Positions 1-64,000 of a stretch of 64,000 nt of DNA are shown here, piece by piece. Below the pieces are notes generated by a model. That model was given only the letters and a program-made list of their open reading frames with translations. It did not search any database and was not told the origin of the DNA. This stretch comes from Craspedostauros australis (taxonomy: Eukaryota > Bacillariophyta > Bacillariophyceae > Mastogloiales > Achnanthaceae), in contig JAMXDE010000005.1 of NCBI GenBank assembly GCA_026770025.1, positions 2,356,001-2,420,000 of the forward strand, read 5' to 3'. Every line of letters begins with the position of its first letter. Position 1 is the first letter of the stretch. A program made the position numbers and the translations under genes.

Positions 1-1
1 T

Positions 2-565
2 TCGCCGCCTGACACCGAGGTGCATGATGCCAACCAGACACGACCTGTTGGAGCTGCCACACTATATGGCTTTGTCGACGCCGACTGGGGCGTGGATATT
101 CGCCACCGCCGGTCCATTACTGGCGTGGTGAAAATGTTTGGTGGAGGTGCCATCGCATGGAAGACCAGGGTTCAGCCCACCATGTCCATGAGCAGCACCG
201 AGGCGGAATTTATTGCAGCCAGTGACGCCGGCCGAATGGCGCTATGGCTGCGGTCGATTCTACACGAGATTGGCGTGGAGCAACAGTTCGCCACACTCAT
301 CTTCGAGGACAATCGCGGCGCAAGGCTGATGACGACAGCAAGTCAGCCTACCCGAAACTCGCGACATATCGCAATCCGCGAGTTTGCGGTCCTTGACTGG
401 GTGGAGCGCGATCTCTTGGCGTATCCAGAGGTCTCCTCAGAGATGAACGCATCTGATATCTGCACAAAACAGACACCCGTGGTCCTGTTCTTTCGGCACG
501 TTGACCTAGTTATGGGTCGCAACGTGCCCTCATATGTAAACGACTACAGGAGTCCGGATTTGTAA
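2..565 (+). CDS. Ty1/copia pol, RNase H C-terminal part (5' end outside window)
   Basis: This is the last roughly 187 codons of a copia-type polyprotein, open from base 2 to TAA at 563-565. The order of motifs is that of copia RNase H: an Asp-containing GFVDADWG segment, a Trp-Lys stretch (AWKTRVQP), the SSTEAEFIAASDA block with the catalytic Glu, a second Asp in FEDNRGA, and the terminal NSRHIAIREF/ASDICTK region. RNase H removes the RNA strand during reverse transcription. No frameshift or stop is visible in this part, so the copy may be recent, but protease, integrase and reverse transcriptase lie outside the window. The stop is followed 22 bases later by a G tract that could be the polypurine tract. 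Confidence 0.9.
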   Translation, partial: SPPDTEVHDANQTRPVGAATLYGFVDADWGVDIRHRRSITGVVKMFGGGAIAWKTRVQPTMSMSSTEAEFIAASDAGRMALWLRSILHEIGVEQQFATLIFEDNRGARLMTTASQPTRNSRHIAIREFAVLDWVERDLLAYPEVSSEMNASDICTKQTPVVLFFRHVDLVMGRNVPSYVNDYRSPDL

Positions 566-586
566 CTTCGCTGACTGCGTCAGCGT

Positions 587-612
587 GGGGGGGGGGGTGT
601 TGGTATACGGTC
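587..612 (+). mobile_element. Polypurine tract and presumed start of copia 3' LTR
   Basis: An 11-base G run (587-597) is followed directly by TGTTGGTATACGG at 598. Copia LTRs usually begin with TGTTG and sit immediately 3' of a purine-rich primer, so 598 is the likely first base of the 3' LTR. The LTR's 3' end could not be fixed: CA-ending candidates exist (for example CAACA at 1043-1047), but the 5' LTR for comparison is outside the window. Confidence 0.5.
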
Positions 613-1788
613 GAAGGCCAGACGGAGCAGCAAATGAACCCCTGTTCACAGCCTCAGCAGAGACAACAGAGACGAGTCATAATAACTTCACATCACACAC
701 ACACACACACACTACTCGTATCGTCTCCCGATCATCACATTGGGTTGTGTTGGAGGGAAAGTGGTCATATGAGTCATCATTGGACATGACCCATGTTCAT
801 GGTACATAAGTATGGTACTCAAGATGGAGCTGTGTATTGGGAGGTATGGTGGAATATTGTTTGTTGTAAGTAAACGCAAGTGTCAAGCCAGCCAGCCTCA
901 CACATGTTGTGAACAAGAGTGCAGCCAATCATGCCATCCGATTCGAATCACGAGATGATGGAGGCACATCGCATTGCTGCTCACCGTTCTCCCAAATTGA
1001 CGAACAAGACGAGACGGAGGGCTGAAGAAGTCCGACATGCGTCAACAGTCCGTACCGCATTTCGTGGAAATGGTCACGTCGTCTTGTGTCTTGGTAGCGG
1101 TTTTGCGCATTCTTCCACGATGAACTCTTTCTTGTTTGCGTCCATCGATTCCGATCCAACACAACTTCATTCAAATCGACCCAACTCCATTCAATTGGGT
1201 TGAACCGACTATGCACAAGAGTACCGCACTCTGTCACACTCTGCCATACTCTGCAGCACTCTGCCATACATTGAGAGAAAGAGCAGTGTGACGACACACG
1301 ATCTTGTGTTGGATGCAGCATTGGGCGTGGACTTTGGATTGATGAAAGGCGAAGCGATTCCGTAGACAGCACAAACCAAGAACAAACCAGAGACGACCAA
1401 TAACAGCCAAAGCAACTTGTTGGTGGTGGAGAGAAGAGACCAAGACCAACATTGCCATGAGCAGCTGTGCCATAGGGAAGACACAGACAAGGAACCACAA
1501 CAACGTTGCTTGGATCATTGTTGCCAAGCACGGAGCATTGTCCAGCTGCCAGGATCAACATCAGTTCTCATCATCGGATACAGAGTCGCACAATCTCATA
1601 GAAGCACAAGTGCAAGCACCGGTCTCCAATTCGTGTTGCCGCAGCAGGAGAAGCGCCCATTCGCACACCCACGTCCACATCTTCGAAGCAGGACGAGGAG
1701 GACTACTCGTGCTCACACAAACAACAAACCAACATTATACCAGGGACGGTAACAAGGCAACAGCGCAAGCATTATTATAAGTGACATT
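613..1788. other. Intergenic: rest of LTR plus upstream region of the epimerase fusion gene
   Basis: There is no convincing gene. It contains a (CA)n run at about 694-712 and four imperfect copies of an 11-14 base unit around CACTCTGCCATA (about 1225-1270). Open frames on both strands here lack any recognisable domain and have biased composition. The last few hundred bases must include the promoter and 5' UTR of the gene starting at 1789. Confidence 0.5.
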
Positions 1789-4700
1789 ATGTGGCGGCGC
1801 TCAACCAACAAGGTGAACGGAAGGGATGACCAATCGTCCGGCGGCGGCTTTGTCCAGAACGATGAAAGTGAGCATGCCAACGGAACTGAGACCGGAAATC
1901 AACCCGTGCATGTGCACAAGCATGAGCACAAGCAGGAGCACAAATCCGATGATATGTACGGCGGCGGCGGCGCTGGTGTGGGCTTCAGCGATGCCGATGC
2001 GGATAGCTACTACGAGGGGGCGTACAGCTCCGACGACGACAGCGATTACCTATTCACAAGGCAGCGCAGCAGGAGCTTCTCGGATGCGCAGGAATTCCTC
2101 AGCGGCAACGGCCAGAACCAACCACCGCACTTCTCTGCCGCGAGCGGTCAACCCACCCCGCCAATCTTCTCGCCCGTCCGCAACGGCCTGCACCATCGAT
2201 CCAAGGTAGTGCGCAGCCACGCGGACGACACGTCGCACACAATGGACGACGAGGAGACGCCGTCGCCCCTCAAGGCATCGCTGCACTACTTCAAGAGCCA
2301 CATGTCGCCCAATTTCATGGGCTCCGATTCAAAAAATCCAACTCGCTGGCACAACCGCAGCCGCCCGCAGCACCACAGGCAACCGCCGTACCGTCAGGCG
2401 AGCAATCGGAGGACGCATAAACGGTGGTCGTACGTCAATGCCATCCGATTGTCAATCGCTGTCATATTGGCCATCTACGTCACCGTGCTCATCCGCCAAT
2501 CCATGATGCTCACGAGGGAGACCAAAGCGATGGAGGAAGCGCAGGCGGTCGACTCTCCCTTCCGACAGTACGCCTCGGCGGACATACGGGCCAAGCGGAA
2601 GGAGGCGTTTGGCATACAGCACGATCGTTCGCAGGGGAGGAAGCACACGAGCCGTCCCGATCCGACCATGCCGGCCGCGCCTCAATGGTACACAGTGTCG
2701 CGCGACGGAGCTGACCACTCACAAACCGATGCTCACGCGAATGCTGCTGCAGATTTCGTGCCGGGAATGCTCTTGGATGATACGCCCGCCGCTTTGGAAA
2801 ACCTGTGTGGAACGGTCGCGCGCGGTGCTGCCACGGCAAATCCAGGCTCCTACCCAGACCGACTGGCCCTCAACTCCCAATCCAAGGTCGTCATCACCGG
2901 CATCGTCAGCAACCCGGTCGCATTCTCGCTCGCGCTCACGTTGGCCACCAAATGCGACGTCGTCCAAATCATGGGCGTCGATCAGATGTTCCCTAATTCC
3001 GTGCAGCATCGTCTCGCCATGCAGGAACGCATCGAAATACTCATGTCGCAGATACCCAAGATGGCCAAGCCCATCATCCTGCCCTTCATCGGTCTGGATC
3101 CCATCACGAAGAAGCCATCTTCGTCGCAAATCCCGCTCGAGGAGACCGGCGAATGGAACTTCTTGGCCAATTTCGAACCCACGCATGTTGTGCACTTTGC
3201 ATCTGCCGATCTCCCAATCCAGCTGCGGCAGGATTGGATCAACACCCTCTCGCCTTACGTCGACGAAACCCACAACCCGCAGATATTCCACATCCGCAAT
3301 TCGGCGGTCGCCATGGAACAGCTCCTGGCCTACATGGCGAATCTGTCGGACGCCTCCAGCCGACCGCAGCTCGTGTATTCATCGACGACCCCGCTTGCGG
3401 AAGATGACAATCATGCGCACGCCCAGGATCACTCAGGTTCGGAAGAATCGTGCCGTGTGCATGCGGAGACGAAGGCGTTCGATGAAATCCTCGCTGCGAC
3501 GTATCACAAGCAAATTGGCATGTCGTCGATCGCGATGCGAATCCCGCAGCACAGCGTGTACGGTCACTGGGGCCGACCAGATTCACTCCTGTTCAACGAA
3601 ATCGAAAATGCGCTGGATAAATTCTACGGCGTGTCGCCCAGACCAACGTACGTCCAACCGCCCAAACAGAACATGGCCATTGGCGATGGTCACAATGCGG
3701 ATGACAGCAATATCGAATTGCTGCACGTCGATGACGTCGTGAATGCCGTCATCGCCACGATGCAGTTCCGAGCGGAGGGTGCCATCACAACGGACATGTC
3801 AACCAGGGCGTACAAGCAGTCATTGAGCACCGTGAGAAATGTCGTTCACAAGATCGTCGATCCAGAAGCGAAGGACGCATCCAATTTCCTGACGGTGATG
3901 AAGCAGAAGGTGCATCAATTTCCGGTCAAAACGGATGTCGCAGACCCGCTCAATGGGTGGACGCCGAAGCTGTCCCTCTTCGATGGGCTGCTGAAGACCA
4001 TTGCGTGGCACGTGGATCGCCGATCGCCGTTTGGCAGCCCGAAGCCACGACCATCCCAATTCGAGGTTCCGCAGCTGGATCCCAAATCTGGCGATGCCCT
4101 TCTCAAGCGGCACGGCCATCCAACATGCGACAATGAGGATGTTTCATGCCACATGAGCCGAGATTTCCTTCCCTGCATCTCCGAATGCAACATGCGAGAT
4201 CAGTGCTTGTCGTCTGTGTTTGACAACGTGCGGGAGATGCTGTGGTCCGTGACGGAAGGCTGCAAGACCGTCCTCTACACGCACAGCCTGGAGGAGGACA
4301 CGGATCAGCTGCCCCTTCACGCCGAATTCATGGACGAGGCAAAGGCCCAAGCCGAAGGCAAGCCGCTGATTTGCAACTTCGCCTTCATCCCCAAGGAAAG
4401 CAAGCTGGCCCAGACCTCGATGAATCGCTTCCTTGAGGACAAGCCGGATGAATTCACGAAGGAGGAAAATGAGAATGACGATGCATTCAAGAACAGACTC
4501 CTGAATGAGCTGAATGGAAGGCTGCTGTACCGTGGGTGGATACTGATCTTGGTGGATGATGGCATGGGCGACCTCAGCGTGCCTGACAAGTCCTTGCTGA
4601 AGCTGTCGCCAGGACGGCTCTTTCATTCCGACGTGGACTACGCTTTCTTCGTGGAAGACAACTTCTCCACGTCACCCAAGATTGACGACGTCCAGTTCCT

Positions 4701-5583
4701 GATCGGAGAGATGAGAAGGGATTCGTTCCCCAAACGCACCGTGGAGAAGAAGGATATCATCACCGATCCCGAGACCGGCCTCGAGAAGATCCAGAGGGCG
4801 AAGTATCGCGTTCCAGGCGAACCAAAACGACGGGCCTCGATCTTGTTCGCACCCTTGCGCCATCCCGAAACCTTCGTGGTTGACCCCACCAAGAAGCTGT
4901 CCGTGCACGATGCCACCAAGTTCATGCGGTATGAAATCGACATGGATCCCGACGAGAAGGAACCCAGCGACATTCGTCGGCAGCGTGAATTTTACGAACG
5001 CATTCCCTCCTTCATAAACAGCGGGGCGTTGCGATCCACCACCGAGCCGTGGTACCGATACTCCATGCATCATTGGGTCCGCACACGATGGGTCGTCCAT
5101 GATCTGAGCCTGGAGGAAGCAAGGCAACTGCGCTGCGAATGGTACCAGGAGCACGTGCAGTGGGAAACCGACATCGACCAGCTCAGCTTCGCCCATGCCA
5201 TGGCGAAGATGGAGGTGGAACGGCGCATCGCGCACGAAGAGCCCGATGATCACATCCGGACCTTCATCGATGAGCATCCGGAGCTGCGTGACTTGACCGA
5301 CGCCTACGAATGGCATCCCATGCAGACGGAAGACAATCGCTTGTACCACGAGCCGATGTTGTGGACGTCCCAGCTCCCGGATCACATCGACAAGGCAACG
5401 TGGGAACGCAATCATGGTCGTTTGGAGGAGTTGCGACAGTCGAAGATGCTGCCATCGACGGAGCCGTTGTTCGTGCGGATCATGTCGGAACGCATGATGG
5501 CGCTGTCGCGACGGGCGTGGATGAAGATCCAAAAGAGAGTCGCCAAACGCAAACGCACCAACAACAAGAAGCGAGGTCATTGA
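1789..5583 (+). CDS. Type II membrane protein with degenerate NAD-epimerase domain and unknown C-terminal domain
   Basis: A single exon encodes 1264 aa. Residues 1-215 are polar, with a His/Lys-rich stretch (about 40-52), and are probably cytosolic. One membrane span follows at about 220-238. Residues about 365-720 resemble an extended short-chain dehydrogenase/UDP-glucuronate epimerase: a beta strand plus Gly turn (VVITGIVSN), THVVHFASA, YSSTTPL, and RIPQHSVYG. However, the glycine motif TGxxGxxG is reduced to TGIVSNP, and the catalytic YxxxK position reads HAETK, so Tyr is replaced by His. Residues about 790-1260 form a Cys-containing region I do not recognise (CHMSRDFLPCISEC, then GWILILVDDG), ending in a basic tail. 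Topology and fold suggest a Golgi-localised relative of nucleotide-sugar epimerases that may not be catalytic. ATG 1789 is the first Met of the open frame. Confidence 0.75.
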   Translation: MWRRSTNKVNGRDDQSSGGGFVQNDESEHANGTETGNQPVHVHKHEHKQEHKSDDMYGGGGAGVGFSDADADSYYEGAYSSDDDSDYLFTRQRSRSFSDAQEFLSGNGQNQPPHFSAASGQPTPPIFSPVRNGLHHRSKVVRSHADDTSHTMDDEETPSPLKASLHYFKSHMSPNFMGSDSKNPTRWHNRSRPQHHRQPPYRQASNRRTHKRWSYVNAIRLSIAVILAIYVTVLIRQSMMLTRETKAMEEAQAVDSPFRQYASADIRAKRKEAFGIQHDRSQGRKHTSRPDPTMPAAPQWYTVSRDGADHSQTDAHANAAADFVPGMLLDDTPAALENLCGTVARGAATANPGSYPDRLALNSQSKVVITGIVSNPVAFSLALTLATKCDVVQIMGVDQMFPNSVQHRLAMQERIEILMSQIPKMAKPIILPFIGLDPITKKPSSSQIPLEETGEWNFLANFEPTHVVHFASADLPIQLRQDWINTLSPYVDETHNPQIFHIRNSAVAMEQLLAYMANLSDASSRPQLVYSSTTPLAEDDNHAHAQDHSGSEESCRVHAETKAFDEILAATYHKQIGMSSIAMRIPQHSVYGHWGRPDSLLFNEIENALDKFYGVSPRPTYVQPPKQNMAIGDGHNADDSNIELLHVDDVVNAVIATMQFRAEGAITTDMSTRAYKQSLSTVRNVVHKIVDPEAKDASNFLTVMKQKVHQFPVKTDVADPLNGWTPKLSLFDGLLKTIAWHVDRRSPFGSPKPRPSQFEVPQLDPKSGDALLKRHGHPTCDNEDVSCHMSRDFLPCISECNMRDQCLSSVFDNVREMLWSVTEGCKTVLYTHSLEEDTDQLPLHAEFMDEAKAQAEGKPLICNFAFIPKESKLAQTSMNRFLEDKPDEFTKEENENDDAFKNRLLNELNGRLLYRGWILILVDDGMGDLSVPDKSLLKLSPGRLFHSDVDYAFFVEDNFSTSPKIDDVQFLIGEMRRDSFPKRTVEKKDIITDPETGLEKIQRAKYRVPGEPKRRASILFAPLRHPETFVVDPTKKLSVHDATKFMRYEIDMDPDEKEPSDIRRQREFYERIPSFINSGALRSTTEPWYRYSMHHWVRTRWVVHDLSLEEARQLRCEWYQEHVQWETDIDQLSFAHAMAKMEVERRIAHEEPDDHIRTFIDEHPELRDLTDAYEWHPMQTEDNRLYHEPMLWTSQLPDHIDKATWERNHGRLEELRQSKMLPSTEPLFVRIMSERMMALSRRAWMKIQKRVAKRKRTNNKKRGH

Positions 5584-5938
5584 TACTCCTCCGGGTCAGC
5601 AGAGAATTCAAAAGAGAGACGAATAAAGTGTGTGCTGGAGGAGATCGACCAACCGTCATCCCAGAATAGAAACAACAGAATGCTACTGACACCAGAGTAC
5701 TGGTGGACTCTAGAAGAGTGCGACCAAGTAAAAAATTACTAGTATTGCAGATACACCGCGTACTTTACTGCTCGGTGACGAATAAGAAGTATGGTGAGCA
5801 CCACGACTGTAGTATTGCGTTTTCTACACATTTTACATTTAGACCTAATGCTAGTGACATTAGTCGTACAATACTGTCAAGTTGCAATCCCTTTCCCCGA
5901 GGTGTTGTTGTTGTTGCCGCTGCTGCTACTTGCGTTGC
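5584..5938. other. Intergenic between convergent genes
   Basis: This 355-bp spacer separates the 3' ends of the epimerase fusion (+) and the hAT-derived gene (-). It must hold both 3' UTRs. Small open frames show no domain, and I see no other feature. Confidence 0.6.
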
Positions 5939-8900
5939 TCAAACAGAGGCGATCCTGGCATCAGGACCCCCCGCACTGTTCGGCTGACTGACCCCGCTGT
6001 CATCGGACTTGGTTGGGGTTCCCGAGTCTCTGGGCGCCGGGATCATCCCAAGTAGTTTTGCATTCTCATTGAGATACATCCAGGTGTGCGCGTGGGGATC
6101 GGACAGGTTCGATCGCTTCTTCTGCGCGGGGATGTCGTTCATCGCTTGTACTGCTCTGGTCGAGGTGCAGGCACCCAACCATCTGCATGCCAGCTGCGCG
6201 AGTTCCGGGAACAGATTCTTGTTCAGCTTCCACCAAGCAATGGGGTCGGTGATGCGGCGGTAGGAACCGACGTTCGAGAAGTACCTGTCCACATTTTTCT
6301 CGCAATTCTCCTTGGTCTTGCTCTCTGCGGACGGCACGGTGGGTTCGGCGCTGTCCCCCCAGAACAATCCGCCCATGGTCGACGTCGTTCCCAGCCCATC
6401 GAGGGCCGTCGTGAGGCCCGTTGCGGGAGATGCTGATTCTCCCTCGGCTGCGTCTGTCTTCGCTGCCGCTTGAGCAGTGTTGGATTCAGCTGCGGCATCT
6501 TCGCTGAGTCGCACCAGCTCCGCGGCGAGCTGATCCTTGACTTCGGATCGCTGGCTACCGGAGATTTCGTGCATCCCGATCAGCCGTGGATCCAGCGGCA
6601 TGGTCCAGAGCGCGGACGACGTGTCCGCCAGGTAGAACTGCAGGTTGTTCGGGAACTGCTCCATCATGTCACCCTGAATATGCTGCAACTTCTCGATGGC
6701 GTTTGGGAACTGGAAACCGTTCGGAAACACGGCCGTGTCGTTGAAGTTCATCTTGGCGATCAGTCTTTGGATGCGACGCGAGACCAGCATGCAGAGACCG
6801 ATGGTGGGGTATTCTTCTGCCGAGAGAGTGTCGAGCGCATCCGCGAATGGTTGCACCACCTTGGCAAGCGAGGTGAAGAGGAACCATTCCTCCTCGGTCA
6901 GCGGTTCGATGTTGGGATCGACCCGAACCTCCTCCTTCTCGATGACGCTGTTGAGGGTCGTTTCAAAGTCCTTCAGTTTGGACATCTGCACCAACCTGAC
7001 GAACAGAGCCTTCGTGCTGATGGCGTAGTCGGATCCGTGCCCCAAACCCTCGAGGTCTGGTGGGCGTCTCGCATCCTTGGCCATGAAGCACTGCTGGTAG
7101 TTGCGTGCCTTGCCATCGGATCCGAGACGAACCAGGCAGGTGATGATCGCCTGCATCTTCTGAAGCAGCGGCTTGGTCGAACCCATCGTGATGGTACCCA
7201 AGACGATGTTGTTGATTCCAGTTACGATGCAAGGGACAATCATGGGTTGACGCGCATGCGCGGTGGCGCTGGTCGTCTCGGATGTTTCCGGCAGCGCGGC
7301 AAGAAGATGCGTGCAGAGGTCGTCACTTGGCGCACCAGCGAGCGTGATGAGCTGGATCTTGTGGATCGGGATCTGGTACAGCCGGATGGCGCGCAGGATC
7401 GGTTGGATTGTTAGCTTGATGTCGGCATCATCCGCCATCGCAGCGCTTCCGGATACCGCCCCCGAGACGGGGGAGATGGAAAGCGTGAAAGCGCGTCGTT
7501 GGAATGTGTCGGCGTCGATGGTGACAACGCGAACCGCCGCGAAATTGCCTGCGTTGACGGTCGAGAAGACTTCGAAGGACAGGGAGCAGGATGTTGCCTG
7601 TTGGACGAGCTCGACAATCTTCTCCCGGATGGAGATGCTGGCCGTGCGGGCCATGCGCCAGATCTTGGCGGGTGATGGCATCTTGTTGGGCATCCTACCC
7701 GCGGAGAGGAAGCTGACAGCCTGGTGAAGACCTGGTTCGCTCACGATGCTTGGGGAATGACCTGACTCCACGACCCATCGAAAGAAGAGGTTGTGCGCTT
7801 CGTGCATGATCGCGTTGGCGTCTTCGCTGGGGGACGACGCGCCGGCGTACTTTTTCTTCGGCATTGTGTGAGAGCGACCATTTCGTCTATCCGCCTTGAT
7901 AGTCGGCGAGTCTTCGTAGCCCCCGAAGCCGATGGCGTTGTGGCCACCATCATCGTCATTGTCGTCGTCATTCTGATACGGCATGCTGTAGCCTTCGTTT
8001 CTGAAGGTGACCCCTGGGGAGCGTCTGGCGGAGACGCTTGCGTTGCCTGCGGTACGGGCGGTCTTGTTGTACGACACGTAGGAAGAACCGGGAGACGACT
8101 TTCTCTTGCCTCTGGCACTGTTGTGTCCGGCAGCGGCAGCAGTGGGGCTTGCCTTGTTCTTCGCGGTGGCAGTTTCGCTGCCCGGCACGTATCCGTGCCA
8201 GCTGATCATGTGACGCGTGATGGTCTTGGAGGTTCCCTTGGAGTAGGAGAACTGGCACTTGCACTTGAGGCAGTAGGCAGCGATGGCGTCTTTGGACCTC
8301 CAACGCACCTGTCCCGGCGGTGGTTGGCTGATGGGTCCGGGTGCCACGAGCTTGATGTGCTCCCAGATGATGGGCTTTTGCTTGCGATCGGGGTCGTACA
8401 GACGCTCCGTGATGTCGGAGTCTGCATGTACAAATGAGGCATCGATTGCACAGTAGAGTGTGCATCGTAGAGTGTGTTGTGTGGCGTTGCGTTGTACGAG
8501 TATGAACGAGTGAGGACGCTGTGTCACATCCCAGTCCAAATGCATCCGAGCAATAGAGCGGACTGTGAATACTCTGCAACACACCAATTCAACAACAACA
8601 ACAACAACAACAACAGAACAATGAAAGACCGCAACACGAGATCCACTTACCACCTGAAATAATGAAGGACTTGCGTGCCAATCTGCCCGTCGGAGTTTGA
8701 ATACCACCAAGCCCCGCATCAGGACCCAGTTGCTGTCGCAGCTGCTGCTGAAGCTGAATGTGCTCGTGTTGCTGCGGCGTGTATATCGCAGACGGAGCAA
8801 CAGACCGCGTGGCCGAGGTCTGCTCGGGTTGAGGTGCAGCTACTGGCGTGGTTGCGACCGTGAGCAGCATCTGCGGTGGATCCGGCGATCTCATACCTTC

Positions 8901-9053
8901 CGCCAATCTATAGGCTCTTGCTTCCTGCGGTGGTGGTGGTGGTGGTAGTGGCTGTTGTTGTTGTGGTGGTGGCGGTGGTGGTGGTGGTTGTTGTTGTTGG
9001 GGAGGGTCATGTGGCTCCGCCTGTGGAGCCTGTGCCTCGGGTGGCGGCGACAT
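5939..9053 (-). CDS. BED zinc finger / hAT transposase-derived protein
   Basis: Two exons, 9053-8651 and 8421-5939, encode 961 aa. The donor is G|GTAAGTGG and the acceptor TACATGCAG; the join makes GA|C so that the frame runs on into DSDITERL. Exon 1 encodes Pro/Gln-rich low complexity. Residues about 150-206 form a BED finger: Trp/Arg flank, CLKC, then TRHMISWH. Residues about 290-870 follow the hAT transposase layout but lack the catalytic carboxylates: the block normally reading TDxWS reads SFEVFST, and the block normally reading DNAxN reads AGAPSDD. The C-terminus carries the hAT dimerisation region (DPIAWWKLNK, FPELAQLA, KKRSNLS), with the usual SER-FS motif changed to TSTRAVQAMN. Such proteins are usually host DNA-binding factors co-opted from transposons. 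No terminal repeats are seen around it. Confidence 0.8.
8590..8614. repeat. (CAA)n microsatellite in intron
   Basis: Eight CAA units in a row on the + strand, inside the single intron (8422-8650) of the hAT-derived gene, close to its 5' splice site. Confidence 0.9.
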
Positions 9054-10315
9054 GCTTGTGTTTTGCCTGGCTGTGGCTCAGCTGCTAGCGTGCGTAGTAG
9101 TATTATACGAGCTGTAGCACCTTGCTTTTGCAGATCTCAAATGCCCAAAAGGAGAGTCCGAAAAAGTGAGACTGGAAACTCCGTTGGCTCCTCTCAGTTG
9201 GGTCTGAAGGGAATGATTGGTCCGTTCCTGTCGCTCTCGGCAGGTCCGTCAGTTGGTCAATCGATCAATTGATCGCAACGTTGCCTTGTTTTGGATGTTC
9301 TGGAGGGGTTGTCCTTCTATTTGCACGATTATGGGCAGTTTGGCAACGACGCCTTCAACGAACAACGGGGCTGCATCCAACACCGAGTCCGACTGTGCTC
9401 AAGATTTTGCTCGTGTTGTCGCGTGTTGTGCGTTGCGTTTTCGCGTGCTGACACATGGTGGTGTCTCGGTTTCGTCATGGTCAACGGACAAGCGCCCCTG
9501 ATCGTGTCCGATTGGCGAAGAATGTGAATCGTTCGATTCATGCGATTGCTTTGCTGCTGCTCGTCGAATCTTCGGAAGGGGCTCCTTCGGTTCCCAATTT
9601 CGTCTTTCCGTTCGCCGGAGTCACAGGAAAGATTCGACAAAAGCCGAAAATGACATCTTCGTGTCTCGGCGTTCTCTCTCCGCGACGCCAAACGAGAACG
9701 CTTCGGTTCCGAACAGTTCGTCTCTCGTTCCCTGTTTGTGTATTTGCCGCCATGTTGTGTGGTGTTTGTGTGGTGGACGATCGTGTTGGCAGTATCAGAG
9801 CATGGTTGGTCGTGATCGTTGCTGTTGCGTTCACCCATGGCAATGCAGAGAGTCGGCAACTAGAGATCTCTGGAACGGCACACAGAGAGAGAGGGTTCAC
9901 CCATTCCAAACACTGGAGGACGAGCTGCAGTGCAAAGAGTAATAGCAAAGAGTAATAGAAAAGACAACAAGAACTGAGGGATCATTGATCCTGACTTCCA
10001 TTGGTTGCGAGTCATACCCAAAGTCCAACATCCAAAGTCCAACATCCAAAAGCAAAGCAGAGCAGAACAGATCTGATCAAGGCAGAGCACTGTTTGCGCA
10101 CAAAGGCTTCTCTGAAGATACGACCACAATCGCAATTGCAACCACAAAGGCAGAAACGAGAGTCCTGCAATACCATACCATTCCATTCCATTCCATAATA
10201 CCAATTGCACAGCACATCACAACACATTATCATATCATATTGCATCATATTATCATATCATTATACATCATATCATTATACATCATATCATTGTCATATC
10301 ATAATCAGACAATAG
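9054..10315. other. Divergent promoter region
   Basis: 1.26 kb lie between the start codons of the hAT-derived gene (-) and the kinase gene (+), so both promoters should lie here. The middle (about 9500-9850) is rich in TTCG/CGAA words. The last 80 bases before the kinase ATG (about 10226-10304) are a degenerate repeat of CATATCATTATA. Open frames on both strands have no domain and were not called. Confidence 0.5.
10226..10304. repeat. Degenerate CATATCATTATA repeat in kinase 5' leader
   Basis: AT-rich units of 11-12 bases recur about six times up to a few bases before ATG 10316. This is unlike the roughly 50 percent GC of the surroundings. It is probably untranslated leader or core promoter. 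Confidence 0.7.
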
Positions 10316-13030
10316 ATGACACCCACAGCCAGCGACTCGGCCATGAGCAACGGAGGCGAGATGGCCTTGGCGTCGGATAATGGATACGAGAGCCCGACGC
10401 ACTCGCTGCGCTCGACGAGAAGCGTGACGTTCCCATCGGAGACCGATGATTCGCACAACTTCGAGCACCACAAGCACCCTCCGTCGCCTCCGCCGCCCAA
10501 GGTCGACAGCCCCAGCTTGCCGCACAAGAAGGCAGTCGCGAGGCTCTCAAGCGACGCCAGCTTCCGCTCCAAGAGCCTGCGTTCCAACCTCACGCGGGAG
10601 CAGCGCGATCGCAACCCGCTGGTGTACTACGAGGTCGTCAACACTCTGGGCGTCGGTTCCATGGGCTCCGTGGCCAAGGTCCGCAAACGATCCACCGTCG
10701 TGGGTGGCTCCGCTCGCAAGGGCTTCCGCGAGGCCGTCCGCAAGCACAAACGCAACAAGGAGTGCCTCAAGATACCCTTCATCGGCGGCATCTTCAGATT
10801 CTGCATCGACACCGAGCTCAAGCCGGAAGCCCCATCCCAGAGGGCCGCCGCCAACGTCAGCAGTTTGCGTTCCTCGGGCAGGCCCGGTTCGCTCAACACG
10901 TACTCCAACAACTCGCGAGACTCAAACATCACGGGCAGCGACAGGTACGCGCTCGGCAGCCTCAGCGATGCCTACAGCTACGACGATGCCGAGGTCGAGG
11001 CCAACGGCAGTCTCTTCGCCATGAAGTCCATCCATCTCAACCGCATCACGGACACCAGCTTCGTCGACGAGCTCAAGAATGAGATCGCCATCCTCAAGGC
11101 GTTGGACCACCCACACATCGTCAGGGCGATCGAGACATTCGAGCATCGCAACCAGATCTTCATCGTCACGGAAATGCTCAGCGGCGGCGATCTATATTCG
11201 AGGGATCCATATTCCGAGGCCGAGGCGGCGAGGATCGTCAGCTCCATCCTCAGCGCGGTGTCCTACATGCACTCCAAGAACGTCTCGCACAGGGATCTCA
11301 AGTACGAGAACATCATGTTCGTCGACGATTCTCCAAGGTCGCAGATCAAGCTCATTGATTTCGGTCTCAGCAAGGTCTACGGCGACAACACGCAACTCAC
11401 GGAAGGTGTGGGAACGATCTACACGATGGTGCGTCACTTTCACTTCTCCTTCTGGCGTTATCATTGCCACATGGTTGCATTGCATGTATTTCAACACACA
11501 CGACTACGATACTGACCTTTGCTGCTGCTGCTGTTAATATCAATCTCATCAAACCGCTTTTACGCATCTGCATCCACAACACGCATCATCCACAGGCCCC
11601 CGAAGTATTGCGTGGCAACTACTCGCATGCCGCCGATCTTTGGTCGATCGGTGTCATCGCATTCATGCTGCTATCATCGCAGATGCCATTCTATGGTCGC
11701 AAGAGGTGAGCGTTCTTCAGATTGTGTGTGGGCTGGTCGCGAGTATTGCGCTCTGCTCATCAAAGAACCATTCGATTTCAGTTTCTGGTTGTCAATATTG
11801 CAGCTCATTCGATTGTCTGATTGCAGTGTGATTGAGAAAGTGCTTGAATTTGAACTTGAGCTTTTGGGGTTTGTGAAGTGACTGGTATCTCAACATCAAC
11901 GTTTCCTGCCTTTTCGATTGGCATCTCACACATTCAAACCATCGCACTCCTGCTAATTTCAATGATAACAATTCTCTTCCCGATCGACGGCAGGAGACAC
12001 ATCGTGGAGCAGATTCTCAAGGGGCAGTTCGACTTCCGAGGACGGCGATGGAGGAAGATCTCGGATCAGGCCAAGGTCTTCGTGCAGGAACTGCTCGTGC
12101 TGGACCCGACGGAACGTGTCAACGCCAACGAAGCGTTTTCGCACACCTGGTTGAACAAACGATTTGCTGCCACGACGAGGGCTCCGTTGGCGGAGGAGGA
12201 AGACGAGGCCAGACAGGCGATGCATCGGTATGCTGGGTACACAAAGCTCAAGAAGATGGCGTTGATGGTCGTGGCGCACAAGTCCAGCACGGAGGAAATT
12301 GGCATCCTGCGTAAGCTCTTCCAAAAGTACGACACCCTCAAGGACGGATCCATCAGCTACGGAGAGTTTTCCAACGCGCTCGCCGAAAGCGGCTACCCCG
12401 AAAAAGATGTGTCCAGCATGTTCGAGGCCCTTGATCTCGACGGATCCGGTCGCATCCGATACACCGAATTCCTTGCGTCCACAATCGAAGCGCAAGGCGC
12501 CATCAGCGAGGAGCGGTTGGCGGAAGCCTTCGATCGGTTGGATTCCGATGATTCCGGATACATCTCCGCCGAGAACCTGGCGGAGATCCTGGGGAACGAC
12601 TTCCCCAAGGCAGATATCGACGCAATCATTGGCGAGGCCGATCTCACGAAGGATAACCTCATATCGTACTCCGAATTCCTTGCCTTGTGGGAGAACAAGC
12701 ACGAGAATGAGAGAGAGCAGCAGCTGCTCGCATTGGGCCACCCAGACCACAGCAGCTTCGATTTGGGAGGCGAGGACTATGGTGGACTGCTGAGCGCAGC
12801 TGAGGCGCGGGCAACATTTGTCACCACCAAGCACAAGACCAGCAAGCACGTCGTATTCAATGACGAGGTGGTCGACATGGCAGCCCCTGAGCCGTGAGTT
12901 ATGTTCCTTCGTGGTTTGATTGCAATGGCGACAGTCGGTTCCCAATCGCTATCTGTCCTATTTTGGATGTCTCGGCAGGTGCCAATTCTCGGATGACTTT
13001 GCATTCCATCAACCGAACGTGCCGAATTAA
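10316..13030 (+). CDS. Calcium-dependent protein kinase (CDPK)
   Basis: Exons 10316-11428, 11596-11705, 11994-12893 and probably 12979-13030 give 724 aa. The first three joins keep frame (TYTM|APEV, GRK-R|RHIVE). The kinase domain has the glycine loop LGVGSMGSV (about 111-119), the Lys of FAMK (about 237), HRDLK (about 325-329), DFG (about 348) and APE (372-374). A polar insert of about 110 residues lies between the glycine loop and the Lys, a place normally spanned by about 15. Four EF-hands follow at about 520, 554, 590 and 623. Only the second ([12 protein letters not shown]) is fully canonical; the others have Leu at position 3, Asn at position 12, or Asn in place of Gly at position 6. 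The family couples calcium to Ser/Thr phosphorylation. A GTGAGT donor at 12894 and a CAG at 12976 support a last exon ending in NVPN and TAA; without it, translation stops at 12897. Confidence 0.88.
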
Positions 13031-13710
13031 TTTGTGAAATCAAGATCCTTTTTCATCTGCTCTGTTTTCTGAACAGAGTACCATACTCCTCCAGAGAGAA
13101 TATGATCTGTAGAACTCTATTTACTGCATTACTGCTGTGGTCTTACTTTGGCTGTATACATGCCGTGCTATTATAGTTGAAGAAGTATGCGTTGCGTTGC
13201 GTTACGAGCTATCTATGATACTCTCCTTGCTACCTGCCGCTGTTGTTGAGCCTGATAATCACGCGATGTTAGGAGCTGTGAAGGTGGGGGTGCCATCGCT
13301 TCGGGGAATCAGCGCCGAACCGTTTCGCTTGTCACTTGGCATGGCATGGCAGAGGAGTATGTACGAGCAATAGTCATGGAGTAGAATAGAGTACTCCATT
13401 CCACGACTATTCCTCCAGCAGATACCGTAGTCACCGAGAACAGCGATTCCTTGTGATCATTTCCATCATCGCAGGGGGGGGGCTCTTGTCGCTGCCGATC
13501 AAGGCCTTTTTGCGTGTCGGCGCTGCACGGAGACTCATTGCAGATCGAGATCTTGCCTTCTTCCCCATCGTCACCTTTCTCATTCCTTCATTCGTTCACT
13601 CGTTGTGCGAGTCGTTCAGAGCATCCGATTGCATCATGTAGATCGTATGGCATTGTATAGCATCGCATCACATGACACAATGAGATGTGCAGGGTGAACC
13701 AACAACAACC
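13031..13710. other. Intergenic between convergent genes, with a strong hairpin
   Basis: 680 bp between the kinase and the NYN-domain gene. No gene is seen. The notable element is a two-part hairpin at 13369-13411, listed separately. A run of 8 G lies near 13475. Confidence 0.6.
13369..13411. other. Hairpin-forming inverted repeat
   Basis: AATAGTCATGGAGTA (13369-13383) pairs with TACTCCAT (13392-13399) and then GACTATT (13405-13411). That gives an 8-bp inner stem with an 8-base loop and a 7-bp outer stem separated by a 5-base bulge. The sequence shows the pairing; any role in 3' end formation or RNA structure is inference. Confidence 0.6.
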
Positions 13711-14223
13711 TTACTCGGCGGAGGCCGCACTGTCTTTGGCATCGCTTGGGTTCACAGCTGGTTTCTTCAGTCCTGCCATGCGTGGGATGTACTTCTTGTA
13801 AAACGTCAGCGGATTCACCACGCTCTTCACGTTGGGTCGGTACGCCAACGCCAACCGCCGCAATCCCCGATCCGCCGTCACCACCTGAATGCGATCCACC
13901 TTGGAGGATGCCGTGATCTGCTCAATTTCCTGCAGGATGAAATCGTCGCTCGTGATGCCTTCGGCGAGCTTGACGACGCGGAAGTTCTCCTCGACAACGT
14001 CCTCCGATTCCGCTCGTCCCTTCTTGCCATCGAACACCAGGCAGACTGTCTCGGCACCGCGGGCCTTGATCGGCTTCAAACGATCGGCCAGGACGTCGGG
14101 ATCCCGTGTCGTGCCCTTTTGCGCCAGCAGGTTGTTGCCGTCGATGAACCATGTGGTTGGTTTGATGGAGCCGCTCTTGGATGCGGCCAGCGCCCAGAAC
14201 AACAGTGGAAGGAGTGGATTCAT
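13711..14223 (-). CDS. NYN/YacP-like PIN-fold RNase domain protein with signal peptide
   Basis: 170 aa in one exon. ATG 14223 is chosen because a signal-peptide-like stretch (PLLPLLFWALAAS) follows it immediately and the frame further upstream is not protein-like. Residues about 25-120 have the NYN/YacP pattern: a hydrophobic strand with Asp and Asn (WFIDGNNLL), a DVLADRL helix, VCLVFDGKK with the second Asp, and VVTADRGLRRLA near the end with the third Asp. Known members of this PIN-like superfamily cut RNA using clustered acidic residues. The N-terminal signal implies entry to the secretory route or, in an alga with a secondary plastid, possibly the plastid. The product is short, with a Lys/Ala-rich tail. 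Confidence 0.72.
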   Translation of the reverse strand: MNPLLPLLFWALAASKSGSIKPTTWFIDGNNLLAQKGTTRDPDVLADRLKPIKARGAETVCLVFDGKKGRAESEDVVEENFRVVKLAEGITSDDFILQEIEQITASSKVDRIQVVTADRGLRRLALAYRPNVKSVVNPLTFYKKYIPRMAGLKKPAVNPSDAKDSAASAE

Positions 14224-14769
14224 CTTTGATCTGTTGGGAATAGTATGTATAATGTTATATAATATAATAGTAGAGTAGAGTGCGAGTATGGCAGAGTGTT
14301 GTTGTTGTGCATCTCTATGGTACTTGATTGTGCGAGATGTGTGGATGATGTGGTGCTCGTGTATCTGTGATGCATTTTCTGTGGAGTTGATGGTCGGAAG
14401 TTGCGGAATTGGTTGGTTGGTGTGAGATGGTGTCAGTTTTCGCCCAACAGAATCGGGCCTTGATGTAGACTGTGGCAGGTAAGCTAGATTAGGAAACACT
14501 GGAGGACTTCAACGCATCGATTCGTTTGACCAATCAGATCGCAGAGGAACAGTGAAGAATGATCATTTGCTAAAGTTGAGAAGCGAAACGAAGAGACAGT
14601 TGGGCCACGATCTGCGCCACACGTTGGTTGCATGCAACAAGGGTCTGCATCGACCCCAGCAACACATCCGTTGCGAGTGCATCGTCGTCACATCCAACGC
14701 AACGGTCAAGAAGATCATCGCCTCTCTCCCTCGTCACCCTCTCCCGGTCAACACCGTCTCTGCTCATAC
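14224..14769. other. Intergenic
   Basis: No gene is recognised. The short AT-rich section at about 14245-14275 just upstream of the NYN gene start may be its core promoter. No ankyrin-like coding signal is visible before about 14770. Confidence 0.5.
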
Positions 14770-15700
14770 TCCATCACATCAACGCTTCAAGGATGCGACA
14801 ATGCAATGCATGATTTACTCTGTCACCACTTCAACATTATCTACATGAACATGAAACACAACGATGGTGACACGATGCTTCATGTCGCCTTGCCAAAACC
14901 CTGACGGCGACGCATTCACCGCGTTCCATCAGCACCACCTGAACAATCAGACTTTTGATGCCACATTTCAGAAGCAACCATGGCAATGCGCCACTCCATC
15001 TTGCGTGCTCGTATCGAAGTTACGTGAGAGACTTGGTCGAATCAGATGTGGTACAGATTGATGTCAGCATTCAGAACAAGGACGGCTATACGGCACTGCA
15101 CATAGTATCTCAAGACGACGACTCAAGCGAACTCCAAGCATTGTGTTAATCCGATCAAGTTCATGCCGATGTTGCTGTCCAGAACAACGATGGCAACACA
15201 ATGCTCGAACTCTGCGAAGCGGAACATCACGCCGACTGTGTTGCTGATCATGTGACAAGGCTCACCAATGTCTTCCAACACATCAAAGCCGAGCTTGTGC
15301 CAAACATGAACTTCAACAACGTTCGTATGATGAAGAATGGAGATGCCATCGATCGCTTGATCAAGGCAGCCCAGACTGTGTCAGAGCTGCAGAACAACAA
15401 GGGCGATGCACTCATGCATCATTTATGCCACAGGGGTTATCTCCACATGGTGAAGCGGCTCACCGAATCAGAGATATTGATGGCGACACACCTGTGGACA
15501 AAGCATGTGAGGCCGGACACCTGCACATGCTACAATTCTTGATCCACTCCAGACGCGACATGGCTTCTTTGGAGACGAAGAACGCGAATGGGAAGACGCC
15601 ATTGGATGTCACCGTCGAAAATGGCCACGGTGAGATTGCTGTGTACTTTCATGACATCTTGCCGAACAAACGAATCAGTGGCTGCACCGATCTTCGGTGA
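14770..15700 (+). pseudogene. Broken ankyrin-repeat gene
   Basis: Ankyrin consensus pieces are found one after another but in changing frames with stops between them. They are NDGDTMLHVAL (about 14855-14900), HGNAPLHLACSY then DGYTALHIVSQDD (about 14970-15120), NNDGNTMLELCEAE (about 15185-15230), and GDALMHHLCHRGYLHMVKRL (about 15400-15470). Next come DGDTPVDKACEAGHLHMLQF, in the third frame, and NGKTPLDVTVENGHGEIAVYF, ending near 15700. At least three frame changes and two stops make one intact protein impossible without many introns, and I find no matching splice sites. The spacing and wording resemble the intact ankyrin-BTB gene at 48404-50101, so this is probably a decayed paralogue without the BTB part. 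Confidence 0.7.
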
Positions 15701-16115
15701 TGAGGACAAGGTGGCATGTCCTACGAGCACGGATACGAAGGCGTTCGACATGTATAGATGCGATCGGAATGAACTCAATCCGCACAATGAAGAGCACATG
15801 ATGAAGCGCACTCATCATTCGTGGAAATGGTTATGGTACTGTGCATGTTACGATATCATCAATCTTTGTCGGGCAGGAAAGGTTGACATGTTTTTTGACA
15901 CGGAATCATCCTTGCAAGCACAACCATACCAAATCACCCATACCAAATTGAATAGAGACGAGTAGCACAGTGATTTATCATACTTGTAGCTACATCATCG
16001 TATGCACCGGGCGATGCCGTCTTTGCTTGCGTCATGTTTCAGCCACACATGATTTTGCGCTCCAGCCTGCTGAAATGTTTGTAGATTCAAGTGTTTGATC
16101 GCCTAATGCCCTGTT
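15701..16115. other. Intergenic
   Basis: No gene is seen. This holds the tail of the ankyrin relic and the 3' flank of the zinc-finger gene on the minus strand. Confidence 0.5.
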
Positions 16116-18093
16116 CTAGACGAAATCGAGATTGGAGGAACGCAGGGATACAGATCGGCGTGATCGTGGCCTGGCGCCAGAATCCTTGAGCTTCATGTTC
16201 CGTTTCTTCTCCCGCTCTCGGCTCTTAACGCATGGTGCAGCCAGGCAATTGCCAAGACAGCATGGGCAGCTGGATTGTCGAGACGTGAGGTGTTTGTGAA
16301 TACCAGAATCAAGGAAAGAATGAGGAAAGCCATAGGCGCGGCGAGGCAAGCAGGAAGCGAGGGTGGGAGATGGATGAGCAAGTGGATGGGTGAGCAAGCC
16401 GTTGTCCAACGACGTCCACAAGTCTCAAGGTATGAATTGCGGGCAATATCAGCCAGGCGTTCGCAGCAGCAATACAACCACCGATTGAATCAAAGGAGCA
16501 GAGACCATCCCAGACTGAGCAATTCCTCCAAACGACTTACTGCCATTCGCTCTTTATGATCTTGGAGGTGTTCATTTTGTAGACTTCCGCGAGACATATG
16601 AAGCAGAACCACTTGTAGCAGCTCTTGCCTGTGGGCTGCAGGTAGGAGCACTTGACGTGATCGGTCTTCATTTGCTTGCAATGATGGCACTTCTTGAGAG
16701 TGATGATGGCCGTCTTGGATGTGATGGTGACGCCGCTGTTGGTTGTGCGAGCATACATTTGATGGCGGTCGTTGGAGTCGTAGGTGCTGTAGGAGCTGTT
16801 CGTGGCGTGGGACATCTCTGACGGACTTCGGCGTCCGTGACGTGGGTGATGATCCCCACGGTCCCGCCGCGCCCGTTTGAGTGTCGAAGTGTGGACTGCG
16901 TCCCATGAATTCACATGATCCGGGACAATGCTCTGATCGTGCGACTTGGAGGAACGGAGTCTGGTGGAGAAGACGTCGGACTTATCCGACTTGGTGGATG
17001 GCCTGCGCTGGATCAGATGCCACTCATCGTCTGTGTGCGATCGTCTGCCCTCCGAGTTCCTCGAATTCGGCGACAGCGAAGCATCCCGTTCCCATGCGTC
17101 GTCATGCAGTCCATTCCGGAAAGGCGCCGCCGCCGCTGCAGCCGCAGACGACGAGGACTTCCTGGCGAACTTCGTGGCTCGCCTGTGCTGCAAAGGATAC
17201 GCGTCGTCCGACTGCAGCTTGCGTTTGGATGATGACGACGACCTCTTGGCGGATGCGTCGGCCCTTGTGGTTCTTCGGTTGCTGCTGCTACCATTTCCGT
17301 TGCCGCTGGCATTGCTGTTGGTGGACAAGTGTTGCCTCCTGCTTTCCCTCTGCGGCTTGTGCCTCGTGGTGACTGCATCCTGTTCTCGATCGGCTCTCGA
17401 TGCAGCCTGTATGAGAGCGGAAACCGCGAAGAACTTGACGGTCGTTGTGAGATCTTCCGTCACCGCCATCGCGTCCTCGTTGAATCGCACAAAGGAGGAA
17501 TATTCCGGTTCACGCTCATGTTCGCGTTGTGGCTCAGGAGCGACAGCCGCGCATGTTCGCCTCGGCCAATTGGGATCGTAGGGATTCATCATGCGGGCCA
17601 CTTGCTGCGCCAGGACCTTGCGATTCTCGTCCGCCTGAGCGTCATGCTTGGCCTTTTCTGTGTCGAACCACGCCATGTACTCCTTGCGAAGGTCGCTCGC
17701 CACACGTTCGCTGTCGCCTCCGGGATACCGCGCCATGGACAATGCGATGACTTGATTCATCTCGGCGATGGCCTCCGGGTGATTGTCAAGGCGCTGTTCG
17801 ACGCATGCCGGCTGCTGCGATCGTCTCAATTCTTGTTCACGATCATCGTGGAACCGTTCGCGGTGCGGATGTCGGCTTTCGGCCGTGTACGTACCACCGA
17901 AGGTGACGATGGCCTTGTCCTGAAAGAACGCACGAATCTCACTGAGCTGTTGACGCTGCTGCGCACTGAGCAACGCCTCGTTTGGGTGCTGATCCATCTC
18001 AACCGCGCGTCTGTTCCGCCTTCTTGATCGCTCTGCTGGTGGAGTGGGATCGTTCTTTGTCGTTGTCGTGTGAGATGGAGATGGAGATGGCAT
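16116..18093 (-). CDS. zf-4CXXC_R1-type zinc finger protein
   Basis: Exons 18093-16541 and 16269-16116 encode 568 aa. The donor is CA|GTAAGT and the acceptor AATCCAG. The join makes CAC and completes a cysteine-rich domain: CHHC, a C after 7 more residues, CYKWFCFICL, then past the intron CPCCLGNCLAAPC. That is the layout of the R1-type 4CXXC zinc finger found in nuclear regulators such as the CDCA7/MAOA-repressor R1 family, usually associated with chromatin and DNA binding. The preceding roughly 480 residues are mostly low complexity (His/Arg/Ser/Ala) with basic patches suiting nuclear import. ATG 18093 is the first Met in frame (MPSPSPSH); the open frame begins slightly upstream. The C-terminal tail is basic and short. 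Confidence 0.78.
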
Positions 18094-18805
18094 CGTTGCA
18101 TTTGAGACAGCGTCGTGTTCTCGTTGGACATCGACGAGGTTGGCTTGTGTCGAATGTTGCAAACCCTATTCCAATTTGCCACCGATACAAGGTGACAATT
18201 ATTGTCCATATTTTTGACGGGTTTCGAATACTGGGATTTCACGGAGGAGCTATCTCTTTGGATGGCGAAACGTGAACAAAGTGATGAATTGGTCGAATTG
18301 GTCGAATTGAACTATGAATGAACCGTGTTGTTGCGCGACACACATGTTCAAACGCCAAAGTCGATGGCGAAAGAACGTGGAAGGAGAACAGTTGAGAATT
18401 GATTCGGCGCGCCAACCAAGAAAGAAGAGACGAACAACGAACCCAAACAACCACGCGCAAAGCGCTGCGAGGAAACAAGGTGGAAGTCCACACAAAACGG
18501 ATGCGACTGTCGGACGCAACTGCAACGACCCGGTCGCGATCCTGAAGATCATTGGGAGAAAGAGAGAGAGAGTGTGTACGTGAATTGAGGAGAGAAGAGG
18601 AGATCGTATTGCACGGCATTGCAGTCTGCTTCTGCTCCACTGAACAAGATCCGCTCATCTTTGATCAAGTCATCTCAGATCTTGTGACGCAAGCACCAAG
18701 AGACAGCAAGGCACAGAGGCAAGAAAGCAATAGCAACTAGTGCAGACAGTGCAGACAGTGCAGACAGTGCAGACTTGGTTCTGCACCTTGATAACGATTC
18801 CAAGC
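18094..18805. other. Divergent promoter region between zinc-finger and cyclase genes
   Basis: The region holds both upstream regions and no gene. A 9-base unit, TGCAGACAG, is repeated nearly four times at 18741-18774, about 30 bases before the cyclase ATG, and could be translated in frame if an upstream non-ATG start were used. GAGA runs lie near 18550-18580. Confidence 0.5.
18741..18774 (+). repeat. 9-bp tandem repeat, about 3.8 copies
   Basis: Perfect TGCAGACAG units in the presumed 5' leader of the oxidosqualene cyclase gene. Confidence 0.9.
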
Positions 18806-21800
18806 ATGGTCTGCTCCGTCAGCAACCTCGGTGATGCTGAGACGATCCTGGCGGTGGCGGCTGCGCTTCTGGCTGCCGTCCTCGCATCGGCGATCTTCAC
18901 ATCTGCGACACCCATCGAGCAGCTGGGTGAGTGTCATTCGCGTCCTGCTCTTGCCATAACCATGGAATAGCGAAGAGAGGAGTTGGAGATGAGATGACAT
19001 GAGTGGAGTGGAGTGGAGTGGAGTTGGAGCATTGAGTTTGGAGAGATTGTTCAAGAACGTAGAATACCAGAATTGACAGGCTGCTTGACTTTCGTTTCCC
19101 TTTCCGCACTTGTGTCTCATCCTTCTCATCTTTCATCATCTATTCATTCGCTCACTCATTCATTCATCGTGTGAATCCCCATCATTACGAACGCAGGTAA
19201 GCGTTCCAGTGGAAGCAACCTGGAGCAGTGGTTGAGCTCCTACTACAACGAGGCCATCGGCACTGCAGGATATGACGCCATCCTTGGTGCCTTTGCGCCT
19301 CCCGTTCGTTTCGTCATCCACGTCGCCACGTTGCTCATCGTATGGGTCGTCACCATCGTCGTGACTGCGACAGCGCTCTCGGCCTTTTCTGGCATCGATG
19401 ACACCGACGAGGCATGCATCAATGGCTTCCCAGCCATCACCCTCCCCTGCCTCGTCGCAGCCTGCGCCACATACTTCTCTGTCATGAATCACTTCCACCA
19501 CGTCCTGCCAGGCGTCTCCCTTCCCGGAGGCCCTCGTCCGCACAAGATTCAACGCAAGCCGCACTGGAAGGATGGAGTCCGGGAGTTGAGCAACAGAACG
19601 ATCGCCAAGTGGCGCTGTGCTGTTGCGCAGGATTCGCACAATGTCACACACGCCAAATTCGCCTCCGCCGATGCATTCACTCCCCTCTCCGGTGAGCCAT
19701 GCGGTCGCCAGATCTGGACGACTGCGCCGCGGTCCACCACGAACGTCAAAGATCCTGACACTGACTCCAACCAATCCAGCGACATGGTCAAGGTCGAGAA
19801 GCCGAACGTGCCTCTCAAGAAGCAGTCATCCTTCCTCGGCGAGATCTTCGGTTTTGGATCGGGTGCAAGAGACGAAGGAGAATCTGAGGATGGTCTTGAC
19901 GAGAAGGAAAAGAAGGCGCGCAAGCTGGCTCAGGGTGGGCGTGATTACTTCGGTTTCAACCCGAGCGCCAATCCCAACAGCTGCGACATGATCTTCCGTG
20001 CCAAGCAGATTCGTGCCTACATGGATTCGGGCGAGGAGACACCGTCGTTGGACGAAGCGCCCAAAACACCACGTGAAGCCATGAAGAAGGGAGCGCACTT
20101 TTACAGCATGCTTCAGACCGAAGACGGACACTGGGGCGGTGACTACGGCGGTCCTCACTTCCTCATGCCCGGTCTCATCGTCGCTTGGTACGTCATGGGC
20201 AAGCCAAAGGGCATCATCAATTCAAAGCAGGCTCGGTTGATGAAGCACTACATCCTGTGCCACCAGCAATCGGACGGTGGTTGGGGAACACATCTGGAAT
20301 CCCCATCCACCATGTTCGGATCCACCTTGATGTACGTCGCGCTTCGATTGCTCGGGACACCTGCAGATCATGCGGCCAGCGTCGCGGGCCGAGCCTTCCT
20401 GCTCGAGAATGGCGGCGCGGTGATGACAGCATCGTGGTGCAAGTTTTACCTCTGCCTCCTGGGCTGCATGGAGTGGGAGGGACACAACAGCGTGCCACCC
20501 GAGATGTGGATGCTCCCCAACTGGTTCCCATTCCATCCAGGTCGCATGTGGTGCCACGCACGCATGGTCTACCTCCCCATGGGATACCTCTACGGATCGC
20601 GATTCGTCTACGACAAGGCCGAAACGGACCCGCTCATCGCGGAGCTGCGAAAGGAGCTGTACAAGGAGCCCTATGAAACGACGCGTTGGTCGAAGACGCG
20701 CCATTTGGTGGCGCCCATGGACAACTATTCCCCCATCCCATGGGTCATGAAGACCGTGCAAGACATCCTGGCGCGGTACGAGAGCTGGTTCATCTTCCGA
20801 CCGTTCAAGAACTTTGTTCGCAGCTACGGATTGGACTTCTCCCTGGAATACATGGATGCCGAAGATTTGCAAACCAACTACATCAACATCGGACCCGTCA
20901 ACAAGGTGCTCAACATGATCTCCATCTTCCATGGTACGTTCTTGCGTGCATGCATGCATATGTGTGGAAGTGTGCGTGCTTGCATAAAAGTGCCATGCGG
21001 CGACCAATTGGATGGTGACAAGCGTACTCTACGTATTGAGAGTTCATGTTCATCGAAAAGGACGTCTCCCATTTGTTCGTGGCGCAACCCTATCTCACTC
21101 CTGAACTTGTACTCTGTACTCTTCTGAAATGCCAATCAACTTCAACGGCGCTATGCCATTCCATCAACATCTGTTTCGAATCTACAGCATCGGAAGGCAA
21201 CTTGGATGATCCACGAGTCGTCAAGCACATGATGAGATGCCAGGACTACCTGTGGGTTGCAGAGGATGGAATGAAGATGCAAGGATACAACGGCAGCCAG
21301 TGCTGGGACACATCGTTCTGCATCCAGGCGATGCACGAAGCCGGAGTGCTCGATCAATTTCCCGAGGTTTCGAAGAAGGCATGGCAATACTTTGAGCGCA
21401 CCCAGATCCTGTCAACCGAGGTCTCCCAGGCCTCGCCAGCGTACAAATACGAAACCGGAGAGTTCCGCAACAAGTTCTACCGTCATATCTCCGAAGGTGG
21501 TTGGCCTTTCAGCACATCTGCCCACGGTTGGCCCATCAGCGATTGCACTGCCGAAGGTCTGAAGGCAAGTCTGTGCCTCCTTAAGTCCAAGACCATCAAG
21601 GAATGCCTTGGAAATAAGTCGTTGATTGACATTTCGACGGACCGGTTGGAGAAGGCAGCTAACATCCTGCTTTCGTACCAGAACGAAGACGGGGGTTGGG
21701 CGACGTACGAAAACAATCGCGGATGGGGATGGTACGAAGAGTTGAATCCAAGCGAGGCTTTCGGCGACATCATGATCGATTACTCCTACGTGGAATGCAG

Positions 21801-22428
21801 CATGGCCGCGCTGACCGGATTGGCAGACTTTCGTGATGTCTACCCTGAATACAGACCGCGCGAGATCCGCCACAGCATCGAGAAGGGCAAGGCATTCCTG
21901 AAGAGCGTCCAGCGACCCGACGGGTCATGGTACGGATCCTGGGCGTGCTGCTTCACATACGGCATTTGGTTCGGCGTGGAAGGTCTGGTCCGATGCGGCG
22001 AACCCAAGAACTCGGAGTGCATCCAGAAGGCCTGCAGGTACCTCGTGAAGCAACAGCGACCAAACGGCGGATGGGGCGAGGACTTCACGTCCTGCTATGA
22101 CAAGGAATACGCAAAGGATGGCATGAAGGACTACGGAGACGATGGCAGCGGCGTCGTCAACACGGCATGGGCCCTGCTGTCCCTGTCCTACGCTGAATAT
22201 GACGACATCGATGCGGTGCGCCGTGGTGTCCATTACCTCATGAAGCGACAGCTTCCCTCCGGTGACTTCCCACAGGAGGGCATCTCGGGCGTTTTCAATC
22301 GTTCCACCGGCATCACGTACACCGCCTACCGCAACGTGTTCCCCATGTGGGCCATCGGTCGGTGCCTCGAGAAGTTTGGGGATGATCCATTGGCTTTGAA
22401 GGTGGAGGCCAAGAGCGAGAGCAAGTAA
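18806..22428 (+). CDS. Oxidosqualene cyclase, cycloartenol synthase type, with membrane-spanning N-terminal extension
   Basis: Exons 18806-18926, 19197-20933 and 21188-22428 encode 1032 aa. Donors GTGAGT and GTACGT and acceptors CGCAG and TACAG keep frame. The enzyme folds 2,3-oxidosqualene into the first cyclic sterol precursor. The cyclase core starts at about residue 345 (DGHWGGDYGGP) and contains several QW-type repeats, DYLWVAEDGMKMQGYNGSQ, and the catalytic SDCTAE with Asp at about 738. The residues just before it read HGWPISD. The His and Ile match the positions I recall as His477 and Ile481 of Arabidopsis CAS1, which favours cycloartenol over lanosterol. Compared with plant enzymes (about 760 aa) there is an extension of roughly 230 residues with hydrophobic spans at about 13-33, 79-105 and 117-137, so the enzyme is probably anchored in the ER membrane. 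Confidence 0.93.
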
Positions 22429-22951
22429 TGACAATCTCGTAGCTCATCCGCCCAGCAGGTTGACACAGTATTATGTTATCCGAATATAGCAATCTCTCTC
22501 TGTTTACATTTGGTATTATAATTGAAATCGGATCTGTGTATACATATGCCAAGGGAGAGAGAGTATCTGCAATATAATATTGTAATAGCATACTATTCTG
22601 CTTGGCTCGATGGCCTCTCGGTGGTTGGATGCGTTGGCTTCGGCGCTCTCTGGAGATCGATGAGTTGTCATGAGTTCCAGCAAGAGCATGCTTGTCACAA
22701 GAAACGACCGGCCGTCGCCCGTGTGCCCCCAGGTCTTCCCGCCAAGCAAAACAGAGAAGTTGTGGATTGGCATCATTTTCCTTCGTTCCATTCCGCATCA
22801 ACACAAAACATCTTCGCTCACATCTCCATCAGCATCCATCACTTGTTCCGTGTCCAACCCTGTCTTGTGTCAGCCAGAGTGCATCCAGAAGGGCAGCACA
22901 GTAGAGTACACGACATTACATTGCATCGCATCGCATCGCATCAATTGGACG
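22429..22951. other. Intergenic, tandem genes
   Basis: 523 bp between the cyclase stop and the UTP18 start. No gene is seen. A CATCG/GCATC repeat (about 22922-22943) lies just before the UTP18 ATG. Confidence 0.6.
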
Positions 22952-25283
22952 ATGCCGAAATCCGCCAAGAAATCACGCAAGAACAATGCGTTGCAATCGC
23001 CGTTGACCGCGGCTGCGGAGAAGAGCGGCAACGAACCCAAGAAGGAGCGCAAGCGCAAGGTGTCCAAGAAGCGCGCCAAGCGGGAGGCCCAGGAAGATCA
23101 GGAGGAGGCGCGGTTGACGTCGTTGATCTTTGGGAATGGCAGCAATATCGGCAACAACGATATCAATGATAGCCACGACCATGATATCGAGGACAAGGTG
23201 GAGAGGTACGAATATGATGCCAACTCTGCCAGCAAGGGAGGATTCGAGATTGATCGATCTGGAGATGAAGACAGCGTCCATGATAACGATCATGCGGATG
23301 ATGGCCAGCATGACAACATAGAGGAGCACAGCGGCAACGAGGAAGAGCAGAACGCAAAGAGGAAGGGCAAGAGCAAGTCGAAGAAGGATGCTGCCAACAA
23401 GAACACTGCCATCATCGATGCCTTGGCCGATGCCAACGATGCCGCCGCGAACACCAACCAGCCAGCCTGGGTGGATGACGACGAGGAGGAGCTCAAGGTC
23501 AACATCCTCGACTCCTCAACCACCCTGCGCAAGCTTCGAAAATCGCGTGATGAACAGCAAGCCAAGGCGTTGTCGGGACAGGAGTTTGAAAATCGTTTGC
23601 GACAGCGGTATCAGCAGACGGCTCAGGTATCGGCCAAAACGGAATGGGCGCGCATCGGCGGCACGACTGATGCCGTGTCGACGTCGGCACCTGTCCTGGC
23701 ATCGTCGCAGCACAAGCTGCCATCGAGCATCATCAAGATGGTGCGCTGTCCCGATGCCAATTTGGATGCGCCCAGCAACGCGGTCATCCGATCGACGCAG
23801 TTCCATCCTGGTTCCAATCCCGAGCATCCCATCGTCATGACGGCGGGCTTGGATAAGACGTTGCGGTTCTTTCGCGTCAATGAGGACAAGAGCGTCAAGA
23901 TTCATGGCATTCACTGTGAGTGCCATCTGCGGCATGATGGGGAGCATTGAGAGCCGGGATTGTGCATGTCGTTGTCGTTGTTGGTGTTTGCGATCCATGG
24001 AATGATGCGCCGATTGTGCTGTGAATGCGCGAAGCTGTTCTCTATTATTTGTTGGATTGGGTGTATGTTCATTCACTTGTCCATGCACTGGTCCATGCAC
24101 TTCTTCGTGCACTTGTTGTTGGGTCCGGTCAACCACCCAAGACAGCACTGGAAGCTGGAGAGTGAACTGGATTGAAAGCACGACACGATACCATTCACAC
24201 TTATCACTTACACACCAACGACATCTCACAACATCCCCTCGTTCCCAACTTGCGACTGCAGTCCCCAAACTCCCAATTTACACCGCATCCTTTCTCGGTG
24301 ACACGGGCAACGTCGTGCTGTCCGGTCGCCGATCGTACTTTTACATTTACGATTCGGTTGCCGGCAAGGTGGATTACATCCCGGGCATCACGGGACGCCA
24401 GGAGAAATCATTTGAACAGCACGTCGTTTCGCCTGATGGCAAGCTCATTGCCTTTCTGGGAAATGACGGTTACATCGTGCTGGTCGACACCCACAGCCGC
24501 CAATGGATCGGCAGCATGAAGATGAATGGCAGCGTGCGTGCCTTGACCTTCACGCCGGATGGGCAGTACATTATGGGAAGCGGAAGTGACGGTGATGTGT
24601 ATCGGTGAGTGCTGAGGTGTTGGAGGTATGGCATCTGGATCTATGCTCATTGATTCGTGGTAGGAGTATGACAAGATGACAGGATGGATTGTGATGCAAT
24701 CCCACTCGTATCTATGATGCATGGCTTGCTGTGTTCCAGAGAGAGAGAGAGAGAGACAGAGAACGACTCTCATTCATCCACCGCAAGATGCAAACCATGA
24801 ACTCACACACTGTTCGACCACCATCAACTGAAATGCTTCCTCTGCAATCGCAGCTTCGACATCAACACGCGACGATGCGTCGAACGATTTTCCAACAACG
24901 ACGGTACCATCTCCTCGTCCTTGGCCTGCAATCACCGATTCTTGGCGGTCGGAGCCGAAAGCGGCGTCGTGAACGTGTACTCGGAGCTCGACAAATCTCG
25001 CGACTGCCTGCGATCCGTGATGAACCTGCGCACGAAGGCAGATGCGTTGCGATTCAGCCACGATGGTCAGATCCTGGCCATGTCGACGCAGCGCGAAAAG
25101 AACGGTCTGCGCTTGCTGCACGTGCCGACCCAGACCGTCTTCTCCAACTGGCCAACCTCCAAGACGCCGTTGGGCGCCGTCTGGAGCATGGACTTTTCGC
25201 CGCAGAGCCGATTCCTCGCGGTTGGCAACGACAAGGGCAAGTGCTTGCTGTACCGGGTTAGTCATTACGAATCGGATGAATAG
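22952..25283 (+). CDS. UTP18: U3 small nucleolar RNA-associated protein 18 homologue (WD40)
   Basis: Exons 22952-23915, 24262-24604 and 24854-25283 give 578 aa, within the usual range for the family. Both donors are GTGAGT and both acceptors CAG. The joins give HFPKLPIY and VYRFDINTR, matching the known UTP18 pattern (IHLEKFPI, GEVYVWDVNSR). The N-terminal 200 residues are Lys-rich, then Asp/Glu-rich, typical of nucleolar assembly factors. WD40 repeats occupy about 245-578, with RSYFYIYDSVAGKV, SPDGKLIAFLGNDGYI, GSMKMNGSVRALTF, GAESGVVNVY, VFSNWPTSK and MDFSPQSRFLAVGNDKGK. UTP18 is part of the small-subunit processome (UTP-B complex) needed for 18S rRNA maturation in the nucleolus. ATG 22952 is followed by the expected basic start (PKSAKKSRK). 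Confidence 0.93.
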
Positions 25284-25529
25284 ATAACACTGTACAATAG
25301 TTAGTACTCGTACGAGTATTCCCATAGCCGGCATTGCAAGTGATTGGAAGCGTGTTGGTCTATCAGCATTCAGCCTCTCTGGAGACCCGCAGGCTTCCCA
25401 ATCAGCCCGCGATGACAACCTCGCAAGCGAATCCTACCACATCACATTACAGCCGGGCTCAGTACGAGTGCGATAGAGTATGCTCTCTCTCTCTCTAGTG
25501 CTTGTTTTGTATTGTTAGAATGCTCTAGT
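25284..25529. other. Short convergent intergenic
   Basis: 246 bp between UTP18 and the eS25 gene. It contains the near-palindrome AGTACTCGTACGAGTATT at about 25302-25319 and a CT run near 25483-25496. Confidence 0.5.
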
Positions 25530-25865
25530 TTACGCGTCGTCCTCCTCTGTGACGTTACGTGTGTAGATGCGCTGGGCACGCGAGATGAGGACTGGTCGGA
25601 TCTTACCGTCCTCGGCGAGATCTCTGAGGGCTCTTCGGGCGAGTCCTGCGTTGATCTTCAGCTTCTCGACGACGGAACTGACAGTGATAAGCTTCATCTT
25701 TGGGACCTCGGCGTGGAAGCGGTCATGCTGCTCCTTGCTGAAGAGCACCTTGTTGTCGACCTGATCACGGGACTTTCCCTTGGACCATTTTTTCTTCTTG
25801 CCCTTACCGCCGGCCATGGCGGCGGCCATTTTCTGCTCCTTCGACTTTTGTTGGACTTTAGCGGC
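25530..25865 (-). CDS. RPS25: 40S ribosomal protein eS25 (5' exon not located)
   Basis: The main exon encodes a clear eS25: GKGKKKKWSKGKSRDQ, VLFSKEQHDRF, EVPKMKLITVSSVVEKLKI, ALRDLAEDGKIRPVL and AQRIYTRN. The protein belongs to the small ribosomal subunit head. The first in-frame ATG of the uninterrupted frame is at 25829, but the frame is open upstream and encodes the basic, family-like AAKVQQKSKEQK, directly preceded by a CAG acceptor at 25868-25866. I therefore place the exon start at 25865 and infer a tiny first exon carrying the initiator Met further upstream, which I could not identify. If translation starts at 25829 the protein is 99 aa. Confidence 0.9.
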   Translation of the reverse strand, partial: AAKVQQKSKEQKMAAAMAGGKGKKKKWSKGKSRDQVDNKVLFSKEQHDRFHAEVPKMKLITVSSVVEKLKINAGLARRALRDLAEDGKIRPVLISRAQRIYTRNVTEEDDA

Positions 25866-27375
25866 CTGTTCATCGTGGTTGCGTTGTATTGTGGTGTTTT
25901 ATCGTCATGTTGATTGCGTCAATTGGTTTCGTCATTCCGACATCGTCCGAATCGGTTCATTTGCCACAGTACGAGGTTTGCGGAGATGGCAAGATTGAGG
26001 CAAGGGGGCGTGTAACATGCTGTTAGATCACTTGTTTCTTCGTTGCATGGGTCGTTGCAAACTCTGATGCGTATTGCAACGCGCATCACACACAGTTCAA
26101 AGTGGAAGATCGACGATAGCGCTGTCCATCATGCCATGACATCCTGCGGCTAGAGCTTCCTCAACAGATCAACCCTATCTATCTATTCGTTCGTCGCGCC
26201 TCGTATCGACATCACATCTCTCCTCATCCGGCTTCGGTCGACGCACCATGGTGAATCGTTCTTCTTCGGTTTCCCGGTGACTTTCTCGTGATAGTGTTCC
26301 TGGAGAGGATGTCGATGGTGATGATGCTGTTGCGGCTGTCGCTGTTGGCGGTGCTGATCAGCAAGAGGCAAGAGAGCTGCTTCTTGGTGGAGAGAGAGAG
26401 ACCAAGACGAGCAACCGCTTGCACTCTTGCTGGCGCCAACTCTGTTGCTGTTCCTGTTGTCGGGGCAGTTTCGACGTTTCCTCCTGATGGATGGACGGAC
26501 GCCGTCGTACAGAATCGCGGTAGAAGTATCGAGGTAATGGCGGTAAGTGGGCCGATCATTGGTCACATGAGTCAATACAGAGACAACAGTTGTCGACTCA
26601 TCCGAACACGTCTGTTTTCGTGAAGAACGAAACGTTTGTTCGTGCCCAATGATGATGTCGCAGTTCATGTCGTATCTGGGTCATCGTGACAGAAAACTTA
26701 GCGTGAAGCGGCATTTACCGCGCACGTCGACATGCGATGCGTGGTGTTTTGGCGCCTTTTGTCAACACAACCTCTGGAACGCGAAGACAACGGTTGCAAC
26801 TGCGCCCACCACGACCGTGACGTTGGCGGAATGAGAAACGGAGGCGGAACTGTTGGCACGATGAGCAACACGACACGAACCCAAACCAACGCAAGGCAAA
26901 CCAGAGAGCAAGGCAAGGCAGAGCGGAAAAAGGGAGACAAAAGAGACTGCGCGATCACAAGGCCCCATTGTGAGAGAGGCGCAGGAGGCGCTTACTCGAC
27001 TTGACCTCGGTTGGCTTGCATTCCTCTGATTCCACTTCACTTTACTTCGCATCATCTGATCAAGCACCATACCACACTTCCTTGTCGGTGGCAAGAGCAT
27101 CTTCGCGCCACACCACGCACCCCAATCAGAGCACTCGACTCGAATCGACTCGACGATCTCCTTTTCGCGCTCTGTCCGTAGGTCGCACTTGAACCGAACG
27201 TCATTTGGTTCCTGGAGATTCAAGCCTGGTTCGGTTTCCCAGCAGAACAAAGCGGATCCCTTCGCAGAAGCATCTCCAACCCCTCCACGCTGAAGCACAA
27301 GCCAGGAAGCAGAGAGGACGACCCGGAGACTGATTGAAGGGAGCAACGCTCACGAGCAGGACCGCACAGAACACG
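25866..27375. other. Intergenic: promoter side of eS25 and unassigned sequence
   Basis: 1.5 kb. It should include a small first exon and promoter of the ribosomal protein gene. Two overlapping open frames on opposite strands (about 26183-26668 minus, 26288-26623 plus) have no recognisable domain, and the minus one is Gln/His low complexity, so neither is called. A GA-rich microrepeat lies at about 26391-26402. Confidence 0.5.
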
Positions 27376-27858
27376 ATGAATGCATCCCAAGCCTCACTGG
27401 CTGCGTCGCAATGCGGCAGTCCTTCCGACGCATGCATGAATCAAGACAATTGGGACGCTTGCCGATCGCTGGTCGAGCAGGGATGCCAGATGATCGCAGT
27501 CATGGAGTCGTGCCCGCTGCAATTCGCGTGCGAGATCACAAACGAGGATCCCGTGGCACCAGGCGTGCGTGGAGCAGATGAAGGCATTTCGTCGTCGACG
27601 AGTTCGGCCGATGCCGCGAATCTGTCGTTGGCGTCGAGCCAGTCCGCGCTGGTGGGAGCCAACGGCGGCGACGAGACGGTGGACGAATTGGATTTCGATC
27701 AGAACGAATTCGTGTTCATGGCCGTGGGGTTGAGCATCGTCGGTCTGTTCTTCCTGTACGAGGCCGTCGTCTTTCTGCGACGTGAGATCCGTATCAGTCG
27801 GCTCGAACGACAAAACTCGGGAGGGCAGCAACCACCGCAGGTGGAGCTCACGAGATGA
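27376..27858 (+). CDS. Small single-span membrane protein, Cys-rich N-terminus
   Basis: 160 aa from ATG 27376 (first Met; the frame opens earlier with a non-ATG codon). No family is recognised. Residues 1-55 contain six Cys in a regular pattern (C-x6-C-x8-C-x7-C-x8-C-x5-C), suggesting disulphides. Residues 55-115 are Ser/Ala/Asp-rich. A single membrane span (FVFMAVGLSIVGLFFLYEAVV) lies at about 117-137, followed by a basic stretch (RREIRISRLER) that by the positive-inside rule would be cytosolic. No signal peptide precedes the Cys region, so a tail-anchored or reverse-signal topology with the Cys domain outside is inferred. Codon use looks coding. Confidence 0.6.
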   Translation: MNASQASLAASQCGSPSDACMNQDNWDACRSLVEQGCQMIAVMESCPLQFACEITNEDPVAPGVRGADEGISSSTSSADAANLSLASSQSALVGANGGDETVDELDFDQNEFVFMAVGLSIVGLFFLYEAVVFLRREIRISRLERQNSGGQQPPQVELTR

Positions 27859-29392
27859 TGCAGACCATGGTTAGAGCTGGGCGGAGACTCTGTATGCGTC
27901 ACAAACAAGCTGTGAAGCTTCTATTCGTGCTCCATCTAGGATGAGTGCGCAGCCGATGGACAAGTGGAACTCCATACATATCTTTGACGTACCATACGTT
28001 CGCGATTTGCAGATGGAAGCTTACCGTCTATCTGGACACGTTATTTAAACCCGGACATCAAATGGGTGGACGGACGGAAGAATCGGCGACATGAATGAGT
28101 AGATTCGAGACGGGACGCTCTGCCAACTCTGTGCCAGTTCCACTCAAATGAATATCCCGTCGTGCGATCCGCAACTTCCATTCACCGTCTCCAATGGCGT
28201 GTACCTCAAGGTGATGGAATTCTGCGACGCACCGTTGATGCAACTCGGAGTTTGCACCATACCAACGCACTGCGGACGTTGAATGCACAACCGCTCAGAG
28301 CTCCACCATATGGAGTTGTCACATCGAATCAGATGTGCGCAACCTTTTGGCGGTGTGCAATTTGGGCGCGGTCCAGCACATCCAAGATGATTCGTCGATG
28401 GCACTGCAACAACGAGACCATGAGCGTCGCCACACGCAAGTGGGACAGTCACCCCTTTCTTTGGTCAGCAAGTCAGCAACCTGCTCTTCCATTCACGACA
28501 CCGTGCATGACTTGAATGCAGCAGCCAGCTTCGAGCGCAGATGCACTGCAGCGCCGATGGTGGGTAGGCAACAGAGAGCACCTCGCTCTATCTGAATGGC
28601 AAGGCCATATGTAAATAGATATTGTACTCTATACCCCACAATTGCACAGCGAGCGCAACTGCACATCAGACACAAAGGTATGTCGAGTAGAGCGAATGAT
28701 CTTCGGTCCAGCATTTTTTGACACCAACTCAAATCGGCTCGGTAGGCCCGATGTTCGGCCGTCCGTTTGTCTCTCTCTCTCTCTTGCTTGGCATCGCATC
28801 GCATTGGGCACCGTTGTTGCGCATCGCAATGACCTTGGATCGCAACACAGCGCCGAAGTGCTTTGCGAATACCTCTGCACTCCTGTACCTTAGCTTTCGC
28901 GTCTCGCTACGAAAATCATTCGTGGTGGACTCGCGAATCGGAGCGAGTTGAAACGAATGGGTCGATTGGATCAAAGATACTTCCCACACACAAAAGAGTG
29001 ACGCCACCACCCATCAACACAGACACATCAATCCGAAACCAAATCAAAAGACAAACCAGAACCCTCACACAGCATCATCGCACAGCATCATCCCCATTGT
29101 TGCCAGCGTTGATGCCTCCATCATACTCGTGCAAACTCACCCAAACAGCCATAGCCACACCAGCCTTACTGTCGCCATCATTGTCATCATTGTCATCATT
29201 GCCATCAGTGTCATCAGTGTCAGCGCACCCAGCCACAGTCAACTCTTGAGGGTGGTATCCGAAGCATCGCCGCAGCCGCAAAGTGTACGTCACCACCAAC
29301 AGCAACAGGAGAGAGAGCAGCAGCAACAGCAGTAGCAGAATCAGAATCAGCAACGAGAACGACAGCCACCCCCGGTTATTCATTCCAACGCA
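27859..29392. other. Intergenic
   Basis: 1.5 kb with no confident gene. Around 28335-28600 the + strand weakly resembles the start of the ankyrin-BTB protein (AVCNLGAVQHIQ compared with AAGTGDLNTIS), which might be a fragment of the same family, but this is too weak to call. CT microrepeats lie at about 28770-28784. Just before the dehydrogenase ATG the sequence is CAG/CAA-rich, probably untranslated leader. Confidence 0.45.
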
Positions 29393-31811
29393 ATGCCATC
29401 ACGTTTGGCAACACCAGCCAAAGCAGTCTTCGCTGCCCTGACGCTCATCGTTCACGGATCTCACGCGATGATGGCCACGAGCTCCCTGGGGCGACACCTG
29501 ATCGCCGTGGACGCCTTCATGCTACTTCCGCTGGCAAGGAGCTTCCTGCCCTCCGCGACGTCGCATCGCCAAACTGCGAGAACAGGCACGATCCACGCGC
29601 GCACCGCGTTCTGCGACACAAGGCGCTTCTCGTACACGATAGACGCATCGGAGTACTTCATCCGATTCGTTCCCAGCACGGATGAGGTCAAACTGAACGA
29701 CCGATCTCTCGTGAGCCTCGAGCTGCTGCTGTCCAGCCACGGCTACTTCGATGTTCGCAATCCAGTTGATCAAAGTCTCGTGGCGCAGGTTCCCATCATG
29801 AAGGACCGCGACGCCAAGGAGATCATTCGACAAACGGAGGTGTACCTTCCCATGTGGAGGGACTTCACGACGGCTGCTGTGCGGGGCAAGCTGTTGAGGA
29901 AGTGGGGAGAGCTGATTCAGGAGAATGCCGATGACATCGCGACGATCATGACCTTGGAATCTGGCAAACCTTACAAGGAGTCGTTGGCGGAGGTGGGCTT
30001 TGCGGCGTCTTTCCTGGACTACTACGCGGGTGAGGCCGCACGTCCGACCAGCTCCGGCGGTGGGTTTATGGTGCCGTCGCCGTTTTCCGATTCGGACGGT
30101 GGTCCCAGAGGACAGCTCATGGCCATCCATCAGGCCGTCGGCGTGGCCGGAATGATCACGTGAGTGGAATTGTGCATGCATATGTATGCACGATGTATGT
30201 GTGTATGCTGTGTATGAGCAGTCCGCACAGTTTGAACAGCAACGGCGGCTTCCGCATGGTGGTAAAATATGCTTGGCAACCACATGCAAAGGCATGGCCA
30301 GCACAGATATATGCACTCACCACACTCTCACTCACACCATCATTCAACTTGCGTATTCCATTGATCATCGCAACTTTCTTTTCTTCGGTGCGCGTCGCAG
30401 TCCATGGAACTTTCCGGCCGCCATGATCACTCGCAAGGTGGCACCCGCCATTGCTGCTGGATGTGCAGCGATCGTCAAACCGAGCGAGTTGACACCGATG
30501 ACAGCGATCGCGCTCAAGAACCTGGCGAACCGAGCTGGCATCCCACACGATGTATTCCGCCTGGTCACCGCCAGTACGGAGACCACACCGGAGGTTGGCA
30601 AGGAGATGTGCGAGAATCCCAAGGTGCGAAAGATCAGCTTCACAGGATCCACCAAGGTGGGGAAGCAGCTCTTGCAATGGAGCAGCGAAACCGTCAAGCG
30701 CGTGTCGATGGAACTGGGCGGCAACGCACCCTTCATCGTGTTTGAGGATGCGGATCTGGAACAAGCCGTCAGCGCGGCCGTCATATCCAAGTTCCGCAAC
30801 ACGGGACAGACGTGCGTCTGCGCGGACCGTTTCATGATCCACGAGTCGATTTACGATGAGTTCTGTGACCTGTTCGTCGATGAGACGCAAAAGCTGGCAA
30901 TCGGCCCTGGCATTGACCCCAACACCAAGGTCGGCCCGATGATCACCGAGGCCGCCATGCAAAGTGTCGATGCCAAGGTAAAGGCCGCCATCGAGGACGG
31001 CGCCGAATGCTTGCTGGGCGGCGAGCCGATGACAGATCTCGGCCCTCAGTTCTACGCGCCCACTCTGCTCAAGAACGTCAACACCACGAGCGACATCTGG
31101 ACGACGGAGACTTTCGGTCCTGTGGCCAGCATCGTCTCGTTCAAGACCGAGGAGGAGGCGATCGAGGTGGCCAACGACGTGGATGTCGGCCTGGCAGCAT
31201 ACTTCTGCACCAAGGACCTCAAGCGTGCTCTCCGCGTCTCCCAAAAGTGAGTGGATGTCGATGTCGATGTCGATCTTGATGCTTTGGGTTTGGTTGTGAT
31301 TGGTGTTGTTGTCTGTGCTTGGTTTGCAGCGGTTGATGAGGGTCATTTCTGTGTGAACAGCTGAGTTGTTCGTTGCGTCATGATACATTTCCATTCTGCA
31401 CAGCCTTATGTGACGAATACCGTGTTGGCTTCTCAATTCAACATTGCGACCAATTTGGCCTTATGTGAAAATGAGAAACCAGCTCATACAGTTTTCATGG
31501 TATCAATCATTTAACTCGAACTCACGATACGGTATTGACCCATGTCATCGACATAACGACGCCGCATTGCCATGCATTATTTTGCGTCCGAAAATGTCCG
31601 CATTGCGCAACGACCAAATTGCGTGATCCACCAAATCACAATTTCGCGGAAAAGGCTCGAAAGCGGGATGGTGGGCATCAACGAAGGAGTCTTCAGCACA
31701 GCCGTCGCACCGTTCGGCGGAGTCAAGGAGAGCGGGTTGGGACGCGAGGGCAGCCCCATGGGCATCGACGAGTACTTGGAGACGAAGTATGTCTTCATGA
31801 ACACCGAGTAG
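29393..31811 (+). CDS. Succinate-semialdehyde dehydrogenase (ALDH5 family)
   Basis: Exons 29393-30159, 30401-31246 and 31655-31811 encode 589 aa. Joins give [12 protein letters not shown] and [16 protein letters not shown], both standard in the family. It oxidises succinate semialdehyde to succinate with NAD(P)+, the last step of the GABA shunt. The catalytic Glu sits in VSMELGG (about 360) and the nucleophile in NTGQTCVC (Cys about 394), followed two residues later by a second Cys, as in human SSADH where the pair forms a redox switch. [26 protein letters not shown] and [10 protein letters not shown] complete the fold. The N-terminus is about 100 residues longer than bacterial forms and begins with a hydrophobic stretch ([10 protein letters not shown]), so targeting to a secretory, plastid or mitochondrial location is open. 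The second acceptor is AAAG rather than CAG. Confidence 0.95.
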
Positions 31812-32167
31812 AGCGCACGCCCGTTCCATGATGTTGCGCCACACTCTGCGCGAGTGCCCGCATGAAACCAGGCGCGGAGGCTGTGCGATGCAGCAAGCCG
31901 GTACTGTTGAAACGGGAACGATACGGTTTTGGTTTGGCTTTGGTGTGGAGTGTACGTTTTGTTCAAAACTATTCTCTTTTACTTGTCTATCTGCACAGTC
32001 TACTCGTATGGTGTCACACGCTAATTGTGTTTGCGGTCCATCGTTGTTGTTTGCTTTGCTTTGATGGTTGTCCTCGGCGTGCGCGTGATCACTGTGGTTG
32101 ATCATCGTAGTCGCCGTGTTGTGTATGTAGGTGTGGGTGTCTGATCGTTGCCGATCGCCGAGAATGC
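31812..32167. other. Convergent intergenic
   Basis: 356 bp between the dehydrogenase and the DUF6824 gene. I see nothing in it beyond the two 3' flanks. Confidence 0.6.
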
Positions 32168-33190
32168 TTACAGCAGCTTCAGCCTCAGCCAGTCCGTTGG
32201 CATGATGTTGGCTGTGCCGTTGAAGTTGAAGAGGTTGTTGTTGCTGCTGCAGTTGGCGTAACTGCTGATGATGTTGCTGTCGAAGACGTTGTTGTGCGCG
32301 GTGCAGCTGGTCACGTCGAAATTGTTCATGAACGGGATCGGTCTGATCTCGTCGTCGTCGTTCTCTTCGGAAAGGAGCTCGCAAACTTCGAGGACCTCCT
32401 GTTCCGAGAGGTCGCTTGGGTTGACTTCCTTGGACAAGTTCTTGTAGGCCTCGTCCTGGACGATGGTGTCGATCATCTTTCGAACCTGATCGCTCTGATC
32501 CATGTCGAGGCAGTGGCTGGAGGACATGGTGAAGGTTGGGATCTTGAGGCTGCTGAGTGGCATGCGCTCGAAGCACTTGTCGAGGCTTTGCGAGGCGGAC
32601 TGTCTTCGGCTGTCGCTGCTGCTGCGTGGTGCCGCTGGAGCAGGTGTTTGCTGCTGCTGGAACTCCTGCGGCTGCTGCTGCTCTTGCTCCAGTGTGGGCG
32701 TGTCGGCTCTGGCGGCGGCTTGCTTCTTGGACCTGCTTGCCTGCTTCTTGGTGGCTGGCTTGGTCTTCTTGATGGCCTTCTTCGCCTGGTTCTTCTTGAG
32801 GTTGAGCAAGTGATCGCGGATGGCGTGACCAGTCTTGTCCTTCGCCATGGTCTCGCCGATGTCGAACCACAGGCCGGAAGCTGCGTCCTGGCGCAGGAAG
32901 CGGCCGCCGGAGCCGAAGATGCTCTTGACGATGGTGTCGACGAGACGGCTCTTGTCTGCCTTCGATGTGGTCTGGCCGTAGCGGTGGGCGTTGGCCTGGA
33001 CGATCTTCTGGAAGGCCTGGTTGCCTGGATGGTTCCAGTACCCCTTGCCGCGGCCGCAGCAGACGTCGTGCTTCTCGAGCTGGTACGGTCCGCTCATGCC
33101 TTTGGCCATCTTCATGGCGTACCTGGACGACTTGGGCGCCTTCTTCTTTGTGATGTGGATGTTGTTCATCGTTGTGGGGATGGCTGTCAT
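32168..33190 (-). CDS. DUF6824 domain protein, putative nuclear DNA-binding factor
   Basis: 340 aa, single exon, ATG 33190. Residues about 38-125 match the DUF6824 pattern: DVCCGRGKGYWNHPGNQAF, a basic helix (YGQTTSKADKSRLVDTIV), GGRFLRQD, LWFDIGETMAKDKTGHAIRDHL. The domain is expanded in diatoms and is thought, from composition and predicted fold, to bind DNA, but I know of no firm function. It is followed by a Lys-rich stretch (about 130-160), then Gln/Ser-rich low complexity (about 165-205). An acidic and helical segment follows (about 235-290, LSEQEVLEVCELLSEENDDD), then an Asn-rich tail. Basic domain plus acidic region fits a transcription regulator; that is inference. Confidence 0.8.
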   Translation of the reverse strand: MTAIPTTMNNIHITKKKAPKSSRYAMKMAKGMSGPYQLEKHDVCCGRGKGYWNHPGNQAFQKIVQANAHRYGQTTSKADKSRLVDTIVKSIFGSGGRFLRQDAASGLWFDIGETMAKDKTGHAIRDHLLNLKKNQAKKAIKKTKPATKKQASRSKKQAAARADTPTLEQEQQQPQEFQQQQTPAPAAPRSSSDSRRQSASQSLDKCFERMPLSSLKIPTFTMSSSHCLDMDQSDQVRKMIDTIVQDEAYKNLSKEVNPSDLSEQEVLEVCELLSEENDDDEIRPIPFMNNFDVTSCTAHNNVFDSNIISSYANCSSNNNLFNFNGTANIMPTDWLRLKLL

Positions 33191-35637
33191 CTTTGTCGTT
33201 GCTGCTGTTGTTGTGTGTGAATGTGGATGTGGATGATTGTGCTGTTGTATTTATGAGTGTGTGGTTCCTGCTTGGTGGTTGATTGTTGTTTGTTGGAGGT
33301 TCCCTGTTTGTTCTCGTGGTATTGCGTATTGTAGTTTGTGATGAGGCTGGTTTTGTGAGCAGAAATTCGTCCCCATCCACACGAGAACGGTGTGCAACAT
33401 CAACACAACAGCAAAAGTCGATCCAAGAGACGAGGATGGCCCAAAACTGCAGTGCAGTTTCCATTCTACGCAGAGGATACTGTACAATCCCTACCACGAA
33501 AATCATCTGTATGCAATTTTGAGACCGTTGTATTGTTCGATTAGGTTGACTACAAGCTTTTGACTAAATGGAATACATACGGCAGAATCACACACAGGAA
33601 AAGTGTTCACGTTTTTCTGTGCGACGTCGCCCACGACACGGACACGCGTTTCCGAGTTCTCCAGGCACAAGCACAGGACAAATTGACCCTCCAGCGAGAA
33701 GGCCACGAATAGCAACACGAACAGGAACTGGGAGGCGCGTGCGAGACTGCATGAGGGTTGATGCTGCATGACTTCGCGATGATCCTGATCGTGGCGTGAG
33801 AGGCGAAAGAGTGTTTGCAATCTTGGGGGACTTCTGAATGGACTTTACATCATGCAGGAAAGGCCGATGCTGCGTGCAACTCCAGCTTCCGCCTCCTTCC
33901 GCGGTGACATGGTTGTGATGTTGCGTCTCCAGAACACCGCGTTGTGTTGCTCATCCGTTGCTCCTCCACCATCCAGTGCTCGTGTCTCCCAGCACCTCCA
34001 AATCCCTTCTGTTTCGTGCCAGAGCACCTGATGCGATACCTTCGCTCTGTTCTCTTGTGCAGTGTTTTGCATAGCTCGTCCATGCTCGTACTTGCCTTTC
34101 GTCTGTGGTTCGCCCGTTGTCATCTCGCGTGCTTGGAAAGCCCTGCGTTGCAAAAGACGGTTGTGTCATGCAAAGTTTCTCAGCGTGTCCGTTGTGCACG
34201 AGTCTTGAGCTCTCCATCCTGTCCGAATCAACTGTCTGTTTGGTGCAGTGGCAAGATTCCCCATGTGAACGCTCGTTGAATCTCAACCGTCGGTCGTAGC
34301 GCAGCGCATGCAGTGCTCCCAAGTGTGTCACGTTGGAAGATGCGGCGCAACCGCTGAGGGAGCGCGTTCGTGCATGCACCGGGGCGTGTGCGGAAGATGC
34401 TCCGTTTCGTCTCCTTGTGTCCACAGACATGGGAGCACCGATGTGATAGCATCCTGCATGATAGCGTCACGCGTGTGGTTGCTCTGTGTGAAATCGTTGC
34501 TGATTCGTGGTGTGGTGCAAGCTGCCTGGATGTTGCATGGAGAGCACCATCTTCGTGGTCTCTCGTTGTGCACGTAGCTTCGCATTCGGCTGTCCACATC
34601 AATGAAGGGGGCGCTTCGTTGGGACACTGGCCTTTTCCCAGAGCTCTCTGCGGGTGCCAGTCGCGTCTCGTGCCACCAACATGACTAGCAGCACGTCCCC
34701 AACAGCACATTCCGGCTGTTTCTTGCGTGAGGCACCATCACGCTCCTGACGTAGCCCCCCATTGTTCTCGTCAAGGCTTCCCTCATGGCAGAACTGTTGT
34801 CGTCCTCATCACGCTTGTGAGTGCGCCTCTCTCGGAGTCAAGCACAAGGGGGAGCGTAGTATGTCATGTCATATCATGGTATGGTATGTTATGAGTATGG
34901 ACATGGACATGTGTGATGGATGTTGCCGATGTTGTCGGTTTGCAAATTGTGAGGAGGTTGGAGGGACGGTGCAGCAAAAACAAGGCGGTGCTCCTCCTTT
35001 GTGCTCTTTCACGCGACGCCAATTGCCACGTTTTCGTGCTGTGCAGGAAACTGAAACCTGCACAACACTGTGCAGGAATGGTGCCATGCACGAATTGTTG
35101 TACCCGCCGTGTCGCAGCAACAGAAATCCAATTGTATACAAGTCGCTTGCGACAAACAATGTGACATTTGTTGCATTCGTCGTTAAACAATAATGCATGC
35201 AGGAAGGTGCGATTTGTGCTTCCTTCCTCACGTTTCCTTTCCTGCTTTGACTGCACCGACTGCTTGCAACACAAAATTGCACAGCTCGAAAACAACATGA
35301 CACAGGACTCGTTCAGTCCAGGATTCAATGCTGCTTGGCTGTGCTGTGCAGTTTTGCTGCCGTGAAGTACGACATCGATGAGACATGGTGGATGTCACAG
35401 TGATTTGGAGGACAAACGAGGGCAATCGAGTCTTGTGTTGTGCTGAGTCACGGTCTTTGAGGATGGAATTCGAAACACCACCACATCAAGAAAATCTACA
35501 AGAGGCAGGCGATACATGGGCAACAGGAACGCACAGCCGTGTCATTGTCATAGATCGTGCCCTCCATACTCCTGCTTCCACCCCTCTGCTCAACTCTGAC
35601 CTGATCTATCCGGCTGACCGCGCGCAACGCCGCCGCA
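33191..35637. other. 2.4-kb gene-poor region
   Basis: No gene is recognised. Open frames at about 33845-34710 on both strands lack domains and show Cys/Arg/His bias in one direction, consistent with chance or heavily decayed mobile DNA. The first 200 bases are the upstream region of the DUF6824 gene, with GTT/TGT-rich low complexity, and the last part carries the TFB5 promoter. Confidence 0.45.
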
Positions 35638-35973
35638 ATGCCGTCGCGAAAGAGCGGCGAATCGTCATCGCGCAAATCAAGCGCCAAGTCGTCGTCGGTA
35701 TCGCCTTCCAGACGCAATCCGGCGCACACGTCCGACGCTCCTGCGTCCGCGGGATACCTCATCACTTGCGATGTTCCGACCAAGCAGTACATCCAGTACT
35801 TGAACGAGATGAAGGCCGTGGACAAGAAGTTCATCATCGAAGACCTCGATGCCACGCATTTGCTGGTCAAGAAGAAGGCGAGAGCGGAGATCGAACGGAG
35901 GGTGGAGTCATGGATGGATGAGAATGTCTTCTCGGCGGTCGAGAAGTTTGGTGAAGATCTCGACATATCCTAG
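35638..35973 (+). CDS. TFB5: TFIIH subunit TFB5/GTF2H5 homologue
   Basis: 111 aa, single exon. Residues about 38-108 match the whole small TFB5 (TTDA) family: GYLITCDVPTKQYIQYLN, KKFIIEDLDATHLLV, then a C-terminal helix (RVESWMDENVFSA). TFB5 binds p52/TFB2, stabilises TFIIH, and is needed for nucleotide excision repair. The family is usually about 70 residues; the extra 37 here are a Ser/Arg/Lys-rich leader. ATG 35638 is the first Met of the frame and the leader could be shorter, but no later Met precedes the domain. Confidence 0.9.
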   Translation: MPSRKSGESSSRKSSAKSSSVSPSRRNPAHTSDAPASAGYLITCDVPTKQYIQYLNEMKAVDKKFIIEDLDATHLLVKKKARAEIERRVESWMDENVFSAVEKFGEDLDIS

Positions 35974-37171
35974 AGAGATAGATAGAGATATATGTATAGA
36001 GAGAGACGGCAGAGTGCAACAGCGAGCTCCACTGGGAGCGTCTATCGATGGTTGCGGACGAATAGAAGAGGAAATGAAAAGATGAATGAGCGAATGGAGG
36101 TCGCAGAAATGAAAGCACCGTAGAACACAAACGCCTTTGGAAGTGATGGGATGGTACAGGGCCAAGGCCGGTTTCGATGTGCTGCTACCGTGCGCGCCAT
36201 GTGAGTCGTATGATATTGGACGGGACAAGTCCACCAATCAGGAATGATCCGTGCAGAAGCATTGAACAGCATCAACAAGAGTTTTCTCCGCCGGCAATTC
36301 TTCGAAGGGATCACATCGTGTTCCAAGACAGAGCATCGACAATGTTTGTGCACACGAATGCATAACTGCTCGCACGCTGGAGAGAGACGCTCCACCACCA
36401 CAAAAAGCAATCATAGATCCTCCTCTACCTCTCACAACCGCGGCCCATTGCGCAGGTTCCCTCCACTTCTATGGCTTGACGCGAGCCAACTATTGTACAT
36501 ATCAGCAGAACTCCCACATGTACGGCTATGAGTATCTGTCGACAGATAAAATGATGTGGCCAGAGCATCTGTACTGCGCCACACCATGTCATGCGGACGA
36601 CTACAGCACGAGGACCATCGGATCCTGGATAATCGATGCATTTCAGCCATGCTTGAGGACGAAAAGAATCAAGTCCTATTGCACTATTCGTACATACATT
36701 ACTTTTGGTAGTATCGCTCTTTGCAAAACTTCTACCTTCTACTTCGGAGGCAGCATGATCTTTTGAATTATAATCTGTCACATTGCACTAAACAAGCATT
36801 CCATCCGCATAGTTAACAAAGTTGATGGGATGTTGGGATGCTTGCGCGCTCGCGTCTTCACACACAAGTATTACATGATACTGACCTCCGACGTGGAGGA
36901 AAGGAGTATGGTTCACATATCATGACCAATACTCCCACAAACAATTAAAATACATGACGCAATATTGAGGCTTCCAACACTGCGTTTGTCTCTGGCACAG
37001 GTCCCAAGCCATGTCCTGGGCCTTGCCTCTTGTCCATCCTTTTGGTCCACCTGGAATCTGCGTGCCATAACTCTCAGTTTCCTTCTCCTTTTTTCGTTGT
37101 TGCCATTCCTTTCGAGGCATTTGTCCTCTCATTCGTCGTCACATAGAGTACTCGCACGTGGAGACTGGAGT
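35974..37171. other. Convergent intergenic
   Basis: 1.2 kb between TFB5 and the CTL transporter. It starts with a GATA/AGAGA microrepeat (about 35977-36006). No open frame with a domain is seen. Confidence 0.55.
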
Positions 37172-40100
37172 TCATACCAACCGCGACGTTTCCGATACCG
37201 GTTCCCGGCCGTCGTTGTTGCTCTTGTCCTCGATGTCATTCACGCCCAAGTCAAGTCCATCGCCGTTTGGGAACGAGGACTGTTCCATTTGCTGCGCGTA
37301 CCATAGAACATGGCCGACGTACATGGAGCTGACGATGCTGCCCACCACGCCCAGGATCAACACTTGGGACAACAGGATGCCGGCCACAAACCCGATCCCG
37401 AACGACGTGGCGATTGGTTTGCCAAAGCTCGTGAAGGTGTACCCATCCATCTCTTCGACGACGATCGCGAAGCATCCTGACGTCACGGCGATGAGGAAGG
37501 ATGCCATGTACAGGATGGTCCGAATGCGAAGGATGGTGGTGTCGGTGGAGAGGATGTGGGAGACATGCTGGTCCACGGCCATCCTGCCACCCTCCAAGAA
37601 GCTGCACCCGTAAATGCCGACGTTGTAGTAGGCCCATTCGTTGAACTGCCGCAGGAAGGACAGCGGCTGCCGTTCCTTGCAGGCGGGGAAGGTGAAGGCA
37701 TCCCAGATCATGAGCGCCGTTTCCACGGGTGGCGAAAGGAGACCGCCGAAGCATATCGATCCCAATTTGCGCGTCAAGGATTGCCCCAGCGCCGGTCCGA
37801 TGGCACAGCACCTGCACCGATGCTGGTATCCATCCTGCGATCCCTGATGCTGTGCGGCCTGCGTGGCATCGAAGAATTCGTCAATGATGATGTTGGAGAT
37901 TGTGACGCGGATGATGTTCTGAATGACCATGTTGGTCCAATAGAAGCTGACGCAAAGCAGGAAGATGTTGGTGGTTGTGAGGACCTCGGAGTCGACGTAT
38001 CCGATCAGCGCGATGGACCACGTGCAATAGTAGCACAACGCGACCGCGATCGTTGCTGTGCCCAGCAAGATGATGTTCGCCGAGGATCGGAGGATGTGGA
38101 TTGCAGCGTCGAAGTACGGGACCGCAGTCGCCGTTATAATCGTGGATTCTGTCCTCTGTATCGTCGCCGGCTGCGTCGTGGACGATGTCGCCGCCTTGTT
38201 TGGCAGCGCTTCCGCATTCCCACCATCCTCTTGCTTCAGTTGCTGGTTCTGCTTGGAGTCGTCCTGTTCGGCGACTTCTTCGGTGGCCACAACGGCATTC
38301 GACATGGCGCGCGTTGCCTCCCAATTGCGAATGGTGTACATAATGACCGCGATCAGCGCGATGCACGTGACGCCCGTGCAGACTTGTGGCAGAATCACGT
38401 TTGCGTCTGCGCGTGTTGCGCTGTCCCACAAGTGTAACGATGCGCACGCCATGAACGCCAGCACGAGGATGGTCGCTATGAGGATGACGATCAGGACGGA
38501 TGGGCCTACGATGATGAAGAAGCCGACGGTGAGGTAGGAAATAGCAATGGTGTACAAACCCGAGCTCCACAGGACGTTGACCACGTTGCGACCATCGATC
38601 GTGAAAGAGTTTGGGAAAGTGTTTCCGGCGTCCATGTCGGAGGGTGTCGTCATCCTGAATGTGTCCTCGTCGTTCCAGTCGTACTGAACCGCCAAGGAGA
38701 AGACGAAGATGAGCTGGAGGAGGAAGATGAATGCAAAGAGCGGGTCGTTGCAGTTTGCGTTCTGCTGTGGTGTGAATCCTTCGTGCGAATCCAGGAACAA
38801 TCCATCTCGCTGTGACCTGCGACGCCTCTGCTTCTGCTTGTGCCTGTTCCGCTTGCCAGTTCTCGTGTTGCGGAGGCTGTTGTGATCCGATGCCAGTGCC
38901 TTCATGCTATCATCATCGTTGTCATCATCGTTGTCATTGTCATGATCGTCGTTGCTGTTTGTGTTGGGAAGGAACGTGGCGTAGGACATGGACTGTTGAT
39001 ATCCATGACGGTGCTGCTCATGCTGTTCATGTTGTTGTGGTTGCTGCTGCTGATACTGGTAGTGCTGCGTTTGGGGTTGACCTTGGTTGTGATAGGCAAC
39101 GTAATGGTGATGGAAGAACATTCCAGGCAGTTGTCCATAGTACATGCCGTTGTGCTGGTTGAAATGCATCGGAAGCATGTGCTGTTGGGGATGATAACGC
39201 TGTTGTTGTTGATATTGGTACGGTTGCATACAATCATAATACATGGTGGTGCTGCGTTCGGACGATGAATGTTCTGCGGACATGGCACGCAATGAAGGCG
39301 CGTCGGAGCGGGCAGATTGGAGCAACGGCTGGTGGGCAATGCTTGGATGCGTCGGCGGCGATGAATACTCGAAGGACGATGTGTCCTGTGACGACGATGC
39401 GCTCGGCGTCGTTGCGAGAGACGTGGGCATCGCCCCAGCTTTGAATTCGTTGCTTTGACGCGGTTGGAAGTAGGCGTCTGAGAAGCTGCCGCTGTCGTCG
39501 CTGTACAAGAAATCTTCCTCGTCGTAGCTCGTGCTGACAGTCTGGCAAAGGTGAAAGTGCTTGCTACGCTGTGACTGTTGTTGTGGATGGCGCTGTTGTT
39601 GCTGTGCCGCGCTGGGTTGCGAGCCGAAGGTATCGCTGGCAGTACTTCCACCACTCATAACGGGTGCAAGGAAAGACTTTGCGTTTGGCTGCTTGCTGTT
39701 TCCGTTCTTGTCATCGCGTGGAACGTTGCTGTCACGAGACACAAACGACGAGGTACTCACTGCCGCGGCTGCTGCGTCAACATGGATATCTTTCGCAGCA
39801 TGCGGGCTGCCCGATTTGGTTTGAATCGCATCCATCATGAGGGGTTTGTCTTTGGGATCACCAACAGGATCATCGAGTTGGGAACGATGGGCACCGACGC
39901 GATGTTGCAGGAGTGAAGCCGTCGTTATGTGTTGTGTTGGGAAGATGGATAGTGGAGACACGGATAGAGAGGTGGTGTCAATGGATCCATCGTCGTCGTG
40001 ATTGTCATGATTGTCGTCATTGTCACGCCCTTCGATATCTGTTCGGCGAGATATAAGTGGAGGCGAGAGCGAGGATGATGACGAAGATGATGTCGTGGAC

Positions 40101-40516
40101 GAGGCGGATGAGGACGTCATGCTCGAGAGGGTTGAAGACTTGTTGTGCATGATCTTTGTTGGCTTGGACGCCGTGGTGGCAAGCAGAGACTGCGGCAGAG
40201 GCATCAGAGATGATGTGTCCTGACCGAGTCGCTGTTGAAGTGACAGGTTCATAGATACGTTAGTTGATGCCTGTGGTGATGATTGTGGTGACGAATGCGG
40301 CGATGCGTGCATAGGAGAACCAATGGAAGTGCCAATGGAAGTACCAATGGGAGTGGAAGGAATGCTGGCGCTGTCTCTGCCAATGTCCCCCTTGCTGCTG
40401 ATCCTCTCCCCGTCCTGTTCTGGCTCTTGTTGCTGCCGTTGTTGCTGTTGATATTGCGCCGAGAGCGATGGTTGAAGAGCATCGTTGCCTGTCGGCATGT
40501 AGATGTCGGCCAGCAT
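37172..40516 (-). CDS. Choline transporter-like (CTL/SLC44) protein with long low-complexity N-terminus
   Basis: 1114 aa, single exon, ATG 40516. Residues 1-590 are Ser/Gln/His/Asp-rich low complexity, probably cytosolic. From about 594 the protein is a polytopic membrane protein with about nine or ten spans, including FAFIFLLQLIFVFSLAV, ISYLTVGFFIIVGPSVL, and LLCVSFYWTNMVIQNII followed by RVTISNIIID. The C-terminal part contains FNEWAYYNVGIYGCSF and VLILGVVGSIVSSMYVGHVL. The SFYWTxxVxxN and FNxxAYxxxxIYG blocks are the signature of SLC44/CTL proteins, which carry choline or related substrates in animals and act in vesicle trafficking in plants and yeast (Pns1). Usual family members are 500-700 aa, so the extra 500-residue head is specific to this lineage. 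Upstream DNA is Gln-codon repetitive, which may promote length variation. Confidence 0.85.
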   Translation of the reverse strand: MLADIYMPTGNDALQPSLSAQYQQQQRQQQEPEQDGERISSKGDIGRDSASIPSTPIGTSIGTSIGSPMHASPHSSPQSSPQASTNVSMNLSLQQRLGQDTSSLMPLPQSLLATTASKPTKIMHNKSSTLSSMTSSSASSTTSSSSSSSLSPPLISRRTDIEGRDNDDNHDNHDDDGSIDTTSLSVSPLSIFPTQHITTASLLQHRVGAHRSQLDDPVGDPKDKPLMMDAIQTKSGSPHAAKDIHVDAAAAAVSTSSFVSRDSNVPRDDKNGNSKQPNAKSFLAPVMSGGSTASDTFGSQPSAAQQQQRHPQQQSQRSKHFHLCQTVSTSYDEEDFLYSDDSGSFSDAYFQPRQSNEFKAGAMPTSLATTPSASSSQDTSSFEYSSPPTHPSIAHQPLLQSARSDAPSLRAMSAEHSSSERSTTMYYDCMQPYQYQQQQRYHPQQHMLPMHFNQHNGMYYGQLPGMFFHHHYVAYHNQGQPQTQHYQYQQQQPQQHEQHEQHRHGYQQSMSYATFLPNTNSNDDHDNDNDDDNDDDSMKALASDHNSLRNTRTGKRNRHKQKQRRRRSQRDGLFLDSHEGFTPQQNANCNDPLFAFIFLLQLIFVFSLAVQYDWNDEDTFRMTTPSDMDAGNTFPNSFTIDGRNVVNVLWSSGLYTIAISYLTVGFFIIVGPSVLIVILIATILVLAFMACASLHLWDSATRADANVILPQVCTGVTCIALIAVIMYTIRNWEATRAMSNAVVATEEVAEQDDSKQNQQLKQEDGGNAEALPNKAATSSTTQPATIQRTESTIITATAVPYFDAAIHILRSSANIILLGTATIAVALCYYCTWSIALIGYVDSEVLTTTNIFLLCVSFYWTNMVIQNIIRVTISNIIIDEFFDATQAAQHQGSQDGYQHRCRCCAIGPALGQSLTRKLGSICFGGLLSPPVETALMIWDAFTFPACKERQPLSFLRQFNEWAYYNVGIYGCSFLEGGRMAVDQHVSHILSTDTTILRIRTILYMASFLIAVTSGCFAIVVEEMDGYTFTSFGKPIATSFGIGFVAGILLSQVLILGVVGSIVSSMYVGHVLWYAQQMEQSSFPNGDGLDLGVNDIEDKSNNDGREPVSETSRLV

Positions 40517-42875
40517 GGTTCACCCTGGGTTGATCGACAAGTGGCAGTTTGGGCGCTGCGCCTCCACTTCCGAAGCAACAGCGATAGTCGCAGAGAGTAC
40601 GGCAGTGCGGTAGTGCGGTAGATCGCACAATAGCAAAGGACGGCAGCAGACGAAGGAAGAATCGGCCGTGATGTTGGGTTCTCTTGCGATGCTGATCTGG
40701 CGTCTCAGAATTTCTCTCTGTTCTGCGGTGTGATCTTTTGTGAGGTTGAAGTGGTGGATTGTGAGCGATAGTGCGAGTGGGAGGCGTCGGGAGTCTTGGC
40801 GTCAACTCTGTTGCCTCTGTCGTTGCTTCACCGATGCTGGTGATGGGAATGCCACGGAGACAGAACACTCTGCCGACACTTCACTGACACTCTACTCTAC
40901 TCTATTCGTAAGCAACCTGCGCTTCCGAGAGTGCTTGGAGATGAAGCTCTGCTGATGCCTTCACTGTCTGTCTGACTGTGTCCTTGTGTGCTTCTCTTCG
41001 TGACAACAGGAATGGTTGATTGGATCAGCTCTTTGGGGTTGATTGCGTTGTGTTGACTCTCTTGGTCTTCTCAGATGCTAATGCTCGGCTTGGAACACCC
41101 CTGTCAGTTCAGCTTCCCCACCTGGAGAGGTTTGGTTGCTTGCTTGGTTGATTGCTAAGTTGTCTGACTGTTTGATTGCTGCTTTGCCTTTCAGCTTCCG
41201 GTATCCTTCGCAGCCTCAGTGGCCTCCGCAGTATTGGTATTTCTGTGCTGCAGTCCACTCTTCCCTTGCAAGGGCAGTGATTCGTGCGGTACAACACGAG
41301 TATGCGTATCCGTATCTGTCCTTGGTGCCGGAACTGCTGTTGTTGCTGCTGTTGCTGTTGTTGTTCCAGCACGTTTTACGGCTCTCTTGGCTGTTCTTCT
41401 GCTGCTGTCTTGCTCTTCCCACTCTTCCCACACAGTGCTCACAGCAAGAGTGCCAGTACTTGTACTCGCGCAGCGTCGCAATTGGAAGTGCTTCTCCCAT
41501 TTGCCGCTCTTTCTTTCATTCTTTGCCATCGTGTCGCCATGCCGTCTTGACAGGTGACGTTTCAGCACGTGGGGCGGTCACGAAATTCACAAAAAGCAAC
41601 AACGCGCAGGCAGGGCGAACCCCGCAAAAACCTCAGAAATAACGCCAAACAGCGCCAAAACCACCAACACGAACAGCATTCGCAACAGCAAATAACGTCA
41701 ACGCCAATGTCGCCTTCTTTCTTCCCATACAACGATTCGGACTACGCATACGCGTACGACAGATTTATCCACGCGGGTGACGACAACGCAACCACATCTG
41801 TTCGTCGTTGCGATGTTGGGGAGCCTCCCTCCCCTGCATCGGAAGATCGTACGACATGGTGACACTCTCATTTAAGGCACCAACGAGCGTACCGTCTCAT
41901 TTTGTTGGCGCATGGTCGTCAAGGATCATCCAGTCACAAACGACAACAGATGCGACACATGAACAATCACATCGACAATCGCGATAGCCAACGGCATCGA
42001 GACGAACATGGTTGTGCGCAATGGGCGGGTACGAAAGTCCACATGATCAAGCTCGACCATACGAGCTGAACCATCGAAATCTCTTGGCAATACTCGTAGT
42101 CTGCGCAGTTCATCGCAACAGTGATGGCCGTACCACATGTAACGCTCTTCGCTGCACTGCGCTGCGCTTCACTGTTCTCTACCTCCTCGCACGCTGTCAC
42201 AACCCGGAGTTGCTCAACAACGAAACGGATCGGGAAGCGCCGATCGCCAAAACGGAAACACACGGACATTGAGCGTCACACGAACGAACCACTGGATTTG
42301 TTCGAATCAAACGACCCATGTGATTCATTCAAAGACCTTTCGCGAGATCGAATGACATTTCAAGTTCACGACTTCGTGCACCCAGTCGTGCAGGAAAGAC
42401 CGTCTTCGTCTTTCGACTCATCATCGAATGTTCCCTCCGAAGGAACGAAAACGAAACGTTTCAACCGAGCGAAACATCAACGGAGACGATGTGGTGAGAA
42501 AGAGATCGATGGAGGCGATCCCTCGTCTCTTTGGCGATCCGCGATACCGACCAGAACAATCGATTCATTTTCCACGATCACAATTTGGCAACGAGACAAG
42601 GATCCGAATCGTTGCTGGCCGAATAGCGTCAAACAAGGAAGGCAAAAAGACTGCAGCCTTTCATTCCCAAACGAAGGTGATCGATCACCGGCTCCGCAAC
42701 GAACACGACGACAACGGTCACCACAACGACGATCAAGCAAGGTTAATCATTGAACGTCAGCAACGACGGTCCGCAGCATCATCACCGCCGCAATCATCAC
42801 CAACGCAGAGCCACGCAGCACCATCGCCAGAATCCAGACCACACCACACACCACAGACACAGGCAAGAGGTCATA
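40517..42875. other. 2.4-kb gene-poor region
   Basis: It contains the upstream region of the CTL gene and of the small gene at 42876. A 51-codon frame from ATG 41708 (MSPSFFPYNDSDYAYAYDRF) looks protein-like and could be a lone first exon, but I could not join it to anything. Between about 42240 and 42750 the sequence is rich in CGAA/TTCG words and poor in stops in all + frames, so the open frames there are not evidence of coding. Confidence 0.45.
41708..41862 (+). CDS. Possible short exon or micro-ORF
   Basis: 51 codons from ATG to TGA. The peptide begins MSPSFFPYNDSDYAYAY and has balanced composition, unlike the flanking Gln/His/Arg-rich frames. No family is recognised and no reliable splice donor was found, so it may be chance. 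Confidence 0.2.
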
Positions 42876-43304
42876 ATGCAATCACATCCGCAAACACACC
42901 ACGAAGACAGATCGCATCCACAATCACACGACTACGCGCTCGCCTTGTCCGCTCCCCTCTCTGCCATCACCTCCACAATCCAGCCCTTCGTCGAATACAT
43001 CATGAGCCCTCCTCAATCGTCACACGATACCGAATGGCACGACGATATCGACAGCAGCACGGGATGCGCCTCGTGCGATCAAGACGATCTCGTCCTCGCC
43101 ATGCAGCGAGCATTGGAGGATGGAGAACGGCAGGCGCAGAAGGTGGCGCTGGAAGGCATGCTGGATCGTCAGCGGCTGTGCCATCAGGACTGCGTGGTCG
43201 ATTCCATCGCGGGCTTGGCCTATGCCGCTCGGGAAGGCGTGTTGCCAGCCGATGGGCTGCTGCAGGGATGGATCTCGGGGAAGGAAGGTCAGATGCCGCA
43301 GTGA
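42876..43304 (+). CDS. Hypothetical protein, 142 aa
   Basis: The start is the first ATG in the frame (MQSHPQTHHEDRSHPQ). No family is recognised. After a His-rich head, residues about 65-142 are balanced and predicted helical: DDLVLAMQRALEDGERQAQK, LDRQRLCHQDCVVDSIAGLA, then VLPADGLLQGWISGK. They contain four Cys, in CASC and CHQDC. A competing frame across the same DNA is longer but Arg/His-rich and unlike a folded protein, so this one is preferred. An upstream exon is possible because the frame is open 126 bases further 5'. Confidence 0.5.
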   Translation: MQSHPQTHHEDRSHPQSHDYALALSAPLSAITSTIQPFVEYIMSPPQSSHDTEWHDDIDSSTGCASCDQDDLVLAMQRALEDGERQAQKVALEGMLDRQRLCHQDCVVDSIAGLAYAAREGVLPADGLLQGWISGKEGQMPQ

Positions 43305-43883
43305 ATGAATGCATCAATAGTATTAGACAGCTCGAGATGCAACGTGAACAGTTGCAACATCGACAACAACATCAGATCACGTCGCGAGCACAAAAAGGCG
43401 CACAAGTACAGGTACAACTACAACCACAATACATGCAGACACGCCCATACATACAAGTACATCTATACAAGTACATAAGACACAGCCACTTCGTGGGTGT
43501 TTCATTTTCATTTTTAGTTCATATGATGTCCTTTTGGTCTTATGATCATATCATTATGTATAATACAATGCATTATCTCATGTATCGTGCTCGTGTGCGT
43601 GGGAGCAGCGTGTTCCAATGAAATTGGATCGTGGCGTGGAAGAGTGTATCCTGTCGTGATGGTTGCATTCGTGCCGTGTCGTGCATCGAAACACGCGGCG
43701 CAAGGCCTCGTGCGTTTGCAGGTCGTGCCAGACTGCACGATGTTTTGGAGTCCTGCACGAGCTATGGCTCCGCGGCTTGCCCAATGTAAGATGATGCAGC
43801 AACAACCCGCATCAGTGGTACATGCCTTTCGCTCTCAGTGGATGATTCGTGACTTCAGTCCCATGACATTTCACCCCTAGTCT
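43305..43883. other. Convergent intergenic
   Basis: 579 bp with an AT-rich middle (43500-43600). No gene is seen. Confidence 0.6.
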
Positions 43884-45758
43884 CTACTTCACGGCTTCCT
43901 TGTCTTCCTCCTCGACCCCCTTGGCTGCCTCCTCACTTGCGCCATCCTCTTTTTCAGCTTTCCCTTCCTCTTCACTTGCGCTCTCCTTCTTCTCTTCGTC
44001 GTCTTCCTTGTCTTCCTCCTCGCTCTCTTCCTTCTTTTTGCCCTTCTTCTTCTTTGTCTTCTTGGCACCTGCCTCTTCCTCGCTATCCATCTTTTCAGCT
44101 TCCTCTTCGTCCTCCTCCTTATCAGCTTCCTCTTCTTCTTCTTCTTCTTCCTCCTCACTTTCGCTCTCCACTTTCTTCTTCTTTTTATCCTTCTTCTTTT
44201 TGGCAATTGGCTCTTCCTCCTCACTTTCCTCCTCTTCTTCTTCTTCTTCCTCCTCACTTTCGCTCTCCACTTTCTTCTTCTTCTTTTTATCCTTCTTCTT
44301 TTTGGCAATTGGCTCTTCCTCCTCCTCTTCCTCCTCACCAGCTTCCTCTTCCTCTACTTCCTCACTTTCGCTCTCCACTTTCTTTTTCTTTTTCTTCTTT
44401 TTATCCTTCTTCTTTTTGGCAATTGGCTCTTCCTCCTCACTTTCCTCCTCCACAATGGGCTCTGGCGCCGCGTGCGTCTCCTGCACGTCCGCTGGCTCCG
44501 ACGGCACGTTGTCATAGAGACAGCCAAAATCTTCGACATCGATACCTTCCATCTTGACGTGATAGCAGATGATCTGATCCAACAGCTGCGCGATGCTGGA
44601 TTTGGTGTCCTCCATCACGATGAGTCCGTCGCGGATCGTGGTCTGGGCCACCGCCACCGCGGTTGCCACCGCCTGCGCTGTCGAAGTGTCCAGCGGATAC
44701 AGCTCGCAGCCGCCCAGCGCTTTGCTATCGACTTCGTTGCCTCCGATCGTAAAGACGGCGCATTGTTCGTGAGTTCTGATGTCGGATTGGATGCAGTCCG
44801 CGGCCTTCGCCGAGTTGTCTTGCGCCGTTTGCAGGAGGTAAGCCGGGATGTCCTTGTCGATGATCTGGTCGAAATACTGCATCTGGGCCACCACATCGCC
44901 ATGCAGTCCCAGGACGCTCTCGAAGATGAGACCGTACAGCAAATCCTCGTCGGCGACGAGCGTCTCGACGGTCAGCTCGTAGTCTTCCTCCTTGATGTGA
45001 GCGGAACTCAACGCGCCTGCCTCCTTCAAGCGAACGACCTGTTCGTCGCTGCTCTCCAACTTGGCGGTGGACACTTTCTTGGGCTCGGACAATTCGAGGC
45101 TCGATTGCCACTTGGAGTAGGTCGGAAGGGTGGCATCGACGACGTAGCGGCCTTCGCACATGTCCGTGTGGCACTTGACCTGCGTGCCATGCTCCTCGAC
45201 GCAGCGCTCCGTGGCCGTCTGGATGAGGACGGTGCGGCCGACGGCAACTGCCCAGGCCATGGATCTGAGGAAGGTGAGGATGGACTCCGCGCTGATGCAA
45301 TCCAGCACCACGACCATGAACTTGCGCTGCTTGAACATCGCACACGAGGATTCGAATTCGTCGGTTTTGCCAACATCGAGCTCCTTCAGGAGTTCGCAGT
45401 CACTCAAGCCATCCTGGAGCCCGTAGTCCGAATGGAAGGACATGTACTCTTGGATGACTTGCACAGAGCCAGGCGCGTCATCGCCGAGAGGCGCGGCCAG
45501 GGATGCGTCGTCAAGAGTTTCAGGGAGGTCGCTGTCCATCTTCTCATGCTCCCGTTCGTGCTTCTTGCGCAGCTCGGCAGCCTCTTCGTCTTCGATGGTG
45601 GGGGAGATCAGGTCGACGTCGTATCCCGTGATGTCCTTGACGGGGCGGTGGAAGACCTGTACGATGGCGAAGCCGATCATGGCGTACACCACCAACATGA
45701 ACACCGTGCCTCTGCCATTGTGGCGGCGTTGGCGTTTGTACGGATTTCCCACTTGCAT
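43884..45758 (-). CDS. Membrane-anchored protein with Lys/Glu repeat tail
   Basis: 624 aa. ATG 45758 is chosen; the frame extends six codons upstream to a GTG only. A basic head (YKRQRRHNGRG) precedes one span (about 18-36, TVFMLVVYAMIGFAIVQVF), giving a type II topology with the rest lumenal. Residues about 110-435 form a folded domain of unknown family with about ten Cys (SDCELLKEL, SSCAMFKQRKFMVVVLDCIS, RCVEEH, CHTDMCEGRYVVDATLP). Residues about 445-624 are extremely charged: three tandem units of an EEEPIAKKKKDKKKKK block plus VESESEE, then more Glu/Lys tracts. The unit is repeated almost exactly in DNA (44130-44460). Function is unknown; charged tails of this kind often mediate ionic binding or retention. 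Confidence 0.7.
   Translation of the reverse strand: MQVGNPYKRQRRHNGRGTVFMLVVYAMIGFAIVQVFHRPVKDITGYDVDLISPTIEDEEAAELRKKHEREHEKMDSDLPETLDDASLAAPLGDDAPGSVQVIQEYMSFHSDYGLQDGLSDCELLKELDVGKTDEFESSCAMFKQRKFMVVVLDCISAESILTFLRSMAWAVAVGRTVLIQTATERCVEEHGTQVKCHTDMCEGRYVVDATLPTYSKWQSSLELSEPKKVSTAKLESSDEQVVRLKEAGALSSAHIKEEDYELTVETLVADEDLLYGLIFESVLGLHGDVVAQMQYFDQIIDKDIPAYLLQTAQDNSAKAADCIQSDIRTHEQCAVFTIGGNEVDSKALGGCELYPLDTSTAQAVATAVAVAQTTIRDGLIVMEDTKSSIAQLLDQIICYHVKMEGIDVEDFGCLYDNVPSEPADVQETHAAPEPIVEEESEEEEPIAKKKKDKKKKKKKKVESESEEVEEEEAGEEEEEEEEPIAKKKKDKKKKKKVESESEEEEEEEEEESEEEEPIAKKKKDKKKKKVESESEEEEEEEEEEADKEEDEEEAEKMDSEEEAGAKKTKKKKGKKKEESEEEDKEDDEEKKESASEEEGKAEKEDGASEEAAKGVEEEDKEAVK
44130..44460. repeat. 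Three tandem units encoding Lys/Glu blocks
   Basis: Near-identical copies of roughly 100-120 bp inside the membrane-anchored protein gene, each containing TTGGCAATTGGCTCTTCCTC followed by polypurine/polypyrimidine sequence. The strong strand asymmetry (CTT/TCC on +) makes length change likely. Confidence 0.85.
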
Positions 45759-46352
45759 GCTGTTGAGTGAATGCACGAATATTATATTATATTGTATTCT
45801 GACAGAGCAGAGTGCGTCGAGTGTCTGCTGCTGACGGAGGTCGAATGGATGCGAGGTGTGCTTTCTTGTCTTGTTCTTGCTTCAGCCTGTGTTTGCCGTT
45901 GATCGCGGTCGTGTCTTGGCGGTCATTGTTGCAGCGAACGCGTGCTCGTTGCTCGTGTTGAGGGAGGCAATTTCGCCTTCTTGGCTGCGGGTGGGGGAGA
46001 TCTTTGTGTGGCTTGTCACACCCAAGGACAGCTCAACGGACATTGTGACCCAAGCGATTCACTGGATCCATTCTCACCGCCACACGTCTTGCTTTGTTAC
46101 TGTGCTGTACTGTACTACGGCCTATCATTATACAGGGTACGATGCATTGGTTTCAACACTCGGATGGAGCAGATCATCATACTCTCCTCAACTCTCTACT
46201 CGAATGCGCTCTGCCCTGAAAACAATCAACTTCATATTATAATATAATAGAATACAAAGCAGAGCACATTGTTGCATCCGTGCACGCGCAGCGTCACACT
46301 CTACTTGCATTTGGACTCGCACAGTACTTGCAACTGGCAGAACGATCGATCC
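45759..46352. other. Intergenic, tandem minus-strand genes
   Basis: 594 bp holding the promoter of the Lys/Glu-tail gene and the 3' flank of the PsbP-like gene. Palindromic AT-rich TATTATAATATAATAGAATA lies near 46232-46251. No gene is seen. Confidence 0.55.
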
Positions 46353-46781
46353 TTAGTTCTTCGCTTGCTGCGGAATGGCGACGAAGCTGCTGATCGTCTC
46401 CTCCAGCGCTGGCCCATCGACGCCGTTCGTGAAATCCCTCTCCAAGGCGCTCGCGAACACCGCCATGATGTTGCCATCGCCGGACGTCAGACTGGCCTTG
46501 GCAATGGTTATCCGGAACAGCTGCGAGTACCCCGTCTGCTCCTTCAGCAGCTCCGGCTTTTGCACATCGATCTCGGTCCTGAGGCGGAACGTCAGCTCCT
46601 TGCCGTCGGGGGAGACCTTCACGTCGTCGATGATGTTGCTGTAGGCCTTCTGCGTGTCCGCCTCGCGTCGCAGCACGAGCAATGCGGCGATGGCCTTGGC
46701 GTCACCGATCTCCGGAAACGTCGTCAAACTGCCGGTGGCGCGGATGCCGTTCTCTTCCAACAAGACGCGCGTCGGGAATCT

Positions 46782-46813
<32 letters not shown>

Positions 46814-47401
46814 GTGCGATGCAACAATAAGAGTGGGAACAGCAATCATGTGTGATGTGTTCTTGTGTGAGTTGGCATGGCGTTCGTTGAAACTTAGCAC
46901 ACTGAATCGGAATGGAATAAAATGACACAACACACACAAACACACAAGTGCACCACAACCAATCACGTCGTCGTCACATCCTTTTGCATGCATGCATCAT
47001 TCGCGCACGCACCGTTCCACCGCAATCACTTCCGCCTTCGCCATGTCGCCGGCCGTGAAGATGCTGGCTCCGCGGCGTCCCTTGCCCGTCTTGGCATCGG
47101 GAAGATCTCCCTTCTGCGTGCGTCGCAGGGTGTAGAAGGATTTCGGCACCTGCAACGCGAACAGACCCTGCGGATCCACGAAACGTTTCATCTCCATGCC
47201 TGCTGCAGCATCGACCGCGGCGAATGCAGGTGGCGCGAGACCAGCGATGGAAGGGATGATGAGGGATTGCAGCCATCGTCGTCGATCGCAGGCCGCGTTC
47301 AATTCGGTTCCCTGTGGTTGGTGTCTTGGTGTTGGCTGGAACGCCGTCACCAGCGACGACAGCACGAGGATGGACACCAACGTTGATGCGATTGACTTCA
47401 T
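46353..47401 (-). CDS. PsbP-domain thylakoid lumen protein
   Basis: Exons 47401-47013 and 46779-46353 give 271 aa. The join makes CGA (AVER|FPTRVLL). The N-terminus is a signal peptide (SIASTLVSILVLSSLVTA) with Phe at the predicted cleavage site, as required for import into secondary plastids of red origin. A plastid transit segment follows, then a twin-arginine lumen signal (DRRRWLQSLIIPSIAG, ending AFA). The mature part matches the PsbP family: FVDPQGLFALQVPKSFYTLRR, DAKAIAALLVLR, then FRLRTEIDV. PsbP stabilises the oxygen-evolving complex of photosystem II, but PsbP-like members also act in photosystem assembly, and I cannot separate them here. The intron (46780-47012) ends in a run of 30 C followed directly by AG. 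Confidence 0.85.
46782..46811. repeat. G30 homopolymer (C30 on the coding strand) forming a 3' splice site tract
   Basis: Thirty consecutive G on the + strand. On the minus strand they form C30-AG directly before exon 2 of the PsbP-like gene. Confidence 0.9.
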
Positions 47402-48403
47402 TTTGGGTGTGGCAGTGACTTGTGGATTGTGGATTGCTGAAGTCCACACCGAAACCGATACGGTTGCGACCGACGTCCAGCGGATGACGGCGTCTTCGTC
47501 ATGGTCGATCCTTCCGCTTTCTGTGCGTGTGTGTTGTTCGTTCTGACGTACCCAAACTTCAACGAGGATCCGGTCCCACAGCAACAATGTGTTCGTGATT
47601 CAGCAGATCATCGTTTGATTTACGACTCAACGGAATAACTTGTATCTTTCCACACCGCAAAAGCGGAACGCGAGAAGAAACTCAAGCGTTCTCTTTTCCA
47701 AACCCGAACCAACACGCTTCACGAAGATTTTTGCAAATTTGCGCAAAAACCTCACACACAAGCACAACAAGCAACAAACGAAGAAGGAAGAAAGGAAGAA
47801 AGGAAGGAACAAAGCAACTCACCAAGAACTGAGGATACTCACGTGAGGAGCTCGTGCCGCAGACGATGTGAGAGGCAATCGAATCCAACGAGGTTGTGAC
47901 ACAACGCATCATTCCAACAGTGTCCGCATCAAGATTCCTGCGAGCGTCACAGTCGTGTGCCACCCGGATCCACATTCACATCCACTGACAATCGAAGACG
48001 GTGTCCGTCAGTATAGTGCCATTCATACTATACTCCCGCGTATCCTTACACACAGTAAGTCAGAATCTTGCCAGATTGTGAATGTGGGCCGTGACGTCTC
48101 AGTGCTGGGATACGCACATCGTGCAACATGGAGAAGAACGGAGCCGAAGTGCTTCGTCATGGATGGCGACCTCCTCGCTGATCGTTTCCGAGATGATGAG
48201 ACGCAAGTATTGGGCGCCTCAACCGCTCACCTCTTTCAGAAAGGATTGCCACTGATTGCCGTTCTTCCTTTCCCTCACTTCGTTGCCTCCTCTTGCTGCG
48301 TGTTCCTTCCAAACACCACATTCACGCACGGAACGTCCATGCGCAGATCATCCGTACCCACGAGCAATAGCACGCGCACTACTACAACAATCTTGTATCC
48401 ACG
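47402..48403. other. Divergent promoter region
   Basis: 1.0 kb between the PsbP-like gene (-) and the ankyrin-BTB gene (+). It should contain both promoters. An A/G-rich stretch (GAAGGAAGAAAGGAAG, about 47780-47805) is present. No gene is seen. Confidence 0.55.
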
Positions 48404-50101
48404 ATGTCATTCCTGCGTCGATCGATGTATGCGTGGACTCGTTCCTCCTTTGCGCACCACACAGGGATGCGTGCGAGCACACAGCGGGCATGGCCCAGCC
48501 GCGCAGGTGGACTGACGTGCCGAAATCCGCAACTTCCAAACGCAACATTCGCCACGATGTCGCGGATAACCAACGGAGGGGTGCTGGACGCAGCTGGCAC
48601 AGGAGATCTGAACACCATCAGCATGTGGGAGCAGCAGAATCCGAAGGTCTCCATCAGCAGCATCAAGGATCGTCAGCAGAACACGGTGTTACATCTCGCG
48701 TGCTCGGAGGGGCGCTTGGGCGTGGTCAAGTACCTCGTGGGATCTTGCAAGGCAAACGTCAACGCACGGAACAATGCGGGCTTCACCCCGCTGCACCAAG
48801 CATGCAGCTTGGGCCATTTCGCGATCGTCAAATACCTGACGGAATCATCCAAGGCGGATGTCAACATCCGCAACAGCGACGGCCACACGGCCCTCCACTT
48901 CGCCTCCTCGGACGGCCATTACGGCATCGTCCAGTACCTCATCGAATCTTGCAACACGAACGTCAACGCTCAAGATCTAGGTGGCGCTACCTCGTTGCAT
49001 CTTGCGTGCCAATACAACCACTTTGACATTGCGAGATATCTGGTGGAGTCGGGCCACGCGAACGTCAACGTTCAGGACGCCGATGGCAACACGCCGCTCC
49101 ACAGCGTCTGCTCGGAGGCCAACGTGGAGATGGTGAAGTTCCTGCTGGGATCGTCATCGACAGACGTCACGATTCAGAACAAGTATGGTCAGACTCCGTG
49201 GGAGTTTGCGAAGGCAGAGGAATGCGATGAAGTCGCCAGATATTTCTCGATTCATCTCCAGACCCTGCTGGCGCAAAATCACCACGGCCTGAAGAGCAAT
49301 GCCGACATCTTCAACGACTTCTTGGAGACGAGGCAGACCAACATCAACCGTGATCGACTCAAGGCCCTCGAAAGCAAGATGATGTCGGATGTGATCTTCT
49401 TGGTCGGTACAGGTGCGTCACAGCGGTCGATCGAGGCAAACGGCGCCATCATGCTGGCGACCGTCCCATCCATCAAGGCCATGATTCTTTCTGCCATCAG
49501 CGACGAGGAGGCAGCAGGATCTTCGCTTCACGACACGGACCGCACAACCATTGCGCTTCCGCATTTCGATCCGTCGCATGTCGAATGCGTACTCAAGTAC
49601 ATCTACGCCGGCGATGCGTCATTCATCCACAACAGCACCATCGCTCAGCAGGGCGACCTTCAGCAGCTCTTGGTCGTGGCGGACCATTTTGGAGTTTGGA
49701 AACTGAAGCTGATCATCGAAGCGCTCCTGACGACTCAGTATCTGTCGAAGGACGTCCTGGTGGAAACGTTGCTCTTTGCCGATGCGCACGGTTGCCTTTT
49801 GCTGAAAGATGCGGCCGTCCGCCTCGCGTCGAAGGACGTGGCTGCGTTGATGGATCATCCGCGCTTCAGCGAGCTGTTTGGGCATGCGGAGTTGATGGAG
49901 GAGATCACTCGTCATCGGCAAGGCGAAGCACCAAACGACGGCATCGATGATGAGTTTTCCGAAATGTCGATGATGAGCTTGTACAAAATGGTAGATGAGC
50001 ATTCAGGCGTCGGTGTGGACTCGTACATGGATCGCCCCTCGTTGCTGCGATTCATTCGTTCGACCATGTCGGAAAGCACCGTGAAAGAGGCATGGAGCTG
50101 A
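48404..50101 (+). CDS. Ankyrin-repeat BTB/POZ protein
   Basis: 565 aa from ATG 48404, or 514 aa if translation starts at ATG 48557 (MSRITNGG); the first 51 residues are basic and low complexity. Six ankyrin repeats lie at about 70-300, with a very regular unit such as NAGFTPLHQACSLGHFAIV and NSDGHTALHFASSDGHYGIV. After a linker, a BTB/POZ domain spans about 330-450 (SDVIFLVGTG, SIKAMILSAI, VECVLKYIYAGD, LLVVADHFGVWKLKLIIEA), with a BACK-like helical part to about 510. Proteins with this layout commonly serve as substrate adaptors for Cullin-3 ubiquitin ligases; that role is inferred. No intron is needed. The broken ankyrin gene at 14770-15700 is a probable relative. Confidence 0.88.
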   Translation: MSFLRRSMYAWTRSSFAHHTGMRASTQRAWPSRAGGLTCRNPQLPNATFATMSRITNGGVLDAAGTGDLNTISMWEQQNPKVSISSIKDRQQNTVLHLACSEGRLGVVKYLVGSCKANVNARNNAGFTPLHQACSLGHFAIVKYLTESSKADVNIRNSDGHTALHFASSDGHYGIVQYLIESCNTNVNAQDLGGATSLHLACQYNHFDIARYLVESGHANVNVQDADGNTPLHSVCSEANVEMVKFLLGSSSTDVTIQNKYGQTPWEFAKAEECDEVARYFSIHLQTLLAQNHHGLKSNADIFNDFLETRQTNINRDRLKALESKMMSDVIFLVGTGASQRSIEANGAIMLATVPSIKAMILSAISDEEAAGSSLHDTDRTTIALPHFDPSHVECVLKYIYAGDASFIHNSTIAQQGDLQQLLVVADHFGVWKLKLIIEALLTTQYLSKDVLVETLLFADAHGCLLLKDAAVRLASKDVAALMDHPRFSELFGHAELMEEITRHRQGEAPNDGIDDEFSEMSMMSLYKMVDEHSGVGVDSYMDRPSLLRFIRSTMSESTVKEAWS

Positions 50102-52132
50102 TGTACGAGTATGATGTTACATGGCTCTCCGTGGTTGTGGCAGTGTTGCAGGGGCGCACGCGCGGAAGGTTTCGATGTGTGGTGATGTCAACGGAATGGC
50201 AGGAGGTGAAGATCACAAAGTCGGCGACACGAAAGCAGACCACCTACTCTTCGCAGAGCAGAGTACAAATAGTATTGGTCTAAAAGTACAAGTGTAGGCA
50301 TGGCACACTACATAAAATGCTTTACTTGTTGGAAAGCGTGGCATGTGTAACACAGAATTGCAGAATACAAGGGAATGTCAGGTTCACTCCATCATGTAAT
50401 ACTTACGATCACCACATGCAGCATTTCAGGCACACTGCCCGAGCAGGAACGTGACGAAAAGACAGGTGACACACGGATCTTTGGTGGAAGAGCGACTTCT
50501 GCTGGTGTCCTTGTATCCGTGTCGCGAATGATAGCCCAGCGCGGCCCACTGCTTCTGCTGAGCGTGATCTGAACCTTCGCGCTCTGAATTGCTGTGGTCT
50601 CTTGGCGTCCTGGTGCGACCATGTACCGAAACACTGAGTCAGGAAGTCCTCGTGCTCGTGAATGCATCTGATTTCTTCTGTAGATCATGTGCCGTCTGTG
50701 GGTATGAAAACGAAGGATGATGTGGATTTTGATGCAACTCGAACGCTTCCATCGCCAAGGTGTTGTCGTCTCCTCAACGCTGCCCAAGAAAAGTGACCTT
50801 GGCCAACCTTCGCCTGATCCTTGGCAGCGGCAACCACCGAACTCGCGTCTCCAGTCCTTGTGCGTGTTCGCGCCTTTTTGGGCCCGAGCAATCCTCCGCT
50901 CGGACACGCGTGTCGTCATACCAAAGAATGGCTCGCTTCAGCTCTTTGTGTCAGGGGGCGTTGCCGGAAACACGACGAGGTGGGTTGATAGAGTTGCCCT
51001 TATTCTCTGTCTCTCTGGAGGATGTCATTATTCGAAAGTTCACTATTGGTAGAGAGTGTAGCAGAGTCAGAGTACACGTATTCGTATCTGGAGGTGCAAA
51101 CGGCAGTTGCGTAGGTTCGTGATCTGGGTACAGTGCCTCCCTTTCGCTCTGTACACTGTCGCTCGGTGGCTCCGTGGAATCCTTCAAGGTTGAGTGCGAG
51201 ACACCAGTTGCCTAGTGTCTCTTCTTGATGTTCTGCCTTGTTCGCTTCCACAAACATCGCCTGGACAGCGTTGCAAAGCGCCTTTGTGGACAAGGACGTC
51301 GTTGCCACCTTCAAGTCGAGGTCTTTTGCCCCTTCGCACCATTGACAAACTCCATAGAAAGGTGACTCGAGCAGGCTTGGTGATTCATGTGGAAGACCAT
51401 GCTCAAAATGTCTGTCCACTCTGAATTGCCCAACAGCGTACGAGTTACCAATACTCGCAGAGCGCTGGTACGTGGCACGAGAACTCGTTCGGAAGCAGAG
51501 ACAAGAGCGGAGGAATTCCTGAGCAAAAAAGGGATGACTTCACGAGTACGCGCACGATCTTGTTCTTCTTCCATGAAGGTTGCTGTTTTCGTCTGCGGGT
51601 GTCACCATCTCCAGTCCTCGGTTCTGTCGCCCATTCGTTGCTTGGTTTCTTTTGCATTCGATGGGAGGCGGGAGGAGCGCCCACAGCCTGGTGAAGGCGT
51701 GTGAGTTGCTTTGCGTGGAGACCTTGCGCTATACTCGCAGGTCCATAGCGTGTCGCGTGTATTCATCGTGCGGAGCTTTGAACGTGTTCTCGCATCATCG
51801 CCCATCGCCCATCGCCCATCAGCCGTCACGACAGGAACAGCAAGTCTACTCGCTTCACAGCGGCAGTGTTGACCATGTCCACCTCCCGCCGCGCGCCCCA
51901 TTCCCAACTGTTCTTTAGCCTCATCACGACCAAGGTCAAGACTGTCCATCACCAGACAGAATTCGTCAGCCTTGCGGCCACCTCCAATCGGAAACCAAGC
52001 GCCGCTCCAGTCATGGCTGTTTTGCGAAAGCTGGTAAGGTAAAATGTCTCGCCTGTGATTTGCAGTGGTGGCGGTGATGTCAGACGACCTGACCTTACTC
52101 CCTAAGGCGAATCGGGGTTCCTTTGGACCCGT
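50102..52132. other. 2-kb gene-poor region left of the transposon
   Basis: No recognised gene. On the minus strand, about 51000-51419 encodes a protein-like stretch (KALCNAVQAMFVEANKAEHQ), and 51602-52456 is a long frame that crosses the left inverted repeat. Neither has a family I know. Both could be decayed mobile-element coding sequence. Confidence 0.45.
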
Positions 52133-52164
52133 GGGAACCGCGGTAAAGACCATATAATGGTCGG
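52133..52164 (+). repeat. Left terminal inverted repeat core
   Basis: It pairs with 58453-58484 (31/32). It contains the small palindrome GACCATATAATGGTC. Weak similarity, mostly transitions, seems to continue outward for some tens of bases. Confidence 0.75.
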
Positions 52165-53100
52165 ATTTTGCTTTGCTCACGCTTGAGGCGTGTTGTACGG
52201 TTTTGGGATCTGTCGAGTCAAGCACTAATGGGATTACTAGAGCACGCCTTTCCCGTGTCAACATGACGTTGCGCTTATTTACGTACGTGCTCGACATGTC
52301 CTGCACTGTGTGCCAATGCCAATGACGTCCGCTTCGCGCTCGTTCCACCCCTGTCGTGTCTGTTCCAAGACATGCCAATTTCCAGACCCACGACATCGCA
52401 GCGCTGTCTTCTTGCCAATATGGCAGTCCCGTACGACAGCCTCGCTTTCCGCACAAATCTTGATTCGCAACAGCCGTTTGCGTTCTTCCGCTTCCTGCTC
52501 GTGGGGCTCCTGTTCACACCACGTTTGATTCAGGCGAAGGGCTCCCAACAATATGCGCCATACCTCGTGCTCCAGAGACTCATTGGCTTTGATTCGCCAA
52601 CTGCAGAACTCAACACGAGAAAAGGTCACATTCTCTTTGTTCGTGCCTGCCTCAGCGTCGCATGACTCCCCAATGTTCCTCGCGATGTTGACCGCATTCT
52701 TTGCTGATGACCCATGGCGCTGGCACGCCAACCGTTGTGGACAGTGGTGGCGACCACGAACCCGTCCCTCCGCTCTACGTCGTTGTGGTTGGGTGGCCAA
52801 CATGCCTTTCTGATGTTGCCCTTCGTTTGTCCATGACGTAAACCGGGACTCTCTTGGGCAAGCGTTGGTGTCTCCTCGTCTCCTTCGTCCTCCTGGACTG
52901 GCTATTCAGTGCGTCCCACAAGCAACCACAACAAGGTAGTCCTTCAAACCTCCAACAGCAAAACATAGCACTAAATTGACTACCCCGTTATCAGGACACC
53001 CTAACGAAACTCACTCAAACAGGCAAGGGGGGCATGTGGGATGAACCTTTTGTGCTTGCTAAAGTTGGGCTATTTGTTACTACTAAGTGGGACGGGCTAA
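52165..53100. other. Transposon interior, left subterminal region
   Basis: 936 bp between the inverted repeat and the transposase stop. A minus-strand frame (52279-52803, 174 codons) is protein-like in part but has no known domain. No tandem repeat is visible. Confidence 0.45.
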
Positions 53101-54257
53101 TTAGTGTGTCTGCTGTTCATCTGCTTGGGCGATGGCACGTTCGCGTGCTTCTTGCATCGCGACAACCACGTCAAACGAGGGGAAACCGTTGCTCAATTCA
53201 ATTTGGGTGAGGATGGCAACCGCGTTGAATGCAAGGCGATGCTTGTCGACGTGGTGCCGCCACTTCAGGTGCATGCATTGCCAGTGCTTGATTCGCCTGT
53301 TGACCGTTTCGTGGCGGCACCGCATGATGCCATCCGCGCGAAAAGTTGGGGGAAACACACAAGGGTCCCCACGGTATCCGGCATCTGCGACGACGACTTC
53401 GTGTTGCACTAATTTCGGCTTCAGGCCCAGGCGGAAGATCGAAAGATCGTTCAACAGACCACACGGGAAAGGCCCATTCGCCCAAACAATCTCGCCAGTA
53501 GAAATCGCAACAGCCAACTCGTAACGCAAACCGGCAGCGCGAAATTTGAACGAGTACCACTTCTTGTCAAACGGTTTCGGTTCGGTGATTCGCATGTCGG
53601 TCCCGTCAACAGTGACAAGAGCTTTTGCGTTGTGACTTGCGCCAACGAAACGACGGTTCCAGACGATCTGTCAATTGGAGCGGTACCAGGAAAAAGAACA
53701 TGTGTGAGTGAATGGAGTGAAAATAATTTAGTGTCGTAGTTCGGGTGTGCGAATTTATTAGTACTTACAATGCGGTCCTTAACGGTTTCAACGGCTGCCA
53801 TCATCAGCCACATCCACTTGCGAAGTGTCTTCGCGGAACACTTGCACACTGCAGCGAGCGCAGTCTCAGACACGTACAGATGAAGAAACGCGCACGTCCA
53901 AAGGAGATGTTTGGGTTTGGCCCCGCGCGGGAGAGCTCGAGCGCCTACGAGCTCGTTCCACAAGATGTGCACGATGTCAGGATGCGTTCCGAACACAGAC
54001 GCGAACTGTCGCAACGATTCCACGGAAAGATCGTTCGCAAGCATGCCCCTTGGGCGAGACCCAATCAGTCCGAACCCCAAAACAGCGAAAGTTCCGCGTG
54101 GGAGTAACATGGTTTGTGTTCTTGCGAATTTGTGAGCTCTTTGTTCCTCTTCAAATATCAAAATGAGGCGAAAACCAACAATGTCAAAAAGTAGCCGTTG
54201 TAATAGTAGAAATAGCGCGCAAGCAAACTGCAACTTGGTAAGAGGAGGAAACAGCAT
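53101..54257 (-). CDS. HARBI1-like DDE transposase
   Basis: Exons 54257-53769 and 53667-53101 (donor ATT|GTAAGT, acceptor TTGACAG, 101-bp intron) encode 351 aa without a stop or frameshift. The N-terminal half has helix-turn-helix-like text (ETALAAVCKCSAKTLRKWMW). The catalytic domain supplies the DDE triad: TVDGTDMRI (first Asp), VVVADAGYRGD (second Asp) and RHETVNRRIKHW (Glu), with FKFRAAGLRYELAVA between. That order and spacing are those of DDE_4/HARBI1-type transposases, which cut and paste elements with short inverted repeats. ATG 54257 opens the frame; ATG at codon 50 (MLLPRGTF) would give 302 aa and may be the real start, since the first 49 residues are hydrophobic and atypical. The intact frame means the element could be active. 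Confidence 0.85.
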
Positions 54258-54779
54258 TTCTCCGTGAACTCTGCGTGACTCCTGGTAGGCCAGTTGTTGT
54301 CTCCTTTTGCCGTTGGGGAGCTGCTCTCATGATGCGCTACCCAGGGCGCAAGACAGCAGAGAACGCAATAAACGCGTACTATTGTCCCACGACGCCGCTG
54401 TCAAGGCGCTTCATCGTGTCCAAGATGCCAGAAACGACAGAATTCAACGGACCAATACGTCAGATTCTATTCTTCGTCGCTGAATATTGTTATGATCCCT
54501 GCGTCTTCATGACAGCATGGGGGCTGTCATGGACGAACGAGTGCGCTGTGCCCTTTGTACGCGTTTGCAAGCAAGGCACGCTGCGGAGGGCGGAGAAACG
54601 ATGTTTCGAGCAGGAGTCATCCTCTGTGAAGTCTCATCCTTGCCAACACAGTACTGCATTCTACTACTACTCCATTCCCGAGTGGACTTCCACACAGTCA
54701 GAAGATAATTGATCACCAGTCATGATTACGCTAAACCGAACCTCGCAACGCATTTGAAATCCTGCCCGATGTCGGGACT

Positions 54780-55130
54780 AGGTCGTGTTCACGTCGCACT
54801 CATGTCGCGTTTACGTTGCGTCCACATGCGTCCGTGTGGAGTTCGCGTCGTGCTCTCGTCGTGTTCATGTCGCGTTTACGTTGGGTGCATGTCGCGTGCA
54901 ACTCACGTTGACGTTGCGTGCATGTTGCGTTGGCGATGCGCCCAGGTCGTGTTCACGTTGCGTCCATGTTGCGTCAACGATGCCTCCATGTCGCGTTCAC
55001 GATGCGTGCATGTTGCGCTCACGTTGCTTTCGTGTTGCGCTCGCGCCGTGTTCACGCCGTGTTCGCGTCGCGTTCGCGTTGCGCTCGCGCCATGTTCACG
55101 TCGCGCTCGTGTGACGTCGATCGCACGTCG
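54780..55130. repeat. Degenerate minisatellite of GTTCACGTCGC / CGTTGCGTCCATG-like units
   Basis: About 350 bp made of 9-18 base variants of GTTCACGTCGC, GCGTCCATGTTGCG and GTGTTCACG. All three + frames stay open over most of it, as expected for repeats lacking TAA/TAG/TGA words. Subterminal or internal repeat arrays in transposons can bind the transposase; here that is only a possibility. Confidence 0.75.
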
Positions 55131-55496
55131 TTACCACTCCCTTTTGGTGTCCATCTCTGCAAGATCAACATGTCACATACGACACTATAACTTATAGGAA
55201 TTTGTCGCAATGCACTACGTTCCTAGTATTCAAAACATGCAGAGTACAACTCTCATGCTAATTGTGATTGTAAATGCTGTAACCAATCAACAGCAACCAA
55301 ATATTCTGAATGGTATCGACGGTATGCTGTTATCCATCGAAGCTTATTGTAGTTTATGCACTATTTCGCTGTTTACAACACAACTTGACTCGATAACGTA
55401 GCATAGTACAGATTGAGCGCTTGTCACAGCGACAAATCTGCGGTAATTGGATGCTCATTTGGTGCTCATTTCGTGTCGATGTGTTCTCTGTGACTG

Positions 55497-55640
55497 TCCT
55501 GTGCCGTGTCTCCGGACGTCCTGGCTCGTGTCTGGTGCGATTCTGTGCCGTGTCTGAGGACGTCCTGGCTCGTTTCTATCACGATTCTATGTTACGCCCA
55601 CGAAGATCCTGGTTCGTGTCTGCGGTTATTCCATGTCGTG
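55497..55640. repeat. 44-bp tandem repeat, about three copies
   Basis: Units begin near 55497, 55542 and 55586. Each contains a version of TGTGCCGTGTC, GGACGTCCTGGCTCGT and CGATTCT; the first two copies are much closer to each other than to the third. A partial fourth may start at 55630. Confidence 0.75.
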
Positions 55641-56345
55641 TCGGTGTCTATTCCGATGCTTGACGTTTAGAGGCACATGGTGCAGCGCACGCGAGTCAAA
55701 CATCGGTGCTCCAACGGCTCCCCAGATACCAGCTCCCCACGTCGTGCGCCATGAAGCACATGGTGAAAAGTCAACGAGGAAGACAAGTGGCCGGCGAATA
55801 CGCCGGGCGAGTGTCGCACACGACAGAAGAACCATGTGCCTCCACAATCGTCGACTCACCGGAGCCGTCCTTTTGCGTACGTTGAGCGTTGAGTCTAGAC
55901 TAACGGTAGGTATACACTTATATGCCTAGGGATATAGTATAAGATGCTAATAGTAACATATATATATAGTAGATGCATACATTCATTCTAAGTACAGCTA
56001 GAGCAAGCCATACTGAACGTGGGATCGACCAGGCAAACAGCATGCGTTGGAAACTAAATGGGCAGAGTAGAGCTCTACACCACACGTGTTTTGTACAGTG
56101 TTTCTCCTGCCGATGTTTCGCGTTGACTGTTACCACGCTGCGACACGTTGATTGATGGCTCCCTCATCCTCTCAAGCACGGATGCTGCACGTCACAAGCG
56201 GCATGTTGATCACGCGCGGCAACCTCTACTCTGCGGAATGCAACGAAGTCAAGATGCAGTCTCATCTCATAATCGCCTTGGAGTCGACATTGACAGACGT
56301 GTACTTGTTGCTGATCCGCCATTCAACAGTAAGTGCCACTGCAAC

Positions 56346-58284
56346 ATGCCAAGAAAAGCTGCTACGGAGAAACAGGACAGTCCCGATGGGGTCGCATGGA
56401 ACGAGTCGCTGTACCCGCAGATCCGCCAACTCAGGGCACAGCTCGAGAGCGGTGTCATCCCCATGGATAAGCCCGCAAGACTCGTTTGGAGCGAGAACGG
56501 CGACTTGGCGTTCTTGTCAAGGCGCAACTTTGCTCGCAACCTGCGCAATTTGCGCAATTCCGTGAAAAGAAGTCGCGCCAGGAAAGAAGCCAAAGCTGGT
56601 ACGTCACTGCGTGTTTGTGAACCAGACACATGATTTCTGAATGAACAAATTTGAAACCGTTACTAACCCGTTATCCAGTGCGAATGGACACCAAAAACTC
56701 TCCGAACGTTTCTGATCTTGTCGCTAATGCCGTACAATACAAACAACAATTCGACAACACCATCGCAAAAGTATCAACCCAGAAACCCGAAGACGCGAAG
56801 CAAACGATGGACACATTCTCTCGTTTGGCGTACGCCTCCCCACCAACCGGCGAAACCGAAGTTGGGACAACTGCCCGTCCGTCTGCCCCACCAATCCATG
56901 CGCACGTCGCGGCACCTGTCCCCACCCATCTGCCACCTGTCCCCACCAATCCGCCACCAACCCCCAGACCTGCATACGACGCGGCGAGCATGATGACTGT
57001 TGCTCCTCCTGAGCCCTCGTCTGTTCCTGTGGCTTCTCCTGCTGCTGTTCGTCCTGCCTCTGCTACCAGCATGCTCGTGAACAATGCCGTATCTGGGACA
57101 CCCTTCCAAGAGGGTCCGAGTCGTGCGCAATCCATTTCTGATTGGATGAACAAGAACAGCCTGGTCTTCTTACCTGCTGTGCGTCACGTGTACTCTCCTC
57201 AAGGCCATGGCGAGGTGCTTGAAATTACTTTCGAGTTGCCAGGTGGGACTTGCTACGGTGACGTCAAAGCGTCAATCAAGGAGCAAGGACGCGTTTTGGA
57301 GGTGGGGTTGAAGCAGAACCACGAACTCGGATCCACTGTAGCTACGGACAAGGAGCTGCTTGACCGCCTAAACGAGAAGCTGCCTACACACTTCAACATG
57401 CGCTCTTTTCAGGGACAACGCGAGCGGGGCGAGTCGTATGCGCTTGCTGTCCGCAGGATGTGTCGCGGACATCCCCAACCCTACCGCATTCACAGGGAGA
57501 TTCTCCCCATCCAAGTGAGTGATCGTTTTGAGATGACCACTGATCATGCGATGCACGGCGTCGACTTCCTCAATCCGGCCGTCAATCTCAATGACCGTGA
57601 CAGCGAGGTGGAGGCTGATGCGCCTCTCTTGATTGTTCGGTTGGTACCGGTGTACTCCGCGAATCCAGTGGTGCACAGCGCCACCAACTTGGCACGCTAC
57701 GGGCGCAAGGCGGAGAATAGAACAACTAAGCATCCCGCGGGCATTACAATGGATGGGGATGATTACTCCTCGCTTGGGGAGGACGAAGTCACATTTGTTC
57801 CGTCCTCTGCTGCTCCTCCCCCGTTTCCACAAGGCCGCCGAGGAACCGGATCCGGAGAATGTTTCGAGGTAAGCCCCATTGATGCCACACTCGCCTCTTG
57901 CGCATGACATCAACTTGCACACTCACACCTGCTTTCTTTTTGTTTCCAATTGGCCAGTCTGATCCTGCGCCATCTCGTGTGTCCGTGAACAGGATGACAG
58001 TCGCTCGTCGCGCGCGCCGTTCTGCTTCTCGCAAACGTGCTCCCCGTGCCATGGCATGCCGTTCCAGCCCAGCGGCTGTTCCTTCTGTCCCCGTCTCGGT
58101 CGTGATGCCGCCTCCTGTCCCCTCCTGCGCCCGCGCACCGCGCATCGCTAAAACGAAGCGTAGAAAGCGTGAGGCTGTGTTGATCGACCTCCACATGGAC
58201 AGCGATAGCGACAGCGATTTCGAAGTCACACCAGCACCTGCGAACTTGAAAAAAGGCGATGACGACAGCACAGAGACCGAGTGA
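56346..58284 (+). CDS. Transposon accessory protein of unknown family
   Basis: Exons 56346-56598, 56679-57868 and 57958-58284 (donors GTACGT and GTAAGC, acceptors TCCAG and GCCAG) encode 589 aa with frame kept at both joins. Residues 1-85 are basic and helical (WNESLYPQIRQLRAQLESG, RRNFARNLRNLRNSVKRSR), suiting nucleic-acid binding. Residues about 115-240 are Pro/Ala-rich. Residues about 245-450 form a folded domain I cannot name; part of it (ITFELPGG, DVKASIKEQGRVLEVGL) recalls the beta-sandwich of small heat-shock/alpha-crystallin domains. The C-terminal exon is Arg-rich, then acidic (DSDSDSDFEV). It lies opposite the transposase between the same inverted repeats, so a role in transposition, replacing the usual Myb-like partner, is inferred. 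Confidence 0.65.
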
Positions 58285-59016
58285 GACTATCCCGACCACC
58301 CCTCAACACACGAACAAGAATAACACTATTAACGAATAACTCTAATCACCATGATCACACTAGGACGATTTGTTGTCTACGGTAGTGCCTTCTAGATAGT
58401 CTAATTTGTTGCAACGGATTACTTGGACTACTATTGGAGTCCCATCGGCAAACCGACCAATATATGGTCTTTACCGCGGTTCCCGTGGACTCGTGATAAG
58501 TGACATGAGGCGCGGTAAAACCAGAAAATGCTCAGGCAGTCCGAACTCCGCAAACTGTGAAACTGATGGCACCAAACATCAGCGTCGCCTTCTCCATGCT
58601 CGTCTCCCACACGTGCTCGTGCAGGATGCCAGGAACAAACCGGAGACCTGGATTTGTTCTGAGCTTTTGCGCCTTCGTGGCAGCATCACAATTAAGCTAC
58701 TATTCAGCAACACGAATACGAGCGTGTTCACATCTTTGGCTCGTGGAAGACTCCAGCGCAGATTGGCAGAAAACAGGCGAGGATGACAACAGCGCATGAA
58801 TACGGCTACTTTGAGCTTTGCGTTTGCGCTTTGTGATGTCCGGTGGCAGTGAGTCGTACAGCATGTATTGCACAGAAACTGCGGAGAAAGGCACAGGATC
58901 TCCAGCTGGCTCCTTACCTGCAGCTCTCTCATAAAATCTGCATCGCAGCAATCAACAAACCACAAGTCAGCACGAATTTGCACAATAGCAGCAACACCAC
59001 AGACAACACTTTGACA
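58285..59016. other. Transposon right end and intergenic
   Basis: It holds the right inverted repeat (58453-58484). A second inverted copy of its core lies 3' of it: GGTCTTTACCGCGG at 58467-58480 opposes GCGCGGTAAAACC at 58510-58522, so the end can form a hairpin. No gene is called before 59017. Confidence 0.6.
58453..58484 (-). repeat. Right terminal inverted repeat core
   Basis: Reverse complement of 52133-52164 with one mismatch. Confidence 0.75.
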
Positions 59017-59510
59017 ATGGCGGCCACAGCAAATCCTTCCTTCACGATCACCTACGTAAGTTCGACACCACTTCTTGTGCTTCACCTCATGCCACACATC
59101 GCGACACAACGAACACTTCCTGACACTGATTGCCACCTATCTCTCTCTCTCTCTCTGTGTGTGTGTGTTCTTTCGCTGTGTCATCAACATCATTGTTGTC
59201 ACTCCAACGATTGCTACACGTACCTTTTGGCATTCCATCATAACAGAGCCGTAACTGAGACGGGGGCTATCAGGAACTCTGCACCGTCGCACTATTGGTG
59301 CGCGACGTGTTCCCTGATAGCACAATCATCTCCAGCCGGACCAACAGCTTCCCCATCCAGGTATCCATCACAGCAGAGATGGAAGGGGGGAATGATGTTC
59401 TGGTGTGGAGCGGCGATCAAACGCATCTCTTTCACAAGTACAGCAAGAAACGAAAGGCCACGATGCGAAAGATCAAGCACACGCTGCAGCATGCCAGGAC
59501 TCGGATATGA
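59017..59510 (+). CDS. SelW/Rdx-like selenoprotein with in-frame TGA (Sec)
   Basis: Exons 59017-59055 and 59247-59510 (donor TAC|GTAAGT, acceptor TAACAG) give 100 aa if the TGA at 59256-59258 is read as selenocysteine (residue 17). The start, FTITY-SRN-U-DGGYQEL, places Sec exactly where the Rdx/SelW family has the CxxU redox motif after its first beta strand. The following text fits that fold: ELCTVALLVRDVFPDSTI (helix then FP), SFPIQVSITAEM (strand), DVLVWSGDQTHLFHKY (the G-x-LVxS hairpin), and a C-terminal basic helix (KRKATMRKIKHTLQ). The usual first Cys is Ser here (SxxU). Family members are small thioredoxin-like oxidoreductases. If TGA were a true stop, only 16 residues would be made and the well-conserved remainder would be unexplained. 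A SECIS element is required and only a weak candidate was found. Confidence 0.6.
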
Positions 59511-59751
59511 TAGGAGTCGACTCCAAGGCAGCTGCGGATACGTACGTGCGAGCAGACTAGCGAATGCGCGTGCGCACACGAGCCCGATCCAGCATGATCA
59601 TGCATCCGATGAACTGAGTTGACCTTCGTTGAAATGAAACATGTTGGGGTGACCCCACATGTCCAATTCAGCAGCAGCGTCAGCATCATCTCATCGCTTT
59701 CTCTTCGGCGATCGTTTCCACAACCGAGCTGTTGCGGCAGAGATGGTACGA

Positions 59752-59793
59752 ATGACGGAACACGGGAAGCATAATGCCTTCCAGTGGACCTGA
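59752..59793 (+). other. SECIS-like stem candidate (weak)
   Basis: ATGA at 59752-59755 and TGA at 59791-59793 flank a stem (GG/CC, CAC/GTG, GGAAG/CTTCC, CA/TG) with the apical loop TAA. This has the right ingredients (ATGA, AA in the loop, GA on the 3' side), but the distance from ATGA to AA is about 17 bases rather than the usual 10-13, so it may not be functional. Confidence 0.25.
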
Positions 59794-60407
59794 ACAGATA
59801 CTCATCGCCATACTTGTACGGGTATGGTACAATGTCTGCAACAGTTACGGGCACCAAACTACGGATGACGAACGACACGAGGGAAGGAGCAAACTACGAG
59901 CATGCACATATGGGGCAGTTTGTACCATTACTGCTTGCGACACCTGTACAAATATTTGTAATAGCAACAATACTTTACACATTTCAACCGGACGAAAGAA
60001 CATTTGTTGACGATTCCTGCCATGCGAGGCCCTCCTCTTCGATCTCTGGAAGAGAGAAGCATCTGCACCACTGCGACGATTCGTGGACACTCGCACGAAT
60101 CAACATTCGTTCAAAGGAGTGCAGCCAGGACTGCAACCAGGAATCCAGTTGGAACCATTGCAGAGATCGTGCCATTTGTTGGTGCACTGACTGAACCGAC
60201 GGACTCTCTGGATCCGCCTCCCTCTCTGTCAAACACGTGCTCAGCTCGTACTTTCAGCAGGGCCCTTGTGTTGAGCGCCCCAACTGCTCCCGACCGGGCG
60301 GTTCCTCTATTATTGTCGTTACCAGCAACCTCACCGTCCAAATCAAACTCACTTTGTCGCGGGCAGACCTGATACAGAATCGGCCGGTGCACCATTCTCC
60401 ATTGCAG

Positions 60408-60584
60408 ATGTCTTCATTCACTGCGACTGTTGCTCTGCTTCTTCTGCTCGGGCTGATCTCTACAACCAGGCCAGTTGGGGCAAGGCCAGGGCAAGGCTGG
60501 GTACCGCTGCGGGAGGCCTTCTTGGTGAGTGTCCTGCCACGAACACAGAAAAGCGCAGTGGAGTATAATAGGTCGTACTTGTAG
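60408..60584 (+). CDS. Possible secreted peptide or first exon
   Basis: 58 codons starting with a good signal peptide (FTATVALLLLLGLISTT) followed by RPVGARPGQGWVPL. A consensus donor GTGAGT at 60525, right after REAFL, suggests that it may be exon 1 of a gene whose next exon I could not identify. No family is known. Confidence 0.35.
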   Translation: MSSFTATVALLLLLGLISTTRPVGARPGQGWVPLREAFLVSVLPRTQKSAVEYNRSYL

Positions 60585-61107
60585 TCTGATGAAGAGCTGG
60601 GGAGGGGACTGTTGCTCTACTACTTCTGGTCTATCACAGAAATTAGTACTCTTTTCCACTCTCCACAATACATTGCAGTAGAGTGCGTAGCGTACCACAG
60701 CTCGTACATGGCAACAGTCTTCGTCGTCAGTACGTGCGCTACATACGTCAGGCGCTAACTCTCAGAAGTCTAGAGAAGATTGACGAGACCTGACCATTTG
60801 GATTGATGTTGACATGACACAGACCAGCCATCAACGACGAACTTGTGCCAACCAATCAACCAATCAATGACCAATGCTATCATTTCCTGTGCCCATCAAA
60901 GTCGGAACATTCTCAATTGCCAACTCCTCCGCACGAACACAAGGAGAAAGCAGCGACAGACATCACTGTCGACGCCATTGTCAACATCACCACCGTCGAA
61001 ACCACGTGCTCTGCTCTAATTGGCACACATTCGTCTACAAGCAACTGAAGTACTCTATTGCTTCATCAAACGACAGTGCAATTGTGCTGGCATCATCTGC
61101 AATTGGC

Positions 61108-62340
61108 ATGACAACAAGTTCCATTCTGGCACAACTCCTCCTGACAGTTACCATGATTCTGTCCACCGGAGCCATGCGCTCGATCATGCCAGCAGCTACT
61201 GCGGCATCGTCGGCTTCATCGCCATTCGCAAGTGGCGCAAGCAGATCGATCGCATTCCAAGCGCTCCCACGCCGAGCGTCACGCTTCGGCTACCACCAAC
61301 ACCAGAAATGGGTGCCCTCGACATTCCGATCCTCGCAGCAGCGGACTGTCTGCCAGATGTCGTTGGCAGATACGCCATTGGGCGGGGCGAAAGGATCGCC
61401 CTTGCTCGATGGTCTCGACGTGTACACAGTTCCGGCAAAGGGCGATGGCCACCCGCTCTCCGTGTATGGCATCGAAAGCTCCGAGCCGAAGGAAGATGAT
61501 GTGGTGCTGCTCATGCTGCATGGACGGACATGGTCCTCCGTCCCCGTCTACCATCTGCTGGGTGGTCCCAAAAACAGAGAAAAGGGTCTGGAGAGCCGGA
61601 GCCTCGTGGAGACGATGGTCTGCTCGCAGGTGAAACCGTACATGATGGATTTCCGTGGATTCGGCGGGACGCCGCATGATGACACTGGCGGTGTAGAGCC
61701 GAACAGATGCGTGGACGACGTGGAGACCGTGCTGCAATGGCTTTCGGAACGGCATGGATTGAAGAAGGGTCACATGCCAACCTTGCTGGGTTGGAGCCAG
61801 GGCGCGTTGGTGGCACAGCTCGCTGCTCAGAAGAACAAACCGCTGATGTCCAAGCTCATCCTGTACGGTTCCATCTACGATCCCATGGTGCGATACCCGC
61901 GTGAGCCTCTGTATGTGCGCAACAAGGCGAACTTGACGGAGGTGGAGAATGACTTCGATTCTGCCATTGAGGACTTCACCGTGGAAGGATCCATCCCTCC
62001 GGAGCCGGCGGTTGCCTTCGCGGAAGCCGCTCTCATTTCCGATCCCATCAAGGCACAATGGAAGCGCCTGTACGAATTCAACAACTGCGATCCGGGCAGA
62101 ATCCACGTCCCGACCTTGGTCGTGGCCGGGGATCAGGATCCCTACGCACCGCTACACGTTCAGCAGGAGCTCTTCTCCAACATCGGGCGTGGCAGCGACA
62201 GGACGTGGAGCATCCTTGCCGATGCGGACCACGCCGTGCATTTGCTGGAGGGACGCGCAAGGTTTGCAGGCGTCATTTCGAGCTTCATTCACAATGGCAA
62301 GCGCAGCGGGCAGTTGCAGTATCCATGCATAACCAAGTAG
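61108..62340 (+). CDS. Alpha/beta hydrolase with N-terminal signal sequence
   Basis: 410 aa from ATG 61108, chosen because a hydrophobic signal (SILAQLLLTVTMILSTG) follows at once; the frame is open upstream to ATG 60874, where the added 78 residues are His/Arg low complexity. An Ala/Ser-rich presequence precedes the enzyme. The alpha/beta hydrolase core begins near residue 125: LLMLHGRTWSS (oxyanion loop), YMMDFRGFGGTP, LLGWSQGALVAQ with the nucleophile Ser at about 230 (GxSxG), VAGDQDPYAP with the acid Asp at about 343, and ADADHAVHLL with the His at about 373. The triad is complete, so the protein should be an active serine hydrolase or esterase. The substrate cannot be told. The signal implies a secretory or plastid location. 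Confidence 0.85.
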   Translation: MTTSSILAQLLLTVTMILSTGAMRSIMPAATAASSASSPFASGASRSIAFQALPRRASRFGYHQHQKWVPSTFRSSQQRTVCQMSLADTPLGGAKGSPLLDGLDVYTVPAKGDGHPLSVYGIESSEPKEDDVVLLMLHGRTWSSVPVYHLLGGPKNREKGLESRSLVETMVCSQVKPYMMDFRGFGGTPHDDTGGVEPNRCVDDVETVLQWLSERHGLKKGHMPTLLGWSQGALVAQLAAQKNKPLMSKLILYGSIYDPMVRYPREPLYVRNKANLTEVENDFDSAIEDFTVEGSIPPEPAVAFAEAALISDPIKAQWKRLYEFNNCDPGRIHVPTLVVAGDQDPYAPLHVQQELFSNIGRGSDRTWSILADADHAVHLLEGRARFAGVISSFIHNGKRSGQLQYPCITK

Positions 62341-62556
62341 AGCGAGCGAACGACAGCAGGGCAACAGCAAAAATAAAGCATGCATGGACACATTTAGGCA
62401 AGAGATAAATACGGACAGATTTTACAGAGCAGAAGTACAAGTGGCACCCAACACGAAAGTCCGACATGGGTCAAGAAGATTGGACTGCGCGGTGTCATTG
62501 GACGGATTGGGAAATGGTGACGGTGAGAATATTGAGATTGGCCCTCTGTCGTTCAT

Positions 62557-64000
62557 TTACTTTATTGGCAATCGGATCTTGTCGAGCATGCGGTTGTGAT
62601 CACCGACAGACACCAGAGTGTTGGCTGTCACCGCTCCGGATGCTGCTGTGGCTGGGACTCCAATGCCAGGGAACGTGAAGTCTCCTGTTAGCAACAGACC
62701 TTCCAATGGTGTCTTATGACCAGGCAATGTATGCTTGCCTGCCTCGACACGTGGTCTGCAGAATGGTGGACGTGGACGTGGGATGGTGTGTGCGAGTTAT
62801 GAGATTGCGATTGACCATTCCACGATTGGCAACAAAGGAAAGTTCGAGAAGGCAATGGAAAAATGATGGCGTGAGTATAGTATGGTGACGACATGTTCAC
62901 ATGTGCGAATCGTTGATGTACTCATAGGCTGGATGCCGACCACAACCAATGTTGACCAGGCACAAATGCTCCCAACGATAACAATGATAACAACGATATC
63001 AACACCAACATGCAACAACGACGACGCCGGCAGTGAATACTGAAGCAATCAACAAATGCAGCGCACAAAAACGTACCCATACGCTCCTCTCGTCCGCCTC
63101 AAGAATCGCTCGTGCGTCAGTGGTGTTCCAATCTGCACGGTGCCTGGTACCGCACGAGATCTTGCGTCGGGGACGTATTCCTCGATCGCGCTCCACAAAA
63201 AGTCCGCGGCTTCGTCCTTCTTTGCCTTGTACTCGTCGGAGTTGCGGTCCATTCCCTTCCACCATTCGTATGGCTCGGTGGCAGGCACGTAAGCATGCAC
63301 CACGTGCTTGCCTTCCGGCGCGAGCGCTGGATCGATGAGCGATGGCATGGAACACAGAACGATGTTCCTTGGATCTTCCACACCCTCCGGCCCATCCCAG
63401 TCTCGCACAACGGCCCATTGGGCTGGGAAATCGGCACTTGCCTCCTCGGGCAGACCCGACGCGTCGATGCCAGCATGAATGTGGATGAAGGACTTCAGGT
63501 CCGGCACGCCGCCTTCATCCTCCTCCGTGTTGATGAGGGAATCCATGTACTCGATCGCCTCAGACGACATGCTGCCCTGCTCTCTGGCATTACCGAGCAA
63601 CTTGTTGGTGATGTAAGGATCTGCGTTGGACACGACCGCTTGCTTGGCCCGGATGACCTTGCCGGATGCCAGCTTGACACCGACGGCCTTGTTGTCTTCT
63701 ACGATGATCTCCTCCACGTGAGAATTGACAAAGAGCTTGCCTGTGTTCTTCTCGACACCTCGCACCAGCGCGTCCACGATGGCGCCACTGCCACCGCGGG
63801 GGAAGTCCAACGTCACACCTGGTCGGTACCAATCTAGCATTCCATGCGTGCGTGCGTGCATGTTCGGCGGTGGATAGACAAGCGAAACAATGAAATAATG
63901 GAAGGGTGCAGAGTATGAGTATCGATGTGATGATTGGCAAAAACGGTGTGAGCGCGAGACTTCGAAAGCAACAAGAGCATTCACATGCGGCGAGCTGATA
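62557..64000 (-). CDS. Carotenoid isomerase-like FAD oxidoreductase, 3' part (5' end outside window)
   Basis: Last two exons: 63833-63077 (acceptor GCTAG before WYRPG) and 62755-62557 (acceptor CTGCAG). The join gives RGAYG|PRVEAGKHTLPGH. Recognisable CRTISO/phytoene-desaturase family text is DFPRGGSGAIVDALVRGVE, AVVSNADPYITNKLLG, HVVHAYVPATEPYEWW, and the FAD-binding end LLLTGDFTFPGIGVPATAASG, then TAA. The family isomerises or desaturates carotenoids in plastids. The N-terminal Rossmann FAD motif and transit peptide are beyond base 64000. Sequence upstream of 63833 (frame open to about 63984) looks like intron (pyrimidine-rich, no family match), so the coding part visible here is 318 codons. 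Assignment between true CRTISO and a related desaturase-like isomerase is not possible from this half. Confidence 0.85.

Follow-up and report, generated by a model that had tools for sequence, protein, structure and literature searches.

An apparently young two-gene PHIS transposon of Craspedostauros australis, with 4-bp target duplications suggested by its insertions and an orphan partner protein

Within a 64,000-nucleotide stretch of the genome of Craspedostauros australis (the window: assembly GCA_026770025.1, contig JAMXDE010000005.1, positions 2,356,001 to 2,420,000 of the forward strand) lies a sequence of 6,350 bp that I propose, at a probability of about 0.85, to be a DNA transposon that moves by cut-and-paste and belongs to the PHIS superfamily, with a Harbinger-like DDE transposase, a 4-bp stagger at the target, and a second protein acting as co-factor. 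The transposase, 302 amino acids long, would recognize GGAASCGCGGTAAA ends, excise the element, and reinsert it mostly at CNNG sites. The cuts at the target would be staggered by four bases, a geometry suggested by the flanking repeats, and repair of the gaps would then produce a 4-bp duplication. The partner, 589 amino acids long and divergently transcribed, would take the place of the Myb/SANT protein of classical Harbinger elements and help as a DNA-binding or delivery co-factor. The ends, the duplications, the copies, the open frames, the purifying selection, and the co-occurrence of the two genes were all read from sequence.

The element is delimited by inverted arms of 35 nt each (52133 to 52167 and 58450 to 58484), 94% complementary, whose first 32 nt contain a single mismatch, just the agreement of 31 in 32 that had been claimed. 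Because the outermost base on each side is part of a 4-bp target duplication, CGTG (left copy at 52130 to 52133, right copy at 58484 to 58487), the ends are placed at 52134 and 58483; the original prediction, 52133 to 58484, correctly marked a mobile element but took in one base of the duplication at each end. The left terminal inverted repeat (52134 to 52164, plus strand) reads GGAACCGCGGTAAAGACCATATAATGGTCGG, and the right (58453 to 58483, minus strand) agrees with it at 30 of 31 bases. It might have been a common repeat with no connection to the element. That is not the case: with up to 3 mismatches allowed, the 31-base piece has 32 matches in the 74.8-Mb genome, all of them ends of the window element or its relatives, as compared with none for the reversed control. 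The 32 being element ends already known, no short non-autonomous elements (MITEs) with the 31-base repeat were found.

Then there is the evidence from other copies. The search of the genome that the original prediction had called for turned up relatives dispersed genome-wide, with the same terminal repeats and unrelated flanks, and confirms, as judged from sequence comparison, that the region is a single mobile element. Nine uninterrupted copies of the window's subfamily, about 6.3 kb each, could be read. Their flanks are all different, the transposase frame is open in all nine, and the partner frame is open in eight, which are also the copies in which both genes are open together. Close copies carry the same ends; transposases with different ends do occur, but in distant families, as would be the case for any separate family. 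There are copies that differ by 0, 4, and 11 mismatches across 6.1 to 6.35 kb and sit in unlike flanks, which bears out the recent mobility that had been suspected. In particular, two copies of a sister subfamily, at separate places, show no mismatch over 6,092 bases, and their movement must therefore have been recent. By these measures the family is young.

The length of the duplication was judged from 46 elements, both ends having been read in each. An exact 4-bp duplication is present in 45, and in 43 of those it has the form CNNG, while end pairs re-dealt at random (2000 shuffles) gave a mean of 6.2 of 46 and a maximum of 15. The sole pair without a duplication is C3, whose ends stand 29 kb apart. 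A length of 3 bp was rejected, fitting none of the 46 pairs, and TWA was likewise seen in none.

Two other accounts of these flanks need to be considered. The duplication might be only the two central bases, NN, of a favored target C/NN/G, with element ends GGGAA...TTCCC, following the 2-bp pattern A/AT/T of ISL2EU (PMC4482050). At the 43 CNNG targets the 2-bp and 4-bp models predict identical sequence, and when the same ambiguity arose for NuwaII the shorter duplication was preferred (PMC4482050). The decision rests on two informative insertions, C13 (TGTG) and C2 (ATAG), where the target does not begin with C and all four bases, the first included, are nonetheless repeated. In the case of C2, the left flank was foretold from the 4-bp model to be ATAG and subsequently read as ATAG. 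To save the 2-bp model one would need a matched terminal mutation in both C13 and C2, and in none of the other paired ends that follow the pattern. It is therefore improbable, and 4 bp is probably the true length. Less probable still, and by a good deal, is the idea that the copies stem from segmental duplication and not from transposition. Something of the kind seems to have happened once: a related pair, C40 and C50, are 99.8% and 100% identical across the end stretches, 1.5 kb each, that were retrieved on the two sides, and so at least one block was likely duplicated together with its surroundings. The copies of the window's subfamily, however, start and stop at their terminal repeats, their duplications are specific to each copy, and with at least 500 bp of flank read, none of the nine shares its flanks with another. 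For them, segmental duplication is rejected. Flanks joined into the form of an empty site were also compared with the retrieved loci, and no second copy turned up below the filter of 99.5% identity.

The transposase is encoded on the minus strand in two exons, the first of 114 codons (53769 to 54110), the second containing the DDE domain and the stop codon (53101 to 53667); the borders of these exons, and those of the partner gene, are predicted from GT/AG sites and open frames. The complete frame and complete set of DDE residues that had been claimed are both there, the latter as D135, D209, and E234, invariant across five aligned sequences. Residues 134 to 267 align with positions 1 to 156 of the 158 of Pfam DDE_Tnp_4 (E = 8.6e-7; 29.1 bits, cut-off 24.8), and the enzyme is thus a DDE_Tnp_4 transposase of the PHIS/Harbinger type, presumably catalytic. 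A search of PDB gave two matches at the level of chance (E = 0.16 and 0.53), and of 128 stretches of viral contigs that fit transposase patterns, tblastn confirmed none. When the window copy is compared with five others, dN/dS ranges from 0.09 to 0.31 for the transposase (the highest value, against L039, being based on very few changes, with dS 0.005) and from 0.25 to 0.30 for the partner. Both genes are under purifying selection.

The partner gene lies on the plus strand in three exons, specifying a basic N-terminal module (56346 to 56598), a conserved core (56679 to 57868), and a basic and acidic tail with the stop codon (57958 to 58284). It is complete in the window, as had been claimed. 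Of 65 related transposases, 58 have a partner at a distance of no more than 7 kb, where chance would give about 1% per gene. When four loci were searched, the basic module of the partner could be weakly recognized in a distant family (E = 0.004). A Pfam scan of all 589 residues gave no significant match, hence neither Myb/SANT nor YqaJ; partner pieces from L094, L048, and L051 gave no Pfam match, Myb/SANT included; an NCBIfam scan of three pieces gave nothing, nor did PDB with the partner as query. The profile Myb_DNA-bind_4 had no match over the genome, but 14 controls likewise gave none, so this is no evidence of absence. Of 41 viral stretches that fit partner patterns, tblastn confirmed none. 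A single-sequence structure prediction of the core was discarded (mean pLDDT 29), and the protein may still have a diverged Myb/SANT fold.

The rest of the element contains the repeat arrays that had been claimed, one with a period of 11 bp (also 22, 33, and 44) at 54787 to 55109, between the two divergent genes, and one with a period of 44 bp at 55499 to 55588. The intergenic arrays of L048 and L051 also have an 11-bp period, built from other units. A candidate third gene on the minus strand (52279 to 52905) was rejected. Its only match, to AFT, is weak (E = 0.015, below the cut-off), and the stretch is 50 to 58% identical to the sister subfamilies, so it was treated as non-coding. An Rfam scan of the whole window gave no match.

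Is this nothing more than an ordinary PIF/Harbinger element with its duplication or its partner misread? The resemblance is considerable: a DDE_Tnp_4 transposase, a second gene, and short terminal inverted repeats that start with G. The PIF/Harbinger group, however, is defined by 3-bp TWA duplications, with a Myb/SANT partner in most autonomous members (PMC4482050), and here neither that duplication nor a Pfam match to that partner was found. The idea is very improbable, a shade more so than the 2-bp duplication. The original prediction of a Harbinger-type element holds as regards an intact, two-gene element with a PHIS DDE transposase but finds no support as regards PIF/Harbinger proper. It was right that the element is larger than most, 6,350 bp against a published mean of about 4.1 kb for autonomous members (PMC4482050). 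As for the partner, it most likely assists the transposase as a co-factor for DNA binding or delivery. It could instead face the host, for example as a shield against silencing. No DNA-binding domain is recognized in it by Pfam, and the report on PHISTA (PMC12730594) describes extra proteins, among them a TET/JBP dioxygenase and also a third protein that lacks Myb/SANT, and therefore other partner roles do exist within the PHIS superfamily, at least by that account. But the partner occupies the place of the Myb/SANT protein, travels with the transposase, and has a basic N-terminal module, and a host-facing role is accordingly unlikely, though the least unlikely of the alternatives raised here.

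With terminal inverted repeats and a DDE transposase whose catalytic region can be aligned with other PHIS transposases, the element belongs with the PHIS superfamily, yet as judged by published traits it appears to differ from the described groups in duplication length and partner. NuwaI (PMC4482050) comes close, with a PHIS-kind DDE transposase, two genes, terminal repeats that start with G, and a target anchored by C...G, but its duplication is the 3-bp CWG, absent from the window family, whose partner moreover lacks a Myb/SANT match. NuwaI is known only from animals (PMC4482050). NuwaII (PMC4482050) also has a C...G-anchored target, C/TNA/G, and repeats that start with GG, but its duplication is of 3 or 5 bp with T.A inside, which those of the window family do not match, and its partner is Myb/SANT. 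PHISTA (PMC12730594) is a PHIS lineage placed close to Nuwa or within it and carrying an additional protein of a kind other than Myb/SANT, but it makes 2-bp TA duplications, has the TET/JBP gene in some cases, and comes from rust fungi. Two-gene Harbinger elements are described from a protist lineage, Ectocarpus (PMC12477816), but with ANT or TNA duplications and genes tail-to-tail, not head-to-head as here. ISL2EU has an AT duplication and a YqaJ partner, and the window element shows neither the one nor a Pfam match to the other. Neither Pangu (ANT duplication) nor Spy (no duplication) fits the 4 bp of the window family. Some bacterial members of the IS5 family make 4-bp duplications, but these are insertion sequences of prokaryotes, and their ends and targets are different. 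Their DDE transposases are related to those of PHIS elements (PMC4482050).

A further comparison is found in the same genome. The sister family L094, with a transposase 62% identical, has a 3-bp CWG duplication, the one that defines NuwaI, in five of five pairs. The C...G anchor is common to both families (CWG and CNNG), and the duplications differ by one base. (For a further family, L095, a search for element ends found none.) It is about an even bet that the window family represents a further PHIS group, marked by its orphan partner and by duplicating 4 bp (CNNG), and that within a single lineage it split from a sister with a 3-bp CWG duplication. The spacing of the cuts would then have grown by one base with the anchor kept, and the partner would independently fill the role that Myb/SANT or YqaJ proteins have in other PHIS groups.

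The length of a target duplication is set by the geometry of the strand-transfer complex. It is also the trait by which PHIS groups have been distinguished in print (PMC4482050). Two families in one genome, one CWG and the other CNNG, with the same C...G anchor and transposases 62% identical, would make a clean pair for finding the residues on which the stagger depends. For the second protein of PHIS transposons, which is little understood, the conserved orphan partner may serve as a test case, and with copies this young the element is a candidate for being assayed directly.

The element (52134-58483) is bounded by arms at 52133 and 58484 that form an inverted repeat of 35 nt, 94% complementary, and 31 of the first 32 bases pair, just as the original prediction counted them. 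A check of the assembly (G000, 74.8 Mb in 90 contigs, with the window at C3:2356001-2420000) for unrelated occurrences of this terminal inverted repeat (TIR) gave 32 matches to a 31-base piece with up to three mismatches, all at the ends of the element and its relatives, and none to the reversed control.

Both ends were read for 46 elements, 37 with a transposase match and nine, of a 4.7-kb class, without. An exact 4-bp duplication flanks 45 of the 46 (36/37 and 9/9), no match runs longer than four bases when up to eight are considered, and pairs re-dealt at random (2000 shuffles) match in 6.2 cases of 46 on average and 15 at most. The form is CNNG in 43 duplications; there are 13 distinct words, CAAG being commonest (11). 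The single failing pair, on contig C3, has ends 29 kb apart beside CAAG and CCTG and is probably two broken copies. Contig C2 proved to hold two nested elements after two additional ends were fetched, replacing a pairing of inner left with outer right end. A window-subfamily copy on C78, with only a left end within the 7.4 kb fetched, is left out of the count.

The same flanks might be read as a 2-bp duplication inside C|NN|G, the element then ending in GGGAA...TTCCC instead of GGAA...TTCC. At CNNG targets the two models yield identical sequence, and therefore only insertions elsewhere discriminate between them. Across the genome, GGAASCGCGGTAAA is preceded by a base that is not G at three ends, and two of these belong to paired elements. 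One, on C13, has TGTG at both sides. The other, on C2, has ATAG at its right flank, from which the 4-bp model predicted ATAG at the left before that end was read; it reads ...gATAG|GGAAG. All four bases are duplicated in both, which makes the 2-bp model very improbable. (The third end, C9:1553821, preceded by C, is unpaired and uninformative on length.) The flanking sequences thus speak for a target duplication of 4 bp.

The 4.7-kb class comprises at least 14 TIR pairs 4.6-4.9 kb apart (100 of 103 places), such as C8:2011420-2016137, C49:151829-156546 and C58:141199-145912; C15 holds an additional one with a variant left end. The 14 have their left ~260 bp in common with the window element, at 79-80% identity, and hold no transposase or partner match among the matches listed, which for the transposase are 150 of 353 candidates and for Pfam DDE_Tnp_4 150 of 227, so that a distant transposase is possible. 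A 10.6-kb pair on C52 looks, from one transposase match (61%) and one partner match (27%) between its ends, like an element of this class that contains a relative of the CWG family described below. Exact 4-bp duplications flank all nine pairs of the class that were read. The class probably consists of non-autonomous elements mobilised by the same enzyme.

Neither gene of the element has an open frame unless introns are inferred, which marks the host as a eukaryote. The transposase (minus strand, exons 54110-53769 and 53667-53101; 302 aa) matches DDE_Tnp_4 above the curated cut-off (E 8.6e-7). The predicted complete frame and DDE residues are there: D135, D209 and E234 are invariant across five aligned sequences, the E being assigned from motif and invariance. 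Its D-E spacing is 24 residues; that of Harbinger transposases is typically longer. G000 has at least 150 DDE_Tnp_4 matches, every listed one above cut-off, so its PHIS transposases are numerous and varied and reach beyond the families studied. The partner lies head-to-head with the transposase (plus strand, exons 56346-56598, 56679-57868 and 57958-58284; 589 aa), and is uninterrupted, as predicted. No Pfam family matches it significantly (best E 0.12; 0.032 with exon 1 alone), and it has no relative in PDB by sequence or profile, no NCBIfam match to exon 2 and no usable fold from single-sequence prediction. Partner pieces from L048 (sister subfamily), L051 (a further relative) and L094 (the CWG family) have no Pfam match either. 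In the L094 family the basic N-terminal module is weakly recognisable (E 0.004, search of four loci) and the core 27% identical.

Between the divergent genes lies an array of 11-bp period (54787-55109). L048, ~70% identical overall, has intergenic arrays of the same period with different units (L048:3277-3742), and L051 has arrays of 11 and 12/23 bp (L051:3273-3742). As a guess, phased repeats of this kind might be bound by the partner, or might bend the upstream region common to both genes.

The two genes travel together. Among the 150 transposase matches listed, 65 are at least 57% identical (the 85 more distant are left out), and a partner match lies within 7 kb of 58 of these and within 25 kb of 63; conversely, 58 of 74 partner matches have such a transposase within 7 kb and 67 within 25 kb. 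Chance would give ~1% per gene at 7 kb. When the window copy is compared with five others, the transposase has a dN/dS of 0.09-0.31 (the 0.31 based on very few changes) and the partner one of 0.25-0.30, ratios that argue for purifying selection on both. Synonymous divergence is uneven between the genes: in exon 2, dS of transposase and partner is 0.19 and 0.91 for the window subfamily against L051, and 0.22 and 0.07 for L048 against L051. This points to exchange, the simplest reading being that recombination or gene conversion swapped transposase segments between subfamilies.

The window subfamily has nine uninterrupted copies of ~6.3 kb (the window's and L039-L046), which are 95.1-99.9% identical pairwise. 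The transposase is open in all nine and the partner in eight, L043 alone having a broken frame. Three further copies (C34, C7, C64) have both ends and measure 10-22 kb, presumably split by later insertions. The recent mobility first suggested for the element is borne out in the sister subfamily: L048 and L049 have no mismatch over 6,092 aligned bases (one gap column) and different flanks, and have therefore moved recently. Movement may still be going on.

Elsewhere in the window, a 966-aa open frame (5942-8839, minus) weakly resembles the hAT dimerisation domain (E 7.2e-4, short of the cut-off) and is perhaps another transposon. Host-like frames encode a protein kinase then EF-hands (10316-12894), oxidosqualene-cyclase-like domains spread over two frames (19175-22425) and ankyrin-BTB (48371-50098).

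The L094 family, with a transposase 62% and a partner 27% identical to the window element's, has TIRs GGAGGYGCGGTMAT and a 3-bp CWG duplication in 5/5 pairs read. A sixth pair (C12), one end of which was not found, is left out, as is C40/C50, whose fetched 1.5-kb side stretches are 99.8% and 100% identical, resembling a duplicated block. Set beside CNNG, CWG shows that related families in one genome keep a C...G anchor and differ by one base in spacing. Copies of this family's end sequence, CTTGGGAGGTGCGGTAAT, stand 5,942 bases apart at G000:C16:2659, 8601, 14543 and 20485, as if a long unit were repeated in tandem, and the spacing on C45 is similar. L094 itself contains a (TG)n run of ~90 copies (L094:295-475). 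At L095, another Harbinger-type transposase locus, no element ends were found; a near-palindrome, CGGATAAGAAATAATCTTATCCG, recurs beside the transposase at ~60-bp spacing (L095:958-1220).

PHIS groups have been sorted by duplication (PMC4482050) into TWA, AT in A|AT|T, none, ANT, CWG and TNA in C|TNA|G, with 3 versus 5 bp left undecided for NuwaII. According to PMC12730594, duplications of Harbinger-related elements measure 0, 2 or 3 bp, and PHISTA, with TA, joins the groups; PMC3627910 describes Harbinger transposases, of unclear role, in elements that lack obvious TIRs and have a putative 6-bp duplication. The Ectocarpus ANT and TNA groups reported in PMC12477816 have tail-to-tail genes, whereas those of the window element are head-to-head and its duplication is the 4-bp CNNG. 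Among the open-access titles and abstract openings listed, none is about a Harbinger element with a 4-bp CNNG duplication; a Repbase entry may exist. The original call of a Harbinger-type transposon holds in that this is a genuine, young PHIS element, but its 4-bp duplication places it outside PIF/Harbinger proper. What looks new is that duplication, the one-base difference from a neighbouring related family, and the conserved orphan partner.
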